64,000 nt of DNA from Marinobacter sp. LV10R510-11A (GTDB lineage Bacteria; Pseudomonadota; Gammaproteobacteria; Pseudomonadales; Oleiphilaceae), in NCBI RefSeq assembly GCF_900215155.1, contig NZ_LT907980.1, forward strand, positions 4,216,001 through 4,280,000, given 5' to 3'. The position numbers and the translations under genes are program-made. Shown here in pieces: positions 1 to 64,000 of this stretch. Every line of letters starts with the position of its first letter. Positions within the stretch are counted from its first letter, which is position 1. The notes beneath the pieces are model-generated. The model saw nothing but the letters and a program-made list of their open reading frames with translations, was not told the origin of the DNA and searched no databases.

Positions 1-27
1 AGAAATGATAACAACAACGAGGTTTTT

Positions 28-1668
28 ATGGGGTTGCTTGATCGCGTAACGGTTTTTTGGGGCAGCGCAATTGCAATTGTTCTTGCGGTTGCCAGTGTGT
101 TGGTGGCGCCCTTGTTAGGTCTGGATCCGGCATCACTGTCTATCGGTCTGGTCATTGGCCTTGTGGCTGCGGCAGCGTTCCTGATTGTGAGGGTTCTGGA
201 GCCAGTTGATCGCGGGCTGGACGGGTTGAATAATGGAACGCTGGACGAAAATCACCCTCTACGATCCAAGTGTGAGCAGCTGCTTGCCGACGCACGATCA
301 GGCAGGGCGTTGGTAGAGGCACTTTCTGGAAGTGCTGATAAAAATGCCATTTCTGCTGCGCAGGTTTCCTACGCTGCAGACCAGCTCAAATTACAGCTGG
401 ATCTTCAGGTTCAGGAAACCGCACAAATGGCCGATTACGCGGGACAGATTACCGAAACCGTAAGGGAATCCTCACAACAAGCTAGCGATGCTGCCACCAT
501 GGCCTTGCAGAACCGGCAAGCCAGCACCGAGGGGCGCGAGGCACTCACCACAGCGATTGACAGCATACGCGTAGTGCATCAGCAATCAGGGGAAAACCTG
601 CGTCTGATCCAGGAGCTTAATGACAAATCGAACAAAATTCAGGGGGTGACCACCACCATTCAAGGCATTGCAGAGCAGACGAACCTGCTGGCGCTTAATG
701 CGGCCATTGAAGCCGCCCGGGCCGGAGATCAGGGGCGAGGCTTTGCAGTGGTTGCTGATGAAGTCCGGCAACTGGCTGGTCGCACCGCTCAAGCGACTGG
801 CGAAGTAGCGAAAACGCTGCAGGAGGTTCGTTCCGATACCGCATTGATCGTTACCCGTATTGAAGATCTTGCCCGCAGCGTTGAGGAGGGCCTTGCGTCG
901 GTAGAAACCGTAGGAGAGCGGCTTGATCAGATACGTGACCAGTCTGATCGCGTTCAGCAACAAATCGCCCGTATTGCGGAGATTGATCAAAACAACGAAG
1001 TCAGCCTGACTCACGTATTCTCGGCTATCGAAACCGTAAGGGACCAGATCTCTGAAAGCGATACCAGTGTTGTTTCGCTGGCGGAGCAGGCAGCCACACT
1101 GATGGAGCTTGCAGAAGTGGCTAATGCGGCGTTCGCACGGAACAGTGGCTCCAGCTATCACAGATTCTTCTACGATCAGGCGCGCGCTGGGGCAGAGCAG
1201 ATCGGCCAGATCTTTGGGCAGGCCATCCGCGATGGCAAACTGACTGAAAATGCCCTGTTCGATAAATCGAGAAAGCCCATCCCCAACACCCAGCCCACTA
1301 AGTATTCAAGCAGCTTTGACGCCTTTACTGATCGGTTTTTGCCAGTGGTTCAGGAGAAAGTGAAGAGCTCGCACGCGGCTCTGGTGTTTGCGATTGTGGC
1401 GGCGCCGGATGGCTATATTCCGACCCACAATCAGGAATTTGCTCACGCGCCTACCGGCGATGCTGAGGCGGATCTTGTGCGCAGCCGTAGCAAGCGGCTG
1501 TTTAATGATCGCACGGGAATCCGATGCGGAAGCCACACTGAGGATATGCTGCTGCAAACCTATCGCCGAGATACAGGCGAAATAATGCACGATCTCTCTG
1601 TTCCAGTTTATGTGAATGGCCGGCAATGGGGTGGCTTCCGGCTTGGATACCGTCCGGACAATCACTGA
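28..1668 (+). CDS. Methyl-accepting chemotaxis protein with C-terminal sensor-like domain
   Basis: This chemoreceptor should signal to CheA/CheW. Two hydrophobic segments (about residues 11-30 and 37-56) anchor a 546-aa protein with almost no periplasmic loop between them. A long coiled coil follows, with the conserved MCP hairpin tip at residues 214-250 ([20 protein letters not shown]). The usual N-terminal ligand domain is absent. Instead, residues ~375-546 form a cytoplasmic C-terminal module containing [10 protein letters not shown] and [18 protein letters not shown], a type of tail seen on a subset of soluble or membrane-hugging receptors. The input is therefore probably cytoplasmic or membrane-proximal (inference). 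The start has GAGG six bases upstream of the ATG. The family call is firm; the ligand is unknown. Confidence 0.93.
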
Positions 1669-1739
1669 TCGTGCGCGCGGGAAGTCAGCGCCAAGGCCTG
1701 TGTTAGACTTTAGGCTCATATTGAAAAAGGAGATGTGCC

Positions 1740-2111
1740 TTGGCTGACTCGGATTTCATTCCTGCCGACGCTCAAGCGAACGAGTTATCACGCCGCGCCG
1801 ATCCCGCGCGAAACCTCGCCGTGGTGGTTTATATCCTTCAGGGGCTGTCGTTTTTTCTGGGGGGTATCACCGGGCTGGTTGGCGTGATAATCAATTACGT
1901 AAAGCAGGATGATGTTCGCGGCACCTGGGTGGAGCCGCACTTTCGCTGGCAGATCCGCACCTTCTGGATAGGGTTGTTGTGGACGGTTATTGGTGTTGTG
2001 ACCACCTTTCTGATTGTCGGGTGGTTCATTCTTCTGGGCATCTCGATCTGGGTGATCTACCGAATTGTAAAAGGCGCCCTGGCGCTGAATGATGGCAAGG
2101 CACCTGTCTGA
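1740..2111 (+). CDS. DUF4870-like small membrane protein
   Basis: A 123-aa protein with three hydrophobic stretches (about residues 28-50, 75-95 and 97-115) and the loop pattern of the DUF4870/Tic20-like family. Function is not known. I chose the TTG at 1740 because AAAAAGGAG lies 8 bases upstream; the nearby ATG at 1733 opens a frame that stops after four codons. It follows the chemoreceptor by 71 bp on the same strand and converges on the MFS gene. A short GC-rich inverted repeat (CCGACG/CGTCGG) near 2121-2145 spans the junction, but I see no T-tract. Confidence 0.75.
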   Translation: MADSDFIPADAQANELSRRADPARNLAVVVYILQGLSFFLGGITGLVGVIINYVKQDDVRGTWVEPHFRWQIRTFWIGLLWTVIGVVTTFLIVGWFILLGISIWVIYRIVKGALALNDGKAPV

Positions 2112-2135
2112 AGTATCTGCCCGACGGCTGGCGTG

Positions 2136-3473
2136 TCAGTCGTCGGTCACCTCTTTTAATCGAAGGGCACTAAAGGTTCCGGCTAGCCCCATCAGCCCGA
2201 GCACCAGAATAACAGCGGCGTCTGATATCAGTGAGATCAGCGCAGTGAAGCCGCCCGTAGCAAGCAGTAAGAAGCCGATGACGGTGTTGCTGACGGCCGT
2301 ATAGTCTGTGCGTTTGTTCCCTCCCGCCATATCCACCAGATAGGTTTTTCGGCCCAGCCTTACACCCGCATGGGCAATGCTAAGCACAAAGAAAGCCAGA
2401 GGATAAAACCAGCCGTTGCCTAAGCCTGTGCCAGCAAACATGGCAGTAAGACCAACAGCCAAGCACACCGCGCTGGCGATAGCTGCGCCGCGAATCATTA
2501 CCCGGCGGCTCGACGAATCAGCCATCCAGCCCCAGAAACTGGCGGATACGGAGCTCGCTAGACTACTAGCCAAAAGAAACACACCAAGCATTAAAGCCGT
2601 ATCCGATTCTTTCTGCGCCAGCACCACAAAGTACGGAGAGGCGAGAGCCGAGCATAGCAGTAGTGCGCGAGTAATAACAAAATGACGAAAAGGCGCGTCG
2701 TCGCGCAGCAACGATAGGCTTTTGAAGGCTTCATTGATGGCATTGCCACCACCGCCGGTTTCACCTTCGTGCTCCTTCACGCCCGCAAACAGGAACCCTG
2801 CAATAACCCAAAGTGCGGCCGCCAGTAGAAATACGAGGCTGTAAAAAGCAAGAGTCGGGTCACCTCGCTCCCAGAACAGTAACACCGTCAGGATAACAGT
2901 GGCGGTGCCGCCGATGGTGGCGGCGAGGCCAGAGAGCCTGCCCCGGCGGGTTTTCGGAACGCATTTGCCTTGCACGTCTTTCATGGCCACGGAGCAGAAA
3001 CCCCGTGACAGGGAAAACAGAATCAGCGCGCCGATGATGCCGCCACCTGCGGTGTAGCCTTCAAGAAACCAGACAGAGGCCGCCATGGCCACAACGCTTA
3101 CCGCCTGACCAAAACTACCCAGAATCCAGAACCACTTGCGCACGGGTTTGCGACGAACCCAGGCGGCGATCATCATCTGTGGCACCATGGAGCCGGATTC
3201 CCGGATGGGAACGAGCCAAGCTACCAGCGTTGGTGCGCCTATCGCGGTCATCAGCCACGCCAGAACCGTTTTCGGGCTGATCAGAAGATCGCCCAGTTTG
3301 GTCAGTATGTTGGCTGCCAGAATCAGAAAGAAATTGCGTGGCACCGCATGGCAGGCTTCCGGCGGGATATCCTTGCAAACCCGGGCGTCTTCCTCGTTCG
3401 CAATCAGGCTGTATAGCCGGTCAGCAGAGCGTTCGAGCGTTCCGGTTTGTGCATTAGTATGTTTTTCAGACAA
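2136..3473 (-). CDS. MFS transporter
   Basis: A polytopic protein of about 445 aa with roughly 12 hydrophobic segments and major-facilitator features, including a PKTVLAWLM-type first helix and basic loops such as RRKPVRKW. An ~50-residue hydrophilic N-terminus precedes the first helix. The reading frame is open to 3506, but the TTG at 3473 is the likely start because it overlaps the stop of the DUF1513 gene, which suggests translational coupling. It is the last gene of the imelysin/DUF1111/DUF1513 operon, so export or uptake linked to metal or haem handling is possible. That role is inferred from context only; the substrate is unknown. Confidence 0.8.
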   Translation of the reverse strand: MSEKHTNAQTGTLERSADRLYSLIANEEDARVCKDIPPEACHAVPRNFFLILAANILTKLGDLLISPKTVLAWLMTAIGAPTLVAWLVPIRESGSMVPQMMIAAWVRRKPVRKWFWILGSFGQAVSVVAMAASVWFLEGYTAGGGIIGALILFSLSRGFCSVAMKDVQGKCVPKTRRGRLSGLAATIGGTATVILTVLLFWERGDPTLAFYSLVFLLAAALWVIAGFLFAGVKEHEGETGGGGNAINEAFKSLSLLRDDAPFRHFVITRALLLCSALASPYFVVLAQKESDTALMLGVFLLASSLASSVSASFWGWMADSSSRRVMIRGAAIASAVCLAVGLTAMFAGTGLGNGWFYPLAFFVLSIAHAGVRLGRKTYLVDMAGGNKRTDYTAVSNTVIGFLLLATGGFTALISLISDAAVILVLGLMGLAGTFSALRLKEVTDD

Positions 3474-4581
3474 GATGGTGATCCCACTGTACTGACATGC
3501 TGGCAATCTCGGTTGTCGGTTTGCCTTGGCTCATTCGAACAAGTTTACCTTGCCCGGATGAAACCAGAAAGTCACCCCCAGCTAGTGCTTCTACGCCAGC
3601 ACAGTCGGCTATAGAAGCTTTTTCAACCACCTTTCCAGAGCGGCTATCGAAGATCAGTGCAGTGCCACCAATGGGTGATGCAATCGCAACTAGATCGTTC
3701 TCCGGGTGCGCGACAATACTCGCGATATAGTTGCCCAGTTCCCGGTGCACTGGTTCACCAAAGTCGATCTCTTCATAGCGCCCGTTTCGATAGCGCGCTA
3801 CTAACGGTGGCAGTTCATGGGCCGGCCCCTGGTATTGGTAGGCAGCATAGATAGTACCGTCTGGCGCTGCATCCACATGCCGGGTACTGAGTTGGTGGTG
3901 GGATGGCCGGAACCGGCCAAGGGTCTCACCAGAGAGCCTGTCCACCAGAACCAATGCGGGCTTCATGGTATCTAGATTAAGTTTGATGCGATCGTAATCC
4001 GGGTGGGTCAGGATGCCGCCCAATCCGACGATCAGCGTTCGGCCATCCGGGTGCAGGGTGAGCTGGTGCGGGCCTACGCCGTTTAGCTCAAAGGTGTTTA
4101 CCCGCTGATAGTTATGATGGCTGTCGTACACAGCCACTATGCCTTCCCCGGGTTCGTAGCGGCTAGCCGTGGCATAAAGAAACCGCCCATCTAGGGAAAA
4201 TACGCCGTGACCTACAAAGTGCTCGCCTTCCGCAGCTTCAATACGGTGCAGTCGCTTACCCGTTTTACTATTGAGCACGTAGAACGCCCAGCCAGGTCGG
4301 CGCTCAAAAAACAACACTTCGGCGGTTCCCGGGCGGTTACAGCCACTGTGGCAGCGAGTGTTTACCGGCGACTGCCAGAGCATGTTGCCGTCTGGCGCGA
4401 TGGCGCCCACGGCAAAGCTGCCATCTGGCAAGCCAATGGCGCCCGTATACTGCTGCGGGCCATGGCTGCTGGCTTTGCGGGGCAGCATGCTGCAACCGGT
4501 GAGCGTGACCGCCGCACTACCGGCGAGTGCCGCTTTGATGAGGCTTCTGCGAGTCAGTTCAGGCATGGGCCCTGTCCTCAA
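3466..4581 (-). CDS. DUF1513 family TAT-exported protein
   Basis: A 371-aa protein with a twin-arginine leader (TRRSLIKAALAG) running into a lipobox-like LTGC, so it is likely a folded periplasmic or lipid-anchored protein. The rest resembles a WD40/YVTN-type beta-propeller: repeats around DGSFAVGAIAPDGN, DGRFLYATAS, HPDGRTLIVG and DGTIYAAY. DUF1513 proteins typically travel with imelysins and DUF1111 di-haem proteins in iron-responsive operons, as here. The ATG at 4581 overlaps the upstream stop (ATGA). An internal ATG at 4566, which would put the RR motif at positions 6-7, is an alternative start. Confidence 0.85.
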   Translation of the reverse strand: MRTGPMPELTRRSLIKAALAGSAAVTLTGCSMLPRKASSHGPQQYTGAIGLPDGSFAVGAIAPDGNMLWQSPVNTRCHSGCNRPGTAEVLFFERRPGWAFYVLNSKTGKRLHRIEAAEGEHFVGHGVFSLDGRFLYATASRYEPGEGIVAVYDSHHNYQRVNTFELNGVGPHQLTLHPDGRTLIVGLGGILTHPDYDRIKLNLDTMKPALVLVDRLSGETLGRFRPSHHQLSTRHVDAAPDGTIYAAYQYQGPAHELPPLVARYRNGRYEEIDFGEPVHRELGNYIASIVAHPENDLVAIASPIGGTALIFDSRSGKVVEKASIADCAGVEALAGGDFLVSSGQGKLVRMSQGKPTTEIASMSVQWDHHLV

Positions 4582-5612
4582 TCTCCATCGCTGGAATTAA
4601 AACCACGCACCACACCCAGCTCAACGGCTGCCCGATCATTCACTAACGCTGTCAGCTGAGAGATATGCACATAAAGGCTTTGCAGCATTCTGAACTCGCT
4701 GTCGTCAGCCAGTAGCGGCGCCATTGGGCGGTCTAGCTCGGGAAATTTGGCTAGCGCTTCCTCAGCCTGTTCTTCAATACGCTCCGCAAGATCAGCATGT
4801 CCGCGATCGTTGAGTAGCTTAGAGAAAGTAGGTAGGAATTGCTGCTGAATTCCCTGCACCGTTGCGTTCGCTGAGCTCAGGCTGGCGCCGCTGCGCCAAG
4901 CATCCGCACTGTATACCGAGCGTTTGCCGGTACCACGTAACCCCATGGGCTGGGCAAGTCGACGTTCTTCAAGAAGTTCCAACCCGGCCATTGCCGCACG
5001 GATGGTGGTATCCGTGTACTGATCATTGTCCACGTAGCTGTTTTTAAAATCGCCCCAGTCATTGGCTAGGGCTTCGCCGTTATCAGCGATGTGGTTGGAG
5101 ACGCCAACCAATAGCTGGCAACTACGATCAGCCGGCAGGGCTCTGCTGCCTTCGCTGAATGCCTGGTCGTACAACAGGTATTCCACCATCGGGAAACCCT
5201 GAACTGCCACGCCGGATTCGTCTATTTTTTCAGGGGTTATTGCCGCCTCATCTTGAAGCAGATACGTGGCTTTGCGGGCTATTAGGTTTTTGGGGTCTGG
5301 CCAGAACTGGAACTGCCAAGCGCGGTTCTCCTGTTCTACTGGGCCAAAATCCACATAACGAACCTGCTGCCAGGCAAGAAATGCATCCAGCCAGGCTTGT
5401 TTTGTCTGCTCAAGCCCTTCTGCCGAGGGCGCTTTGCAATAGATCTCTGCTTGGTCTGCCAGTGCTTGGCCTTGGGTGGCGAGGTTCTGATAACCCGTGT
5501 GAATGTCAGTGTGCCACTGCGCTCGATAGTCAGCGTTGTTAATATCAGCCGCCATCGAAGGGGAAGCTGCGAGTGATGAGGCTAGGCAGATATAAAGTGT
5601 CAGTCGCTGCAT
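4578..5612 (-). CDS. Imelysin family protein (downstream paralogue)
   Basis: A 344-aa exported protein with an AxA-type signal peptide (cleavage near residue 21) and an all-helical imelysin/insulin-cleaving-peptidase fold with conserved AWLDAFLAWQQVRYVDFGP. Imelysins are periplasmic proteins of metal uptake whose signature is GxHxxE. In this copy the site reads GFPMVE, so the histidine is a proline, while the upstream paralogue keeps GYHAVE. The pair may therefore be specialised, one binding and one scaffold (inference). It lies 11 bp after the DUF1111 gene and overlaps the DUF1513 gene by 4 bp. Confidence 0.88.
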   Translation of the reverse strand: MQRLTLYICLASSLAASPSMAADINNADYRAQWHTDIHTGYQNLATQGQALADQAEIYCKAPSAEGLEQTKQAWLDAFLAWQQVRYVDFGPVEQENRAWQFQFWPDPKNLIARKATYLLQDEAAITPEKIDESGVAVQGFPMVEYLLYDQAFSEGSRALPADRSCQLLVGVSNHIADNGEALANDWGDFKNSYVDNDQYTDTTIRAAMAGLELLEERRLAQPMGLRGTGKRSVYSADAWRSGASLSSANATVQGIQQQFLPTFSKLLNDRGHADLAERIEEQAEEALAKFPELDRPMAPLLADDSEFRMLQSLYVHISQLTALVNDRAAVELGVVRGFNSSDGD

Positions 5613-5623
5613 ATAGGGTTCCG

Positions 5624-7039
5624 CTAAAGTGAGTTCAGAAAATCGAGCAGGGCCCGGCGCTTGTCGGCACTGAACTGGCTGAAGCGTGCCACCGCCGGGG
5701 CTGCTTCGCCGCCGTGCCAGAGTATGGCTTCTTCCAGAGAGCGTGCTCGGCCGTCGTGCAAAAAGCCGGCTTGCGGGTTAACTGTTTGCGCTAGGCCAAT
5801 GCCCCAAAGCGGTGCTGTGCGCCATTCGTTGCCATTGGCAAGAAACTCGTCGCGGCCATCGGCAAGGGCCGGCCCCATATCGTGCAACAGCAGATCTGTA
5901 TAGGGCCAAATCGTCTGCTTGCTCAAGTCTGGACGCTCCTCGTCGGTTCCCGTGATGTGCTTGGGTGTATGGCAGGCGGCACAACCGGTTTCGTTAAAGA
6001 GTCGGGCGCCTTGTTGCACCGACGGAGCATTCATATCGCGCCGCGCCGGAACGGCCAGGCTTTTAGAATAGAAGGTCACAAAGTTTGCAATCTTGTCGCT
6101 CACTTCTGGCTCGCCGCCTTCCGCAAACCGCTCGCATTCCTGTTCCGGGGTGCAGTCGGTGGAGGGGTGCAGGCTGGATGTTAGCCCCATATCCCCCGCA
6201 AACGCGCCCATGCTTTGCTGGTGCACGTTTGGCTCTGCGGCTTTCCAGCCAAAACGGCCGGGTACTGTTTGCTTGGTTGCCATGTCCCAAACCTGGTTGA
6301 GCTTGCCGGAAATACCATCATTGTCTGTGTCTTGAGGATCAACCAGCGCTTCGAGGTCGGCAATCGGGATTGTTTCCAGCAGGCCCACTCCAATCATGGG
6401 TGGTGCTACTCGAGGCGAAATAAGAAGGTCATCGGGCAGGGGGCCGTAGTTCGGGTTCTCGATGCTGTATACAGGCTTGCGCAACTCGACCTGAGTGCCG
6501 TCTGCATAGGTTTTAGTGACTGCTTCCCACGTTAACCTCAAGTCGGCTTCTGGCTTGGCTGCGGGCAGGGCGGCTGTCTGTAGCTGGCTGCCGTACACAG
6601 GTGCAGGTTTGAACCCGTGGGTGCGCAGAATCTCCGCGTCAGCGTCTGGGTCCGCCGGAACGGCCAAACGCAGGAACAGTGATACTGGCCGCTCAACAGC
6701 ACTGGGCGGGTGCCCACGGCCGTCTTTAATGTGGCAGCCCTGACACGAGTTGGTATTGAACAGTGGGCCTAAACCGTCCCGCGCAGCGGTGCTGGCCGGT
6801 GCTTCAACCCATGGGTTGCGGAAGAAGCTGTTGCCAACGCTGAAATCCAGGCGCTTTGTCATCGAAAGGTTGCCCTGGGGCAGCGAGTAGGCGTTGGTGT
6901 CTGGCTGCTCAACGGTGCCATCACCGCCGGTGTTAGGTGTGTCCTGCAGCGGGAAGCCTGCGTGGGTACTGGCGTAAACCGACAGGCTGATGCCGCACAG
7001 CAACGGTAGCAGCGCTATCATTATTTGTTTTCTGGTCAT
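5624..7039 (-). CDS. DUF1111 di-haem oxidoreductase-like protein
   Basis: A 471-aa exported cytochrome-like protein with an N-terminal signal segment (about residues 5-23) and two c-type haem motifs, CQGCH near residue 99 and CAACH near residue 355. It has the C-terminal GRARSLEEAILWHGGEA block of the DUF1111 ('thiol oxidoreductase', MauG/CcpA-like) family. It also has a calcium-binding-like DTDNDGISG loop. Such proteins sit between two imelysins in iron-repressed operons; a redox step on periplasmic metal or its ligand is proposed, not proven. Cytochrome c maturation would be needed. It is preceded by the lipoprotein imelysin by 15 bp. Confidence 0.9.
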   Translation of the reverse strand: MTRKQIMIALLPLLCGISLSVYASTHAGFPLQDTPNTGGDGTVEQPDTNAYSLPQGNLSMTKRLDFSVGNSFFRNPWVEAPASTAARDGLGPLFNTNSCQGCHIKDGRGHPPSAVERPVSLFLRLAVPADPDADAEILRTHGFKPAPVYGSQLQTAALPAAKPEADLRLTWEAVTKTYADGTQVELRKPVYSIENPNYGPLPDDLLISPRVAPPMIGVGLLETIPIADLEALVDPQDTDNDGISGKLNQVWDMATKQTVPGRFGWKAAEPNVHQQSMGAFAGDMGLTSSLHPSTDCTPEQECERFAEGGEPEVSDKIANFVTFYSKSLAVPARRDMNAPSVQQGARLFNETGCAACHTPKHITGTDEERPDLSKQTIWPYTDLLLHDMGPALADGRDEFLANGNEWRTAPLWGIGLAQTVNPQAGFLHDGRARSLEEAILWHGGEAAPAVARFSQFSADKRRALLDFLNSL

Positions 7040-7054
7040 TGTTCCTCACTGCGA

Positions 7055-8353
7055 TCAGAAAGAGTGGCCGGCATCGTCCGGTGACAGGGCTTCAAGGCCC
7101 AGTTGGCGGGCTGCCTGTTCGATAGAGCCTGTTTGCTCAACCAGTGCCATAATTGCGCCATTCACGATGCTTGCGCCCTGGGCGTTGCCCGGTGCAATCA
7201 TCACATCAAACGGCATGGGGTTCTGGCTTGACTCTGCCTTGCTCTTCATCGTGCCTAGAGCTTTCATGGATGCCTTCAGTTGCGCATTCAGGCGGGCATC
7301 CAGCTCGGGATTGCTCTGCGCTACAAGATCAGACAACGACGGGCCAGATACCAGGCTGCTATCTACGCGGCGATAGTTACCGGTATAGACGTTCTGAATA
7401 CCCTGGCCGTTGTAGTAGTGGGAGTTGTGGGTGTTGTCACTGAAGCAGTCGTGCTCGTCTTCGTATGAGTTGGCTTCCAGAGCCACTTTCATGCGCTCGC
7501 CGGCCAGCTCGCCAAGCGATAGGGAGCCCATGCCGAACAGCATTTTTTGAACGGCTTCGTCAGCACTGGCCTTCAAAAGTTGGCTGAGGTAGTTGTCAGA
7601 GTTATCCGCTGCCCACTGGTCTACCATCCATTCCAGATCAGACACCAGAAGGTCAGTGACTGCGTCTAGGTAGTCCGCACGGCGGTCGCAATTGCCATGG
7701 GTGCAGTTGGCGCCGGCTACGTAATCGGTAACTGGGCGCTCACCGTTGCCCAACTCAAAACCATGCAGATCCTGACCCCAGAGCAGGAACTCAACCGCAT
7801 GGTAGCCGGTGGCCACGTTTGATTCTGAACCACCGATTTCATTCAGGCCGGCAAGCAACTCGGGTGTCAGGTTGGTGACATCAAGAGTTTCGCCGCCAAC
7901 GTTGACGCTTTTGCTGCCAACGATGTTGGCGGTGGCGCCCGCGTTGCCCAATTCATATTGGTAGTCGTCTGTTTGCACGTAATCGATCAGGCCTTCATCT
8001 AGCGGCCAAGCATTCAACTGACCTTCCCAGTCGTCCACAACCGCATTACCAAAACGGAACACTTCGGTTTGCTGATAGGGCACGCGAGCAGCAAGCCAGG
8101 CTTCTTTAGCAGCCGCCATGTTGGCTTCTGTTGGGTTGGCGAGCAGTTGGTCGGTAGCCTCATTCAGGGCCTTGGCAGTAATCAGTGCATCCTCATAACC
8201 GGCATGGGCCAGGTTAGCGTAGTGCTCTACAACCGACGCTTTGGTAGCAGGCTGGGTATTTTCTGAATCTGACGGAGTGGTGTTGGCACAGCCAGCGCTC
8301 ATGACGGCGGCGATAGTGAGTGCCAAAGAGGCCGGTCGAAACGTTGCTTTCAT
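7055..8353 (-). CDS. Imelysin family lipoprotein (upstream paralogue)
   Basis: A 432-aa lipoprotein starting MKATFRPASL with lipobox MSAGC, and the first gene of the operon. It carries the full imelysin signature GYHAVEFLLWGQDL, including the histidine missing from the second copy, and a Cys-rich insertion (NCTHGNCDRR). The frame is open upstream to 8410, but I chose the ATG at 8353 because GGAG lies 7 bases before it and it gives a proper signal peptide. Paralogues of this arrangement are usually Fur-controlled; I could not identify a convincing Fur box. An 8-bp inverted repeat lies just upstream (8371-8409). Confidence 0.88.
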   Translation of the reverse strand: MKATFRPASLALTIAAVMSAGCANTTPSDSENTQPATKASVVEHYANLAHAGYEDALITAKALNEATDQLLANPTEANMAAAKEAWLAARVPYQQTEVFRFGNAVVDDWEGQLNAWPLDEGLIDYVQTDDYQYELGNAGATANIVGSKSVNVGGETLDVTNLTPELLAGLNEIGGSESNVATGYHAVEFLLWGQDLHGFELGNGERPVTDYVAGANCTHGNCDRRADYLDAVTDLLVSDLEWMVDQWAADNSDNYLSQLLKASADEAVQKMLFGMGSLSLGELAGERMKVALEANSYEDEHDCFSDNTHNSHYYNGQGIQNVYTGNYRRVDSSLVSGPSLSDLVAQSNPELDARLNAQLKASMKALGTMKSKAESSQNPMPFDVMIAPGNAQGASIVNGAIMALVEQTGSIEQAARQLGLEALSPDDAGHSF

Positions 8354-8370
8354 TGAGAACTCCGGGTTTC

Positions 8371-8409
8371 TGCGAACGGTTATGGTAATAGGATGCATTA
8401 GCGTTCGCA
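8371..8409. promoter_or_regulatory. Inverted repeat upstream of the imelysin operon
   Basis: TGCGAACG and CGTTCGCA form perfect 8-bp arms separated by 23 bp. They lie 17-56 bp before the start of the lipoprotein imelysin. This could be a paired operator or a 5'-UTR stem. It does not resemble a Fur consensus. Function is inferred from position only. Confidence 0.35.
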
Positions 8410-8536
8410 ATTATGTTGACTAAAACGCCACAACGCAAGAACGTTTTGGCTTTGAGTCAGAGGCCTTTTCAGGGTGTCCCTTGCACTGGCAGCACCCGCT
8501 CGGGCCTAATGGCTCCTGTTGCTAGGGAGCCAATTT

Positions 8537-9376
8537 ATGCTGAGTTACCTCCATGCTTTCCACGCAGGGAACTTCGCTGATGTTCAGAAGCACGCGGCGT
8601 TAACGCTTGCTATGTCTATGATGCAGGCGAAGCCGTCGGCCATTGCCTGCTTTGATACTCACGCGGGTAGTGCGATTTACGATCTCAAGAGTGAGCGGGC
8701 CCGAAAAACTGCAGAAGCGGATGCAGGCGTGCAAAAGCTTTGGGCTTGCCGGAGTGGTTTACATTCCGACGACTGGCAGTCGGTTATGCAGGTGCTGTCG
8801 CGCTTCAACGCAGGTGAGGGCCGGCTGACCGTTTATCCTGGTTCTCCCGCCTGGTTTCGTCAGTTCCTGCGCCAGGGCGACTCGTTGACGGCTTTTGAAT
8901 TACACCCCACAGAAAGTGACCAACTTGCCGGTTGGGCCGCAGAGCAGAGGGTGCGGGTTATGCACGAAGATGGGCTAAAGGGGCTATTAAGGCAGCTGCC
9001 ACCTGCGCAGCCCAGATTAATGGCGCTGATTGATCCCTCCTACGAGATCAAATCAGAGTATTCTGATGTGGCAAAGACCTTGCAAAAGGCATGGCAGAAG
9101 TGCCGCCACGGGGTTTATCTTGTTTGGTATCCTATCCTTGCCAGTGGTTTGCAAACCACACTGAAACAGGCCCTCAAAGACAGCCCGCTGCGCAAGGTGT
9201 GGTATAGCGAAGTTCACCTGAAAACGCCTCCGGAGCGAGGCATGACTGGTTCTGGCATGTTGGTGGTCAATCCGCCATGGGGGTTTGATGATCGCTTTGC
9301 TGCCATGATTAAGGATATTGTCGGAGAGCAGGCCCTAGGCCTTTCCCACGAACACGGATGGCTGATACCAGAATGA
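8537..9376 (+). CDS. rlmJ: 23S rRNA (adenine2030-N6)-methyltransferase
   Basis: RlmJ methylates A2030 of 23S rRNA with SAM. The protein opens with MLSYLHAFHAGNFADVQKHAAL, the family hallmark. The catalytic motif reads DPSYE (family usually DPPYE), and a late basic/aromatic stretch is followed by NPPWG. I chose the ATG at 8537 (279 aa), which has AGGGAG 7 bases upstream; the open frame begins 18 bp earlier at a TTG with no advantage. It is a single gene, divergent from the imelysin operon and convergent with the LOV-EAL gene. Confidence 0.95.
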   Translation: MLSYLHAFHAGNFADVQKHAALTLAMSMMQAKPSAIACFDTHAGSAIYDLKSERARKTAEADAGVQKLWACRSGLHSDDWQSVMQVLSRFNAGEGRLTVYPGSPAWFRQFLRQGDSLTAFELHPTESDQLAGWAAEQRVRVMHEDGLKGLLRQLPPAQPRLMALIDPSYEIKSEYSDVAKTLQKAWQKCRHGVYLVWYPILASGLQTTLKQALKDSPLRKVWYSEVHLKTPPERGMTGSGMLVVNPPWGFDDRFAAMIKDIVGEQALGLSHEHGWLIPE

Positions 9377-9440
9377 AGACTAAAGCCAACGAGCAAGAGG
9401 TCAATCCTTGTCTTCCTGGTGGCGCCGCCTTTCTCGGAAC

Positions 9441-12017
9441 TCACGGCGCGGGGTTCACCGGCAAGAGGTCAGGCAGCTTTTTCAACTCGGCCAGGGGCAT
9501 TGGCCGGGCAAACAGGTACCCCTGCAGGATATCGCAGCCCCGGCGGGCCAGGTCTTCCTGCTGCTCCCGGGTTTCTATCCCTTCCGCGACCACGATCAGA
9601 TCCATATGGTGGGCCATGGTGATCACGCCCTGAACGATGGCGGCAATCGAGCGATCTGTTGTGGTTTTCTCCACAAAGCTGCGATCAAGTTTCACTTTGT
9701 GAGTGGGTAGGTCCCGAAGATAACTCAGGCTGGAATAACCCGTCCCAAAATCATCTAAGGCCACGCGCACACCCAGGGTTTTCAGGGTTTCCATCAGTTC
9801 AATAACGGGCTTTGTACCGTCCAGAAAGACGCTTTCGGTGACTTCAAACTCCAACAATTGTGGCGGAATGCCGGTTTCTTTGAGCACCTGGCGAACGTCG
9901 TCCAGAAAGCCGTCACGAACAAACTGCAGGGATGATATGTTGACGGCAACCCGCAGCGCCCGTTCTCGGTGGGCATTGAATCCCGCCATTTCTGTGCAGG
10001 CCTGCCTGAGTATCCAGAGGCCCAGGGGTATGATCTGGCCGGTCTGCTCAGCCAATGGAATGAATTCACCGGGGGCGACCATCCCCCGGGTCGGGTGATG
10101 CCACCGCACCAAAGCTTCAACACTGCGCATGCGCCCGGTGACCGCGTCTACCAAGGGCTGGTAATAGATTTCAAACTGGCTTTCATTCAGCGCTGCGTGA
10201 AGATCATGCCTCAGGTTAACGCTGTTCTGGCTGCGCTCGGTTTTATGACTGCTGTACCGTTGCCAAGTGTTTCTGCCCTGTCGCTTGGCCTGCTCTAGAG
10301 CGAGGCCGGCAAACTGAAGCAGTTCATGGGGAGTGTCCGCAGGCGTGCTGTTACAGGCTATGCCGATACTGACACTGATGTGAATCATCCGGCCATCCAC
10401 ACCGATTGGCTGTGCAAGGTTTACCAATATGCGCTCAGCCAGCTCGATGACCTCGTTCCAGTGAGTGTAGTCGGGTATCAACAGGCCAAACTCATCCCCG
10501 TCCAGCCGAGCAACGGTCGCCTCAGGCCCAACGAGATCAGTCAGGCGCCGGCCAATGGTCATGAGTATCTGGTCGCCCACAAGATGCCCGAGTTCTCTAT
10601 TAATGGACTTGAACCCGTCCAAGCCCAGACACATGGCGACCAACGATTCGCGCCCACCACCCGTCGTTAGAGCGACACGCAGCTTCTCCTTAAACGAGGC
10701 CTCGTTAGGAAAGCCCGTAAGCCGGTCATGGGTTGCCTGGTGGGCGATCTGAGCTTCCTGCTCCTTTTGGTGGGTAATATCCTGCTGGATACCGATGAAG
10801 TGAGTGCAGGTGCTGTCATTATCAGACACGGGGCTTATCCGCAGATGGTTCCAGAAAGGCGTGCCGTCCTTTCGATAGTTAATCAGTTCAACGTTGACCT
10901 CGGTTTGATGACGCAGCCCGTGCCGTATGGCTTCGATGGCTTCCGGGGCCGTGTCTTCCCCCTGAAGAAAGCGACAGTTGCGTCCGATGAGGTCATTATG
11001 GGAATAACCAGTTATTTCTGCGAACGCCGGGTTGGCATAGACCACCGGCATATCCGGGCTGCGCGCGTCCGCCATGAGTATACCGTTGGGACTTGCCTCA
11101 ATGCCCCGCTTAAGCAGCCGCAGTTCCGCATCCTGATCTTTGCGATTAGTGATGTCCCGGCAGCTACCGTAGACGCCAACAATCTCACCCTGGATGGTGA
11201 CCGGAAAGTTGGTGACCTCCAAAAAATAGGTGTGCCCGGATGCGTGACGCCCCATAGTTTCGTAGGTGATAGCTTCACCGCTTCGGGCTTTTTCGAACGC
11301 CGCTTCAGTTAGTGCGCGATAATCGGGTTCAACAAAGACATTGAAGTGCTGGCCATGTGCGAGATCTGCCGTATAACCGGTGAGGCGACTCACCGCCGCG
11401 TTACAGCTCTGGAAGTATCCTTTGAGATCAAGCGTGTACACGCCATCCGGGTGGTTATCGAACAGGGTCTGGTGCCACTGGGAGAGAACCAGAAGGTCGT
11501 CCGCATCTCGTTGGCGGAGAATAGCCAAGGAAGCCAGTGAGGCGCCTCGAATAAGATCGCGCTGAGCTTCCGCAGTCGGGGTGGCCGGAGTGTGATAGTA
11601 GGTGGCGAAGGTGCCCAGGAGCTCTCCACTGGGGGTTAGAATCGGCATAGACCAGCAGGCGTGAACCCCTTCAGCCTCAGCGATCTCGTGGTAACCGTCC
11701 CAGTGGGGATCTTTCTGAATGCTGTTAGTAATAACCAGTTGTTTGGTGCAAGCCGCCGCAGCGCAGGTACCCGTAGTCTCAGACACCGGAATACCCTGCA
11801 TGGCCCGGAAAAAATCGTCTGAAAACCGGCTGGTGGGAATCAGGCTTAGGCTGTTGGTGTCCGAATGAAAGCGCATGATGGAAACCAGCGCGCCGGGCAT
11901 CATGCTGCTTACCCAGCTGGCTATCGCGTCCAGGGTCTGTTCCAGCGGGTGTTGTTGTGCAATCAGCTCATGGATTTTCTGCTGCGCTTCCAGCAAAGAA
12001 AATTCAATGTCGCTCAT
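9441..12017 (-). CDS. GAF-PAS-LOV-GGDEF-EAL protein (putative blue-light c-di-GMP phosphodiesterase)
   Basis: A soluble protein of 858 aa. Domains in order: GAF (about 10-170), PAS (175-295), LOV-type PAS (300-415), GGDEF (425-590), EAL (600-850). The LOV call rests on GRNCRFLQ at 345-352 with the photoactive Cys348, on N329 and the FWN of residues 388-390, and on IGIQQDIT holding the flavin glutamine. The GGDEF site is DGDEF at 506-510 with the first Gly lost, so cyclase activity is doubtful. The EAL side looks intact: EALVRW, NISSLQF, EVTESVF, DDFGTGYSSL, KLDRSFV, AEGIET. It should therefore hydrolyse c-di-GMP under light and ligand control (inference). Start chosen at MSDIEF with GGAG upstream; the frame is open to 12101. 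Confidence 0.9.
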   Translation of the reverse strand: MSDIEFSLLEAQQKIHELIAQQHPLEQTLDAIASWVSSMMPGALVSIMRFHSDTNSLSLIPTSRFSDDFFRAMQGIPVSETTGTCAAAACTKQLVITNSIQKDPHWDGYHEIAEAEGVHACWSMPILTPSGELLGTFATYYHTPATPTAEAQRDLIRGASLASLAILRQRDADDLLVLSQWHQTLFDNHPDGVYTLDLKGYFQSCNAAVSRLTGYTADLAHGQHFNVFVEPDYRALTEAAFEKARSGEAITYETMGRHASGHTYFLEVTNFPVTIQGEIVGVYGSCRDITNRKDQDAELRLLKRGIEASPNGILMADARSPDMPVVYANPAFAEITGYSHNDLIGRNCRFLQGEDTAPEAIEAIRHGLRHQTEVNVELINYRKDGTPFWNHLRISPVSDNDSTCTHFIGIQQDITHQKEQEAQIAHQATHDRLTGFPNEASFKEKLRVALTTGGGRESLVAMCLGLDGFKSINRELGHLVGDQILMTIGRRLTDLVGPEATVARLDGDEFGLLIPDYTHWNEVIELAERILVNLAQPIGVDGRMIHISVSIGIACNSTPADTPHELLQFAGLALEQAKRQGRNTWQRYSSHKTERSQNSVNLRHDLHAALNESQFEIYYQPLVDAVTGRMRSVEALVRWHHPTRGMVAPGEFIPLAEQTGQIIPLGLWILRQACTEMAGFNAHRERALRVAVNISSLQFVRDGFLDDVRQVLKETGIPPQLLEFEVTESVFLDGTKPVIELMETLKTLGVRVALDDFGTGYSSLSYLRDLPTHKVKLDRSFVEKTTTDRSIAAIVQGVITMAHHMDLIVVAEGIETREQQEDLARRGCDILQGYLFARPMPLAELKKLPDLLPVNPAP

Positions 12018-12208
12018 AATGCGTACTCCGTTCAGAGGTGGGGCTCTCTGCGGTAAGCGCTTAACGCAAAATCTCCAGAGCAATCCCGAGCCGGTCGGCA
12101 CAATTTATATTACGTTTCTCCATAAAACCTAGCCAACTAAAGTTAATGGAGATCAAATATTTTGGGGGTACGACTGCGAGTAATCGTACCTGCTGGATAA
12201 CACGGATC

Positions 12209-14420
12209 TCACCGAGCGATGACTTGGTTTCGTCCTGCCTGCTTTGCGCGATACATGCGGCTGTCTGCAGCTTCGATTACGGATTCATAGGTATCTCCGT
12301 CGGAACCGTACTGTGCAACACCGAGGCTCGCCGTGAACCGTATGTGAGTCCCGGCAAACGCAACAACTTCGCTTTCGGTGAGCTGCCGTAGTCGTTCCGC
12401 CACCATCGTGGCGCCTTCGAGCGAAGTGTCAGGCAGGATAAGTGCAAACTCCTCACCGCCGATGCGCCCAGCCAGATCGCTTGGACGCAAAGTCTTTTGT
12501 ACCAGAGTGACAAATACTTTGAGTACTTCGTCTCCTCCCCTATGACCATGGCGGTCGTTGATCTTCTTGAAGTGATCGAGTGAAGCTCCTTACGCTCGGT
12601 GATGTTCTCAATCTGCGAGACATAGTGGGCCGGATTCCCATTGATGTCTGTCACCATGGAAACACTGAGGTTGATCCAGATAACAGAGCCATCCTTGCGG
12701 AAATAGCGCTTCTCCATCTGGTAGCTTCGTATTTTCCCGGCCGTGAGCGCTGTTAAATGCTCCAGATCCAGGCTGAGATCCTTCGGATGGGTAATATCCT
12801 GGAACGTCAGCTTTAAAAGTTCTTCCTCCGAGTACTGCAGCATGTTCAGCACAGCCTCATTGACTTCAATCCACTCGCCGCCCAACCCTATAAGAGCCAT
12901 ACCCATTGCTGCGGTTTCAAATGCTCCTCTGAACCGTTGATCGCTTTCGATAAGCGCCAACTCCAGATTTTCTGAGGGCTTATGTCAGTATGAGTGCCTA
13001 TGGTGCGGGCAGCTCGACCATCGTCAGTCCAGCTAACAATATCCCCTTTGGTAACAATCCACATCCACTGTCCGTCGCGGGTTTTAAGCCTGTGTTCCAG
13101 GCCATAAGTCTTGGTCTTACCAGCGACGAAGTCACTGATTGCCGCTTCGGCACGCTCCAGGTCAAGGGGTGTACCAAACGTTGCCATTCTGAAAAATTAT
13201 TCTCGATTTCATCATCGGCATATCCCAGAATGGATTTCCATTTAGTGTCGAAAGTCACTGCGTTGGTCAGGTTGTTCCAATCCCATACGCCGTGTCCCGC
13301 GCCGGACAATGCTGCCTTCCATCTGAACTCTGCCTCAGACAACTCCCGGTTCATTGCCGCTGCTTTAGTTTCAGCACGCTCTTTGGCGGAGGACAAAGAC
13401 CAGACAAACAACGCCATCAGAACTGTAAACAACCCGCCGACAAGCAACACAACCTCCGGCTCAGTGTTGTCATGCGCTTGGACGAAACTGCTGTCTGCCG
13501 AAAACACAATTGTCCAGGGTCGTTGGGCAATCACAAGCTGCTCGGTTCGCCAAAAGGGCAATCCGGTGGATTGTTGAAGGTTTCCCCTCGATGAATACAG
13601 CTGCGCCTCTGCGCTGACGGAGGCGCCATCATAAATGCCCAAACCAACCAGCGATTCATCCAGCTGAATACCTTCCATCAGTATGTCCATACTGAAAGGC
13701 GCATAAACCCAGCCCAGAAAATCACCTGTATCATCTGCAGTTTGATTGACGTCTCTCTGGTAGACAGGCAGGTACAGCAATACACCAGCGATAGGGCCAC
13801 GACCGACATCCTGCACCAGGCTCACCTTGCCTGAAAGCGCTAGTTCACTATTAAGTCGTGCTCTATCCATCGCTTCTCGTCTGACCGATTCGGAATACAT
13901 GTAGAACCCGAAAGCCTTCAAATTATTTCCGCTGAATGGTTCGATAAATAGGATGGCCGTATACTGCTCCCGATCACCGTCGGGCGACAGGGTATACTGT
14001 GGGAAACCTTCAGCCCGGATGTTAGCTATGTGCCGTTCGAGTTCATCCGGGGCAATGTTAAGAGCGAATGCGAGGCCAAGGATTCCTGGATAATTTTGCT
14101 CCAGATCAAGCTCTCCCATATAGGCTTGGAACTCACGCCTACTGATATTTTCTGACGCGGCGAACATCCCTTTCAAGCCTCTGAGAACTTGCCCATAAGT
14201 TTCCATCCGCTCTTGGGTTAGCTCCAGGCTATTGCTGAAAGCGCTCCTGATCTTCCGCAGTAACCACGTCAATCGCGTTTTGCCATGCCAGCATTGACAG
14301 CAACAGACCCGTCACAAGCACGGCAATGGTTAATGCTGGTCTGCGCGCAACGCGAAGCCATTTTCGGGCTATTGAGTTCCTGTAGCTTCTTGCAAAAACC
14401 GGTTCTCTACATATTAACAT
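12209..14420 (-). pseudogene. Decayed CHASE-PAS-GGDEF diguanylate cyclase
   Basis: Five overlapping fragments in different frames make up one ancestral gene. They are an N-terminal transmembrane helix (14420-14229); a CHASE domain, second helix and PAS start (to ~13190); the rest of that PAS (13187-~12970); another PAS (12960-~12590); and a GGDEF end with intact GRIGGEEF (12490-12209). Frames change near 14245, 13190, 12970 and 12590. At the last junction the sequence goes from ENITERKELHS almost directly to HFKKINDRHGH, so the LTGLxNR part of the GGDEF domain is deleted. That deletion argues for true decay and not only for sequencing slips. It lies beside the LOV phosphodiesterase, suggesting an earlier synthase/hydrolase pair. 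Confidence 0.85.
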
Positions 14421-15317
14421 CTAACCAAATACGGCCGACAATTTTTGGGTTAGCAACTTCAACCCCTTGCCTTTGTGACTGATCTTCCACGCGAGATAAT
14501 GCTCGAAAACAGAGCTCTCATTTAATGCCAGCTCTACAAGCTCGCCACTGTTGAGTTGGTTTTGAATACGCTGTCGCGGTAGATGGCCTACGCCTATTCC
14601 TGCCACTATCGCCTCAACTTTCTGGTCTATGTTTTGCACGTAGAAATGTTTACCGTCGCTGCTTAGACCTGCGCTTCGGGTAATATCAACGACGGACGTA
14701 TCATGCGTAATAACCCTCCCGACTTCCGGCAAGCGCCCCTGTAAAGCCTCCGTGTTAGCCGCTATGCTCGCCAGCTCATGGTGAGAGGCAACAACTGGCA
14801 TCAGTTCAGCACGCGTCAATGAAACCGCCCGGTAACCTTTTTGCAGCGGGACTGGCCCAGGTGAGCCGACAATCAAATCTACCCGGCCTTGCTCAAGAGC
14901 CTCCCACCCGCCATTCAGCACCGACTCACAGACATCAAATTCAACCGTGGGATGGGTCTTGAGAAATTCGCCCAACACGCCAAAAAAGGCCGGGTAGAAC
15001 TGCAGTGACTCTACAGCGATGCTAATGCGTGGCTCCCAGCCCGTGGCCACTTCCTTTGCCTTGTTCGCCAGTCGCGCGGTGGTTTGAAGTATTTCCCTCC
15101 CCTCGAGCAATATCAGTCGCCCAGCAGACGTTAATACCGAACGGCGCCCCTGCCGCTGGAATAGAGCAATGCCCAGCTGCTCCTCCAGTTTTTGCACCCC
15201 ATAGGAAACGGCCGACGTCGCTTTGTTCAGCTCTTCAGCCGCTTTCGCAAAACTTCCGCGCCGGTCTATGGCATCCAGTGTTTCCAGAACCTCTATTGTA
15301 ATCGGGTTCTTTGCCAT
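14421..15317 (-). CDS. LysR-family regulator, YhaJ-like
   Basis: A 298-aa LysR protein. The N-terminal winged helix-turn-helix reads LDAIDRRGSFAKAAEELNKATSAVSYGVQKLEEQLG, and the effector-binding domain follows from about residue 90. The DAIDRRGSFAxAAxEL block and the GWE motif after the linker match E. coli YhaJ. YhaJ is encoded with the quinone reductase YqjG and the pirin YhaK, and here the same two partners are divergently encoded. Control of that pair in response to quinone or aromatic compounds is likely (inference from family and context). The start is supported by a palindrome directly upstream. Confidence 0.9.
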   Translation of the reverse strand: MAKNPITIEVLETLDAIDRRGSFAKAAEELNKATSAVSYGVQKLEEQLGIALFQRQGRRSVLTSAGRLILLEGREILQTTARLANKAKEVATGWEPRISIAVESLQFYPAFFGVLGEFLKTHPTVEFDVCESVLNGGWEALEQGRVDLIVGSPGPVPLQKGYRAVSLTRAELMPVVASHHELASIAANTEALQGRLPEVGRVITHDTSVVDITRSAGLSSDGKHFYVQNIDQKVEAIVAGIGVGHLPRQRIQNQLNSGELVELALNESSVFEHYLAWKISHKGKGLKLLTQKLSAVFG

Positions 15318-15325
15318 TACGCCTC

Positions 15326-15358
15326 CAGAATGATTGTTCTGATATTTAGAACATTCTG
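15326..15358. promoter_or_regulatory. Interleaved palindrome, likely LysR operator
   Basis: Outer arms CAGAATG/CATTCTG enclose inner arms TGTTCT/AGAACA around a 7-bp centre. The inner pair fits the LysR-type dyad. The site sits 9 bp before the LysR start in the divergent promoter region, so autoregulation and control of the GST gene are both possible. This is a position-based inference. Confidence 0.55.
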
Positions 15359-15519
15359 AACAAATAATAACTCTTATTGATATTTTTTTAATCGTTACAA
15401 TGACCTCATTGCTTTAAAAACCGTTTAGCTATTTTTTGCGGCTATGGCCTAGGCGCACAGCAGGCTGGATGACATTCTGATACCGAAGTTTTGGCTAATG
15501 AATCTCGAGGAGTTGCATA

Positions 15520-16488
15520 ATGGGCTTATTACAAAAGGGTGAATGGGTTGACCAGTGGTACGACACCGACAATAGCGGTGGTGAATTTCGCCGTCAGGAC
15601 AGTCGCTTCAGAAATTGGCTGACACCCGATGGCAAAGCCGGCCCAAACGGGGAACCCGGCTTTAAAGCCGAGAAAGACCGCTACCATTTGTATGTGTCAC
15701 TGGCTTGCCCTTGGGCACACCGCGCACTGATTTTTCGCCAGATAAAGCAGTTGCAAGATTATATTGACGTCACCGTGGTCGACCCGGTGATGCTGGAAAA
15801 TGGCTGGGAAATGAATGACCCGCTATACGGGTTGGACTTTTTGTATCAACTGTATTTAAGGGCGGATTCTGGCTATGAGGGCCGCGTTACGGTGCCGGCT
15901 TTATGGGACAAGCAAACACAGACCATTGTCAGCAATGAGTCTTCAGAGATTATCCGTATGTTCAATACGGCGTTTAATCATTTAACGGGCAACACCGCAG
16001 ATTACTACCCTGATACGTTACACGAGCGGATCAACGCCCTGAATGACCGTATCTACGACACCATCAACAACGGCGTTTATCGAGCCGGTTTCGCCACTAC
16101 CCAAGAAGCCTATGAAAAGGCCTACCACAGCGTGTTCGATTCGTTGGATTGGGTCGAGAGCTTGTTAGTCCAGCAGCGCTATCTGGCGGGCGGGCAGTTG
16201 ACGGAAGCGGATTGGCGTTTATTTACCACCTTGATTCGTTTCGATGCGGTGTATTTCGGCCACTTTAAAACCAACCGTCAGTTGCTGGCCGATTATCCGG
16301 CGATTAGTGGGTATGTGCGCGAGCTATACCAGATACCTGGCGTCGCTGACACCGTCAGCTTTGAGCATATCAAAACGCACTATTACGGGAGCCACCTGAT
16401 GATCAATCCCACCGGGATAATTCCCGTGGGCCCAGCACAGGATTTTACCGCGGCCCATGGCCGAGAAGGGCTTGGAGAAAACCCATGA
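15520..16488 (+). CDS. yqjG: Glutathionyl-hydroquinone reductase (xi-class GST, YqjG-like)
   Basis: A 322-aa Omega/xi-class glutathione transferase. The catalytic cysteine lies in SLACPWAHR (around residue 62-70). The N-terminal extension with WVDQWYDTDNSGGEFRRQDSRFRNW, the TVPALWDK and SNESSEI thioredoxin-fold motifs, and an all-helical C-terminus (GVYRAGFATTQEAYE) are typical of YqjG/EcmB enzymes. These reduce glutathionyl-hydroquinones in the cytoplasm. GAGGAG precedes the ATG by 8 bases. Its stop overlaps the pirin start (ATGA), so the two are translated together. Confidence 0.92.
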   Translation: MGLLQKGEWVDQWYDTDNSGGEFRRQDSRFRNWLTPDGKAGPNGEPGFKAEKDRYHLYVSLACPWAHRALIFRQIKQLQDYIDVTVVDPVMLENGWEMNDPLYGLDFLYQLYLRADSGYEGRVTVPALWDKQTQTIVSNESSEIIRMFNTAFNHLTGNTADYYPDTLHERINALNDRIYDTINNGVYRAGFATTQEAYEKAYHSVFDSLDWVESLLVQQRYLAGGQLTEADWRLFTTLIRFDAVYFGHFKTNRQLLADYPAISGYVRELYQIPGVADTVSFEHIKTHYYGSHLMINPTGIIPVGPAQDFTAAHGREGLGENP

Positions 16489-17360
16489 GAGAATTGCTTC
16501 AAGTTATAACCGCTCGCCCTGCCCAGGATGGTGACGGAGTCAAAATTCACCGCCTTGCGGGTCAGCGTCTGCATCAGGTACTCAACCCTTTTCTGATGAT
16601 TGATGAAATTAACTCCGACGACGCTGCGGACTATATTGGCGGTTTTCCTGAACACCCTCATCGCGGCTTTGAAACCATTACTTACATGAAGGCCGGGCGC
16701 ATGCGCCACCGCGACCACATGGGCAATGAAGGCGTTATTAGTGCTGGTGATGTGCAGTGGATGACCGCTGGCGCAGGCGTACTTCACTCGGAAATGCCCG
16801 AGCAGGAACACGGCCTGTTGCACGGCTTTCAAATCTGGCTGAATTTGCCCGGCGCTGAGAAAATGAAGCCCGCTGCCTATCAGGAAATTGCTAGCGCGGA
16901 TGTATCCGAACAGCGGCTATCGACCGGCGGGATGGTTCGCGTTATCGCAGGTAACGTGACCATCAACCAACATTCACGGCGAGGCCCGCTGCCAGAGAGT
17001 TCAACCCAGCCTGTTTTTGTCGATGCGCACCTGGCTGGCAATGAAACCGTTGGGTTGTCTTTCAATGCCGATAACCCTGCACTGGTGTATGTCTACAAAG
17101 GCGCGACAGATTTGATCGAAGCGCGGCAGCTGGGCGTCTACGCCAAAGGCAGCACGTTGCAACTGCAGGCCAGCCCCTTGGGCGCGGATATACTAGTACT
17201 GAGCGGCCGCGCTATTGAAGAGCCCATGGTGCAATACGGGCCTTTTGTGATGAATACACCCGAGGAAATTGAGCAGGCATTGAAAGACTTTAGCAACCCG
17301 CAGTTTCTAAACCGATTAACGTCCGGTAGAAAAGCTCACAAAGAACAAACCCCGCGATGA
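16485..17360 (+). CDS. Pirin family protein
   Basis: A 291-aa bicupin. The pirin metal site is visible as HPHRGFETITY and LHSEMPE, followed by HGFQIWLNLP. Bacterial pirins (E. coli YhaK/YhhW) act as redox sensors or quercetinases. Pairing with a hydroquinone reductase and a YhaJ-like regulator points to handling of quinones or oxidative stress. It overlaps the upstream gene by four bases. The family is certain, the substrate unknown. Confidence 0.92.
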   Translation: MRELLQVITARPAQDGDGVKIHRLAGQRLHQVLNPFLMIDEINSDDAADYIGGFPEHPHRGFETITYMKAGRMRHRDHMGNEGVISAGDVQWMTAGAGVLHSEMPEQEHGLLHGFQIWLNLPGAEKMKPAAYQEIASADVSEQRLSTGGMVRVIAGNVTINQHSRRGPLPESSTQPVFVDAHLAGNETVGLSFNADNPALVYVYKGATDLIEARQLGVYAKGSTLQLQASPLGADILVLSGRAIEEPMVQYGPFVMNTPEEIEQALKDFSNPQFLNRLTSGRKAHKEQTPR

Positions 17361-17718
17361 ATTTCTTCAACTTAGCGTCGGTATAGTTGTGTTTCTGGGT
17401 GCCCGCCACCGCAGGGTTTGAGTAGCTGCTGGAGTCCTCGCTTCTAAAAATTCAACATTTTAATTTAAAAAACAGTGAGTTGCGTTTTATTATAGTTAAT
17501 CCGGAGTAATGAGGGTTGTGGCGAAATGTCACATGTGGCAAAAGAGTGTGGCAATTATGTCGTTGGCGACAGAATGAAACCTTCCCTGAGAAACGCGGGC
17601 CAAGTTATCGGATCCATACAATTAACTCTCGTGTTGAGTATTGTGGTTCCGCTGCTTAAAGCCGTGATGAGCCACACTCTGAAAGCAGCAGTGTGCGAGA
17701 ACAGCCGGGGGAGCCGTA
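17361..17718. other. 358-bp intergenic stretch without a recognised gene
   Basis: It begins GC-balanced, then has an A+T-rich part at about 17440-17510 that could hold a promoter (TATAGT near 17490). A weak stem CACACT/AGTGTG lies at about 17673-17698. An ATG at 17526 opens a frame that runs antiparallel in character through the EamA gene with no family signal, so I do not call it. Confidence 0.4.
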
Positions 17719-18627
17719 ATGAAAGATCAGAAAACAGCCATGATGTATGGGCTGGGCACCGTTCTGCTCTGGTCCACGGTGGCAACGGCCTTCAAGCTGG
17801 CTCTGGCAGACCTCGCGCCCGTGCAAATGTTGTTGGTTGCCTGCATCGCCTCTGTGTTGGTTATGGCAATCATCCTGGTATTGCAAAAACGCTGGCATTT
17901 AGTGTTTTCACTGCAAAGAAAGCAATACGTTCAATCGTTTGGTATGGGCCTTATAAACCCCTGCCTCTACTACTTTCTACTTTTCGGCGCTTTTGATCGG
18001 CTACCAGCCCAAGAGGCTCAACCGTTAAATTATACTTGGGCGCTGGTTCTGGCTTACCTGTCGGTGCCCTTTTTGGGACACCGTTTGCGCAAGCTGGATA
18101 TTCTGGCCGGGTTGGTGTGTTACGCCGGGGTGGTGGTAATTGCTACCCGGGGCGCCGTTACTACGCTGAGTTTTTCGGACCCTCTGGGCGTCGCGCTGGC
18201 CATTGGCAGCACGCTGGTGTGGGCCTCCTACTGGATCATTGCTACCCGCGACACCCGGGACCCGGTGGTTGGGCTGTTTCTCAATTTTCTGTTTGGCCTT
18301 CCGGTGATCGTGCTGATCTGCTGGTGGACAGAGGGGTTAGCACTGCCGGTAACGGGTTCGTTGGTGGCGGCTGTCTACGTAGGTGTGTTTGAGATGGGCA
18401 TAGCCTTTGTGCTCTGGTCTTATGCCATGAAAAAGGCGGAAAATACCTCCAGAGTGAGCAACCTGATTTTTATTTCGCCGTTCCTGTCACTCGTATTCAT
18501 CTATTTTATTCTTGGCGAGCAGATTCTGCCATCGACCTATATCGGCCTGGTGCTGATTATGATGGGGCTTTGGTTACAACAGAAAAAGACAAAGGAGCGT
18601 GAGCGGGGGCTAGCGGGTGGCCAGTGA
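17719..18627 (+). CDS. EamA/DMT-family transporter
   Basis: A 302-aa inner-membrane protein with ten hydrophobic segments arranged as two EamA repeats (about 8-140 and 155-290). The signatures are [12 protein letters not shown] in the first repeat and an [28 protein letters not shown] block at the end of the second. Family members export amino acids or other metabolites; the substrate is not predictable here. GGGGGAG precedes the ATG by 6 bases. It overlaps the GIY-YIG gene by 11 bp. Confidence 0.9.
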
Positions 18628-18895
18628 TTGGTTTGTATACATGGTTCGTACCGCCAGTGGCGCGCTTTATACCGGTATTACCACGGATGTATCCCGTCGC
18701 TTTGTTGAGCATCAAGCCGGCGCCCCTAAGGGAGCGCGAAGCCTGAGGGGCAAGGGCCCGCTGGAGCTGGTGTTCCATTCGCCAGCAGGTGACCGCAGCC
18801 GGGCATCAAAGCTGGAGTGGCATATTAAACAGTGGCCAAGGCAGCGCAAAGAGGCGCTTGTGTTGGGCACGCTCAGTCTGCCAGATGTTCTTTGA
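18617..18895 (+). CDS. GIY-YIG nuclease superfamily protein (UPF0213/YhbQ-like)
   Basis: A 92-aa single-domain GIY-YIG protein. [18 protein letters not shown] carries the GIY/YIG-equivalent pair (VYM...YTG), then R in SRRFVEHQ, and a terminal basic helix [17 protein letters not shown]. Relatives such as E. coli YhbQ have been linked to nucleic acid cleavage or repair. A GTG start at 18617 overlaps the end of the transporter. Its 3' end overlaps the convergent esterase gene by 23 bp. Confidence 0.88.
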
Positions 18896-19766
18896 TATGC
18901 TCGCCTGCAGTGTTTACCGCTGCGGTGGCTCTGTCTAGCTGGCCACTATGAACCTGAAATACGTGCCAAAGACTGTTGAACACCTCAAGCTGCGTGGTTA
19001 CGCCGGCCATGCGGGCCGCACTCGCAAGTCGTTCCGCATCGTTTAGCAGGATTTCTTGGCTTCCCACTTGAATCAGCAGCGGTGGCAAGCCCTGGAAGTT
19101 CCCGAACACCGGTGAAAGCAGGGGATTGCGTAGGGATTCCTGACCGGCGTAAAGTGTTGCAGCTTTCGTTGTCCAGCGAGCTTGTAGTACGGGCTCGCAG
19201 GTTGGTGAATACAGAGCTTCCTGAGTCAGATCCACCCAGGGCGAAAAAACCGTAAGGGAAGCAGGCAGTGGCTGATTGCTGTCACGCAAGCGCATAGCCA
19301 GCGCAATGGCCAGGCCACCTCCGGCAGAATCACCGGCGATGGCAATTTGCCCAGGAGAAAAACCTTCGTTGATCAGTGCCAGCCAGGCGGCTTCTGCGTC
19401 GTCCAGTGCGGCCGGGAAAGGGTGCTCTGGAGCGAGACGGTAATCTGGCGCAACTACCATGCACCGGCTTGCCTTAGCTATATGCCCGGTAAGGCCTTTG
19501 TGGGTAGCAGCGGAGCCGATGATGTACCCGCCGCCGTGCAGATACAGCACTGCGCCGCGCGAGGCTTGGCCGAACGAGCTCCTGATAACCGGCATGTTTG
19601 CCAGTGTGTCTTTTTGGAATCGGCAGCCACGGGGAGGAACAGAGCTCCGGTAGGCTTGGCTTATCAATGCGCGCTGAACTGAAACCGGTATTGCCGGATG
19701 AAGTGCCGGCTTGACTAGACGATTCATGGTTTGGCGCAGCCCGGTCTCAAGAAGATGTTGCAACAT
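18873..19766 (-). CDS. Alpha/beta hydrolase, hormone-sensitive-lipase type
   Basis: A 297-aa esterase of the HSL (family IV) group. The oxyanion-hole motif is HGGGYIIGS, the nucleophile elbow is GDSAGG, and the acid and base lie in LLNDAERL and LWHVFQ. The [21 protein letters not shown] block is diagnostic. There is no signal peptide, so it is cytoplasmic. Likely substrates are short acyl esters. It overlaps the GIY-YIG gene tail to tail and is divergent from the next hydrolase gene. Confidence 0.92.
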
Positions 19767-19845
19767 CTGTGTTATGCCCCCGCTATGGGTTAGGATTGTG
19801 CATCAACATTCGTATTATCTATCCATGACAGGCGTTTAACTCTAC

Positions 19846-20862
19846 GTGTACTGGAAAACAGATACCATAGAAATACCGAATTGGGATCGTAAATCCCTGC
19901 TGGACAGGCTTGAGCCTTTTGACCCGGAAGGGCGGGAAGAGCTTAGCGAAGAGATGGTGGCTTACTGCCATTTTTATGGCCTTGATCTCTGGGTGGAGCA
20001 CCCGGAAGTTGCTTACCATCAGGGCTATGTAACGGCAGTTCGGCACGATGTCATGGTACATTATTTCCGGCTGCCGGAATCTCGTGGGCAGCGCGGCACC
20101 GTATTCATTCTACACGGCTATTTTGATCATGTGGGCTTGTACAGTCAGTTGATTGATCGCTGCCTTGCAGCCGGTTTTGATGTGGTGGCGTATGACCAGC
20201 CGGGCCATGGGCTTTCTAGCGGGACACCGGCGGCCATTGGCAGCTTCCTGGAATACCAGGGGGTATTGTCAGAGGTTATGGCCCATGTCCGTGACAAAAT
20301 TCGCGGGCCATGGTTTGCGGTTGGCCAGAGTACAGGGGGCGGCATATTGATCGACTACCTGCTGTCGAATCACCACTCCCTAGAGACATCGGAGTTTCGT
20401 AAAGTGGTGTTGCTGGCGCCTCTGGTGCGACCTGCAGGCTGGCTTGGTGCCAAGGTTTTGCACACTGCGGCAAAACCGTTTATTAACCGGTGGCAACGAG
20501 TGTTTTCAGCAAACAGCGGCAACACCCGCTTTTTGCGCTTCCTGCGCGAGCACGATCCGCTGCAGGCAAGAGCCGTTCACGTGGATTGGGTAAGCGCGCT
20601 GCGCACATGGATTCCGCACATTGAATCTGCACGGCCAGTTAACTTCCCGATCACGGTTGTTCAGGGCGAAAAAGACCAGACAGTAGACTGGCAGCACAAT
20701 TTGAGAATTATCCGCAACAAGTTTGCGTCGGTAAAGGAAGTAAGAATCGCCGACGGCCGACACCATCTGGTGAACGAAGCTAAAGATTTACAAGCTACCG
20801 TGTTTAACTCGATTATTGACACCTTTGAACATTCAACAGCAGACGCACCTGAAAACTCCTGA
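19846..20862 (+). CDS. Alpha/beta hydrolase (serine aminopeptidase S33/lysophospholipase-like)
   Basis: A 338-aa hydrolase. Core motifs are FILHGYFDHVGLY (oxyanion strand), YDQPGHGLSSG, and the nucleophile elbow GQSTGGG. The acid is in QGEKDQTVDW and the base in DGRHHLVNEA. This matches PldB-like monoglyceride lipases/lysophospholipases. An ~80-residue N-terminal extension is family-atypical. The GTG start at 19846 has only a weak CAGG upstream, so the true start is uncertain. Confidence 0.88.
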   Translation: MYWKTDTIEIPNWDRKSLLDRLEPFDPEGREELSEEMVAYCHFYGLDLWVEHPEVAYHQGYVTAVRHDVMVHYFRLPESRGQRGTVFILHGYFDHVGLYSQLIDRCLAAGFDVVAYDQPGHGLSSGTPAAIGSFLEYQGVLSEVMAHVRDKIRGPWFAVGQSTGGGILIDYLLSNHHSLETSEFRKVVLLAPLVRPAGWLGAKVLHTAAKPFINRWQRVFSANSGNTRFLRFLREHDPLQARAVHVDWVSALRTWIPHIESARPVNFPITVVQGEKDQTVDWQHNLRIIRNKFASVKEVRIADGRHHLVNEAKDLQATVFNSIIDTFEHSTADAPENS

Positions 20863-20943
20863 AGCCATGATGAGGTGGCCAGAGAGATTGAAGGCTCGAA
20901 GCTTGAAAGGCGTATGCAGAAAAACCAGCCACAGGAGAACTCT

Positions 20944-21600
20944 GTGAAGAAAACGATGCTTGCATTAACAGTGACGACCATGGGCCTTGCCGGTTGTATG
21001 ACGTATGACCCATACACCGATGAAGAGAAAACCTCGAGTGCCACGAAGGGCAGCATTGTCGGCGCTATCAGTGGTGCAGCCATAGGCGCTGCAACCTCAA
21101 GCAAAAGTGACCGTGGTAAAGGCGCACTGATCGGTGCGGCAGGCGGTGCAGCCGTTGGTGGCGGCATTGGCTATTATATGGATCGGCAAGAAGCCCAGCT
21201 GAGACATAAGCTGAAGGGTACAGGTGTCCGGGTTGTTCGTAACGGGGATGAAATAGAACTCGTCATGCCTGGGAACATCACGTTCGAGTTGGATCAAACA
21301 TCAATTCGCCCGGGTTTCACAGAGACCTTAGAATCGGTGTCGTTGGTGGTGAAAGAGTTCGAAAAAACCGCGATTCAGATCGAGGGTCATACAGACAGTT
21401 CCGGCGCTGATAACTATAACCAGTTGCTGAGTGAGCGCCGTGCGGGCACCGTGCGGGACTTCCTGCTTAATCAGGGTATTGAGCCTAAGCGCACCCGTGC
21501 AGTGGGATACGGCGAGCGTTATCCTATCGCTTCTAACGATAACGCGGGTGGCCGTGAGCAGAATCGTCGTGTTGAGCTTACGTTGATCCCTACGAAGTAG
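20944..21600 (+). CDS. OmpA-family lipoprotein with glycine zipper (YiaD-like)
   Basis: A 218-aa outer-membrane lipoprotein. The leader is VKKTMLALTVTTMGLAGC (lipobox LAGC), followed by a glycine-zipper segment rich in GAxxGAAxG (about residues 40-85) and a C-terminal OmpA/peptidoglycan-binding domain (IEGHTDSSGADNYNQLLSERR ... NRRVELTL). I chose the GTG at 20944 because CAGGAG lies 6 bases upstream and it places the signal peptide at the N-terminus; the frame is open from 20875. Its transcript would originally have ended at a terminator now split by the transposon that follows. Confidence 0.93.
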   Translation: MKKTMLALTVTTMGLAGCMTYDPYTDEEKTSSATKGSIVGAISGAAIGAATSSKSDRGKGALIGAAGGAAVGGGIGYYMDRQEAQLRHKLKGTGVRVVRNGDEIELVMPGNITFELDQTSIRPGFTETLESVSLVVKEFEKTAIQIEGHTDSSGADNYNQLLSERRAGTVRDFLLNQGIEPKRTRAVGYGERYPIASNDNAGGREQNRRVELTLIPTK

Positions 21601-21638
21601 GTTGAAACTAATCTGAAGTCCCGGCTTTGTCCGGGCAT

Positions 21639-21659
21639 AAAAAAACCGGAGCTGCGTGC
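21639..21659. terminator. Left half of split bidirectional terminator, with target duplication
   Basis: Seven A, then CCGGA, then GCTGCGTGC. The matching right half (GCTGCGTGC, TCCGG, seven T) is at 26481-26501. Joined with one GCTGCGTGC, they rebuild a hairpin with a 7-bp CCGGAGC/GCTCCGG stem, TGCGT loop and A/T tails, a terminator for both the ompA-like gene and serA. As it stands, this half cannot fold. Confidence 0.85.
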
Positions 21660-21687
21660 CAAGCCATTCACCTTAAGTGTGGCTGAG
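21660..21687 (+). repeat. Left terminal inverted repeat of the outer transposon
   Basis: A 28-bp repeat starting CAAGCCATTCACC, matching the complement of 26453-26480 except for one C/T difference at position 10. Confidence 0.88.
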
Positions 21688-21705
21688 GTTACTGACAAAA
21701 CCGCT

Positions 21706-22792
21706 AGAAGCGCCTATACTACTGTATATACAGGGCGCTGTTGTGCTTACATGTTGGTAGGCTATTCCAAACTGGGAATCGCCCCCCGAACCCAAGCAAC
21801 ATCTTGAAACTCCTCCCTTTCATCCATAAAGCGGAACCACGCCAGGTAATTGTCCACGTGGGCCGTTCCGACACCGTGGAAGCGCTTAAGCCAACCCTTC
21901 CAGCGTTGGGTAAAATTGTTCAGGGTCTGGATGTGGTAAACACCCTCAACAACCCGGCTGTTATCCTTCGCAATCAATCGCTTATGCTCAAGATGGTCAA
22001 ACGTCTTCACCATTTCTACATAGGAAAGGTTGCCATCTGTGCACAAGACGGAGTTCTCGCGGATCACTGGGGCCAAGGCTGCGATAATTTCCTCCTTAGT
22101 GTCGTGCTCTAGAACATGGTGGGTAATGTGTCCGGAGCGATCCAGCGCCAATGCGATGGGCACCAGAGTCACCTTACCGCCCCCACGTTTACGGGCTGGC
22201 CGAGGCATCGTCTTTTTTCCCTTGAAGGACTCCGGCAGGAATGTCTCGTCGGCCTCGATGATGCCGGACAACGACGTAGCCTTATGATCTCTGGGACTGC
22301 TTAGAAAGGCATGACGCCAGCGAAAGGCCGTGCGTAGGCTGACACCGGTCACCTTGGCCGCTTTGCGTAGGGATAGGCCATAGCGCATCGTTTCCACATA
22401 CTCTAGCCAGAGCTCTTCTTTACGCATGCGGTACAGCGGGCTACCCACCAGCGCGTTGAAGGTCTTTGCGCAACGTTTACAGCGGTAGCGCTGGCGCTCA
22501 TTCCCGGATGATCCCCAGCGAATAAACATCTTGGACTGGCAATAAGGGCACTGGGTAACCGCCTCTTCACTGGCCGTCAGCGTCTCGTAAACAGCATCCA
22601 GTTTGACGCGTTTTTCAATATGATGCCGTAGCCTTTTCAACTGTGGGGTGGTGAAGTCAGGAACGCGGCGTAGAAGGTCGTTGAAATCATCGTGCTGCAC
22701 GGTAGCCTCCAAATACATTCAGGTATGGAGTAAGTGTAGACCACCAACAGATAAGCACAACAGCGCCATATACAGACAGTATAGGCGCTTCT
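21706..22792. mobile_element. IS1595-family insertion sequence
   Basis: A 1087-bp element with imperfect inverted ends of about 45 bp. Both begin AGAAGCGCCTATACT and share GGCGCTGTTGTGCTTA. The outermost bases are 21706 and 22792. It contains one transposase gene on the minus strand. No 8-bp target duplication is visible: flanks read AAACCGCT and TTTTATGG. It ends five bases before the start codon of the broken DDE gene. Confidence 0.88.
21762..22700 (-). CDS. IS1595-family transposase (ISXO2-like DDE domain)
   Basis: An intact transposase of about 312 aa. An N-terminal zinc ribbon (CPYCQSKMFIRWG ... YRCKRCAKTF) is followed by a helix-turn-helix (LSLRKAAKVTGVSLRTAFRWRHAF) and an ISXO2-type catalytic domain. 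The acid residues lie in IEADETF and LCTDGN, with the late VYHIQTLNN and RFHGVGTAHVDNYLAWF block. I chose the GTG at 22700 over the ATG at 22718, because GGAGG sits 5 bases before the GTG and lies inside the longer version. Confidence 0.92.
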   Translation of the reverse strand: MQHDDFNDLLRRVPDFTTPQLKRLRHHIEKRVKLDAVYETLTASEEAVTQCPYCQSKMFIRWGSSGNERQRYRCKRCAKTFNALVGSPLYRMRKEELWLEYVETMRYGLSLRKAAKVTGVSLRTAFRWRHAFLSSPRDHKATSLSGIIEADETFLPESFKGKKTMPRPARKRGGGKVTLVPIALALDRSGHITHHVLEHDTKEEIIAALAPVIRENSVLCTDGNLSYVEMVKTFDHLEHKRLIAKDNSRVVEGVYHIQTLNNFTQRWKGWLKRFHGVGTAHVDNYLAWFRFMDEREEFQDVAWVRGAIPSLE

Positions 22793-23601
22793 TTTTATGG
22801 GAAAGAAATCTTTCCAGAATAAACCGCCCCGCATTCCCTTCCCGTTCGAAGGTATTCAAGTCAATGGATGTCGAAATCCGACGTGTGAGAATTTTTTAAC
22901 GCTTAGTCCGATCAAAAATATTGATGGATGTGAAGGGGGTTTTCCTGAAGCCTTCCAGAGAGGCGGCGGATCCTATCGTCTATCTGGAAGGGGTAAAGCC
23001 AAGGCATCTCTGATTTGTGAGATTTGCTCCAAGAAAAAAGCTCTGGGTGAAGATGTTAATGCTGTATCAACCGCTCTAAAGAGTAATCAGGCTGTCCACG
23101 AAGAGCTTAGTAGGATATCGAGCCACCTAGATCCAAAATCAATTATCTGCCCAAACTCAAAATGCTCAAGCAATATGGATAAAAAGCCTATTTCCGTCAA
23201 AAAGAATGGCAAAACGACTAGCGGAAACCAAAGGTATATTTGCCTTCACTGTCGGAAGAGTTTTTGTGGTAAACCGAAGGCTCGCAAGCACTCCAAGCCT
23301 CATTTAAACAGGTTACTATTCAAGCTCCTGGTCAACAAACAACCGATCAACCGTATTGCTGATGTTTTGGATATTTCAGAAAAAACGGTTTACGACAAAA
23401 TCAGATTTATTCATCGCCAGTGTTTATCGTTTGTTTCTGAGCGAGAGAGAAGACTTGAGAGCAGAGTTTTTGAGCGATTTTATCTTTCAACAGACCGTCA
23501 AGTTCTGATGACCAACTGGACTCAACCCCCTCTGCCAGCCTAGATGTCCAGTTGGCGATTTCGCCTGAATTCATGTCAGATTGGGCGGTATGAGAGTAGT
23601 C

Positions 23602-24108
23602 ATGCCACGTTATTCCGAGGAACGTAAAGCGGCCGTGTTGAAGAAGTTGTTACCTCCGCAGAACCGCAGTGTGGTGTCGGTGGCCGCAAAGGAAGGCATA
23701 TCCGAAGTGACTCTGTACAATTGGTTAAAACAGTGTCGACAACAAGGGGTGCCTGTGCCGGGTTATCGTAATGCTGGAGACGATGGGTCTCCTGATGCCA
23801 AGTTAGCCGTCGTGATCGAAACGGCGTCTATGTCCGAAGCTGAACTGAGTGCGTATTGCCGCCAGAAAGGTCTGTATCCCGAGCAGGTACAACGCTGGAA
23901 AGACGCCTGCCTACACGGTGCCGGTCTGCAAGAAGGGCAAGGGAAAGCCGCTCAGAAGCAGCAGCGTGATGCCCGTAAGACCATCAAGAAGCTGCAAGCG
24001 GAAGTGCGCCGTAAGGATCGGGTTCTGGCAGAAACGACCTCATTGTTGGTGCTGTCAAAAAAGCTCGAAGCCTTGTACGGCGAGGACCCGGACAGCGAGG
24101 ACAGTTAA
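23602..24108 (+). CDS. IS3-family transposase OrfA
   Basis: A DNA-binding protein of about 168 aa. It has two helix-turn-helix-like units: RSVVSVAAKEGISEVTLYNWLKQ near the start and AELSAYCRQKGLYPEQVQRWKDA in the middle. A leucine-rich coiled-coil C-terminus (KTIKKLQAEVRRKDRVLAETTSLLV) is typical of IS3 OrfA dimerisation. I start it at MPRYSEERK; an ATG 12 bp earlier is also possible. It ends with a slippery A_AAA_AAG for frameshifting into OrfB. Confidence 0.9.
   Translation: MPRYSEERKAAVLKKLLPPQNRSVVSVAAKEGISEVTLYNWLKQCRQQGVPVPGYRNAGDDGSPDAKLAVVIETASMSEAELSAYCRQKGLYPEQVQRWKDACLHGAGLQEGQGKAAQKQQRDARKTIKKLQAEVRRKDRVLAETTSLLVLSKKLEALYGEDPDSEDS
24057..24063 (+). other. Programmed -1 frameshift site between OrfA and OrfB
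   Basis: A_AAA_AAG in the OrfA frame (TCA AAA AAG, residues S-K-K). Slippage by -1 continues through 24108 into the OrfB frame without a stop, giving an OrfAB fusion as in other IS3 elements. Confidence 0.85.
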
Positions 24109-25169
24109 CACCGCTGACCGAACGTACAAGGCTTTTAAACGACTATGACGAAGCTGTCGCCAGTGGCGCAGCCCGGTACAAGGCGGCCGACTTGATGGAG
24201 CTGAGTCAGCGCACGTTGAAGCGCTGGCGACAGGCTAATGGCGCTGTAGCGGAAGATCAACGCCCGCAAGCGGAGCGCGTTGTGCAGCCACACCAGCTCA
24301 CTCACGCTGAAGAAGCGGCCATTCTAGACACCTGCAATGAACGGGAGTACCAGAGCTTGCCACCGTCCCAGATCGTGCCTCGACTGGCTGATAAAGGGCT
24401 TTACCTGGCCTCTGAGTCCTCATTCTACCGAGTGCTCAAAAAGTACCAGCAAGTGAATCATCGGGGCCGCATGAAACCGCCGCGCAAGGTCCCTGAGCCC
24501 ACCAGCTTTACCGCCACAGGCCCGAACCAGGTGTGGAGCTGGGACATCAGCTATTGCCCCTCAGAGGTGCGCGGTCAGCACTGGTATCTGTACCTGATCA
24601 TGGACATCTACAGTCGCAAAATCGTGGCGTGGGAAATCCACGAATCAGAGTCTGGCGAGCTTGCCAAAAAGCTCATTGATCGAGCTCTGTTACGCGAGAG
24701 ATGTTGGCAAAACCCACCGGTGCTGCACTCAGATAACGGCGCGCCGATGACGTCCTACACGCTGAAAGCGCGGCTGGCAGACCTGGGTATGCTGATGTCT
24801 CACAGCCGACCCAGAGTAAGCAACGACAACCCTTACTCAGAGTCGTTGTTCAAGACGCTAAAGTACTGTCCAAAATGGCCAGCCAAGGGCTTTTCATCAC
24901 TAACGGCGGTGCGCAAATGGATGCTGTTGTTCGAGCAGGCTTACAACGAAGAGCACCTGCACAGCGGCATCAACTTCGTGACGCCCGCACAACGGCACCA
25001 GGGTGTTGATGCAGAGTTGTTAGCCAAACGTGAAGCGGTTTATGAACGAGCAAAGAGTCTGAATCCTAGGCGTTGGTCTGGTGATACTCGAAACTGGGCA
25101 GTCGCCGGAGCCGTATCCCTCAACCCTGGAAAATTGCAGGAAATTGAGCGCAATAAACAGGCTGCTTAA
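24064..25169 (+). CDS. IS3-family transposase OrfB (expressed as OrfAB by frameshift)
   Basis: The integrase-like catalytic part. From the slip site the -1 frame reads on through TPLTERTRLLNDYDEAVASGAARYKAADLMELSQRTLKRW into an rve domain. The DDE triad is D in SWDISYCP, D in HSDNGAP and E in NPYSESLFKTLKY, with the downstream K/R and NEEHLHSGINFVTP. An independent start at 24192-24197 is possible but lacks a clear ribosome site. The catalytic core appears intact, so the element may still be mobile. Confidence 0.9.
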
Positions 25170-26400
25170 ACGCAGCTATATGGACAACTGGGTTGCAAAT
25201 CACCGTCAACGAGGTGACAAAAGGAATTGCGACCTCTACGGAATTGCCACGGCATGCTTGAACTCAGGCTACGTTTTCGCTTTCAACTTTAATTACGATG
25301 GCTCTGTGGACTCCAGTTTGGCAGAGCGGGACTCAGTTGATAGTGGTGATCACGAAAGACCAAAACACCACCGAAAACACGCTAGAGTCTGGTTGAGCGA
25401 GGAGTTCAATGACGCTGTAAAGAATCGCTTACCTAGAGAGAAGTTACCATATGCCGGAAATCTTAGAGATGAAATTCAGATCAGAGCTCTGATCGAAAAA
25501 AGCTCTAATGTTCCCGATTCGTCGGAGAACATCGATCAAACAAAAAGTCTTCCTAATCGCGGTGCCTTGGTTCATAACGAATACACCATGCTGGCTCACT
25601 TCTTTTTACTGAAACGGTTTTTCAGGAGCACAGGGAAAACTCGCTTCTTTCTGGATCTGGATAGCGGGATGAAGACGGCCTATATTTCTGCGTTTCGTGA
25701 GGAAATTGGAGAAGGCCGATCCGATGGGTTCTTAGTTAGGGCTTCGAAAAATAAAACAAATGATGAGAAAGAAAAGCTGGTAGCAAATTTCAAACGCATG
25801 GTTTCCAAAATGTCAGGAACCCCAGTCAAACAGCTGACCTTCAAAATCCTAATGGATGTAACTAACGGAATTATCGCGGAGCGTTTAAAGAAACCCATTA
25901 AGGTTCCGAACTCGCCTGAGTTTTGGATTGAGCATCCATGGGTGTCCAAGGCAGAGCCGGAGAAAATGGTGGCTGCGGTGACGAATGTGTCTAGGTACGA
26001 CATTCTGCACCAGGCCAACCTCTACCGCATGGTGACCCTAGCTCCAGTAGATCGCTTTTTTATGAATATCCGCAGGATGTCTATGTACTTTGAAAGGCCA
26101 TTCCAGTCAGGCACCGGGATGGGGCGTATCTGGCACGGATACTCTGCATATAACCCTGAGATGTACACCATAGTGGGTGACATATTCAGGATTCATTACA
26201 ACTACTGCACAAGATCAAAGAAAAAGGACACACCCGCCATGAAACTGGGGCTTGCAAAAGCCCCAGTTACTGTCGAGAAAATCATTTATTACAATCGATA
26301 TGCTGGATAGAGTTGACCGGCTAATTCAAGCCAAAAGCTCAGGCTTTTTTCGTTGGGAAGCAGGGATGCCAAAACGTCTGCGTTCAGAAATTTTGAATGA

Positions 26401-26436
26401 AAAAAAGCCAGTGATTTTTGGTCACTGGCTTTTCTT
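26401..26436. terminator. Terminator downstream of the transposase-like gene
   Basis: An 8-bp stem GCCAGTGA/TCACTGGC (26407-26414 and 26422-26429) with A-run before and T-run after, so it can act in both directions. It lies 96 bp after the DDE gene and inside the outer transposon. Confidence 0.85.
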
Positions 26437-26452
26437 ACTTGGCTTGCCCAAG

Positions 26453-26480
26453 CTCAGCCACACTTAAGGTAAATGGCTTG
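26453..26480 (-). repeat. Right terminal inverted repeat of the outer transposon
   Basis: The complement reads CAAGCCATTTACC and ends GTGTGGCTGAG, matching 21660-21687 at 27 of 28 positions. It is followed directly by the second copy of GCTGCGTGC. Confidence 0.88.
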
Positions 26481-26501
26481 GCTGCGTGCTCCGGTTTTTT
26501 T
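26481..26501. terminator. Right half of split bidirectional terminator, with target duplication
   Basis: GCTGCGTGC, then TCCGG and seven T. It completes the hairpin begun at 21639-21659. The serA transcript reads through this half and would now depend on the terminator at 26401-26436. Confidence 0.85.
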
Positions 26502-26518
26502 ATGAGAACAGGCGTCCC

Positions 26519-27748
26519 TTAAAACAGCACGCGGGCGCGGATAGTGCCTTTTACCTTGAGCAGCTTCTCTAGGGCAAGTTCACCATAGGCCTTGTCTACA
26601 TCAATCACTACGTAACCAATGTCTTGCCTGGTCTGCAGGTACTGTCCGCAAACGTTGATGCCGTTCTGGGAGAACACCTGGTTGATTTCAGACATCACAC
26701 CCGGCACGTTCTCGTGAATGTGCAGTATGCGGTGCTGATCTGGGTGAGCAGGCAGCGCCACCTCTGGGAAGTTCACAGAAGACACAGACGTGCCGTTATC
26801 GCTGTACATAGCCAGCTTCTCAGCCACTTCACGCCCGATGTTTTCTTGGGCTTCAATGGTGGAGCCGCCTACGTGCGGGGTCAGAATCACGTTGTCGAAT
26901 TCCCGCAACGGAGACACAAACTCTTCGTCGTTGGACTTAGGCTCAACTGGGAACACATCAATGGCGGCGCCCAGCAGCTTGCCGCTCTTCAGCGTTTCTG
27001 CCAGAGCTTCAATATCAACAACCGTGCCCCGTGAGGCGTTCATCAGAATAGAGCCTGGCTTCATCTGCGCCAGTTGCTCTGCTTTGAACATGTACTTAGT
27101 GGCCGCTGTTTCTGGAACGTGCAGGCTCACAACATCTGAGATGTTGAGTAGCTCTTGCATGGAGCCCACCTGGGTCGCGTTGCCGATAGGCAACTTGGAA
27201 ACCACATCGTAGAAATACACGTCCATGCCCAGGCCTTCAGCCAGAACACTAAACTGAGTACCTATGTTGCCATAGCCGATGATGCCCAGCTTTTTACCGC
27301 GAATCTCGTAGCTGTCTTTGGCTGATTTTTGCCATCCACCGCGATGCGCCTTGGCGTTCTTCTCGGGAACACCGCGCAGCAGCAAGATAGCCTGCGCCAG
27401 CACCAATTCAGCAACACTGCGAGTGTTGGAAAATGGAGCGTTGAATACGGCGATGCCACGACGAGTTGCAGCCTGCAGGTCAACCTGGTTGGTACCTATG
27501 CAGAAACAACCCACGGCAACCAGTTTTTTAGCGGCCTCGAATACTTTCTCGGTCAACTGAGTGCGGGAGCGAAGGCCGACAAAGTGCGCATCGGCAATCT
27601 TCTCGATAAGGTCTTCCTCGGTCAGAGAGTGACTGAGGTACTCAATGTTGGTGTAGCCTGCAGCATTCAGGGTGTCTAGCGCGGATTGGTGCACGCCTTC
27701 CAGCAGCAGAATCCGGATTTTGCTCTTTTCGAGAGACGTCGTTGACAT
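26519..27748 (-). CDS. serA: D-3-phosphoglycerate dehydrogenase
   Basis: The first enzyme of serine synthesis: it oxidises 3-phosphoglycerate with NAD. At 409 aa it matches the E. coli-type enzyme. The NAD-binding motif is IGYGNIGTQ (Rossmann, about 156-164); catalytic-domain motifs are CFCIGTNQVDL, NASRGTVVD and LTPHVGGSTIEAQ. An ACT domain at the C-terminus (ILHIHENVPGVMSEINQVF) suggests serine feedback inhibition. It is divergent from a D-2-hydroxyglutarate dehydrogenase, the arrangement known from Pseudomonas. Confidence 0.97.
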   Translation of the reverse strand: MSTTSLEKSKIRILLLEGVHQSALDTLNAAGYTNIEYLSHSLTEEDLIEKIADAHFVGLRSRTQLTEKVFEAAKKLVAVGCFCIGTNQVDLQAATRRGIAVFNAPFSNTRSVAELVLAQAILLLRGVPEKNAKAHRGGWQKSAKDSYEIRGKKLGIIGYGNIGTQFSVLAEGLGMDVYFYDVVSKLPIGNATQVGSMQELLNISDVVSLHVPETAATKYMFKAEQLAQMKPGSILMNASRGTVVDIEALAETLKSGKLLGAAIDVFPVEPKSNDEEFVSPLREFDNVILTPHVGGSTIEAQENIGREVAEKLAMYSDNGTSVSSVNFPEVALPAHPDQHRILHIHENVPGVMSEINQVFSQNGINVCGQYLQTRQDIGYVVIDVDKAYGELALEKLLKVKGTIRARVLF

Positions 27749-27938
27749 GGGCTTTGCTTCCGAACCTTTCGTGGCATGAAATCACCTGCAGCCAGTGATC
27801 GTCGGGGCTGGCTCACAGAACAGGAGCGATATGATATCATAAAAGGAACTTTTCACAGTGTGCTGGTTCGCCTGGATCAACTGAATTGATAATTTCATCC
27901 AGAGCCACCGGCCCAATCCTGACGAGACTGATGCATTC

Positions 27939-29342
27939 ATGAACTCTGAACAGATCATTGCCTCCCTGAAAGAGCTGATTGCCACCGGCGATGCGCCCGG
28001 AAAAATACTGACTGACCCGGCTGATCGCGAGAGTTACGGTAAGGATTGGACTCGAATCTACACGCCCAATCCTTTAGCTATCGCACTCCCGAAAACCACT
28101 GAACAGGTCCAGGCGCTGGTGAAATTTGCCAACAAAAACAGTGTGGCCTTAGTTCCTTCCGGTGGCCGTACCGGCCTGAGTGCCGGTGCAGTGGCCGCCA
28201 ACGGCGAAGTGGTTGTTGCGTTCGACAGCATGAACCAGATTCTTGATTTCAGTGCCAGCGATCGCTTGGTTCGCTGCCAGGCCGGCGTTGTTACTGAGCA
28301 ACTGCAGAGCTTTGCCGAAGAGAACCACCTGTACTATCCGGTAGATTTTGCGTCTGCCGGCTCCAGCCAGCTTGGCGGTAACCTTTCCACCAACGCCGGC
28401 GGCATCAAAGTGATCCGCTACGGCATGAGCCGCGACTGGGTGGCCGGATTGAAAGTAGTGACCGGTAAAGGCGATATTCTTGATTTGAACAAAGATCTGG
28501 CAAAGAACAACACCGGCTACGACCTGCGCCATCTGTTCATCGGCGCCGAGGGCACACTAGGCTTTATTACCGAAGCCACCATGAAACTCACACGCCTGCC
28601 AAATAATCTGACGGTGCTGGTGCTCGGACTGAATGACCTCGGCAACACCATGGACGTGCTCAAAACCTTCCAAACCGGCCTTGATCTAACTGCCTACGAG
28701 TTCTTCTCGCACCAAGCCATGGGCCACGTTTTGGCGCACGGCCAGGTACAAGCGCCGTTTGAAACCGAAGCACCTTATTACGCATTGCTGGAGTTTGAAG
28801 CGACGTCTGATCAGATCATGGACAATGCCATGAGCCTGTTCGAGCAGTGCATGGAAAACGGTTGGGTGCTAGACGGTGTGATCAGCCAAAGCGAAACCCA
28901 AGCCCAGAACCTGTGGCAACTGCGTGAGCGCATCTCAGAGTCCATCGCACCGCGAACGCCCTACAAAAATGACATCTCCGTGGTGGTTTCCAAGGTTCCG
29001 GAATTTCTAGCGGAAATCGATGAGTTGGTGGCTAACCATTATCCAGATTTCGAAATTATCTGGTTTGGCCACATAGGCGACGGCAACCTGCATCTCAACA
29101 TCCTAAAGCCGGAAGATATGGCAAAAGAAGACTTCTTCGAAAAGTGCCAACAGGTCAACAAGTGGGTGTTTGAAATCGTAGAGAAGTACCAAGGCAGCGT
29201 CTCCGCTGAGCACGGCGTAGGCATGACCAAAAAGCCTTACCTGCAGTACACCCGCAGCGAAACAGAAATTGCCTACTTGAGAGGGATCAAACAAGTCTTT
29301 GACCCCAACGGCATCATCAATCCCGGCAAGATCTTCGACTAA
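27939..29342 (+). CDS. FAD-binding D-2-hydroxyglutarate dehydrogenase
   Basis: A 467-aa flavoprotein of the GlcD/D2HGDH family. The FAD-binding PCMH fold (VPSGGRTGLSAGAV, NLSTNAGGIKVIRYG, GAEGTLGFITEAT) spans about 45-215. The C-terminal substrate domain has the metal/substrate histidines in WFGHIGDGNLHLNI and EHGVGMTKK. In Pseudomonas the gene next to serA oxidises D-2-hydroxyglutarate made as a SerA by-product and so drives SerA forward. The same role is inferred here from the divergent pairing. Its stop overlaps the sirtuin start (TAATG). Confidence 0.92.
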   Translation: MNSEQIIASLKELIATGDAPGKILTDPADRESYGKDWTRIYTPNPLAIALPKTTEQVQALVKFANKNSVALVPSGGRTGLSAGAVAANGEVVVAFDSMNQILDFSASDRLVRCQAGVVTEQLQSFAEENHLYYPVDFASAGSSQLGGNLSTNAGGIKVIRYGMSRDWVAGLKVVTGKGDILDLNKDLAKNNTGYDLRHLFIGAEGTLGFITEATMKLTRLPNNLTVLVLGLNDLGNTMDVLKTFQTGLDLTAYEFFSHQAMGHVLAHGQVQAPFETEAPYYALLEFEATSDQIMDNAMSLFEQCMENGWVLDGVISQSETQAQNLWQLRERISESIAPRTPYKNDISVVVSKVPEFLAEIDELVANHYPDFEIIWFGHIGDGNLHLNILKPEDMAKEDFFEKCQQVNKWVFEIVEKYQGSVSAEHGVGMTKKPYLQYTRSETEIAYLRGIKQVFDPNGIINPGKIFD

Positions 29343-30025
29343 TGCAACGGCACATCGTAGTACTTACCGGCGCTGGCATCAGCGCCGAAAGCGGCCTCTC
29401 CACCTTCCGTGACAACGGCGGCTTTTGGGAGCAACACAGCGTATACGACGTGGCCACCCCAGAAGCCTTCGCCCGAAACCAGGAACTGGTGCTGCGTTTT
29501 TACAACGAACGCCGTCACCAGATCGCCTCGGCCCAGCCAAACCGCGCCCACCGCCTGCTCGCCGAACTTGAGCAGCGCCACCGTGTAACCATCGTCACCC
29601 AGAACGTCGACGACCTGCACGAACGCGGCGGCTCCAGCCATGTCATTCACCTCCACGGCGAACTTACAAAGGCGAGAAGCACAGTCAATCCAGAATTGGT
29701 TTACGACATAGGGTACCGGGACATAAAACTGGGCGACCACTGTGCCATGGGCCAGCAACTGCGCCCGCACATCGTCTGGTTTGGCGAAGAAGTCCCCATG
29801 CTGGAGGCCGCCGCCGACATAGTCCGCATCGCAGACGACCTACTAATCGTAGGCACGTCGCTTCAGGTCTACCCGGCTGCGGGCCTGATCCATGAAGTGG
29901 AGATCGATGTACCGATTACGGTAATAGACCCAGGTGAACCGGCAGGCGTTTCACGTGCAAGAATCATCAGAAAAGGCGCTGGAGAGGGTGTCGCTGAGTG
30001 GGCAGCAAACTTCTTAGCCCGATAG
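29342..30025 (+). CDS. cobB: NAD-dependent protein deacylase (sirtuin) without zinc cysteines
   Basis: A 227-aa sirtuin: GAGISAESGLSTFRD, TQNVDDLHERGG and the catalytic His in HLHGEL. FYNERRHQ carries the Tyr/Arg pair of class III desuccinylases/demalonylases. The zinc-ribbon insert, however, reads TKARSTVNPELVYDIGY and has no CxxC pairs; only one Cys remains. Such zinc-less members form a recognised-looking subgroup, so this is not simply decay. It is co-translated with the dehydrogenase upstream (one-base overlap). Confidence 0.9.
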   Translation: MQRHIVVLTGAGISAESGLSTFRDNGGFWEQHSVYDVATPEAFARNQELVLRFYNERRHQIASAQPNRAHRLLAELEQRHRVTIVTQNVDDLHERGGSSHVIHLHGELTKARSTVNPELVYDIGYRDIKLGDHCAMGQQLRPHIVWFGEEVPMLEAAADIVRIADDLLIVGTSLQVYPAAGLIHEVEIDVPITVIDPGEPAGVSRARIIRKGAGEGVAEWAANFLAR

Positions 30026-30133
30026 GCAGCATCAGGGCGATGTGTCCAAAACTGTGCGAAGCCATGGATGGCGTAGCCAAGCGTACAGGGAAGTATTCAC
30101 AGCGTGTTTTGGACACATCGCCCTGATGCTGCC
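30025..30133. repeat. Intergenic long-hairpin repeat, copy 1
   Basis: Perfect 28-bp inverted arms (30025-30052 and 30106-30133), starting GGCAGCATCAGGGCGATGTG on the left. They enclose a 53-bp core that, read on the minus strand, contains TCCCTGTACGCTTGGC and GCCATCCATGGC. The core resembles those at 37093-37140 and 41908-41961. The left arm begins on the last base of the sirtuin stop codon. It could end transcription of convergent genes by its stem, but has no T-tract. Confidence 0.85.
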
Positions 30134-30154
30134 GACAACGCCGAAGCCAAAAGG

Positions 30155-31465
30155 TCAGTGCGACTCCGCAAGATACCCACGAAGCTCCTCGCCAAAAGCA
30201 GCCTGAACTCCCAGCCGCTTCAGCATCCAGTAATGCCCCGCAATCATCCGGTCAATAAAAATACTCTCAACCGGCGGCTTGAACGAATCCAAATATTTGA
30301 ACACAGTGCTCGTCTTCGCCGCCACATGCTTGTGAATGCTGGACTCACCAAAATCATAAGGCTGCTCAGAATTAAACGGCACAATCAAAATATCCCGCCA
30401 CATCGCGTAGTAAGCCTCATCAATAGCCGGCTGACTTCCCACCCTGGCACCTAAATCAATCAGATACGCATCCAGCGCTTTGTAATCCTGGGCTAGGGCA
30501 GCCGTCACAGCATTACGGTAGGCCTCAACAATCTCCGGCTTCAGCTTCTTAACGCAGCCGAAATCGTACATCACAATACTGCCATCCGGCCGATATGCAA
30601 AATTGCCGGCATGGGGGTCGCCATGAATACACTCAAAGCGAAATAACTGGTCTGCCATGGTCGTAAACATACGATGGCCGATCAGATTGATCGTAGCCTG
30701 ATCGTAGCGCTCTGGCGTAACCTCACTTACGTGGTCGCCTTCCTCCAGCCCCAGGGTAAGCACATGGCGGGTGGAGTGGCTGGGAATCACTGAAGGAATA
30801 ACCACCCACGGATCATCTTTGTGAAACTCCCGGAACAGTTCAATGTTGCGGGCTTCATTCTCGTAATCCAGTTCTTCCCGCAGCCGCTCACGAATCTCCG
30901 TGAATAACTGGTCGACTGACTCCTTGGGCATTTTTAGCAGGCCGCCGAGCTTCAAGGCCAGGCGCAGCTGTTTCAAATCGGAATCGCAGGACTCATCCAC
31001 GCCTGGGTACTGCACCTTAACGATCACATCTGTGCCGTCGTGCAGCCGAGCGCGGTGTACTTGGCCAATAGAAGCAGCGGCATAGGGCTTTTCTTGAAGG
31101 TACTCAAACAGCTCGCCTACCGGCTTACCCAGTTCTACCTCTACCTGCTCAAGAATAATCTCGAAGGGCATGGGTGGCGCTTCTTTTTGCAGTTTCTCAA
31201 GCGCATCAGAAAACTCCCGGGGCAGGAAGTCCTGGGTCTGGGAAGCAATCTGGCCCACCTTCATAGCCGCGCCTTTCATTTCACCGAGCGTATCGGTAAT
31301 ACGGTTGGCCATACGGGTGTAGCTTTCACTGCGGGCGCCGTCGTCGTTTTCGCTGCTGAACATGCTACGGGCTTTCTGGCCCGCGTACTGCCCCGCTACC
31401 GAGGCAGTCATGCCGGCAAGCTTGAAGAAACGACCACTGCGTGAGGTAACCGGTTTTTTTGCCAT
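30155..31465 (-). CDS. ABC1/UbiB-family atypical kinase
   Basis: A 436-aa ADCK/UbiB-like protein: KxGQ motif (MKVGQIASQ), the Ala-rich nucleotide loop AAASIGQVHRA, VKVQYPGV with the catalytic-type Lys, HGDPHAGNF and the metal-binding YDFG. Relatives support ubiquinone synthesis or lipid homeostasis through an ATPase activity. It is a second type, distinct in length from UbiB (~540 aa) and lacking its C-terminal membrane helices. The gene stands alone, converging on the sirtuin. Confidence 0.9.
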   Translation of the reverse strand: MAKKPVTSRSGRFFKLAGMTASVAGQYAGQKARSMFSSENDDGARSESYTRMANRITDTLGEMKGAAMKVGQIASQTQDFLPREFSDALEKLQKEAPPMPFEIILEQVEVELGKPVGELFEYLQEKPYAAASIGQVHRARLHDGTDVIVKVQYPGVDESCDSDLKQLRLALKLGGLLKMPKESVDQLFTEIRERLREELDYENEARNIELFREFHKDDPWVVIPSVIPSHSTRHVLTLGLEEGDHVSEVTPERYDQATINLIGHRMFTTMADQLFRFECIHGDPHAGNFAYRPDGSIVMYDFGCVKKLKPEIVEAYRNAVTAALAQDYKALDAYLIDLGARVGSQPAIDEAYYAMWRDILIVPFNSEQPYDFGESSIHKHVAAKTSTVFKYLDSFKPPVESIFIDRMIAGHYWMLKRLGVQAAFGEELRGYLAESH

Positions 31466-31529
31466 GCCTGACTATACGTTCTCTTCAGTAAGAAAGATTG
31501 AGAATGAAGAAAAATTGAGAGAGCCCAAG

Positions 31530-32192
31530 TTAAACCACTTTGGTGGAAACAGACAACTTATCTTCCAGTTGCAGCGATAGCGTTTGGCCTGAGAGCAGCG
31601 GCCCGACGCCGCTGGGCGTCCCAGTAAGCACGACGTCTCCGGGCAGTAGCGTAAAGTGGCGGCTTATGTGGGCCAAAAGTGACATGATTGGAAAAAGCAT
31701 GTCTCTGGTATCACCGCTTTGCTGACGCTGCTCGTTGATGTCCAGGCTAAAGGTAATGTGGTCGTTGCGGAAATGCTCGGCAGCCACAAACGGCGACAAG
31801 GGGCAGGCGCCATCAAAGGCTTTGGCTCGCTCCCAGGGGTGCCCCTTTTCTTTCAGCTGACTTTGCAAGTCCCGAAGGGTCAGATCCAGCGCCAGGCCAT
31901 AACCGAGAATGGCTGCCTGGGCTTCGCTGGCAGATGCGTTGGTCAGGGGTTTGCCTATGAGTACTGCCAGTTCGGTTTCGAAGTGCACCTGGCCTTGGCT
32001 GGCCAGAAACTCCAGCGGGCGTGTCAGGTGTACCGCAGAGGTGGCTGGTTTGATGAACAGTAAAGGTTCAGCAGGCACCGGGTTGTTGAGTTCTTTCGCG
32101 TGTTCCGCGTAGTTCCGGCCAACACAGACGATCTTTCCCAGTGGCAGGTGCACCGGTGTGCTGTCTTTCCAGTGGTGCTGATAATGGTTCAT
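31530..32192 (-). CDS. Fumarylacetoacetate hydrolase family protein
   Basis: A 220-aa FAH-fold enzyme (YcgM/FAHD1-like). KIVCVGRNYAEHAKEL and PLLFIKPATSAV are followed by metal ligands in HFETELAVLIG and the LDLTLRDLQ segment, then LLPGDVVLTGTPSGVGPL. FAHD1-type members act as acylpyruvate hydrolases or oxaloacetate decarboxylases; the exact substrate cannot be told from sequence. It lies 9 bp after apt in the same direction and probably shares its transcript. Confidence 0.9.
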   Translation of the reverse strand: MNHYQHHWKDSTPVHLPLGKIVCVGRNYAEHAKELNNPVPAEPLLFIKPATSAVHLTRPLEFLASQGQVHFETELAVLIGKPLTNASASEAQAAILGYGLALDLTLRDLQSQLKEKGHPWERAKAFDGACPLSPFVAAEHFRNDHITFSLDINEQRQQSGDTRDMLFPIMSLLAHISRHFTLLPGDVVLTGTPSGVGPLLSGQTLSLQLEDKLSVSTKVV

Positions 32193-32201
32193 AGATGGCC
32201 T

Positions 32202-32744
32202 CTATTCGCCCTCGAACGAGCATACAGTATAGACCTTAAGGCCCTCTTCTTGCAGCTTGGCAGACCCCCCAAGATCGGGAAGATCAATCATTGCAGCGAC
32301 TTCGACAATTTCGGCGCCAATACGGCGAATCAGCCGGCTGGCTGCCAGCATAGTGCCGCCGGTGGCAATCAGATCGTCCACCAGCACCACTTTGTCACCT
32401 GGCTTAAACGCATCCTGGTGCAGCTCTACAGAGGCTGTTCCGTATTCCAGTTCATAGTCTTCTACGAGCGTATCGAACGGTAGCTTGCCTTTTTTGCGCA
32501 CCAGCACCAGCGAGGCATTTAGCTCATAGGCCAAGGCTGAGCCAATGATGAATCCCCGGGCGTCTACCGCCGCCACGGCATCAATTTTCTGGCCGTGGTA
32601 GCGGTGAACAAATGCATCAATCAACTTTCGGAAAGCTGTTTTGTCTTGCAGAACCGTGGTGATATCACGGAAAGCAACGCCGGGCTTGGGCCAGTCTGGC
32701 ACTGTGCGGATTGCTTGTTTGATGCTTTGAGAAAAGTAATCCAT
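32202..32744 (-). CDS. apt: Adenine phosphoribosyltransferase
   Basis: A 180-aa salvage enzyme forming AMP from adenine and PRPP in the cytoplasm. It has the N-terminal [31 protein letters not shown] and the PRPP loop [17 protein letters not shown]. Its length matches the family. The purine permease gene 30 bp upstream, on the same strand, gives a natural uptake-and-salvage pair. Confidence 0.97.
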
Positions 32745-32774
32745 AAAAAATCAGGCTCTCACTCTGGGCGCAGC

Positions 32775-34073
32775 TTAGGCTGCGTCTAGAAAGATGAATT
32801 TCAAAATGAAGACGATAGCGATCACTACAACACTCACGTTCAGATCAGACCAGCGCCCGCTCAAAGCTTTGATGACAGCGTAAGTGATAAAACCCAGTGC
32901 AATGCCGTTAGCGATGGAAAATGTAAGAGGCATCATCAGTGCGGTTACAACCGCGGGCGCGGCTTCTGTAATGTCGTCCCAGTCTATCAGCTTCAGGCCA
33001 CTGGCCATCAATACCGCAACGTACAGAAGTGCGGGTGCGGTGGCGTAGGCTGGGATAATGCTGGCGATGGGCGACAGCATCAGGCACGCAAGGAACAGAA
33101 GTGCCACAACCACAGCGGTGAGGCCAGTGCGCCCGCCGGCAGAGATGCCCGCAGTTGATTCGATGTAGCTGGTGGTTGTTGATGTACCGAGAGCGGCACC
33201 AGACATAGTGGCAACTGAGTCAGACATCAGCGCGCGACCCAAGCGGGGAAGCTTGCCGTCCTTATCCAGTAAGCCACCACGTTGGGCGGCGCCAATTAGG
33301 GTGCCAGAAGTGTCGAACAGATCGACAAACAAAAATGCGAACACAATGCTAATCATGCCGACGTTCAGTGCACCCGCGATGTCCATTTTCATGAAGGTTG
33401 GCGCGAGGCTTGGTGGCGCGGAGACGAAGCCATTGTATTCCACCATGCCCAGCATCATCGCGATGACCGTTACGGCAATGATGCCGATCATGACGGCACC
33501 GGTTATGCGACGGAATGACAGCGCACAGATCAGTACAAAGCCGCCAAAGAACAGCAGGCTCTCGGCGGATTTCAGTTCACCCAGCCCCACCAACGTAGCC
33601 GGATTGTCCACTACGATGCCGGCATTTTTCAGGGCGATCAGCGCCAGGAAAAAGCCGATACCGGCGGAAATGCCGAAGCGCAAAGACATGGGGATGCTGT
33701 TGATGATCCATTCACGGATTTTGAAAATGCTCAGCAAGAAGAAGATAAAGCCCGAGAGGAATACCGCACCAAGCGCCACTTCCCAGCTATAGCCCAAACT
33801 GCCTACAACGGTGAATGAGAAGAAGGCGTTTAGCCCCATGCCCGGGGCAAGGGCGATTGGGTAATTTGCCCACAGGCCCATGATCAGGGTACCAATGGCC
33901 GCTGCCAAACAGGTGGCAACAAACACAGCACCGTAATCCATGCCAGTAGAGGACAATATGTCCGGGTTGACCACGATAATGTAAGCCATGGTCAGGAAGG
34001 TGGTGATGCCCGCAATAAGTTCTTTTCGAACTGTAGTGCCGTGGGCCTGGAGTTTGAACAGTCGTTCGAGCAT
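32775..34073 (-). CDS. NCS2-family purine permease (AzgA/GhxP-like)
   Basis: A 432-aa polytopic carrier with about 12-14 hydrophobic segments. Signatures: LIAGITTFLTMAYIIVVNPDIL, APGMGLNAFFSFTVV and GTSTTTSYIESTAGISAGGRTGLTAVV, typical of the AzgA subfamily that imports adenine, guanine or hypoxanthine with protons. Linkage to apt favours adenine (inference). I saw no purine riboswitch in its leader; a TRIC-gene terminator lies between. Confidence 0.93.
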   Translation of the reverse strand: MLERLFKLQAHGTTVRKELIAGITTFLTMAYIIVVNPDILSSTGMDYGAVFVATCLAAAIGTLIMGLWANYPIALAPGMGLNAFFSFTVVGSLGYSWEVALGAVFLSGFIFFLLSIFKIREWIINSIPMSLRFGISAGIGFFLALIALKNAGIVVDNPATLVGLGELKSAESLLFFGGFVLICALSFRRITGAVMIGIIAVTVIAMMLGMVEYNGFVSAPPSLAPTFMKMDIAGALNVGMISIVFAFLFVDLFDTSGTLIGAAQRGGLLDKDGKLPRLGRALMSDSVATMSGAALGTSTTTSYIESTAGISAGGRTGLTAVVVALLFLACLMLSPIASIIPAYATAPALLYVAVLMASGLKLIDWDDITEAAPAVVTALMMPLTFSIANGIALGFITYAVIKALSGRWSDLNVSVVVIAIVFILKFIFLDAA

Positions 34074-34113
34074 GACGGGTGTCTGCCTCTCAGGGTGCCA
34101 GAGTGTAGGATGA

Positions 34114-34132
34114 AAAAACGGTAATCTTACCG
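34114..34132 (-). terminator. Terminator between the TRIC and purine permease genes
   Basis: On the minus strand CGGTAAGATTACCG is followed by six T. A short stem of 5-6 bp with a small loop. It probably ends the TRIC transcript; as it lies in the permease leader, an attenuator is a weaker alternative. Confidence 0.6.
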
Positions 34133-34195
34133 ACTGAGGGGTCTCAGGCCAAGGAATGATTGGAGCCTTCAGTCATGAAGCTTCAATCATCAACT

Positions 34196-34807
34196 TCAGG
34201 ATGGATCGCGCTGTAAACGGATATCGAAACGCACCGCCGCCATCCGAACGATGACGATAAAAAGAAGGCCGATGGTCAGCGACAGAACTTCGCTTTGCAG
34301 GGCCCACTGGCAGAGGAAATAGAGCCAACATCCAGCAAATGAAATGGACGCGTAGATTTGATCCTTGCGGAAAATGAACGGCACCTCGTTACAAAGGGTG
34401 TCGCGCAGTGCTCCCCCGAATGTACCTGTCATTACGCCGAGCAATGATGCGATAAACCACGAGTGGCCCATGTCGAGGGCCAATTGTGCACCCAGTATCG
34501 AGAATGTGCCGAGGCCGATGGCATCCGGGAACACAATCCAGGAGGGGCGAATACGCTCCGAGCGCTTCCAGTAACTGAATACTATCGCCATGACGAGAAT
34601 CAGGATGGGCTGCTCTTCGTGCTTGATCCAGTAAACCGGATGGTTACCCATGATGAGATCGCGCAGGGTTCCGCCACCCAGAGCGGTAATAAACGCTATG
34701 GTGAACACGCCGACCGGGTCCATGTTCTTGGAGCGCGCAACCACCATGCCCGATATGGCGAAGGCCACAATTCCAATCATTTCAAGAGAGTAAACAACGT
34801 CGAACAT
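34196..34807 (-). CDS. TRIC-family cation channel protein (UPF0126)
   Basis: A 203-aa protein with two repeats of three hydrophobic helices. Each repeat carries the glycine-rich kink and acid/arginine motif: GGGTLRDLIMG in the first, GTFGGALRDTLCNEVP in the second. Prokaryotic TRICs are trimeric potassium-conducting channels. I chose the ATG at 34807 (AGGG 7 bases upstream) over the TTG at 34825. It is divergent from the quinone oxidoreductase gene. Confidence 0.9.
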   Translation of the reverse strand: MFDVVYSLEMIGIVAFAISGMVVARSKNMDPVGVFTIAFITALGGGTLRDLIMGNHPVYWIKHEEQPILILVMAIVFSYWKRSERIRPSWIVFPDAIGLGTFSILGAQLALDMGHSWFIASLLGVMTGTFGGALRDTLCNEVPFIFRKDQIYASISFAGCWLYFLCQWALQSEVLSLTIGLLFIVIVRMAAVRFDIRLQRDPS

Positions 34808-35039
34808 AGTAAGCCCTGAATCCAAGAATAAAGGCGGATAGTTTTTGAGCAGCTAGATCCAGGAGCGCGAAGGATAACGGAAAACGGCGCTTGATTCATC
34901 TCTGGGCATGCTGCAATAAAGACTAGGTTATAAGTGCTACTTATTCACATGGATAAAGGTTCTTTATTTGCTTCATGGGGAGAGTCTGTTTAGCTTGGCG
35001 TGATTCAATAACAACAGAGTTTTATCAAAAGGAGTTCCC

Positions 35040-36020
35040 ATGAAGGCGATCCTCTGTAAAGAATATGGCCCGGCTGAAACACTGGTCATTGAAGATGTGC
35101 CCAGCCCTGAGGCCAAAGGCCGCGGTGTTAAAGTTCGTGTAAAAGCAGCGGGCCTGAACTTTCCTGACACGCTTATTATCGAAGGCAAATACCAGCTCAA
35201 GCCAACCATGCCATTTTCCCCGGGCGGCGAAATGTCTGGTGAAGTTATTGCGGTGGGTGACAAAGTAACCCGTTTCAAAGTTGGCGATCGGGTTGCGGGC
35301 CTCACTGGCTACGGCGCCTTTGCAGAAGAAGTGATCGTACCAGAACACAACTTGCTGCCGATCCCGGAAGGCATGAGCGACGAGAAAGCGGCTGCGTTTA
35401 CCATGGTTTACGGCACGTCCTATTACGCTCTCAAGCAGCGCGCCAATATCCAACCGGGCGAAAGCCTTCTGGTTCTGGGTGCCAGCGGCGGTGTGGGCCT
35501 GGCAACAGTAGAGTTGGGTAAGGCCATGGGCGCCCGGGTAATAGCCGCTGCCAGCTCAGCTGAGAAGCTGCAGGTTGCCAAAGCCGCGGGTGCGGATGAG
35601 CTGATCAATTACACAGATGAGCCGCTCAAAGAGGCCGTAAAGCGCCTGACCAATAGCAAGGGCGTGGATGTGATTTACGACCCCGTAGGTGGTGATTTCA
35701 CCGAGCAGGCCCTGCGTGCCATGGCCTGGAACGGCCGCCATTTAATCGTCGGCTTTGCTGCAGGCGATATCCCCAAAATCCCCGCGAATCTCACGCTGCT
35801 GAAAGGCTGTTCGGTCGTCGGCGTGTTCTGGGGCAGCTTCACTCAGCGTGAACCAGAAGCAAGCGCCCAGAACATGATGGAGCTGATGAAGCTCTATGCT
35901 GAAGGCAAAATCGATCCAAACATCAGCGAGGTATTCGAGTTCGAGGATTACGCGAAAGCTCTGGGTGCACTAACTGAGCGCCGAGCTACTGGCAAGGTTG
36001 TGCTTAAGGTTGGCTCGTGA
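35040..36020 (+). CDS. Zinc-free NADPH:quinone oxidoreductase (MDR superfamily)
   Basis: A 326-aa medium-chain dehydrogenase/reductase without structural zinc cysteines. The GroES-like domain (PGGEMSGEVIAVGDKVTRFKVGDRV) precedes a Rossmann domain with nucleotide loop LGASGGVGLATVELGKAMGARV and the VDVIYDPVGG motif. It likely reduces quinones or enoyl compounds with NADPH. AAAAGGAG precedes the ATG by 6 bases. Single gene; a GC-rich hairpin lies about 145 bp downstream. Confidence 0.9.
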   Translation: MKAILCKEYGPAETLVIEDVPSPEAKGRGVKVRVKAAGLNFPDTLIIEGKYQLKPTMPFSPGGEMSGEVIAVGDKVTRFKVGDRVAGLTGYGAFAEEVIVPEHNLLPIPEGMSDEKAAAFTMVYGTSYYALKQRANIQPGESLLVLGASGGVGLATVELGKAMGARVIAAASSAEKLQVAKAAGADELINYTDEPLKEAVKRLTNSKGVDVIYDPVGGDFTEQALRAMAWNGRHLIVGFAAGDIPKIPANLTLLKGCSVVGVFWGSFTQREPEASAQNMMELMKLYAEGKIDPNISEVFEFEDYAKALGALTERRATGKVVLKVGS

Positions 36021-36162
36021 GTTACTTTCTGGTTGTAGCCTGATGGTTTGGGTGTAGAGCCATGGCTGACAGGCTGTGGACAATTCTTTGGCCAGACAGC
36101 CTTTTCCGAAGAATGTTTCGACCTCGTCCAGTTTTTTGCAGACATTACCACTGGCGCGGCCG

Positions 36163-36193
36163 CCCCGGATACCGGTAAACCGGATATCCGGGG
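36163..36193. repeat. GC-rich hairpin downstream of the quinone oxidoreductase
   Basis: CCCCGGATACCGG pairs with CCGGATATCCGGGG across TAAA, with one bulged base. No T-tract follows, so it may stabilise or end the upstream transcript, but is not a canonical terminator. The surrounding 36021-36288 shows no convincing gene. Confidence 0.5.
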
Positions 36194-36288
36194 CGTAATC
36201 AATCTTCAGGAGATGGGTCTATTTGTCGGGCGCATCGTCAATGTCAACGCTGAGAGTCTGGTCGATGTCCAGAACGCCGATTTCCCAC

Positions 36289-36651
36289 TTACTCAATGAA
36301 TTTCTCAATCACGCTATCCGCTCCAATAAGAGGGATAATGCGAACCAACACTTGATCCATCACGCCGGTTTCAGCCTTGGTGATGAAATTAGCCTTCCGG
36401 TCTTTCCAGGACAGCGTTTGAATGAGGCTTGAAGCCACCACAGAAGGTTGATCCAGGTTATCTACAGAAACCTCTGTCGCGGTACCGCGAATGCTCGTAC
36501 TGATCGGGCAACAAATCAGGAGCCCGGTCTGCTTGTTATACTGCTTCGACGACAGCACAAGCGCTGGCCGATATTTACCGACCTCTTTGCCTTTGGTCGG
36601 CTCGAAATCCAGCCAGATGATTTCATTGCGCTCAGGGATGTACAGTGCCAT
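36289..36651 (-). CDS. mazF: MazF/PemK-family endoribonuclease toxin
   Basis: A 120-aa toxin of the CcdB/PemK fold. Family landmarks: GDxxW-like IIWLDFEPTKGKEVGKYRPALVLS, the catalytic Arg in YRPA, and LLICCPISTSI with the following beta strand. MazF enzymes cut mRNA at short sequence motifs. Its ATG overlaps the antitoxin stop (TAATG), the usual coupling order antitoxin first. Confidence 0.92.
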   Translation of the reverse strand: MALYIPERNEIIWLDFEPTKGKEVGKYRPALVLSSKQYNKQTGLLICCPISTSIRGTATEVSVDNLDQPSVVASSLIQTLSWKDRKANFITKAETGVMDQVLVRIIPLIGADSVIEKFIE

Positions 36652-36911
36652 TAAACACCCATTTCAGCGGCAGAGGGTTGAGCAATCTCATCAGCATGTG
36701 CGCCGTAAGCATCGAGCCCAACGAGCAGGTCAGCCTCGGAAAACGGTAAGTTGACCTTGAGTGAAGCTTTCTCTGCTGCCTCGATAACAATTTTTCCTGC
36801 CTTAACGTCAATGCGAATAGGGCTAGAAACGTCCAGCCTCGCTTGAGCTAAGATTTTGCTGGAAAGTCGAACAGCGGCACTGTTGCCCCAACGCTTAATT
36901 TCACTTTGCAT
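36651..36911 (-). CDS. mazE: MazE-like antitoxin (AbrB/SpoVT fold)
   Basis: An 86-aa antitoxin. The swapped-hairpin DNA-binding domain begins IKRWGNSAAVRLSSKILAQA, and the acidic C-terminal tail (SEADLLVGLDAYGAHADEIAQP) would wrap the toxin. It neutralises MazF and represses the operon. Repeated GTAG(A/C)T motifs around the promoter are candidate operators. Confidence 0.9.
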   Translation of the reverse strand: MQSEIKRWGNSAAVRLSSKILAQARLDVSSPIRIDVKAGKIVIEAAEKASLKVNLPFSEADLLVGLDAYGAHADEIAQPSAAEMGV

Positions 36912-36931
36912 AAAAACCTCACGGGTTGTTC

Positions 36932-36991
36932 GTAGCTACAAGTGGATCTACTTTAATGCTCGGCTATGCATGTGTCAACAATTGTATCTAC
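36932..36991 (-). promoter_or_regulatory. mazEF promoter with three operator-like motifs
   Basis: On the minus strand TTGACA (36973-36978) and TAAAGT (36950-36955) are 17 bp apart, a good sigma-70 promoter. Three copies of GTAG(A/C)T(A/C)C lie at 36984-36991, 36944-36951 and 36932-36939; the last is a perfect palindrome. Binding by MazE/MazF is inferred. Confidence 0.6.
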
Positions 36992-37076
36992 ACTTTAGGT
37001 GGTTTTACTCCACTCCAAATTGACTGAAACGTTGAACCAACTTTATTAAGTTACCGATTTTATTACGACCCCACAC

Positions 37077-37140
37077 AGGCCTCCCCAAAACCCTCTACGA
37101 GCATATCCATGTGCACTTGACTCCGGCCATCCGTGGCTAC
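37077..37140. repeat. Intergenic long-hairpin repeat, copy 3 (one arm)
   Basis: AGGCCTCCCCAAAACC followed by TACGAGCATATCCATGTGCA and CCGGCCATCCGTGGC. This matches the left arm and core of the copy at 41879-41990. The right arm is missing or diverged. It lies just after the end of the atu operon. A small stem GTCCTA/TAGGAC follows at about 37146-37163. Confidence 0.7.
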
Positions 37141-37168
37141 CCCCAGTCCTATAAGGCTAGGACTACAG

Positions 37169-38992
37169 TCAGAAGCGAAACTTCCCAGAATCAATATCCG
37201 AAACCAGCCCAGGTGTCAGCTGAGTGTAGCCATCTGTTTTCGGGAACCACGCAAAAACCTCCTCATGGGGCCGCTCCAGAGCGTAGCTCGCTTTCTGAAT
37301 ATCCACCTTGCGGTACTTGAACGTTCCCGTTTTCTCGATGGCGTTGGTAACCCGCACAAACACCGGCACCGCATAGGCGGGCAGGTTGTCCTGCAGATAG
37401 GTCAACAGCTTATTGATATCGAAGTTACCGCTGTTCGGTACCAGCGTCACCATGCCCGCCTTGCCGTTGGTTTTTGGAATCTCAACGCCGTAGACAATCG
37501 CTTCCTTCACCATTCCGGAACCGTCGATAATGTTCTCTACCTCGTTGGTAGACACGTTCTCGCCTTTCCAGCGGAAGGTGTCGCCCATTCTGTCTACGAA
37601 TTGCAGATGGCGAAAGCCGAGGTTCCTTAGCACATCGCCGGTGTTAAACCAAGAGTCTCCGTTTTTGAAAGCATCTCGCAGAATGGATTTTTCTGTGGCT
37701 TCTTTTTGGGTATAGCCTTCAAAAAACCACTTTTTCGTGATTTCGCTAATAAGTAGGCCCGGCTCGCCCTTTGCTACTTCCTGCATAACACCTTTGTCAT
37801 CACGGATAGGGTCGCGGGTACCGTCGAGAAATTTCACCAATTTGTAAGGTGCTGTAGACAAGCCGACAGTGTTGTCTAGGTTGAGAAAGTTACTGAACCC
37901 GACGTTGCCTTCGCTGGAAGCATAGAGCTCCGCAACCTTGTCGATCCCGAAGCGCTCTTTGAACTCACGCCAGATAGAGGGGCGCAGACCATTGCCAAGC
38001 ATTCTGGTCAGGCGGTGATTGCAATCCTGATCACTTGGCGGCTGGTTTAGCAGGTAGCGGCAAAGTTCGCCGATGTAGCCGAATACCGTTGCGTCATAGC
38101 GACGCACGTCATCCCAGAACGCGCTAGCGGAGAACTTTCGGCGCAGAGCAAGAGCGGAGCCGCCGGCCAATACCGAGCCCCAGCAAACTACAAGGCCGGT
38201 GCCGTGATATAGCGGCAGAGTGCAGTAAAAAACGTCGTCCGGCTTCATAGACAGAGACATTAGGCCAAAGCCGCCGTATGCCTTCAGGAACTTGTTGTGT
38301 GATCCCGGAGCGGCCTTAGGCAGGCCAGTTGTGCCTGAGGTGAAGAGGTAAATTGCCGTATCTCCGGTTCTGGGTGGGTCGCTCAGAACGGGGTTGTCAC
38401 TGTTAAACGTGCTGACCTGCTGTGCCATGTTGGCGTAGCCGGCAGGCGCATCGCCGAAGGCGTTAAGGGTATTGGTATCCGCGAGGAACAGGAACGGCGT
38501 GGGATGGTCGAGCTGAAGGCTTTCTTTTACGTCGTCAAACGCAGATACCAACTCTTCACCAACCACGACCATTTTCGGGTTAACCAAGTTGGCGCTATGT
38601 TCCAGTACCTTGCCTTTCTGGGAGGTATTCAGCATGGCGCAGGCGACGCCGATCTTGGCCGCACCCGCAACCACTGCCAGTACCTCTGGGCGGTTTTCTA
38701 AGAAGACAGCAATGGTGTCCCCTTTTTTCAGCCCTTGAGTCTGAAAATAACCGGCGATACGGTTGGACCAACTATTAAAGTCGCCCCAAGTGATGCTGCG
38801 ATCCTCAAACAGAATCGCAGGTCTGTTTTCATACTTTTCAGCGTTTTTTTCGACCAAGGTTCCGAGGGTAAGGGTTTTGTTCGCATCCTGGATCGAGTAG
38901 TAATAATAACCTTTGGCAATAGCCGGAAACCGCTTCAGTATGCCCGGCAGGCTGCGCGCGATATCCATCGCAGTAACGTTGTCTTGGTTCAT
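37169..38992 (-). CDS. atuH: Very-long-chain-type acyl-CoA synthetase, AtuH-like
   Basis: A 607-aa ANL-superfamily ligase of the FadD6/FATP type. AMP-binding motif YLFTSGTTGLPKAA, A5-like YASSEGN, A7 NTGDV, and the basic loop GDTFRWKGENVSTNEVE, with catalytic Lys probably in GTFKYRKV. It would activate citronellate/geranylate or related branched acids to CoA esters. It is the last gene of the atu operon, in the same place as atuH in Pseudomonas aeruginosa. Substrate assignment is by context. Confidence 0.85.
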   Translation of the reverse strand: MNQDNVTAMDIARSLPGILKRFPAIAKGYYYYSIQDANKTLTLGTLVEKNAEKYENRPAILFEDRSITWGDFNSWSNRIAGYFQTQGLKKGDTIAVFLENRPEVLAVVAGAAKIGVACAMLNTSQKGKVLEHSANLVNPKMVVVGEELVSAFDDVKESLQLDHPTPFLFLADTNTLNAFGDAPAGYANMAQQVSTFNSDNPVLSDPPRTGDTAIYLFTSGTTGLPKAAPGSHNKFLKAYGGFGLMSLSMKPDDVFYCTLPLYHGTGLVVCWGSVLAGGSALALRRKFSASAFWDDVRRYDATVFGYIGELCRYLLNQPPSDQDCNHRLTRMLGNGLRPSIWREFKERFGIDKVAELYASSEGNVGFSNFLNLDNTVGLSTAPYKLVKFLDGTRDPIRDDKGVMQEVAKGEPGLLISEITKKWFFEGYTQKEATEKSILRDAFKNGDSWFNTGDVLRNLGFRHLQFVDRMGDTFRWKGENVSTNEVENIIDGSGMVKEAIVYGVEIPKTNGKAGMVTLVPNSGNFDINKLLTYLQDNLPAYAVPVFVRVTNAIEKTGTFKYRKVDIQKASYALERPHEEVFAWFPKTDGYTQLTPGLVSDIDSGKFRF

Positions 38993-39053
38993 GGTCTTTC
39001 CGTAAGGTGTTTTTATAGTTGATTCAGGGCCCCGGAATAACCTCGCCGTGAGG

Positions 39054-39881
39054 CTAGTCTAGGTAGAGGTCTGGCAACAGGGGTTTATCACCGGCTTTGT
39101 ACCGGTAGCCTTCGAAGTCTGTTACGCCGTTTTGACGGAGTACATCTTCGTCAACCAGGTTCTGGCCGGTCATCTCGTCTACCGATCGGTTCAGTATGCT
39201 TACCGTGGCATCTGCCATGATTTCTGGCGTCCGGCCTTGGGCCATCAGTTGCTCGCCACCGGCCTCGTGCTGGATGGCGGCGGTGGCGATTATGGTTTTG
39301 GGCCATAAGGTGTTAACGGCGATGCCGTAGCGCTTGAATTCTTGCGCCATGCCGATGCTGATCATAGTCATGGCGTATTTTGTGGACGTGTAAGGCCCGA
39401 AGTGTGCGAACCACTTTGGATCAAGATTTAGTGGCGGCGACATGCTCAGGATGTGTCCGCGACTAGACTTTTTAAGCCAGGGCAAAGCTGCCTGGCTGCA
39501 GGCCATCACTGCACGAGCATTCACTTGGTGTATTAGGTCGAAGCGGCTGACTTTAAGGTTTTCCACACCACTCAGGCGTATTGCACCGGCGTTGTTGATG
39601 AGGGCATCAATGCCACCAAAATGCTCGGCAGCCTCGTCAATCCGCTGCTTAATCTGATCTTCATCCCGTACATCGAGTACCAGTGCCAGAGCCTGACCAC
39701 CCGCTTCGCGGACTTCCTCGGCTACCGAGTGGATGGTGCCTGGTAACTTCGGATGTGGCGTGTCTGACTTGGCCGCGATGATAACGTTTGCGCCCTGGCG
39801 GGCGCACGCCAGCGCAATCGCGCGGCCGATGCCGCGGCTGGCGCCGGTAATAAAGACAGTTTTCTGGTCCAAAGTGTTCAT
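39054..39881 (-). CDS. atuG: Short-chain dehydrogenase AtuG-like
   Basis: A 275-aa SDR of the HSDL2-like group. NAD(P) loop TGASRGIGRAIA, NNAGAI, and the catalytic Tyr/Lys in YTSTKYAM. In the Atu pathway two SDRs (AtuB, AtuG) are thought to oxidise citronellol/citronellal-type intermediates or hydroxyacyl-CoAs; their exact steps are not settled. The order between atuF and atuH supports the name. Confidence 0.85.
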   Translation of the reverse strand: MNTLDQKTVFITGASRGIGRAIALACARQGANVIIAAKSDTPHPKLPGTIHSVAEEVREAGGQALALVLDVRDEDQIKQRIDEAAEHFGGIDALINNAGAIRLSGVENLKVSRFDLIHQVNARAVMACSQAALPWLKKSSRGHILSMSPPLNLDPKWFAHFGPYTSTKYAMTMISIGMAQEFKRYGIAVNTLWPKTIIATAAIQHEAGGEQLMAQGRTPEIMADATVSILNRSVDEMTGQNLVDEDVLRQNGVTDFEGYRYKAGDKPLLPDLYLD

Positions 39882-39902
39882 TTTTGTTTTCCTATTCGGA
39901 TG

Positions 39903-41846
39903 TCAGTTGGTGGTGATTTCCACGAGTAACTGCTTACGTTTCACCTGATCGCCTTTTTTGGTCAGGATTTCGCTAACAACACCGTCGCAATCTGCTTTGA
40001 CTGGGTGCTCCATTTTCATGGCTTCCAGTATAACCAGCGTGTCGCCTTGGCGAACGGTTTGGCCTGGTTCGGCCAATACGTCGATAATGGCACCGTCCAT
40101 TGAGGCCTGAATGCGTCCACTGCCGGCACCGTTAGCGCCTGCAGCTGGCTGGTGAGTGAGGTCAGTGACCGACCAAGACTCGCCGAAGGCCTGCAAATAT
40201 AAGGAATCCCCGTCGCGATGATATTGGCAACGCTGACGAATGCCGTTGTCGATAATGCATAAGGTATCTTTTTCGATGCTTGCGAGCACTATCTCATGGT
40301 GTTGGTCGCCCAGTCTGCAGGACAGCACATTGTCTTTGTTGTGCACTAGTAGCTCGACGGTAGATTCTCCTGTGTCCAGCTTCATAGGCGTTATGGTCGC
40401 CGGCGCGTTGCTCCAGGCTTGTTCACCCACTGTGCCATGGGCCAGCACACCGGCTGCAAGAGCGAGTTGCCGAATGTTCAGCTTCGCGGGTTGCAGAGAG
40501 GGGTCTTCACTGAACTCCTGCTGCAGGAATGCGGTGGTGGCTTCTCCCGCACCGAACTTGCTGTCTGCAATAATGCGGCTGAGGAAGTACCGGTTGGTGG
40601 TGACACCAAACACGGTGGTGTCTTCCAGTGCCCGGATCAGGCGACGGCGAGCTTCGTCCCGGTTTTCTCCCCAAGCGATAACTTTCGCGAGCATGGGGTC
40701 GTAGTGCGGGGTGACCTCGTCACCTGAGCGCACGCCTGTATCAAAGCGCAGGCCTTCGCCTTCGGCGGGCTTAAAGATATGCAGCGGCCCAGTTTGCGGC
40801 GTGAAGCCATTGGAGGGGTCTTCGGCGTAAAGCCGAACTTCGATGGCGTGGCCGTTCAGCTCAATTTCGTTCTGAGCCAATGGCAGCGGCAAGCCTTCGG
40901 CAACGGTCATTTGCCAGGACACTAGATCTTGCCCGGTTATGAGTTCGGTAACCGGGTGCTCTACCTGCAGGCGTGTGTTCATTTCCAGGAAGTAGAAATT
41001 GCGGTCTTTGTCCACGAGGAACTCGACGGTCCCTGCGCCTTCGTAGTTGCAGGCAAGTGCAGCTTTAACGGCAGCGTCGCCCATAGCAGCCCGAAGTTCG
41101 GGCGTCACGAAGGGGGAGGGAGCTTCTTCAACAACTTTCTGGTGGCGACGCTGTATTGAGCAGTCCCGCTCGCCAAGGTAGACGGCGTTGCCGTGTCGGT
41201 CCGCGAAGATCTGAATTTCCACGTGGCGGGGTTCGATAACGGCTCTTTCCAGAATCAGTTCGTCATCGCCGAAGGCTTGTTTGGATTCGGATCTGGCGCG
41301 TTTGATGTTTTCGGCCAAGTCGGATTCTTTCTCTACCAAGCGCATGCCTCGGCCACCGCCGCCAGCGGAGGCTTTGATCATTAGCGGGTAGCCGATGCCT
41401 GCGGCAGCTGCGATGAGTTCGTCGTCACTGGCGTTGTCGCCTTCGTAACCAGGAACCACGGGGACGCCGGCTTTTTGCATGGCGATTTTGGAGCGGCGCT
41501 TGCTGCCCATCAGTTCGATGGCGCTGGCTGGCGGGCCTACGAATACAATGCCAGCTTCTTTGCAGGCATTAGAGAAGTCTGCATTCTCTGAGAGAAAACC
41601 GTAGCCGGGGTGGATGCAGTCGGCGCCGGTTTTGCGTGCCGCTTCGAGTATAACGTCGGCGTTCAGGTAGGACGCAGCGACTTGTGCAGGCCCAATGCAC
41701 ACGGCTTCATCGGCAATCTCTGTGTGCATGGCGTTGGCGTCTGCCTCGGAATATACGGCAACGGTGCGGTATCCAAGGGCTTTGGCGGTGCGAATAACGC
41801 GGACTGCGATTTCGCCTCGGTTTGCTATTAGTAATTTTTTTAGCAT
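39903..41846 (-). CDS. atuF: Geranyl-CoA carboxylase, biotin-containing alpha subunit
   Basis: A 647-aa acyl-CoA carboxylase alpha chain. Biotin carboxylase (LLIANRGEIAVRVIRTAKALG, ATP-grasp KASAGGGGRGMR, EMNTRLQVEHPVTE) is followed by a linker and a biotinyl domain with EAMKMEHPVKAD near the C-terminus. With AtuC it would carboxylate geranyl-CoA to isohexenylglutaconyl-CoA. A methylcrotonyl-CoA carboxylase is the alternative, but the AtuA/AtuB neighbours favour Atu. Start at MLKKLL; the frame is open upstream to 42107 only by chance, through the repeat and into atuE. Confidence 0.9.
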   Translation of the reverse strand: MLKKLLIANRGEIAVRVIRTAKALGYRTVAVYSEADANAMHTEIADEAVCIGPAQVAASYLNADVILEAARKTGADCIHPGYGFLSENADFSNACKEAGIVFVGPPASAIELMGSKRRSKIAMQKAGVPVVPGYEGDNASDDELIAAAAGIGYPLMIKASAGGGGRGMRLVEKESDLAENIKRARSESKQAFGDDELILERAVIEPRHVEIQIFADRHGNAVYLGERDCSIQRRHQKVVEEAPSPFVTPELRAAMGDAAVKAALACNYEGAGTVEFLVDKDRNFYFLEMNTRLQVEHPVTELITGQDLVSWQMTVAEGLPLPLAQNEIELNGHAIEVRLYAEDPSNGFTPQTGPLHIFKPAEGEGLRFDTGVRSGDEVTPHYDPMLAKVIAWGENRDEARRRLIRALEDTTVFGVTTNRYFLSRIIADSKFGAGEATTAFLQQEFSEDPSLQPAKLNIRQLALAAGVLAHGTVGEQAWSNAPATITPMKLDTGESTVELLVHNKDNVLSCRLGDQHHEIVLASIEKDTLCIIDNGIRQRCQYHRDGDSLYLQAFGESWSVTDLTHQPAAGANGAGSGRIQASMDGAIIDVLAEPGQTVRQGDTLVILEAMKMEHPVKADCDGVVSEILTKKGDQVKRKQLLVEITTN

Positions 41847-41878
41847 TTTGCTGGTCTCATGTTCGGTGCAAGGCCGCA

Positions 41879-41990
41879 AGTGAGGAAGAAAAGAGGCCTC
41901 CAGAAAACCGCTACGAGCACGTCCATGTGCGCTTGTTTCCGGCCGTCCTTGGCCTCCAACATTTTCTGGAGGCCTCTTTTCTCCCTCACT
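41879..41990. repeat. Intergenic long-hairpin repeat, copy 2, inside the atu operon
   Basis: Arms of 29 bp (41879-41907 and 41962-41990) with one mismatch, including GAGGCCTCCAGAAAA. The core holds TACGAGCACGTCCATGTGCG and CCGGCCGTCCTTGGC. It sits between the atuE stop and the atuF start, so the stem would be in the operon mRNA. It may tune expression of the distal genes. Confidence 0.85.
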
Positions 41991-42000
41991 CGCTCCGCAA

Positions 42001-42822
42001 TCAGTGGTTTTCGTCTGCCCAAGCTGGCGGGCGTTTTTGCATGAATGCCATTGTGCCCTCTGCACCTTCGCTGCCACGGACGGCTGCTGTGAACATGTCC
42101 GCTGCACTGTCGAGTAATCCGCTCATGGATTCGTGTCCGACCCGGTGGAGCAGGGCTTTGGTTTGCGCAGTGGCGTTTGGTGCGCAATGGCGAATGCGAT
42201 CCAGTGCCTGGGTCAGCATGTCGTTCAGTTCTTCATCGGAGGTCGCAGCCTGGTGAACGATGCCCAGTGCGCAGGCTTCTTCTGCCCCGATTCGCAGCCC
42301 TAGCAGCGCAAGTCGGCGGGCTTGGGTCATGCCGATGCGTTCTACTACAAACGGTGCGATCTGGGCCGGGATGATGCCCAAAGAGGTTTCGGGCATGCCG
42401 AATTTGGCGGTCGGCCCGGCAATGGCAACGTCTGAGACGCAGGCCAAACCGAAGCCGCCGCCCATTACGGCGCCTTCGGTGATGGCGATAACCACTTTGG
42501 AGGATTCGTTCACCTGCTGGATCATCTGCCCGAAAGCGCGATTCAATCGGTAGAACGGATCGACTCCGTCGTCATCCGCTTTCTGGTTGCGGGCTCCGGC
42601 CATGTCTTTGATGTCACCACCGGCACAGAAGTGGCCACCCGATCCGCGGATAACCACGGCGCGTATGCTGGAATCGGACTCCACTTCGGTAAAGATTGCG
42701 GATAGCTCAGCAACCATCTGCAGGCTCATGGCGTTCCGGGAGTCCGGCCGGTTGATGGTTACGTGCAGGGCTGGCCCCTGTTTTTCCAAAAGCAGTGTGT
42801 CGCAGTGTGGCAAGGTTTCCAT
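42001..42822 (-). CDS. atuE: Isohexenylglutaconyl-CoA hydratase, AtuE-like
   Basis: A 273-aa crotonase-fold enzyme. CoA/oxyanion-hole motifs HFCAGGDIKDM and GAVMGGGFGLACVSDVAIA; the catalytic-region MPETSLGIIPAQIAPFVVERIG. In the Atu pathway it hydrates isohexenylglutaconyl-CoA, the product of AtuC/AtuF. Its place between the acyl-CoA dehydrogenase and carboxylase genes matches the Pseudomonas operon. Confidence 0.88.
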   Translation of the reverse strand: METLPHCDTLLLEKQGPALHVTINRPDSRNAMSLQMVAELSAIFTEVESDSSIRAVVIRGSGGHFCAGGDIKDMAGARNQKADDDGVDPFYRLNRAFGQMIQQVNESSKVVIAITEGAVMGGGFGLACVSDVAIAGPTAKFGMPETSLGIIPAQIAPFVVERIGMTQARRLALLGLRIGAEEACALGIVHQAATSDEELNDMLTQALDRIRHCAPNATAQTKALLHRVGHESMSGLLDSAADMFTAAVRGSEGAEGTMAFMQKRPPAWADENH

Positions 42823-42883
42823 AAGAACGACTCCAAGAATGTGGTCTGGGGCTAGTGCCGGGGTGCCGGTCTGGAACCTTAGT

Positions 42884-44044
42884 TCAGTTTTTGCGCTTGC
42901 CAGGCAAGGTGCCCATCATCTTGCAGATAATCCCCAGCATGATCTCATCGGCGCCGCCGCCGATAGATACCAGCCGAACATCACGGAATGCACGGGATGC
43001 AGGGTTGTCCCACATAAAGCCGTTGCCGCCCCAGTACTGCAGGCAGCTGTCGGTAACCTCACGGCCCAGGCGGCCGGCCTTCAGTTTGGCCATGGAGGCG
43101 AGTTTGGTGACTTCCTTGCCTTCAATGTGCAGCTCACAAGCCTGATAGGTCAGGGCGCGCAAGGCTTCTACTTCGGTTTGCAGTTCGGCCAGGCGGAAGT
43201 GAATCACCTGGTTGTCGATCAGTGGAACACCGAAAGTCTTGCGCTCGCGGCAGTATTCAATGGTCTGATCAATGCAGTTTTCCAGCGCTTTGATCACGTT
43301 GGCCGCGCCCCACAAACGCTCTTCCTGGAACTGCAGCATCTGCATCATGAAGCCTGTGCCTTCGCCGCCGATGCAATAGCGCTGGGGTACGCGCACATCA
43401 TCAAAGAAGATCTGGGCAGTTTCGGAGGAACGCATGCCCAGCTTGTTCAGATGCGGGCTCATGGTGATGCCCGGTGAGTTCATGGGTACGATAATCAATG
43501 ATTTATTTTTGTGCGGCTTGTCGTCGCTGGTGTTAGCCAGCAGGCAGATGAAGTCGGCACTTGGGCTGTTGGTGATCCACATCTTGGAGCCGTTGATGAC
43601 GTAGTCGTCACCGTCCTTTTTGGCGGTGGTTTTCAGGCCAGCCACGTCGGAGCCAGCGCCTACTTCACTCACGCCAATACAGCCCACCATGTCACCCGAA
43701 ATAGCGGGCGCCAGGAAGGTGCGCTTCAGTTCGTCAGAACCAAAGCGGGCGATGGCCGGTGTACACATGTCGGTCTGCACGCCAATCGCCAGAGGTACGC
43801 CGCCACAGTTGGCCATGCCCAGTTCTTCAGCCGCTACAAGGTTGTAGCTGTAGTCCAGCCCCATGCCGCCGTATTCTTCGGGCTTTTGAATGCCCAACAG
43901 GCCGAGGTCGCCCATTTTCTTGAATACTTCACGAATGGGGAACGTGCCGGCTTCTTCCCACTCGTCGCAATGGGGGTTAATTTCTTTCTGCACAAAATCG
44001 CGGACAGTTTTTCTTAGGGCTTCGTGCTCAGGTGTAAATTTCAC
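42884..44044 (-). CDS. atuD: Citronellyl-CoA dehydrogenase, AtuD-like
   Basis: A 386-aa FAD-dependent acyl-CoA dehydrogenase. CIGVSEVGAGSDVAGLKT and WITNSPSADFI (substrate/FAD), and a C-terminal QYWGGNGFMWDNPASRAFRDVRL. It would form the cis-2 double bond of geranyl-CoA from citronellyl-CoA. The GTG start has AGGAGA 8 bases upstream. An 83-bp gap, the widest in the first half of the operon, separates it from atuC and could hold a secondary promoter. Confidence 0.88.
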   Translation of the reverse strand: MKFTPEHEALRKTVRDFVQKEINPHCDEWEEAGTFPIREVFKKMGDLGLLGIQKPEEYGGMGLDYSYNLVAAEELGMANCGGVPLAIGVQTDMCTPAIARFGSDELKRTFLAPAISGDMVGCIGVSEVGAGSDVAGLKTTAKKDGDDYVINGSKMWITNSPSADFICLLANTSDDKPHKNKSLIIVPMNSPGITMSPHLNKLGMRSSETAQIFFDDVRVPQRYCIGGEGTGFMMQMLQFQEERLWGAANVIKALENCIDQTIEYCRERKTFGVPLIDNQVIHFRLAELQTEVEALRALTYQACELHIEGKEVTKLASMAKLKAGRLGREVTDSCLQYWGGNGFMWDNPASRAFRDVRLVSIGGGADEIMLGIICKMMGTLPGKRKN

Positions 44045-44127
44045 GTTGTACTCTCCTAGTGTTTACTTCTGGTCTACCACTCAATTGCTACGTGCAGACC
44101 ATTTAATAGTTCAATATTTAGATTGCC

Positions 44128-45744
44128 TTAGAGGCGAGCCACACCGAATGTATTCGGCCGTAGTTGGCGGATCTCGGCTTCGCGACATACGTCTAGAACC
44201 AGCGCCACTACCCGCCTGGTATCCCGGGGATCAATCAGGCCGTCGTCCCAGAGCCGGGCTGTGCCAAACAGCGCCGTGGAGCCGTCTTCTAGCTTCTTAG
44301 CCGTGGCTTGCTCGAGGAAATCTAAGGTTTTCGGATCAGGCTCAACACCACTACGGCGCTGTTTGTCCTCGGCTACAATGCGCATCACTTTGCCAGCTTG
44401 GGCAGGGCCCATTACGGCGGTGCGGCTGTTGGGCCAAGCGAAGATGAATCTTGGGTCCAGGCCACGGCCACACATGGCATAGTTGCCTGCGCCATAAGAA
44501 CCGCCAATCACAACTGCGATCTTCGGTACTCGGCAGTTAGCAACGGCCTGCAGCATTTTAGAGCCGTTTTTGATGATGCCGTTCTGTTCCGAGTGCGTGC
44601 CCACCATGAAACCTGTGGTGTTGTGCAGGAACAAAAGCGGAGTGCCCGCTTGGTCGCACAGTTGGATAAACTGAGCCGCTTTAGCACTGCCAGCCGGGGT
44701 GATTGGGCCGTTGTTGCCGATGATGCCGACAGAGTGGCCTTCAATGCGGATGGTGCCGCACACGGTCTGGTTGTCGAACTCGTCTTTGAAGTCCATAAAC
44801 TTCGAGCCGTCGGCGATGCGCGCCAGAACTTCACGGACGTCGTAAGGCTTCTTTGAATCCGAGGGAATAACGCCCAACAGTTCTTCTTCGGGATGAAGCG
44901 GCTCGTCCCACTTTAGCTCGCGCTGAACCGGCAGCTGCTCGTTCCAGGGTAGGGCTTCCATGATGTTTCTGGCTTGGCGGATGCCGTCCGCATCGTCTTC
45001 GGCTAAGTATTCGGTGGTGCCGGCAACCTGAGCATGCATTTCAGCCCCACCGAGTTCTTCAGCATCGGCGATTTCGCCAGTTGCTGCTTTTAGCAGTGGC
45101 GGCCCAGCTAGGAACATTTTTGTCTTGCCACGGATGGCAACCACGTAATCAGACAAGCCCGGCTGGTAAGCACCACCAGCGGTGGCGTTGCCGTGAACAA
45201 CGGTGACCTGTGGAAGGCCTGCCGCAGACATTCTTGCTTGGTTGGCGAAGCCCCGTGCGCCCTGCACGAAGATATCGGTAGCGTAGTTCAAGTTGGCGCC
45301 GCCGCTCTCAGATAGTGAGACAACCGGCAGTTTGTTTTCTTTGGCGATCTGCTGCAGGCGTAAGGTCTTATCCAAGCCGGCAGGCGTGATGGTGCCGCCT
45401 TTGATGGCGCAATTGCTGGCGACCACCAGGCAGCGGATGCCGCTGACGGTGCCGATGCCCGCGATGATGTTGCCGCCAGCCATGCTGCCGTCTTTGTCGT
45501 CGTGCATCTTGTAGCCGGCCAGGGAGCAAAGCTCCAAGAACGGGGTGCCACGATCCAGTAAGCGATTAATGCGATCTCGGGGCAGGAGCTTGCCACGCTT
45601 GGCGAACTTTTCCCGTGCAGCTTCCGCCAGATCAAGAACCTTCTGCTCGACATCCCGGAAGGTCTGAACATGTTCGTTCATGGCATCGGTGTTGCCTTGG
45701 AACTCGTCGGATTGCGGATTAACGCTGCTTTCCAATGTTTGCAT
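44128..45744 (-). CDS. atuC: Geranyl-CoA carboxylase, carboxyltransferase beta subunit
   Basis: A 538-aa carboxyltransferase. It has FLELCSLAGYKMHDD, VSLSESGGANLNYATD and GGAYQPGLSDYVV in the N-half, and IGNNGPITPAGSAKAAQFIQLC, LFLHNTTGFMVG and GGSYGAGNYAMCGRG in the C-half. It transfers CO2 from biotin on AtuF to geranyl-CoA. MCC-beta (LiuB) is the close alternative; operon context decides. Confidence 0.9.
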   Translation of the reverse strand: MQTLESSVNPQSDEFQGNTDAMNEHVQTFRDVEQKVLDLAEAAREKFAKRGKLLPRDRINRLLDRGTPFLELCSLAGYKMHDDKDGSMAGGNIIAGIGTVSGIRCLVVASNCAIKGGTITPAGLDKTLRLQQIAKENKLPVVSLSESGGANLNYATDIFVQGARGFANQARMSAAGLPQVTVVHGNATAGGAYQPGLSDYVVAIRGKTKMFLAGPPLLKAATGEIADAEELGGAEMHAQVAGTTEYLAEDDADGIRQARNIMEALPWNEQLPVQRELKWDEPLHPEEELLGVIPSDSKKPYDVREVLARIADGSKFMDFKDEFDNQTVCGTIRIEGHSVGIIGNNGPITPAGSAKAAQFIQLCDQAGTPLLFLHNTTGFMVGTHSEQNGIIKNGSKMLQAVANCRVPKIAVVIGGSYGAGNYAMCGRGLDPRFIFAWPNSRTAVMGPAQAGKVMRIVAEDKQRRSGVEPDPKTLDFLEQATAKKLEDGSTALFGTARLWDDGLIDPRDTRRVVALVLDVCREAEIRQLRPNTFGVARL

Positions 45745-45754
45745 AAGAGTCTCC

Positions 45755-46621
45755 TCAATCCTCGCTGAGCACTTTGGGCGTTACTGCCCTATGGAAGCCG
45801 TTGAAGGGCTCATTATTCTTTGCTTTGGGCAGAGGCCACATCCGCGTGCCCTGAGAAGCCGCACCATCGATGCGTAGGCAGTCGCCGCTTATATAGGCAG
45901 CGCCTGGGCTTAGCAGAAAACAGATGGCCGCGCTGATTTCAGATTCTGTGCCCATGCGCTTAATGGGTACATGGTCTGCAAGGCCGCGAATCCACTCTTT
46001 CATGTGTGTTGGGTAATTATCCATACCGCTAGAAGCAATCCAGCCGGGTGCAACCGCATTCACACGAACACCGGAGGTGCCCCATTCAACAGCGGCGGTC
46101 TGGGTGAAGTTCACCATGCCAGCTCGTGCTGCGCCTGAGTGGCCCATGCCAGGCATGCCGCCCCACATATCCGCCACAATATTCACGATGGCGCCGCCGG
46201 TTTTTGCCAGTGCTTGAGTATAAGCTTCTCTGGCCACCAGAAAGCCGCCAGTGAGGTTGGTGCGAACCACGGTTTCCCAGCCTTTCTGGTTAATGCCTGC
46301 AAGCGGGGAAGGGAACTGGCCGCCAGCATTGTTCACCAAGCCGTTCAACCCGCCGTGCTCTTCAATGATCGTCTTTACGGTAGCTTTTACAGATTCTTCC
46401 TCACGGATATCGCAGGAATGAGCCGAGGCAATGCCGCCGTCTTCCATGATCTCTGCTTTAACTGCTTCAACTTTTTCAATTTTGCGTCCTACCAACGCAA
46501 CCCGGGCACCAAGGGCGGCGAGTTCGTGGGCGGTGCAGCGTCCAATACCTGAACCGCCGCCGGTTACAATGATTGTCTGACCTTTGAATAGCTCAGGATG
46601 GAAAATCGATTGATAGCTCAT
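45755..46621 (-). CDS. atuB: Short-chain dehydrogenase AtuB-like
   Basis: A 288-aa SDR. NAD(P) loop TGGGSGIGRCTAHELA, NNAGGQFPSP, and a catalytic region where the usual YxxxK Tyr is replaced: GMGHSGAARAGMVNF occupies that place. That loss is also common in peroxisomal trans-2-enoyl/2,4-dienoyl-CoA reductase-like SDRs. It could act on an enoyl- or dienoyl-CoA, not an alcohol (inference). It is second in the operon after atuA. Confidence 0.86.
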   Translation of the reverse strand: MSYQSIFHPELFKGQTIIVTGGGSGIGRCTAHELAALGARVALVGRKIEKVEAVKAEIMEDGGIASAHSCDIREEESVKATVKTIIEEHGGLNGLVNNAGGQFPSPLAGINQKGWETVVRTNLTGGFLVAREAYTQALAKTGGAIVNIVADMWGGMPGMGHSGAARAGMVNFTQTAAVEWGTSGVRVNAVAPGWIASSGMDNYPTHMKEWIRGLADHVPIKRMGTESEISAAICFLLSPGAAYISGDCLRIDGAASQGTRMWPLPKAKNNEPFNGFHRAVTPKVLSED

Positions 46622-46644
46622 ATTTATAAGACCTTATTCAGCGT

Positions 46645-48441
46645 TCAGGCGCGAACCAGCCCGGCAGGTACCGGCACTGGAAACTCGAGCAATTGTTGGG
46701 CGAATGCTTTGCCCTGCGGATCTATACGCAGGCTGGCTATGCCGCCGCCACCTAGGCTGTGTTCCAGAAGGAAGTTGAACGCATGGAGCCCAGGCAACGC
46801 CCAGCGAGTAACCTTGCCGGTTTCGGGATCTAGGGTGTGGGCCATCCATTCGGCTACGGCTTCTTCGGTTAGTGCCGCTTCGATAAACGGAACGAATTCT
46901 GGATTGCGGGCGATAACACCAATGTTGCTGTGATCGCCTTTGTCGCCACTGCGGGCCCAAGCAAGGTCGACCAAGCGAACAGTGGTGTCGGTTGCAGATG
47001 CTGATTTGCCTGAGGACTGCGCAGCGATCTGGTCGGGCTGGAATCCGCTTGCCGATTCGATATCAACAGGGGTCACCTGACCGCTAAGGTCAACCGACAC
47101 ACCTACTTCATCCTTGGGTACCAAGCACGAATACAGACGTATCTTAGGTATGACAGCAGGGCGGCCGCCCACAATGCCAGTCAGGCCTGGCGCCATGCCG
47201 GTGGCTGCCTGGGCGATCTCCCGGGAGAAGAGCACCAGTGCCCCTTTTTTCGCATGCGCTGTGGCGATTTTGACGATAACTTCCCGGCATTCCTGGCCAC
47301 GACCCTGCTTGCCATAGGTGGTTTCGGTGCCCAGCAGTTCGATACTGGTTTCCGTGTAATCGGCCAGGCCGCGCTCTTGGAACAGTCGGGACGTTTTAGT
47401 GAGAATTGCTTCGGCAACGGCTTGGGCTTTTTTCGGCGCATCAATGCCAGCAAGCAAGAAAGTAGCTGTGCACTTGAAGCCATCAGGCCAGGTTCCTGAA
47501 ACCTTGTAGCTGTCTGTGGGGGGCAGGCCATGGGAACCGCGCACGGTTACACGGTCTTTTCCGCTTTCTTCGAGCTCAACCTCGGTAAAGTCGCAAACAA
47601 CGTCTGGCAGCAGATAGGCGCGCGGGTCGCCGATTTCGTAAACCAGTTGCTCGGCCACAGTGCCACGGCTTACCTGGCCACCTGTGTTTTCAGGTTTGGT
47701 GATAACGAATTCACCGTTTGCGCTGACTTCGGCAATGGGGAAACCCATATCGGCAAAGCCGTCGGCGATATCTTCCCAATCGGTAAAGTTGCCGCCCGTT
47801 GATTGTGCGCCACACTCCAGCAAGTGACCGGCGAGGCTGCCTTGGGCCAGCTTATCGTAGTCCTTCCAATCCCAGCCAAACTCGTGAACCAGCGGCGCAA
47901 GTATCAGTGCGCTGTCTACAACCCGCCCGGTCAGGACAATGTCGGCGCCCTGTTCCAGAGCTTCCACCAAACCCGGTGCGCCAAGGTAGGCGTTCAGGCT
48001 TACCATCATTGCCGGCATGGGCTCGCCAGTGGCCATTTCGGTTATGCCGGCTTTGCTTAGGGCTTGTTTTTTCGGCAGTAGGTCATCACCGAGCACTAGG
48101 GCAATTTTCATTTCTACGCCGGCTTTTTCGCACAACGCTTGCAACGCATCACGGCACGCCACCGGGTTCACGCCACCGGCGTTGGCCAGCACGCGAATAC
48201 CTTTTGCTTTAATGTCGCCAAGCAAAGGGCCCATAACCGTTTCGACAAAGTCCCGGGCATAGCCTTGGCTGGGGTCTTTCATCTTCTGGCCAGCCATGAT
48301 CGACATGGTAACTTCGGCCAAGTAGTCGGCAACTAGATAGTCAATGTTACCTTTGTGAACCAGCTGTGCTGCAGCGGTTTCAGTGTCACCCCAGAATGCT
48401 GAGGAACAACCGATACGAACCGTTTTTGGGGAGTCAGCCAT
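46645..48441 (-). CDS. atuA: Acyclic terpene utilization protein AtuA
   Basis: A 598-aa protein of the DUF1446/AtuA family. The N-terminal block [21 protein letters not shown] and [22 protein letters not shown] are diagnostic, and a C-terminal AtuA-like extension (about 500-598) holds [18 protein letters not shown]. Its biochemical role is unknown, but it is required for growth on citronellol-type terpenes in Pseudomonas. Start chosen at MADSPKTV, with AGGA upstream; the frame is open to 48525. First gene of the operon. Confidence 0.93.
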
Positions 48442-48500
48442 GTTTATGCATCCTGTTTCAGTGTTGGCCCGCATTTCGTGCTTGGGTGCAGGCCATAGAT

Positions 48501-48541
48501 TGATCCATTGATCAGACCATACCAAGCAAGCGCTTGGTATG
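48501..48541. promoter_or_regulatory. Two inverted repeats between atuA and atuR (AtuR operator)
   Basis: CATACCAAGC-AAGC-GCTTGGTATG (48518-48541) is a perfect 10-bp dyad. TGATC-CATT-GATCA (48501-48514) lies beside it. In P. aeruginosa, AtuR binds two inverted repeats in the equivalent intergenic region, so these are strong candidates; the binding itself is inferred. Confidence 0.75.
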
Positions 48542-48552
48542 TAAACAGGTAA

Positions 48553-49218
48553 ATGTCAGGTAGAATGACTCTTCCATTAAAGCCACTGGGTATGCCCGTG
48601 AATCAAGAGAAAATTCTTCAGTCACTCATTGCTGACAATCTGGTTTCTGATCCGGACAGTGCCCGGGGTCGTCTACTCCGCGAGGCGGCTAGGTTATTCC
48701 GTGAAAAAGGCTATGAGCGAACCACTGTCAGGGATCTGGCAGCGGCCGTAGGCATTCAATCCGGGAGTTTGTTCCATCATTTTCGTGCCAAAGAAGAAAT
48801 TCTGAAGGCGGTAATGGTTGAAACAATAAGGCTGAATACGGCTGTTATGCGGGCAGCTATGAGCGCGGCTGACTCAAGCCGTGAGAAGTTGCGGGCATTG
48901 ATCCGCGCAGAGTTGGAATCCATTAACGGCCAGACCGGCGAAGCGATGGCGGTTTTGATTTTTGAGTGGCGCAGCCTGTCTGAAGCATCCCAAGCAGAAG
49001 TGCTGACCTTGCGCGATATATACGAAGCCTTGTGGTTGGATGTATTGACTGCTCTAAATGAAGACGGTTCTCTGATCGCTGATCCGTTTGTGGTACGCCG
49101 TATGCTTACGGGCGCACTGAGCTGGACAGTAACTTGGTATCGGCCGGAACGCGGTGGCCTGACCCCAGAGGGCCTGACCGATCAGGTGGTTGCGATGTTG
49201 GGCCTGAATCAGCCCTGA
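48553..49218 (+). CDS. atuR: TetR-family repressor AtuR
   Basis: A regulator of up to 221 aa. The TetR helix-turn-helix is at about residues 43-85 ([34 protein letters not shown]), and the C-terminal ligand domain is all helical. It is divergent from atuA, as in Pseudomonas, with a palindrome ending 11 bp before the first ATG. Starts at 48565 and 48592 are also possible, because the leader would otherwise be very short. It likely represses atuABCDEFGH until a terpenoid-CoA binds. Confidence 0.88.
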
Positions 49219-49488
49219 GCTGCCATTTGGCAGGTTAAAAGATGCTAGTTGTCTATCCGTAATAAACTCATTGAATGAGCGCCGACCTATTGGTTTCTGT
49301 AAAGCCATTGTTTTAAATCATAATATTATCCAAAACGCCCTCCTTATTAGACTATTGGCCTAATCGGCATGACCGAGTCGGCAAACGAGCCATTTTTGTA
49401 AGACAGCTTTCAACGCACTCTTGCCCACCGGAATCACAGAACTCGCTGTGGTTCACGCTGATAAAAACAAAGAAGAGCAGGGTGATCT
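49219..49488. other. Intergenic region after atuR
   Basis: 270 bp with no gene seen. A small stem CTGCCA/TGGCAG lies just after the atuR stop without a T-tract. An A+T-rich part at 49255-49330 could carry the promoter of the TRAP-like operon. Confidence 0.4.
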
Positions 49489-50451
49489 ATGATGTCCGTA
49501 CTGGCAATTCATGCAGGCCGTCTAGCGATGGTACGCAGTAAACTGGTTTTACTGGCAACGGCAGTTGTGTTTGCCGGCTGTTCCGCAAACCCCATATATA
49601 AAACCACCGGGGTTGTACTTGCAGGTTACTCCGAAGGTGAAGCCACGCCTTATGTTATGCAGATGTCTGACCCGAAAATGGCATGCGCGCTTGGGGAAGG
49701 CATCGATCCCTTGCTGTATTCCTTTTCGCGGATTACGAAGGCAATGTGCCGGCCGCCAAAGATGCCCGCGAACAAACGAAACGCCTATACGCCCTCACCG
49801 CCGAGCGTCGCCTGCTAGCATTCCACAGAGCCATGGCGGCCTATGATTTCGATCCCTCCAAAGAGCCTCTTGAGTGCCCGTTTCTGTTTAGCGAGCAGGA
49901 CGAGATAACGTTTCTGCTTGGTTTGCTGACCGGTATGCAAGCGGTAGTAAATGATGCAAATTCCGGAGCCCGCGCGGGAATACCTCGCAATATTGCGCCC
50001 CAGGCGGAGCGTGCAGCAACCTGTGTCGACAACGAAAAACTGGGGGGCTTGCCCAATGCCGTTCGAGCACTGGTGTGGCTATTGTTGCCGGATACCCAGC
50101 CAGAGCTGTCACCAGACCCTTGGATTGTGCTGAAAAACAGCTCTGCCCTTGGTGTAAAAGCGGGCATTCGTGCCTCCATGGCTATCGAAGCTGTTGCTGC
50201 CGAAACCCTTTGGCCGCCCGGAAGTGCTGGCTGATGTTATCCGTCGTTTCACGGAGGCAGACAGCACGATTGAGGTTTGGGACGAATACCGGCTGGTCGA
50301 TCACGTAGCCGAAGGGGTCATCCGCTTTTCCTCAGACAAGCACTGGACTGCCCATTATGGCTACCGCACACCGCAGACGTTCTTCGGCAAAATGAGCCCG
50401 GAACGTGATACCGAAAACATTGAAACCATGAGCCTGGACGATCTGCTCTGA
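49489..50451 (+). pseudogene. TatT-like TRAP-associated lipoprotein, two frameshifts
   Basis: Three frames join into about 320 aa. The N-terminus has a lipobox (VFAGC) and GIDPLLYSF. The middle reads ADYEGNVPAAKDAREQTKRLYALTAERRLL with helical TPR-like character. The end is RPEVLADVIRRF ... HYGYRTPQTFFGKM. Frame changes fall near 49725 (CCTTTTCG) and 50205 (CCCTTTGG), both short homopolymers. Such helical lipoproteins (TatT component) partner TRAP solute-binding proteins; the next two genes fit that. Pseudogene or sequencing slip cannot be told apart here. Confidence 0.7.
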
Positions 50452-50525
50452 GCCAGCAGTTCCGGCGCCCGTATTCGGCCGCTTAATGCACTCACAATAA
50501 ACACAAAAATGACCCGGAGGTCGTT

Positions 50526-51536
50526 ATGATCCGCAAATCCCTCGTTGCCCTGATTCTTGCAGCCGTGGCGCCATTGGCGTCGGCCCAGACCGTAAAAATG
50601 TGCGTGTTCGATGTGATTGGCGCAAACGGTGACATCTACAACATGGTTAAGGACTATGCGCTGGAGATGAAATCCCACGGTGTGGACTTTGAGCTTAATC
50701 CTTACACCGATGAGGGTGTTGCTGTGGGTGACTTCAATGCCGGCCAGTGCGATGCCGTGGCTGCGACGGATCTGCGCACGCGCCCTTTTAACCGCTTCAC
50801 AGGAACCGTAAGTGCCGTTGGCGCGCTTCCTACCTACGATGACCTAGAAACGCTTCTGGCGACATTGGCGCAGCCTAAAGCTGCCCCTCTTATGAAACAG
50901 GACGGTTATGAAGTATTAGGCATTGTGCCTGCCGGTGCGGGCTACCTGTTTGTTAACGACCGCAGCATGGATACAGCGGGCGATCTGGCTGGTAAGCGCA
51001 TGGCGACGTTGGACTATCAGAAAGACGCTATCCATATGGTGAACTTCGTTAAGGCAACGGTGGTGCCTTCGGATATCACCAACTTTGCGGGCAAGTTTAA
51101 TAACGGTTCGGTTGATACAGCCTACGCACCGGCCTTCGCGTACGAAGCACTTGAGCTCTACAAAGGCTTGGGCGATAAAGGCGGCATTGTGGATTACCCC
51201 CTGGCACAGCTGACTATCCAGATCATCGCGCGCGAAGGCGTGCTGGATGATGAAACCGCCCAAGCCGCTCGTCAGGTGGCTTGGGGAATGTATCCTCAAG
51301 CCATGAACCTGATCAAAAAGCAGGAAGAGGCGATACCCGAAGAAAAGTGGATCCGCATTCCAGAAAAGGACATTCAGGGATACCAAGAAATGTTCCGCCA
51401 GAACCGGATCGAAATGCGCGACGGCCTTAATGGTGCGCCCGATGTGTATCACAACAAGATGCTGGGTTTGCTGAGCAAAATTCGCTGCGCAAGCAACCCG
51501 TCGGCTTCAGAGTGCACCTCGGAAAACCGGGAATAA
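50526..51536 (+). CDS. Putative TRAP-type solute-binding protein (DUF6091-like)
   Basis: A 336-aa periplasmic protein with signal peptide (cleavage after ASA, about residue 21). KMCVFDVIGANGDIYNMVKDYA and a CDAVAATDLRTRPFNRFTGT segment give the look of a type II periplasmic binding protein; two late cysteines (IRCASNPSASEC) may form a disulfide. The adjacent lipoprotein and DctM-like permease make it the P-like component of an uptake system. Substrate unknown. This is the only intact gene of the operon. Confidence 0.8.
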   Translation: MIRKSLVALILAAVAPLASAQTVKMCVFDVIGANGDIYNMVKDYALEMKSHGVDFELNPYTDEGVAVGDFNAGQCDAVAATDLRTRPFNRFTGTVSAVGALPTYDDLETLLATLAQPKAAPLMKQDGYEVLGIVPAGAGYLFVNDRSMDTAGDLAGKRMATLDYQKDAIHMVNFVKATVVPSDITNFAGKFNNGSVDTAYAPAFAYEALELYKGLGDKGGIVDYPLAQLTIQIIAREGVLDDETAQAARQVAWGMYPQAMNLIKKQEEAIPEEKWIRIPEKDIQGYQEMFRQNRIEMRDGLNGAPDVYHNKMLGLLSKIRCASNPSASECTSENRE

Positions 51537-51551
51537 TAGGGCGGATTACGC

Positions 51552-53431
51552 ATGAACTGGCGAGCATTGACAGCTCCAGCCGCGCGAACGCTTTACCCCG
51601 CGCATAAAATACACGGGGCTATTCTGCTGTTGCTGCTGTCTTTTACCCTGCTTCTGGGCATGGGAAATTCACTTCATTCGCACCTCGCTGGAGCGTAACC
51701 TTGCGTTGTGCGCGGATAAACATACGGCGTATCAGAACAACATTGAGAAGGCTACGCCCGCGCTGGGGGTTTTCAAAACCGTTGAGCAGGGGTTCGCGAC
51801 CTTTCTGTTGGAGAACATAGAGCTTACTAAGTATCTGTTTATCGCAATCTTTGCGATGGCGGCCGCAGTGGCAGCGCTGGATGCCGATCATATAGCACTG
51901 AGGTTGCCCAGAAACCGATCAGAGTGGCGCCTTAGCCAGGCTGTACAGTTCTTTGTAAATGGCACCATGGTGTTCTCAATGCATGCCTATCTGGGCCGGC
52001 TGTCGAGTTCGCCGGGGACTGACTCGACAGCCATGCTCCAGTTTGCGTGCGCAGGCGTATTCGGACTGTTCATGGTGATCAACGCCATACGCTTTCTGTA
52101 TGTTCCAAAGCGCATTCGAGTCGGCGGGCTGGCGCTATCTTCAGGCCTGGTGATACCGCTTTACTGTGTCATGGGCTTGATTGCCATGAGCTACTTCTTC
52201 TTTGCGGATGGCTATGCCTCGGGGCTTGCCATCTACTTTGGCATGATGTCCAACTTGTCTTCGATGTTTATCAATATCGGGCTCTATGTGCTAGTGGGTA
52301 TGGTTCTGAAGCAGACCCGTTTGCCAGAGTTGCTGTTGAACGTGATCAAGCCGTACAACCTGCCTGCGCCCATGCTGGCGTCGGTCATTATATTTGCGAC
52401 GGCATTCCCGACGGCGTTCACCGGGGCCTCCGGCATTTTCATTCTCGCCGTTGGCGGTGTGGTTTACGATGAGCTGCGTAGGGCAGGTGCTGGGCGGCAA
52501 CTGGCGCTTGCCACAACCGCTATGTCTGGAAGCCTCGGTGTGGTGCTCAACCCCTGCCTGCTGATTGTGGTGGTTGCGGCCCTTAACAAGGAAATTACCA
52601 CCACCGAGATGTACGATTGGGGCTTTTGGGTGTTCCTTTTTTCGGCCACTCTGTTCTCCTTCATCGTGTGTAAAACGGAAGGCAATTGGCGACCACGCCC
52701 GCCCCCGGGTGCTTTCAAGGCATCGCTGCGCCAGCTTATGCCTTTGTTGCCTTATGTGGCGCTTGCTGTTGCAGTGATATTCACTATATATGCTGTGCTT
52801 GGCCTGTCATCTTGGATTCAACGAATACAGCGCGCCGTTGATTCTGCCAATCGTGATGCTTGCTCTGGTGTTTCTTGATGCAGATAGCAGCAGCCGTGAA
52901 AACAATGAAACCTGCTTTAAAGCCTTTTGGGATCGAAGTTGCTCGGCAGCTAGTGATTCCGCCGTGCATATCGGCGCCTTGCTGGCACTGATCGGCTTTT
53001 CCATTTGTTTGGGAGGCATTCTTGAGCGCTCTGATATCGTTCATTTCCTGTTCCCGGAACATCTGACCAGCCCTTGGCTTGCGATGTTGGTGATTGTCGT
53101 CATGCTCACGGCAATCGGCATGGTTATGGATCCCTTTGGCGCGGTCATATTGGTTTCGGCGACCATTGCGCAGCCAGCGATCCAACTAGGTATTGATCCA
53201 CTGCACTTCTGGATTGTTTGCTTGGTGGCCTTTGAGCTGGGCTATCTCAGTCCTCCAGTGGCGCTGAACCACTTGCTAACCCGCCAGGTTGTTGGCGAAA
53301 CGGAAGTGCTTGCGGCAGAGCGCGTTGGGTCTTTTTGGCATCGCTACGAGCGGTTGTTGTTGCCCATTGCGGTAATGGGTCCAACGCTGTTGCTGGTCGC
53401 CTTTGTGCCGATGCTGTTCTACGCGATGTAA
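51552..53431 (+). pseudogene. TRAP-like fused QM permease, two frameshifts
   Basis: Three frames combine to about 620 aa. The start is MNWRALTAP with a first helix, then after a shift near 51657 WEIHFIRTSLERNLALCADKH. A ~4-helix Q-like part is followed by a DctM-like part (FPTAFTGASGIFILAVGGVVYDELRRAG, GSLGVVLNPCLLIVVVAALN). After a shift near 52800 it continues FNEYSAPLILPIVMLALV, MDPFGAVILVSATIAQPA and ELGYLSPPVALNHLL. The permease would use an ion gradient. It ends before a strong terminator. Confidence 0.8.
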
Positions 53432-53450
53432 GGATTGTGCTCTATAGTTA

Positions 53451-53485
53451 AAGCCGCCTCCGGGGTTTCCTGAGGCGGCTTTTTT
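53451..53485 (+). terminator. Strong rho-independent terminator of the TRAP-like operon
   Basis: AAGCCGCCTC pairs with GAGGCGGCTT across an 11-base loop, followed by T residues: a 10-bp GC-rich stem with U-tail 20 bp after the permease stop. Confidence 0.95.
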
Positions 53486-53574
53486 GTATCTCCGTGCTCA
53501 GGCTTGCGTGTTCCTTAACATCTGGCTAAACGTGGGTCACGTATACTTGGGACTTGCACAAAAAACAGGGGCTA

Positions 53575-55516
53575 ATGCGGATGCCGGCTAACTCAAAGGC
53601 AGCAGCGTTTTTCAGGTATTCCATATTGGCGACGTTGGTTGCTGCACTTTTCGGCTGTGATGGCAGTTTTAACGGCAATGAGCCAGCGCTCGCCAATGTT
53701 GCGTTGTCGGGCATCATAGACATTGAAACCGGTACGCGGGTAGATTCAGACGATGCGGGTACTTTGGCGTTGAGCGCTTCCCCCCTGCGCCGCTCGCAGC
53801 TTCTGCCACAGGAATTCATTCTGGCGGGCTACATAAGCGCGAGCAGCGGGACATACCCCGGTTTTAACGAATTAAATTATCCGGCCGACCCTGTTGATGC
53901 CTTTTCCATGACTTTGCGAGAAGGGCAAACCATTTATCTTCAGCCATTTTCAACACGTGAGGGTGTCTCTCCGCTGACTTTGTCGTTGTTGAGTGGCAGC
54001 CGTGTTATCGAAACCGTTTCTACCGATAACCAACCGGGTTCGATTCGGGTTTCGTTACCGAATGCTGAGGTTGCAGGAATCTATACCGTGCAGGTTGAGG
54101 CAGCTGGCGCTGGTATTGCTTACAACGCCTCGCTGCTCCCTGTTCGGGTTCTGGGTGAGGGCGGCACGGGTTCATCAGCAGATCTGCTGGCGGCTTTGCA
54201 CTGGGTTGCGGGCCCGACGGATGGAGAGCCCCTAGCCGATATCGTCAACCTGAGTCTCGGTGGACTTCCTTTCCAGCCCCGGCTGAGGGATGCCATTGAT
54301 TACGGGGCCAGGCGGGGCATTGTGTTTGTCGCGGCGGCGGGTAATTCCGCTTCTACGCTTGCGTCCTATCCTGCTGCCTACGGAAAGGTGTTTGCCGTCA
54401 GCGCTGTCGATGGCGCGGGTGTTTTGGCATCTTACTCGAATTCTGGTGACTGGATCGACCTAGCCGCGCCCGGCGGCGATGCCAGCCGTGATGATAACGC
54501 TGATGGTCGCAGTGATCTGATCAGCAGCACCAGCGCAAGCCTGGTAAACGGCATTCTTCAGGAAACTTATATCGGCTTGCAGGGCACATCCATGGCAGCG
54601 CCCCACGTGTCTGCCGTTTTTGCGCTGATGAAGAATCTTGATTCGTCACTCAACTATGAAAAGCTGAATATCAAGCTGGTGGTAGGGGATCTTACCGCCA
54701 CGGATTGCGGCAGCCCAATGTGTCCGAAGTCGACTGAGCTGGGCTGGGGGCTTCTGGATGCGGGTAAGTCGGCTTTGGCCGCATCTACAGGCACGGTATC
54801 GGATTTCTTAACGGCGTCTCCCTCCATTGTGAGCCTTTCAACGGAGGGGGAGCTGTCTGCGAGTGTGAGCCTGAATGTTTATGGCAGTAATCCGGATGAC
54901 ATCATCATTGATTCCGTATCCGTGGCGGCTCCATGGCTACGACTGGATTCACCTCTGGTCAACGAGGGCTCTGGAACCGATTTTGAGATCAATTTAACTC
55001 TAAATCCCCGTCATAGGCCAGCGGGTGACAGATCAGCAGGCTCGTGATGCAGGCAGACATTTCGTTCTGCTGGTTGACCCAGAGCCTGACGGCGATCTTT
55101 ACACAACTGCCGCCCAGGCCAGCGCCGTAGCAGAGAACGGGCAGTATCAGTTTTCATTTTTACCGGACGATGGTGCTGAGCCGAAAATGCTGAATGAGGT
55201 CCCGCCGGGTAACTATATTCTTGTTGCAGGATCCGATCTGGATAACGATGGGCTGATTTGCCATGCTGGTGAAGCCTGTGCGGAGTACCCAGTGGCCGGG
55301 CTCCGGGAGGAAGTTACGGTCAGGCGGGGGGAGCCCATCACCGGCATCCGGATGACAACCAGTTATTCGCGGCCCACCATATCTGTTGCGACACCCGACA
55401 TCTTGCCCCGCCCTGGGTTCAGGGGCTATAAGCTGATACAGCGCGGGTCAGAGAGTGAGATAGATAGTGATGTGACGCGTAAGGCAACACCCAAAATAAT
55501 CGGAGCAGAGCGTTGA
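53575..55516 (+). pseudogene. S8 (subtilisin-like) serine peptidase lipoprotein lacking catalytic Asp and His
   Basis: The start MRMPANSK leads to lipobox LFGC, then a prepeptidase-like domain ending AGIYTVQVEAAG. The frame then goes straight to GIAYNASLLPVRVLGEGG, a motif that normally follows HGTHVAG. The Asp and His parts (roughly 150 residues in the family) are therefore missing, in frame. VNLSLGG, VAAAGNS and the Ser motif GTSMAAPHVSAVFALM remain. A frameshift near 55010 (AAATCCCC) leads to a C-terminal GRHFVLLVDPEPDGDLYTT part. Proteolysis is not possible as encoded. Confidence 0.85.
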
Positions 55517-55659
55517 TGGCTGTGCGCTCGCCTGCGCCCGGAACTATGGTTACGCAGGTTATCACTTCGCCCTGTGTGGTGGTGGCGGTTCCGGCCATTG
55601 ACTGGCCGGAGATTCGAGTGTCAGGTGTCCGCGACAGGGATCTTGTGATTAAGTTTTAA
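55516..55659 (+). CDS. Possible 47-aa hypothetical protein
   Basis: An ORF starting MAVRSPAPGTMVTQVITS and ending RDRDLVIKF. Its ATG overlaps the stop of the peptidase remnant (TGATG), which suggests coupling. No family recognised; it could equally be chance or a piece of the decaying peptidase. It ends 115 bp before parE. Confidence 0.3.
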   Translation: MAVRSPAPGTMVTQVITSPCVVVAVPAIDWPEIRVSGVRDRDLVIKF

Positions 55660-55729
55660 AGATCCTGCCGCGAATGAGTTGATCATACAAGAGGCAATCA
55701 GCCGTTGATCTTTGGCCGCGAATCCCTAA

Positions 55730-57670
<1,941 letters not shown>

Positions 57671-57693
57671 TAGCTTATGCTATTTTGATCTAT

Positions 57694-57716
57694 AAGAATA
57701 ATTCGTTATTCTTTTT
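57694..57716 (+). terminator. parE terminator with TTCG loop
   Basis: AAGAATAA-TTCG-TTATTCTT followed by T residues: a perfect 8-bp A+T-rich stem capped by a stable tetraloop, 24 bp after the parE stop. Confidence 0.85.
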
Positions 57717-57770
57717 AAGTATTCAATAAACTCGTTATTCTTCCGGTTTTCTGATCGGGAAGAATCGTAA

Positions 57771-59543
57771 ATGGACTGGCAAGGCTGGTTTGCTCTGGGT
57801 CTGGCAGGCGTCGCGCTGTTACTCATGAGTTCAGGGCGGTATGCACCTCATCTTGTGATGATGGGTGTGCTCGTTGTGCTCAGTGCCAGTGGCGTCATTT
57901 CGCCCGACCAGGCACTGATGGGTTTCAGCAACACAGGGCTGATCACGGTTGTCGCTCTGTTTGTGGTGGCGGCTGGCATACACCACTCCGGCGGCGTTGA
58001 TTTGCTGGTCAGGTACCTGCTCAGAAACCCCAAGACCGTGCGCTCGGCGCAGGCACGCATTACTCTTCCAGTTGCACTGTTAAGCGGTTTTCTCAACAAC
58101 ACCCCCGTTGTGGCGACGATGATTCCCGCCATTCATGCCTGGTCCCGGAAGATCGGCATTGCACCATCCAAACTTATGATCCCCCTGAGCTACTCTGCCA
58201 TTCTAGGTGGCACGCTAACCATGATTGGTACCAGCACCAACCTGGTTGTTAATGGCCAGTACCAACAGTTGACCGGTGATGCTGGGCTTTCCATTTTCTC
58301 CATCACGGCCGTTGGCTTACCCGTTGCAGTTCTTGGCATTGCTGCAATCTTACTGTTTATGCCCAGGGCTTTGCCAAACCGGGAAGACCGACACAAATTT
58401 GGCTCCATGAGAGAATTCACGCTGGAAGTTGCGGTTGCAATTGATGGGCCGTTAGTTGGCAAGACAGTAGGCGAGGCGGGCCTGCGAGAGCTTGAGCACC
58501 TCTACCTGGTAGAAATTGAACGTGATGGTAGCGTGGTAACGGCGGTGCCATCTGAGGAGCGCCTGTGTGGCGCCGACCGGCTGGTGTTTGCCGGTGATAC
58601 TCAAGCAATCTCGGACCTGCTGCGAATTAACGGCATCGTGCCTTCGGTGCACGCAGATGAACCCAGTTTGAGCCAGGATCGTGCAGAGCGCTGCCTGATG
58701 GAGGCGGCTTTGTCTCCGCAGTCAGAAGTGCTGGGTCTGACGATTCGCGACGCGCGTTTCCGGGAGCGCTACGGAGCGGTGGTGTTGGCGGTCGCCCGGG
58801 GTGGTGCCCGAGTATCCGGAAACCTGGGTAATATTCGTCTCAAACCTGGCGATGTGCTTTTGCTGGAAGCTCGGCCCGCGTTTGTAAGCCGGCAGCGCTA
58901 CAACAATGACTTTCTGCTTATAAACGATCTGGGAACCGAGGCTCCAAGGCACGACCGTGCCTGGTTGTCCTGGGGAGTCTTAGTTGTGCTGGTGGGGCTG
59001 GTCGCCTGCGGTGTTCTCAGTATGCTCAACGCTGCCTTGATGGGAGCAGCTCTGATGATCCTGAGTGGCTGCTGCTCCGTAGGCCAAGCACAGAAATCAG
59101 TGGATGTGCCCGTGGTTCTTACCATTGGTGCTTCGTTTGCCCTGGGCGCTGCCCTGCAGGAGACCGGGGCTGCGAGTTACGTCGCAGGTGCCATTCTAAG
59201 CCTCAGCAAGGGGCACGTATTACTGGCTTTGTTCATGGTCTATTTTTCAGTCTCTGTGCTTACGGAGGTTATCACCAACAATGCGGCGGCCGTTCTGGTT
59301 ATTCCGGTTGTGTTGTCGATGACCAGTACCATGGGCGTTGAGGCAGAACCGTTTGTTATCGCAGTAATGATGGCCGCGTCGGCCAGCTTTGCCACGCCCC
59401 TTGGGTATCAGACCAACATGATGGTGTTCGGCCCTGGTGGGTACAGGTTCGGGGATTTCGTACGTGTTGGCCTGCCAATGAATGTGTTCATTGGCCTGGT
59501 ATCTGTTGCAGTCATTTCCGTGGTGTACGGAATCAGCCCGTGA
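57771..59543 (+). CDS. SLC13/DASS-family permease with two RCK-C domains
   Basis: A 590-aa transporter. The N-half has helices with the DASS motif FLNNTPVVATMIPAI and GTSTNLVVNG. A cytoplasmic insert holds two TrkA-C/RCK-C domains (about 205-290 and 300-385). The C-half repeats the fold with EVITNNAAAVLVIPV and ATPLGYQTNMMVFGPGGYRFGDF. Members move sulfate, dicarboxylates or other anions; substrate unknown. Its end overlaps the EAL gene by 11 bp, tail to tail. Confidence 0.9.
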   Translation: MDWQGWFALGLAGVALLLMSSGRYAPHLVMMGVLVVLSASGVISPDQALMGFSNTGLITVVALFVVAAGIHHSGGVDLLVRYLLRNPKTVRSAQARITLPVALLSGFLNNTPVVATMIPAIHAWSRKIGIAPSKLMIPLSYSAILGGTLTMIGTSTNLVVNGQYQQLTGDAGLSIFSITAVGLPVAVLGIAAILLFMPRALPNREDRHKFGSMREFTLEVAVAIDGPLVGKTVGEAGLRELEHLYLVEIERDGSVVTAVPSEERLCGADRLVFAGDTQAISDLLRINGIVPSVHADEPSLSQDRAERCLMEAALSPQSEVLGLTIRDARFRERYGAVVLAVARGGARVSGNLGNIRLKPGDVLLLEARPAFVSRQRYNNDFLLINDLGTEAPRHDRAWLSWGVLVVLVGLVACGVLSMLNAALMGAALMILSGCCSVGQAQKSVDVPVVLTIGASFALGAALQETGAASYVAGAILSLSKGHVLLALFMVYFSVSVLTEVITNNAAAVLVIPVVLSMTSTMGVEAEPFVIAVMMAASASFATPLGYQTNMMVFGPGGYRFGDFVRVGLPMNVFIGLVSVAVISVVYGISP

Positions 59544-60858
59544 TAACCGAAGGTGCAGGCTGATTGGCTAGAATGTCGCAGCAAAGCACGCGCAGCTCGC
59601 TCTCGTGAGTAAAGCCCAGTGACAGGGTGACACACATATAAGCGCCGGTTACGCAGAGATAGGGTGCTGTAACGTGGAGGTTGCCAGGCTGAGCCAATGC
59701 CTGCTGAAGATACTGTTGCCGGTACCAGTCCGCCTTGTTGGTGCTCTCAAGCGGCTTAAATCGCGGGTCTCGGCTTCGGGCCTCGGTGTCCGATATCAAT
59801 GTGTCCTCAACCTGAACGCCTTTATCATCCGCCAGATAACAGCGTGAAACCGTGGAATGACTCAGCAGCTTGCTACAAGCCTGGGCCATAGTGACGCCGG
59901 TTTGCAGTTGCTCGGTGGCTTTATAAAAATCCCGTTGAAAAAAATCCACCAGCTGGCGGGTCGGGTCACGGGTTATCTGGTGGCGCGCTTTGTACTCTCG
60001 CAGTAGCTGGTCAAAATCTGCGGATGTATTGCAGAGCTGTGCTAGTTCAGTACTGGGACGGCAGAAGTAGAACCCTTGAACAAAATCCACGCCGGCATCG
60101 ATGGCAATCATGGCCTGATCGCTGGTTTCTACACCCTCCAGTAAAACCAGGCACCCCGATTGATGCAGCAGCGAAACTATACCGTTTAGTATTTGTCGTG
60201 CCTTGCGGTCTTCTGTTGCCCGGGTCAGTAGTTTTCGATCCAACTTGACGATGTCCGGTGACAGATTCCAGATTCGCTCAAAGTTGGAGTGCCCAGCGCC
60301 AAAATCGTCAATAGCCGTCAGGCACCCCAGCTGCTTGTAGTAGGCAACGGTTTCACGCAGGCGTTCGGCGTCATCGGTTGGTTGCTCGACAATCTCGATA
60401 ACGATCCTGTGTGGTGGCAGCTTGGTTTTCGCAAGCAATTCGCCGAAAAACGAATCTGTCTGGCTACCACTGGTTACAACTCGGGGGGAAACATTCAGAA
60501 ACAGCCAATTGAGTTGGTCCTCTAGGCCGCTGCAGTTTTGGATGTGCAGATATCGACAGAGCCGATCCAGGAGGAGGGCCTCAGCATCTGAGGTTGGTAG
60601 CTCAAAAAGGTGAATCGGAAGAACACTGGCGCTGTCTGGATCCAGCGCCCGAATCAAGGCTTCGTAGCCAACGGTTCGTTTGTGGGAAATACTGTAAATG
60701 GGCTGTAGAGCCGTGCTCAGAATCAGGCCGCGAAAGTCCGCCGTCCAGACATCGCCGTTTCTGTGTAACATTGGCGATAGCATGTCCAGTTCTGGGTCTG
60801 TCAGATTTTCCGGGAGGGCGTACTGCATAATGAGTTTTGAGCCATTGAACGAATGCAT
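59533..60858 (-). CDS. EAL-domain c-di-GMP phosphodiesterase
   Basis: A 441-aa (or 431-aa, from the second Met) cytoplasmic protein. The EAL domain is at about 40-270. Residues expected for catalysis are present: E in GYEALIR, N in NVSPRVV, E in VIEIVEQP, DDFGAGHSNF, K in VKLDRKLL, E in LLEGVET and Q in FVQGFYFCRP. The C-terminal ~170 residues form a domain I do not recognise by name, seen on other proteobacterial EAL proteins. No strong ribosome site is visible for either start. Confidence 0.9.
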   Translation of the reverse strand: MHSFNGSKLIMQYALPENLTDPELDMLSPMLHRNGDVWTADFRGLILSTALQPIYSISHKRTVGYEALIRALDPDSASVLPIHLFELPTSDAEALLLDRLCRYLHIQNCSGLEDQLNWLFLNVSPRVVTSGSQTDSFFGELLAKTKLPPHRIVIEIVEQPTDDAERLRETVAYYKQLGCLTAIDDFGAGHSNFERIWNLSPDIVKLDRKLLTRATEDRKARQILNGIVSLLHQSGCLVLLEGVETSDQAMIAIDAGVDFVQGFYFCRPSTELAQLCNTSADFDQLLREYKARHQITRDPTRQLVDFFQRDFYKATEQLQTGVTMAQACSKLLSHSTVSRCYLADDKGVQVEDTLISDTEARSRDPRFKPLESTNKADWYRQQYLQQALAQPGNLHVTAPYLCVTGAYMCVTLSLGFTHESELRVLCCDILANQPAPSVITG

Positions 60859-61045
60859 CAGGTGCTATTGAAAAAAGCGCCTGAACGGCCACTGATCAGT
60901 CACGGCTGAAACCGGAAAAACCTGAGTAAACTGATAGTTGGAAGGGAGGTTGCCAAAAATAAGAGAGCATTACCACTATTTCATGAAGAAACTGGCAGAG
61001 GTTTGCAATTATTCAATAGTGAGTGTGAACTGAAGGGGGTAGCTA

Positions 61046-61062
61046 GGCCCCGAACAGGGGCC
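61046..61062. repeat. GC hairpin after the 15-codon ORF
   Basis: GGCCCC-GAACA-GGGGCC, 6-bp stem, 8 bp beyond the stop of the short ORF on the minus strand. There is no T-tract, so termination is only possible. Confidence 0.55.
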
Positions 61063-61070
61063 ACGTAAAC

Positions 61071-61118
61071 TCAGTTATTACTTGGGATTACAACGGATTC
61101 GTCGAATTCAAGTTCCAT
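61071..61118 (-). CDS. Possible 15-aa peptide gene
   Basis: The minus-strand ORF encodes MELEFDESVVIPSNN and stops with TGA. GAGAGGAC lies 5 bases upstream of the ATG, a good ribosome site. Hairpins with CCCC/GGGG stems flank it (61046-61062 and 61142-61155). It lies alone in a 421-bp gap between the EAL and cytochrome b561 genes. The peptide is acidic with no Cys or Tyr and resembles no precursor I know. A leader/attenuator peptide, a small signalling peptide or chance are all possible. Confidence 0.35.
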   Translation of the reverse strand: MELEFDESVVIPSNN

Positions 61119-61141
61119 GTCTTGTCCTCTCGTTCAATGAG

Positions 61142-61155
61142 GCCCCCGACGGGGC
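61142..61155. repeat. GC hairpin before the 15-codon ORF
   Basis: GCCCC-CGAC-GGGGC, 5-bp stem, 23 bp upstream of the short ORF start on the minus strand. The rest of 60859-61279 has no other gene that I can support. Confidence 0.5.
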
Positions 61156-61279
61156 AGTTAAGCATGGATAAAGTCTATCGAGTTCATAAGTTTTAACAAT
61201 CCGTACAACCCGTATGTGGCTTCTTACTTGAATCCAAGATACTTCAATTCCCGATGGAGAATATGAGGCATTAGTTGCT

Positions 61280-61840
61280 ATGCAAATAATTAATACATCT
61301 ACCAGTTACGGGTGGCTAGCTATTATTGTTCACTGGGTTGCTGCTGTGGCAGTGTTTGGCATGTTTGCTTTGGGTTTTTGGATGGTCGACCTAACGTACT
61401 ACAGCGAGTGGTACCAGCGTGCTCCAGACATTCATCGCAGTATTGGCGTTTTGTTGTTTGTCTTGACGGTATTTCGGCTGCTTTGGCGTTTATTGACTGC
61501 ATCGCCTGCTCCGTTGGCGGGGCATAAGCGTTGGGAGGTTGCCAGCGCCTACGCCGCTCACGGGTTGTTATATGTTCTTGTTTTTGTAGCGACGGTGAGT
61601 GGGTTTTTGATTTCAACCGCCGACGGTTCATCGGTGAGCGTATTTGGTTGGTTCGACGTACCATCCGTGACAGGGCAGGTTAAACGGCTTGAAGATACTG
61701 CAGGGCTGGTACATTACTGGAGCACCTGGGCTTTGGTTGCTCTGGCGCTGATTCACTCAGCGGGGGCGCTGAAGCATCATTTTATCGACCGTGATAATAC
61801 CCTGCGCCAGATGCTTGTTCCGCAGCGACAGGATAATTGA
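61280..61840 (+). CDS. Cytochrome b561
   Basis: A 186-aa inner-membrane di-haem protein (CybB/YceJ type) with four hydrophobic helices. Candidate haem-ligand histidines are in AIIVHWVAAV, PDIHRSIG, AAHGLLYV and LVHYWSTWALVALALIH. It moves electrons between quinones and periplasmic partners. The YceI gene follows by 54 bp, the same pair as E. coli yceJ-yceI, suggesting a shared role with a quinone- or isoprenoid-binding partner. Confidence 0.92.
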   Translation: MQIINTSTSYGWLAIIVHWVAAVAVFGMFALGFWMVDLTYYSEWYQRAPDIHRSIGVLLFVLTVFRLLWRLLTASPAPLAGHKRWEVASAYAAHGLLYVLVFVATVSGFLISTADGSSVSVFGWFDVPSVTGQVKRLEDTAGLVHYWSTWALVALALIHSAGALKHHFIDRDNTLRQMLVPQRQDN

Positions 61841-61894
61841 TTCGTGCAATGCTGCTATGAATCAGAGCGTTTCCGTTTTTTAAAAGGAGAAATT

Positions 61895-62476
61895 ATGAAA
61901 AAGTTACTGCTAGCATCGGCTGTTTCCATGACGCTTATAGGGAGTGTGCATGCCAGTGAACACAGCGGCACCTATGATTTCGATAATGAAGACACTCACC
62001 AGTTCATCACGTTCAAGATCTCTCATCTGGGTTATAGCTGGCTCTATGGTCGCTTCAATGATTTCGATGGTCAGTTTTTTTACGATGCTGAAAATCCGGA
62101 AAACAGCTCTGTGAATGTAACCATTGATACGTCCAGTGTGGACTCGAACCACGCCGAGCGTGATAAGCACTTGCGAAGTGAAGATTTCCTGCACGTGAGT
62201 GAGTACCCTCAAGCGAGTTTCAAGAGCAAGCGGGTGGTGCTTGGTGACGAAGGCGAAGCGGATATTGTTGGCGATCTCACACTTCGCGGTGTCACCCGTG
62301 AGGTTACCTTGGACTTGGAAATGCTGGACCATGGTAAAGACCCGTGGGGTGGCTATCGCATGGGATTTGAGGCGGAAACTGAGCTACGACTTGAAGACTT
62401 CGGCATCCCGATGAGCCTCGGGAAGGCGTCCGAGACAGTAGAAATTATTATCTCCGTAGAAGGTATCCGCCAGTAA
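61895..62476 (+). CDS. yceI: YceI-family periplasmic lipocalin-like protein
   Basis: A 193-aa secreted protein. The signal peptide MKKLLLASAVSMTLIGSVHA precedes the YceI fold: DNEDTHQFITFKISHLGYSWLYGRF, HAERDKHLRSEDFLHVSEYPQASF and VTREVTLDLEM. Such proteins bind isoprenoid quinones or other amphiphiles in a barrel. AAAAGGAG sits 6 bases before the ATG, so I prefer this start to the open frame from 61844. Confidence 0.95.
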   Translation: MKKLLLASAVSMTLIGSVHASEHSGTYDFDNEDTHQFITFKISHLGYSWLYGRFNDFDGQFFYDAENPENSSVNVTIDTSSVDSNHAERDKHLRSEDFLHVSEYPQASFKSKRVVLGDEGEADIVGDLTLRGVTREVTLDLEMLDHGKDPWGGYRMGFEAETELRLEDFGIPMSLGKASETVEIIISVEGIRQ

Positions 62477-62509
62477 ATTTGGCTGCACCTGCGATAACAG
62501 GTTCCGGGG

Positions 62510-62776
62510 TTATACCCGGAATCTGCCTGTCTGTTTTTCCAGTTCCCCTTCGGCTTCCTGGGATGTCTCGCAGGAGCGGCAAAGATGTCGTTGGCGCCAA
62601 AACTGAGCGGCGAAAATAACCAGCCATATAAGCAGTCCCGCCCAGAGATAGGTTGCAGGAACTTGAAAGCTGCCACTGATAGCGAATTCCACTAGAAGCA
62701 TCAGCGCGACGGCCAGTGCCGCATTCGCCATTGCCGTAGCCATGGCTTGCCCGCAGGCTTTGAGATTGGGTTTCAT
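62510..62776 (-). CDS. Small two-helix membrane protein, hypothetical
   Basis: An 88-aa product starting MKPNLKACGQAMATAMANAALAV, with two hydrophobic helices (about 13-35 and 41-60) and a polar tail with a CRSC pair (QRHLCRSCETSQEAEGELE). GGAA lies 6 bases before the ATG. Function unknown. It converges on yceI. The frame stays open upstream to 63103, but that part lies across the parC leader and has no support. Confidence 0.55.
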   Translation of the reverse strand: MKPNLKACGQAMATAMANAALAVALMLLVEFAISGSFQVPATYLWAGLLIWLVIFAAQFWRQRHLCRSCETSQEAEGELEKQTGRFRV

Positions 62777-63057
62777 AGTGTTCCGCTTGTTTTGAAGGAA
62801 AAACGGTCTTCTATTCATCACTAACCACGAGCATACGGCGCACCTTACAGACTCTCCATGCGGGAATTCCGCTATTGGAATCGATGGCTTCGGACATTGA
62901 TGAACCATTTTGGCCCATAAATCCGCAGGTTGTTGGTGTATCAGCCCGGTGCTCCATATAATGTCCCACTGCACAGGCCCCGTGATTATTCCGGGCGCAC
63001 AGGGTAGCATCACGGACTCTTTCAAAATCAGGCAATACAGGCAAAAAAGAGGCATCC
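62777..63057. other. Leader region of parC
   Basis: 281 bp with no gene I can support. It should contain the divergent promoters of the small membrane protein and parC. A minus-strand frame at 62811-63059 shows no family signal. Confidence 0.4.
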
Positions 63058-64000
63058 ATGCCAGAGTTTCAGACAACGGATGAAGGCTTTGAGCGGGTTT
63101 CACTCAAGGACTACACGGATAAAGCCTATCTCGACTACTCCATGTACGTCATTCTTGACCGCGCACTTCCCAGTGTCGGGGACGGGCTGAAGCCGGTTCA
63201 GCGGCGCATTATTTACGCTATGTCAGAGCTGGGCCTGAAGTCCACGTCCAAATACAAGAAATCTGCCCGTACCGTGGGTGACGTTCTGGGTAAGTTTCAC
63301 CCGCACGGGGATAGCGCCTGTTACGAAGCCATGGTGCTCATGGCGCAGCCATTTTCTTATCGCTATCCGCTTGTAGACGGCCAGGGTAACTGGGGCGCGC
63401 CAGATGACCCTAAATCCTTCGCCGCTATGCGTTACACCGAGTCCCGCTTGGCACGCTTTGCGGATGTGCTACTCGCAGAGCTGGGGCAAGGCACTGTAGA
63501 CTGGACGCCCAACTTTGACGGCACCATGGACGAGCCTTCGGTGCTGCCTGCAAGATTGCCCCATGTACTATTAAATGGCACTACAGGTATTGCCGTGGGT
63601 ATGGCGACGGACATTCCGCCTCATAATGTAAGGGAAGTAACAGCCGCTTGTATTCGGTTGTTGGATGATCCCGAGGCAACCGTTGATCAGCTGTGCGAGC
63701 ACGTTAAGGGCCCGGACTTCCCCACCTATGCGGAAATTATTACGCCCCGCAAGGATCTGCGCCAGATGTATGAAACCGGCCGTGGCTCGCTGCGCATGCG
63801 TGCTCGTTGGGTTCGGGAAAGCGGTGAGATTGTGGTTACCGACTTGCCACACCAAGTTTCTGGCAACCGTGTGCTCGAACAGATTGCGCACCAGATGCAA
63901 ATCAAAAAACTGCCTATGGTGGCGGATCTGCGCGACGAGTCTGATCACGAGAACCCCACCCGACTAGTCATTGTGCCGCGCTCTAATAGGGTAGATCTCG
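63058..64000 (+). CDS. parC: DNA topoisomerase IV subunit A (5' part)
   Basis: The first 314 codons of ParC; the gene runs off the window. The start [32 protein letters not shown] matches the family. The catalytic Tyr is in [12 protein letters not shown], and the quinolone-resistance region reads [13 protein letters not shown], i.e. the sensitive-type Ser and Glu are present. [20 protein letters not shown] is also conserved. The ATG at 63058 has AAAGAGG 7 bases upstream. It lies about 5.4 kb downstream of parE, not adjacent. Confidence 0.97.

Follow-up and report, generated by a model that had tools for sequence, protein, structure and literature searches.

A transposon between the arms of a bidirectional terminator in Marinobacter and the probable targeting rule of its family

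Introduction

Between two convergent genes of Marinobacter sp. LV10R510-11A lies a transposon that parts the two arms of a terminator hairpin, which raises the question of whether elements of this kind choose terminators as targets. The window analyzed here is a stretch of 64,000 nt (NZ_LT907980.1, positions 4,216,001-4,280,000), and all coordinates below are positions in this window.

Results

The left neighbor of the insertion is an ompA-like gene (20875-21600, forward strand; Pfam OmpA, 1e-20), 38 bp past whose end the A tract of the terminator begins, and the right neighbor is a convergent serA-like gene (26519-27748, reverse strand; Pfam 2-Hacid_dh_C, 1.2e-50). By sequence and fold, the bidirectional terminator is split into a left half (21639-21659) made up of A7, CCGGAGC, the loop TGCGT and GC and a right half (26481-26501) that extends up to T7. 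As had been claimed in a sequence-only reading of this DNA, both ends of the element can be read directly, and a script returned the same result: the left terminal inverted repeat CAAGCCATTCACCTTAAGTGTGGCTGA (21660-21686, forward strand), which starts with CAAGCCATTCACCTTAAGTGTGGC, and the right one (26454-26480, reverse strand) match at 23 of the 24 outer bases and are bordered by the left (21651-21659) and right (26481-26489) copies of the duplicated 9-bp target GCTGCGTGC. Rejoined with a single duplicate, the flanks form CATAAAAAAACCGGAGC-TGCGT-GCTCCGGTTTTTTTATG, a perfect 17-bp stem, which bears out the proposal that the element has entered a terminator loop; this terminator is bidirectional and lies between the ompA-like and serA genes. 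The RNA fold of the rejoined hairpin (-25.4 kcal/mol) was equaled in stability by 0 of 200 shuffles, and its stem score is matched by about 0.01% of 23,700 random host-flank windows, a value on which a chance hairpin was rejected. A consensus terminator scan of 21000-27200 did not return the split terminator, as expected, because its halves lie 4.8 kb apart. The interval 21639-26501 assigned earlier to the transposon corresponds to the whole split terminator, from the A7 tail through to the T7 tail; the element proper spans 21660-26480.

The serA side of the junction was matched in 120 of 123 genomes of the genus, and one of the 30 loci returned is the locus itself. With a tailed hairpin defined by a stem score of at least 9, an A tract or T tract no shorter than 4 nt and a distance of at most 110 nt from the serA end, the uninterrupted junction predicted for relatives was indeed found: a tailed, terminator-like hairpin is intact in 29 of the 29 other same-genus loci, with the arms CCGGAGC/GCTCCGG in 16 of them and an ompA-like gene on the expected side, within the stretch examined, in 22. 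At a second locus compared in this way, the tailed hairpin is absent in 10 of 24 relatives, which counts against the terminator rule.

The element (4,821 bp including its terminal inverted repeats, forward strand, delimited by script) is a decayed and twice-invaded member of a poorly catalogued transposon family whose single transposase, of ~609 aa, has a DDE fold. Both nested insertion sequences (ISs) had been missing from the earlier reading. One belongs to the IS1595 family (21734-22767, reverse strand; NF033547, 2.5e-46; termini GGCGCTGTTGTGCTTA), has its transposase ORF at 21762-22718 and is flanked by the 8-bp duplication ATATACAG (21726-21733 and 22768-22775). It lies between the left arm AGAAGCGCCTATACT (21706-21720, forward strand) and the right arm AGTATAGGCGCTTCT (22778-22792, forward strand) of a leader hairpin, which is followed by a T tract just 5' of the transposase start and, without the nested IS, folds at -29.8 kcal/mol. 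The other, an IS3-family IS (23526-25205, forward strand; TSD TCAA at 23522-23525 and 25206-25209), splits the transposase gene into a 5' part encoding the Zn ribbon and HTH (22797-23525, forward strand), which has an intact homolog in locus L010 (1941-3770), and a 3' part (25206-26310, forward strand), whose product is 97% identical to residues 223-609 of the L010 protein. Near its right end the element carries a further hairpin of its own, AAAAGCCAGTGATTTTTGGTCACTGGCTTTT (26403-26433; -18.6 kcal/mol), which has A and T tails. Rfam at gathering scores gave no matches in L203, L204, L205 and L010.

The transposase is composed of a Zn ribbon, an HTH and a catalytic domain with an RNase-H-like fold. 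Among 69 sequences, D233 (numbering of the L010 protein) is invariant and D392, D524 and E538 are nearly invariant; judged by this conservation, D233, D392, and D524 or E538 are perhaps the catalytic residues. No transposase family model of Pfam or NCBIfam reaches its cut-off for the ~609-aa protein. The NCBIfam IS1 model NF033558 scores 48.9 of 100 bits and matches only residues 133-210 in the Zn ribbon/HTH region, while the short IS1/IS1595 Zn domain model passes its cut-off (31.3 of 28 bits); the match to the IS1 model is thus partial and below cut-off, and this model has 199 positions as against 609 residues here. No IS256 family model of NCBIfam reaches its cut-off either, IS256_Zn_var scoring 23.1 of 150 bits and only a generic 4-Cys domain model passing (29.5 of 27). 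No IS30 model was among the Pfam and NCBIfam matches at E 0.1 for the six family members searched, which speaks against a transposase of the IS30/IS1630 type. Foldseek and a second structural look ranked no other transposase above ISCth4 of the IS256 family, to which the sequence identity is 10%. The best 60 of 222 matches of a profile search against PDB sequences were zinc-finger proteins found through the Zn-ribbon region, which we took as uninformative, and most of the best 60 of 114 matches to plasmid relatives are named hypothetical protein. The family is widespread and is not named by the libraries used here.

Insertion sites were compared across the family with element ends set by inverted repeats and duplication, without hairpin information. 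Ends were found in 47 of 97 loci, 45 of them unique after L101 and L036 had been removed as duplicates of L100 and L081, and 41 were kept as the main set, L107, L123, L139 and L147 (TIR 16-17/24, 8-bp TSD with one mismatch) having been dropped before this count. The remaining 50 loci were at first without ends (contig edges, decay, long cargo), and five were resolved later. From 14 further regions, L288-L291 were left out as loci already counted, and a scan of the other ten found ends in four and none in L294, L296, L297, L299, L300 and L301. Half a terminator stands at the single visible end of L299. Five loci with matching TIRs and no TSD were excluded from the counts: both halves of one terminator flank L083, the halves at L096 look like two different terminators, L109 has a terminator half on one side, and L094 and L041 have none. 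Terminal inverted repeats with a duplication of fixed length, as expected of DDE transposons, characterize the main set; the duplication is exact in 38 of the 41 loci and was read as 9 bp in 24, 10 bp in 9 and 11 bp in 8, the last of which can also be read as 9 bp with the start of the repeat placed one base earlier.

The suspicion that other copies, too, would show the duplication and a preference for terminators proved well founded. In 37 of 48 insertion sites a duplication of 9-11 bp is centered on a terminator loop, at most 2.5 nt from a strong inverted-repeat axis, as against about 1% of nearby positions; these sites comprise 32 of the 41 in the main set (among them every one of the five home-genome copies that have two ends and a duplication) and five of the seven elements resolved afterwards. 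Stem sequences differ from site to site and are flanked by A/T tails; the rule therefore looks like the shape of a terminator dyad, stem plus tails, rather than one sequence. It is a strong preference and not an absolute rule, since 11 of 48 sites do not fit: the tailed hairpin of L037 is 3.5 nt off center, the repeats at L073 and L081 are tailed but weak, the hairpin of L082 is short and tailless and that of L100 weak, and at the insertion sites of L040, L084, L098, L099, L293 and L295 there is no hairpin worth the name.

Dyad centering and variable stems would be expected if the transposase recognized any palindrome or cruciform and used terminators as the commonest strong palindromes outside genes, and L143, where the dyad is strong and the T tract poor, fits this explanation as well. 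Tails, however, are missing from 99 of 126 strong dyads in the host flanks and from 0 of 30 targets, a comparison that is partly confounded because part of the background is coding DNA, in which selection would act against insertions and in which many of the 99 may lie; we regard the explanation as possible, though rather unlikely. The resemblance of the targets to functional terminators near gene ends could also reflect attraction of the transpososome by paused RNA polymerase, the terminator RNA hairpin or an open bubble. A directional process of this kind does not require a cut symmetric about the dyad, nor does it sit well with the over-representation of bidirectional terminators among targets (24/30 versus 12/27 tailed background dyads, p 0.007), and we consider it improbable. 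Random insertion with survival only in harmless intergenic places gains some credit from the mildness of insertions into intergenic terminators and from the proximity of neighboring ORFs, which by crude ORF calls end 20-60 bp from the site at many of the 41 loci, but it cannot explain why in 32 of 41 loci the center of the duplication falls no more than 1 nt from the dyad, with a strong dyad in at most 1 of 44 sites at the listed shifts of 5 to 20 nt; this profile refutes host selection as the sole cause and leaves the idea scarcely credible. That the half-hairpins beside most copies are part of the element's ends has practically no probability, being refuted by flanks that differ between copies and by the matching uninterrupted host sites in relatives.

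The view that the insertion harms no gene was only partly right, because it splits the host terminator; close to their ends, many elements carry their own terminators. In many relatives these face inwards, and since the elements are related by descent, chance values for the internal terminators overstate the case. Restriction-modification, other defense or toxin-antitoxin genes are recognizable in 12 relatives, one of which carries a complete type I restriction-modification system. The cargo in one genome is cassette-array-like.

Discussion

The ends, the duplication and its place on the dyad, the diversity of stems, the A/T tails, the terminator-like hairpins of the elements and their defense cargo are established at the level of sequence, and we consider it very probable that a DDE-type transposon here chooses intrinsic terminators, preferably bidirectional ones, with a staggered cut that straddles the hairpin dyad axis. 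The ~609-aa transposase would make its cuts in the two strands of the target with a stagger of 9 (or 10) bp. A symmetric pair of its subunits, or a cruciform-binding mode, may read the two-fold symmetric DNA through GC-rich arms bordered by A and T tracts, most of which begin 5-6 bp outside the cut. Such sites would let the insertion avoid genes, and the inward-facing terminators of the element could replace the one that it splits. On balance we lean towards a broader proposal, namely that a distinct DDE family reads DNA by shape and recognizes nearly every bidirectional intrinsic terminator by its two-fold symmetry, irrespective of stem sequence. It would thus have safe sites across the genome of each bacterium that it enters, would use them to spread restriction-modification and other defense modules and would bring replacement terminators along.

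The target rule, which holds in such dissimilar hosts as Marinobacter, Geobacter and Mariprofundus, seems structural rather than sequence-based and offers a testable explanation of how mobility and harmlessness can be combined in one transposon. Combined with defense cargo, it may allow spread without breaking host genes, and complete restriction-modification systems would thereby have a means of moving between genomes. It could also be developed into a tool for integration between genes that needs no reprogramming.

A search of the open-licence literature found no terminator-targeting DDE transposon family. Known systems share single features with the one described here. IS1 likewise makes a 9-bp duplication and has the Zn ribbon and HTH region match in common with the transposase. 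Tn7 inserts near the glmS terminator, a single sequence-specific site read by TnsD through the gene end, whereas the present family uses many unrelated terminators. Group IIC introns are retroelements that make no duplication and insert beside the loop rather than in it, at stem-loops that are often terminators or attC sites. A DNA stem-loop is described as their target (PMC10190682). IS1630 of Mycoplasma fermentans, an IS30-family element for which duplications of 16-26 bp are given (PMC3317919), has an IS30-type transposase, unlike our family with its different transposase and 9-10 bp duplication. Insertion at a palindrome axis as such is already known from REP-targeting ISs: extragenic palindromes are the targets of ISPsy8, ISRm22, ISPa11 and ISPpu9/10, the first two of which insert precisely on the axis of symmetry, each IS targeting one conserved repeat family with duplications of 0-6 bp (PMC1525189). 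The present family is not of this type, as its stems differ between sites and no single conserved palindromic repeat serves as target; it combines varied stems and tailed terminators with a 9-10 bp duplication.

Insertion of the element into a terminator loop

In the 4.44-Mb, single-contig home genome, the element (the decayed DDE-type transposon copy of the window) spans 21660 to 26480, where the outer 24 bases of its two ends pair with one mismatch, and the target duplication GCTGCGTGC lies at 21651-21659 and 26481-26489, a direct repeat immediately outside these ends. The sequence-only reading had placed the insertion in a terminator loop, and deletion of the element together with one duplicate indeed restores a hairpin with a perfect 17-bp stem, a TGCGT loop and A7/T7 tails, flanked by an ompA-like gene on one side and a convergent serA-like gene on the other. 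The uninterrupted site expected in relatives was found as well: besides the home genome, 119 genus members gave a match, and of these 29 were read. All 29 carry an intact tailed hairpin beside serA, with arms identical to those of the window's restored hairpin in 16. The IS3-family insertion sequence (IS) nested at 23526-25205 has a 4-bp duplication, TCAA, of its own; its further copies in the home genome include those at 722387 (100%), 252142 (98%) and 507470 (85%), plus more fragments.

Distribution of related transposons

Matches, home genome counted, occur in 9 of the 124 genomes for the genus. The wider sets, where many matches are mere fragments, gave 16 of 390 genomes for the order, 13 of 369 for the class and 36 of 398 for a phylum sample. 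Two peptide patterns run against a one-genome-per-species collection gave 250 candidate stretches, 174 of which were confirmed; the best 80 of the 174 were kept and make up 79 loci, whose hosts are Gamma-, Beta- and Alphaproteobacteria, Mariprofundus, Geobacter, Desulfobacteraceae and others, several being metagenome bins. Relatives are also present in 114 plasmid records, 85 of them from Enterococcus, at about 24% identity among the matches listed. On one Enterococcus plasmid (L041:2334-5605) the distant relative (24% identity), annotated as an insertion element protein, is bracketed together with dfrG by inverted repeats, outside which this record shows no duplication. In another genus, four genomes (L296, L297, L300 and L301) carry a distant homologue at apparently one locus, in ORFs of about 500 aa that match chiefly residues 3-410 of the transposase profile; scanning the four for inverted repeats plus duplication found none, and the homologue is possibly a domesticated transposase.

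Terminator hairpins as target sites

Two features alone defined the ends: inverted repeats agreeing at 16 or more of 24 bases, and a duplication 8 to 11 bp long in which one mismatch was allowed. This reduced 97 loci to 47 with ends, 45 of them unique, and to 41 after four weak calls were dropped. A site counted as a hit when a scored inverted repeat (dyad) that reached the 99th percentile for 23,700 windows drawn at random from the host was centred within 2.5 nt of the duplication centre. Hits were obtained at 32 of the 41 loci, of which 15 are exactly centred, 14 are half a base off and 3 are one base off. Three further sites, all in a single genome within the same order, where the copies of 12.0, 9.25 and 4.5 kb encode a transposase about 30% identical, were resolved with longer sequence and all lie in tailed hairpins, bringing the count to 35 of 44, versus 1.05% of 15,088 windows 25-200 nt away. 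When the centre was shifted at these 44 sites, 10-11 hits remained at 3 nt and at most two at the larger shifts listed. Ten more regions yielded four with ends, two of them hits (L298, off by 0.5 nt; L292, off by 2.5 nt, just at the tolerance limit). The suggestion that terminator loops may be a targeting rule of this element is supported, as a strong preference with exceptions: 37 of 48 sites are centred on a strong dyad. The 11 misses comprise a tailed hairpin whose centre is 3.5 nt away (L037), weak tailed repeats (L073, L081), a short hairpin without tails (L082), a weak hairpin (L100) and six sites with no convincing hairpin (L040, L084, L098, L099, L293, L295). By crude ORF calls, neighbouring genes at the 41 loci are convergent at 14, co-directional at 22 and divergent at 3, with no call at 2.

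At L083 and L096 the inverted repeats are intact and the duplication is absent, while terminator halves still lie outside; those of L096 seem to stem from two different terminators, the arrangement that recombination between two copies would produce. Three more element ends occur in the home genome (L012:4555-5777 and 15787-15813), two with a half terminator (GGCTGGCGTTTTTT type) on one side, which is not obvious in the third.

Stem sequences vary among insertion sites. In a profile built on 36 sites (the 44 less eight misses) and read outward from either side, T tracts most commonly start 5 or 6 nt beyond the duplication (35 of 72 arms), such tracts are missing from 9 of the 72 arms, and T occupies position 8 in 89%. 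Every one of the 30 target dyads that rank as strong (score of 11 or more) has one or more A or T runs of 4, versus 27 of 126 in host flanks, a comparison that overstates the case because the background includes genes, where insertions would be lost; both tails are present in 24 of these 30, and in 12 of the 27 background dyads that have a tail (p 0.007). Since symmetric terminators are preferred and cut symmetrically, two-fold symmetric DNA, rather than the direction of transcription, is probably what is recognised.

The elements' own terminators

Insertion parts the two arms, and the host terminator is therefore lost. Of the 41 elements, 28 have predicted inward-facing terminators no more than 500 bp from their right end and 16 have them in the left leader, counts that are not independent, as the elements are related. 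From the density in host flanks, where 212 kb holds 101 such predictions over both strands, about 5 and 1 would be expected, respectively. The window element has its right-hand one at 26403-26433, and its left candidate is the leader hairpin, now split by an IS1595-family element. We infer that the elements' own terminators replace the one lost by the host.

An IS1595-family IS sits in the loop of the leader hairpin in all five home-genome copies with both ends (seen across 21706-22792 of the window and L009, L010, L011, L012 and L013), flanked by the 8-bp duplication ATATACAG or, in L012, ATATCCAG. These ISs are found in both orientations and are of two kinds, that of L010 differing. A solo copy in L013 occupies ACTGT-TTTTATGT-ACAGT, and palindromes of the form ACTGT-N8-ACAGT may be the homing target of this IS1595 group.

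Cargo genes

Besides the transposase, many relatives carry other genes, usually in the stretch that separates it from the right end, and elements thus reach up to 12 kb. An additional ORF of 150 aa or more is present in 24 of the 41 elements, excluding the five home copies, in which the extra ORF is the IS1595 transposase. Pfam searches covered 22 of the 24 (all except L073 and L076) and PADLOC part of them. Recognisable defence or toxin-antitoxin genes were found in 11 of the 24: a NotI-type nuclease with a D12 methylase (L079), PstI-type restriction-modification (L082), type IIG with a specificity subunit (L084, L106) or type IIG (L098), a methylase (L085), a methylase plus an Xre/RES pair left of the transposase (L118), an EcoRI-type methylase with a GmrSD/HNH nuclease (L129), YhcG and pPIWI-RE proteins (L143), an AbiEii domain (L113) and an ApeA-like domain barely above the Pfam cut-off and absent from the PADLOC result (L122). 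A twelfth, the 9.4-kb L298 element, comes from a different genome within the home genus and has a transposase with 77% identity; it carries the HsdM, HsdS and HsdR subunits that make up a type I system and lies inside a tailed hairpin with 24/24 terminal inverted repeat bases and a perfect duplication. Other cargo, not known as defence, includes TauE, GNAT, Sel1, DUF192 and an exonuclease; the cargo of L081 is an IS21 element, that of L075 is partly another IS, and several ORFs gave no match.

In a 12-kb relative (L203:910-12900), 16 small same-strand ORFs (91-251 aa) lie among 15 copies of a repeat (GTCCGCTTTTGGCCCC...), a layout resembling a cassette array; its cargo holds no integrase-length ORF, and the four ORFs used in searches have matches of other kinds. 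The cargo differs in two sister copies from the same genome.

Comparison with known systems

Inverted repeats are reportedly the target of IS1630. REP-targeting ISs insert at the palindrome's symmetry axis (PMC1525189), and group IIC introns use stem-loop DNA (PMC10190682). Searches of the open-licence literature listed no DDE transposon family that targets terminator loops independently of sequence, brings insulating terminators of its own and carries defence cargo. Insertion at palindrome axes is already known; what appears new here, measured against that literature, is the combination of the terminator-loop rule with the elements' own terminators and defence cargo.
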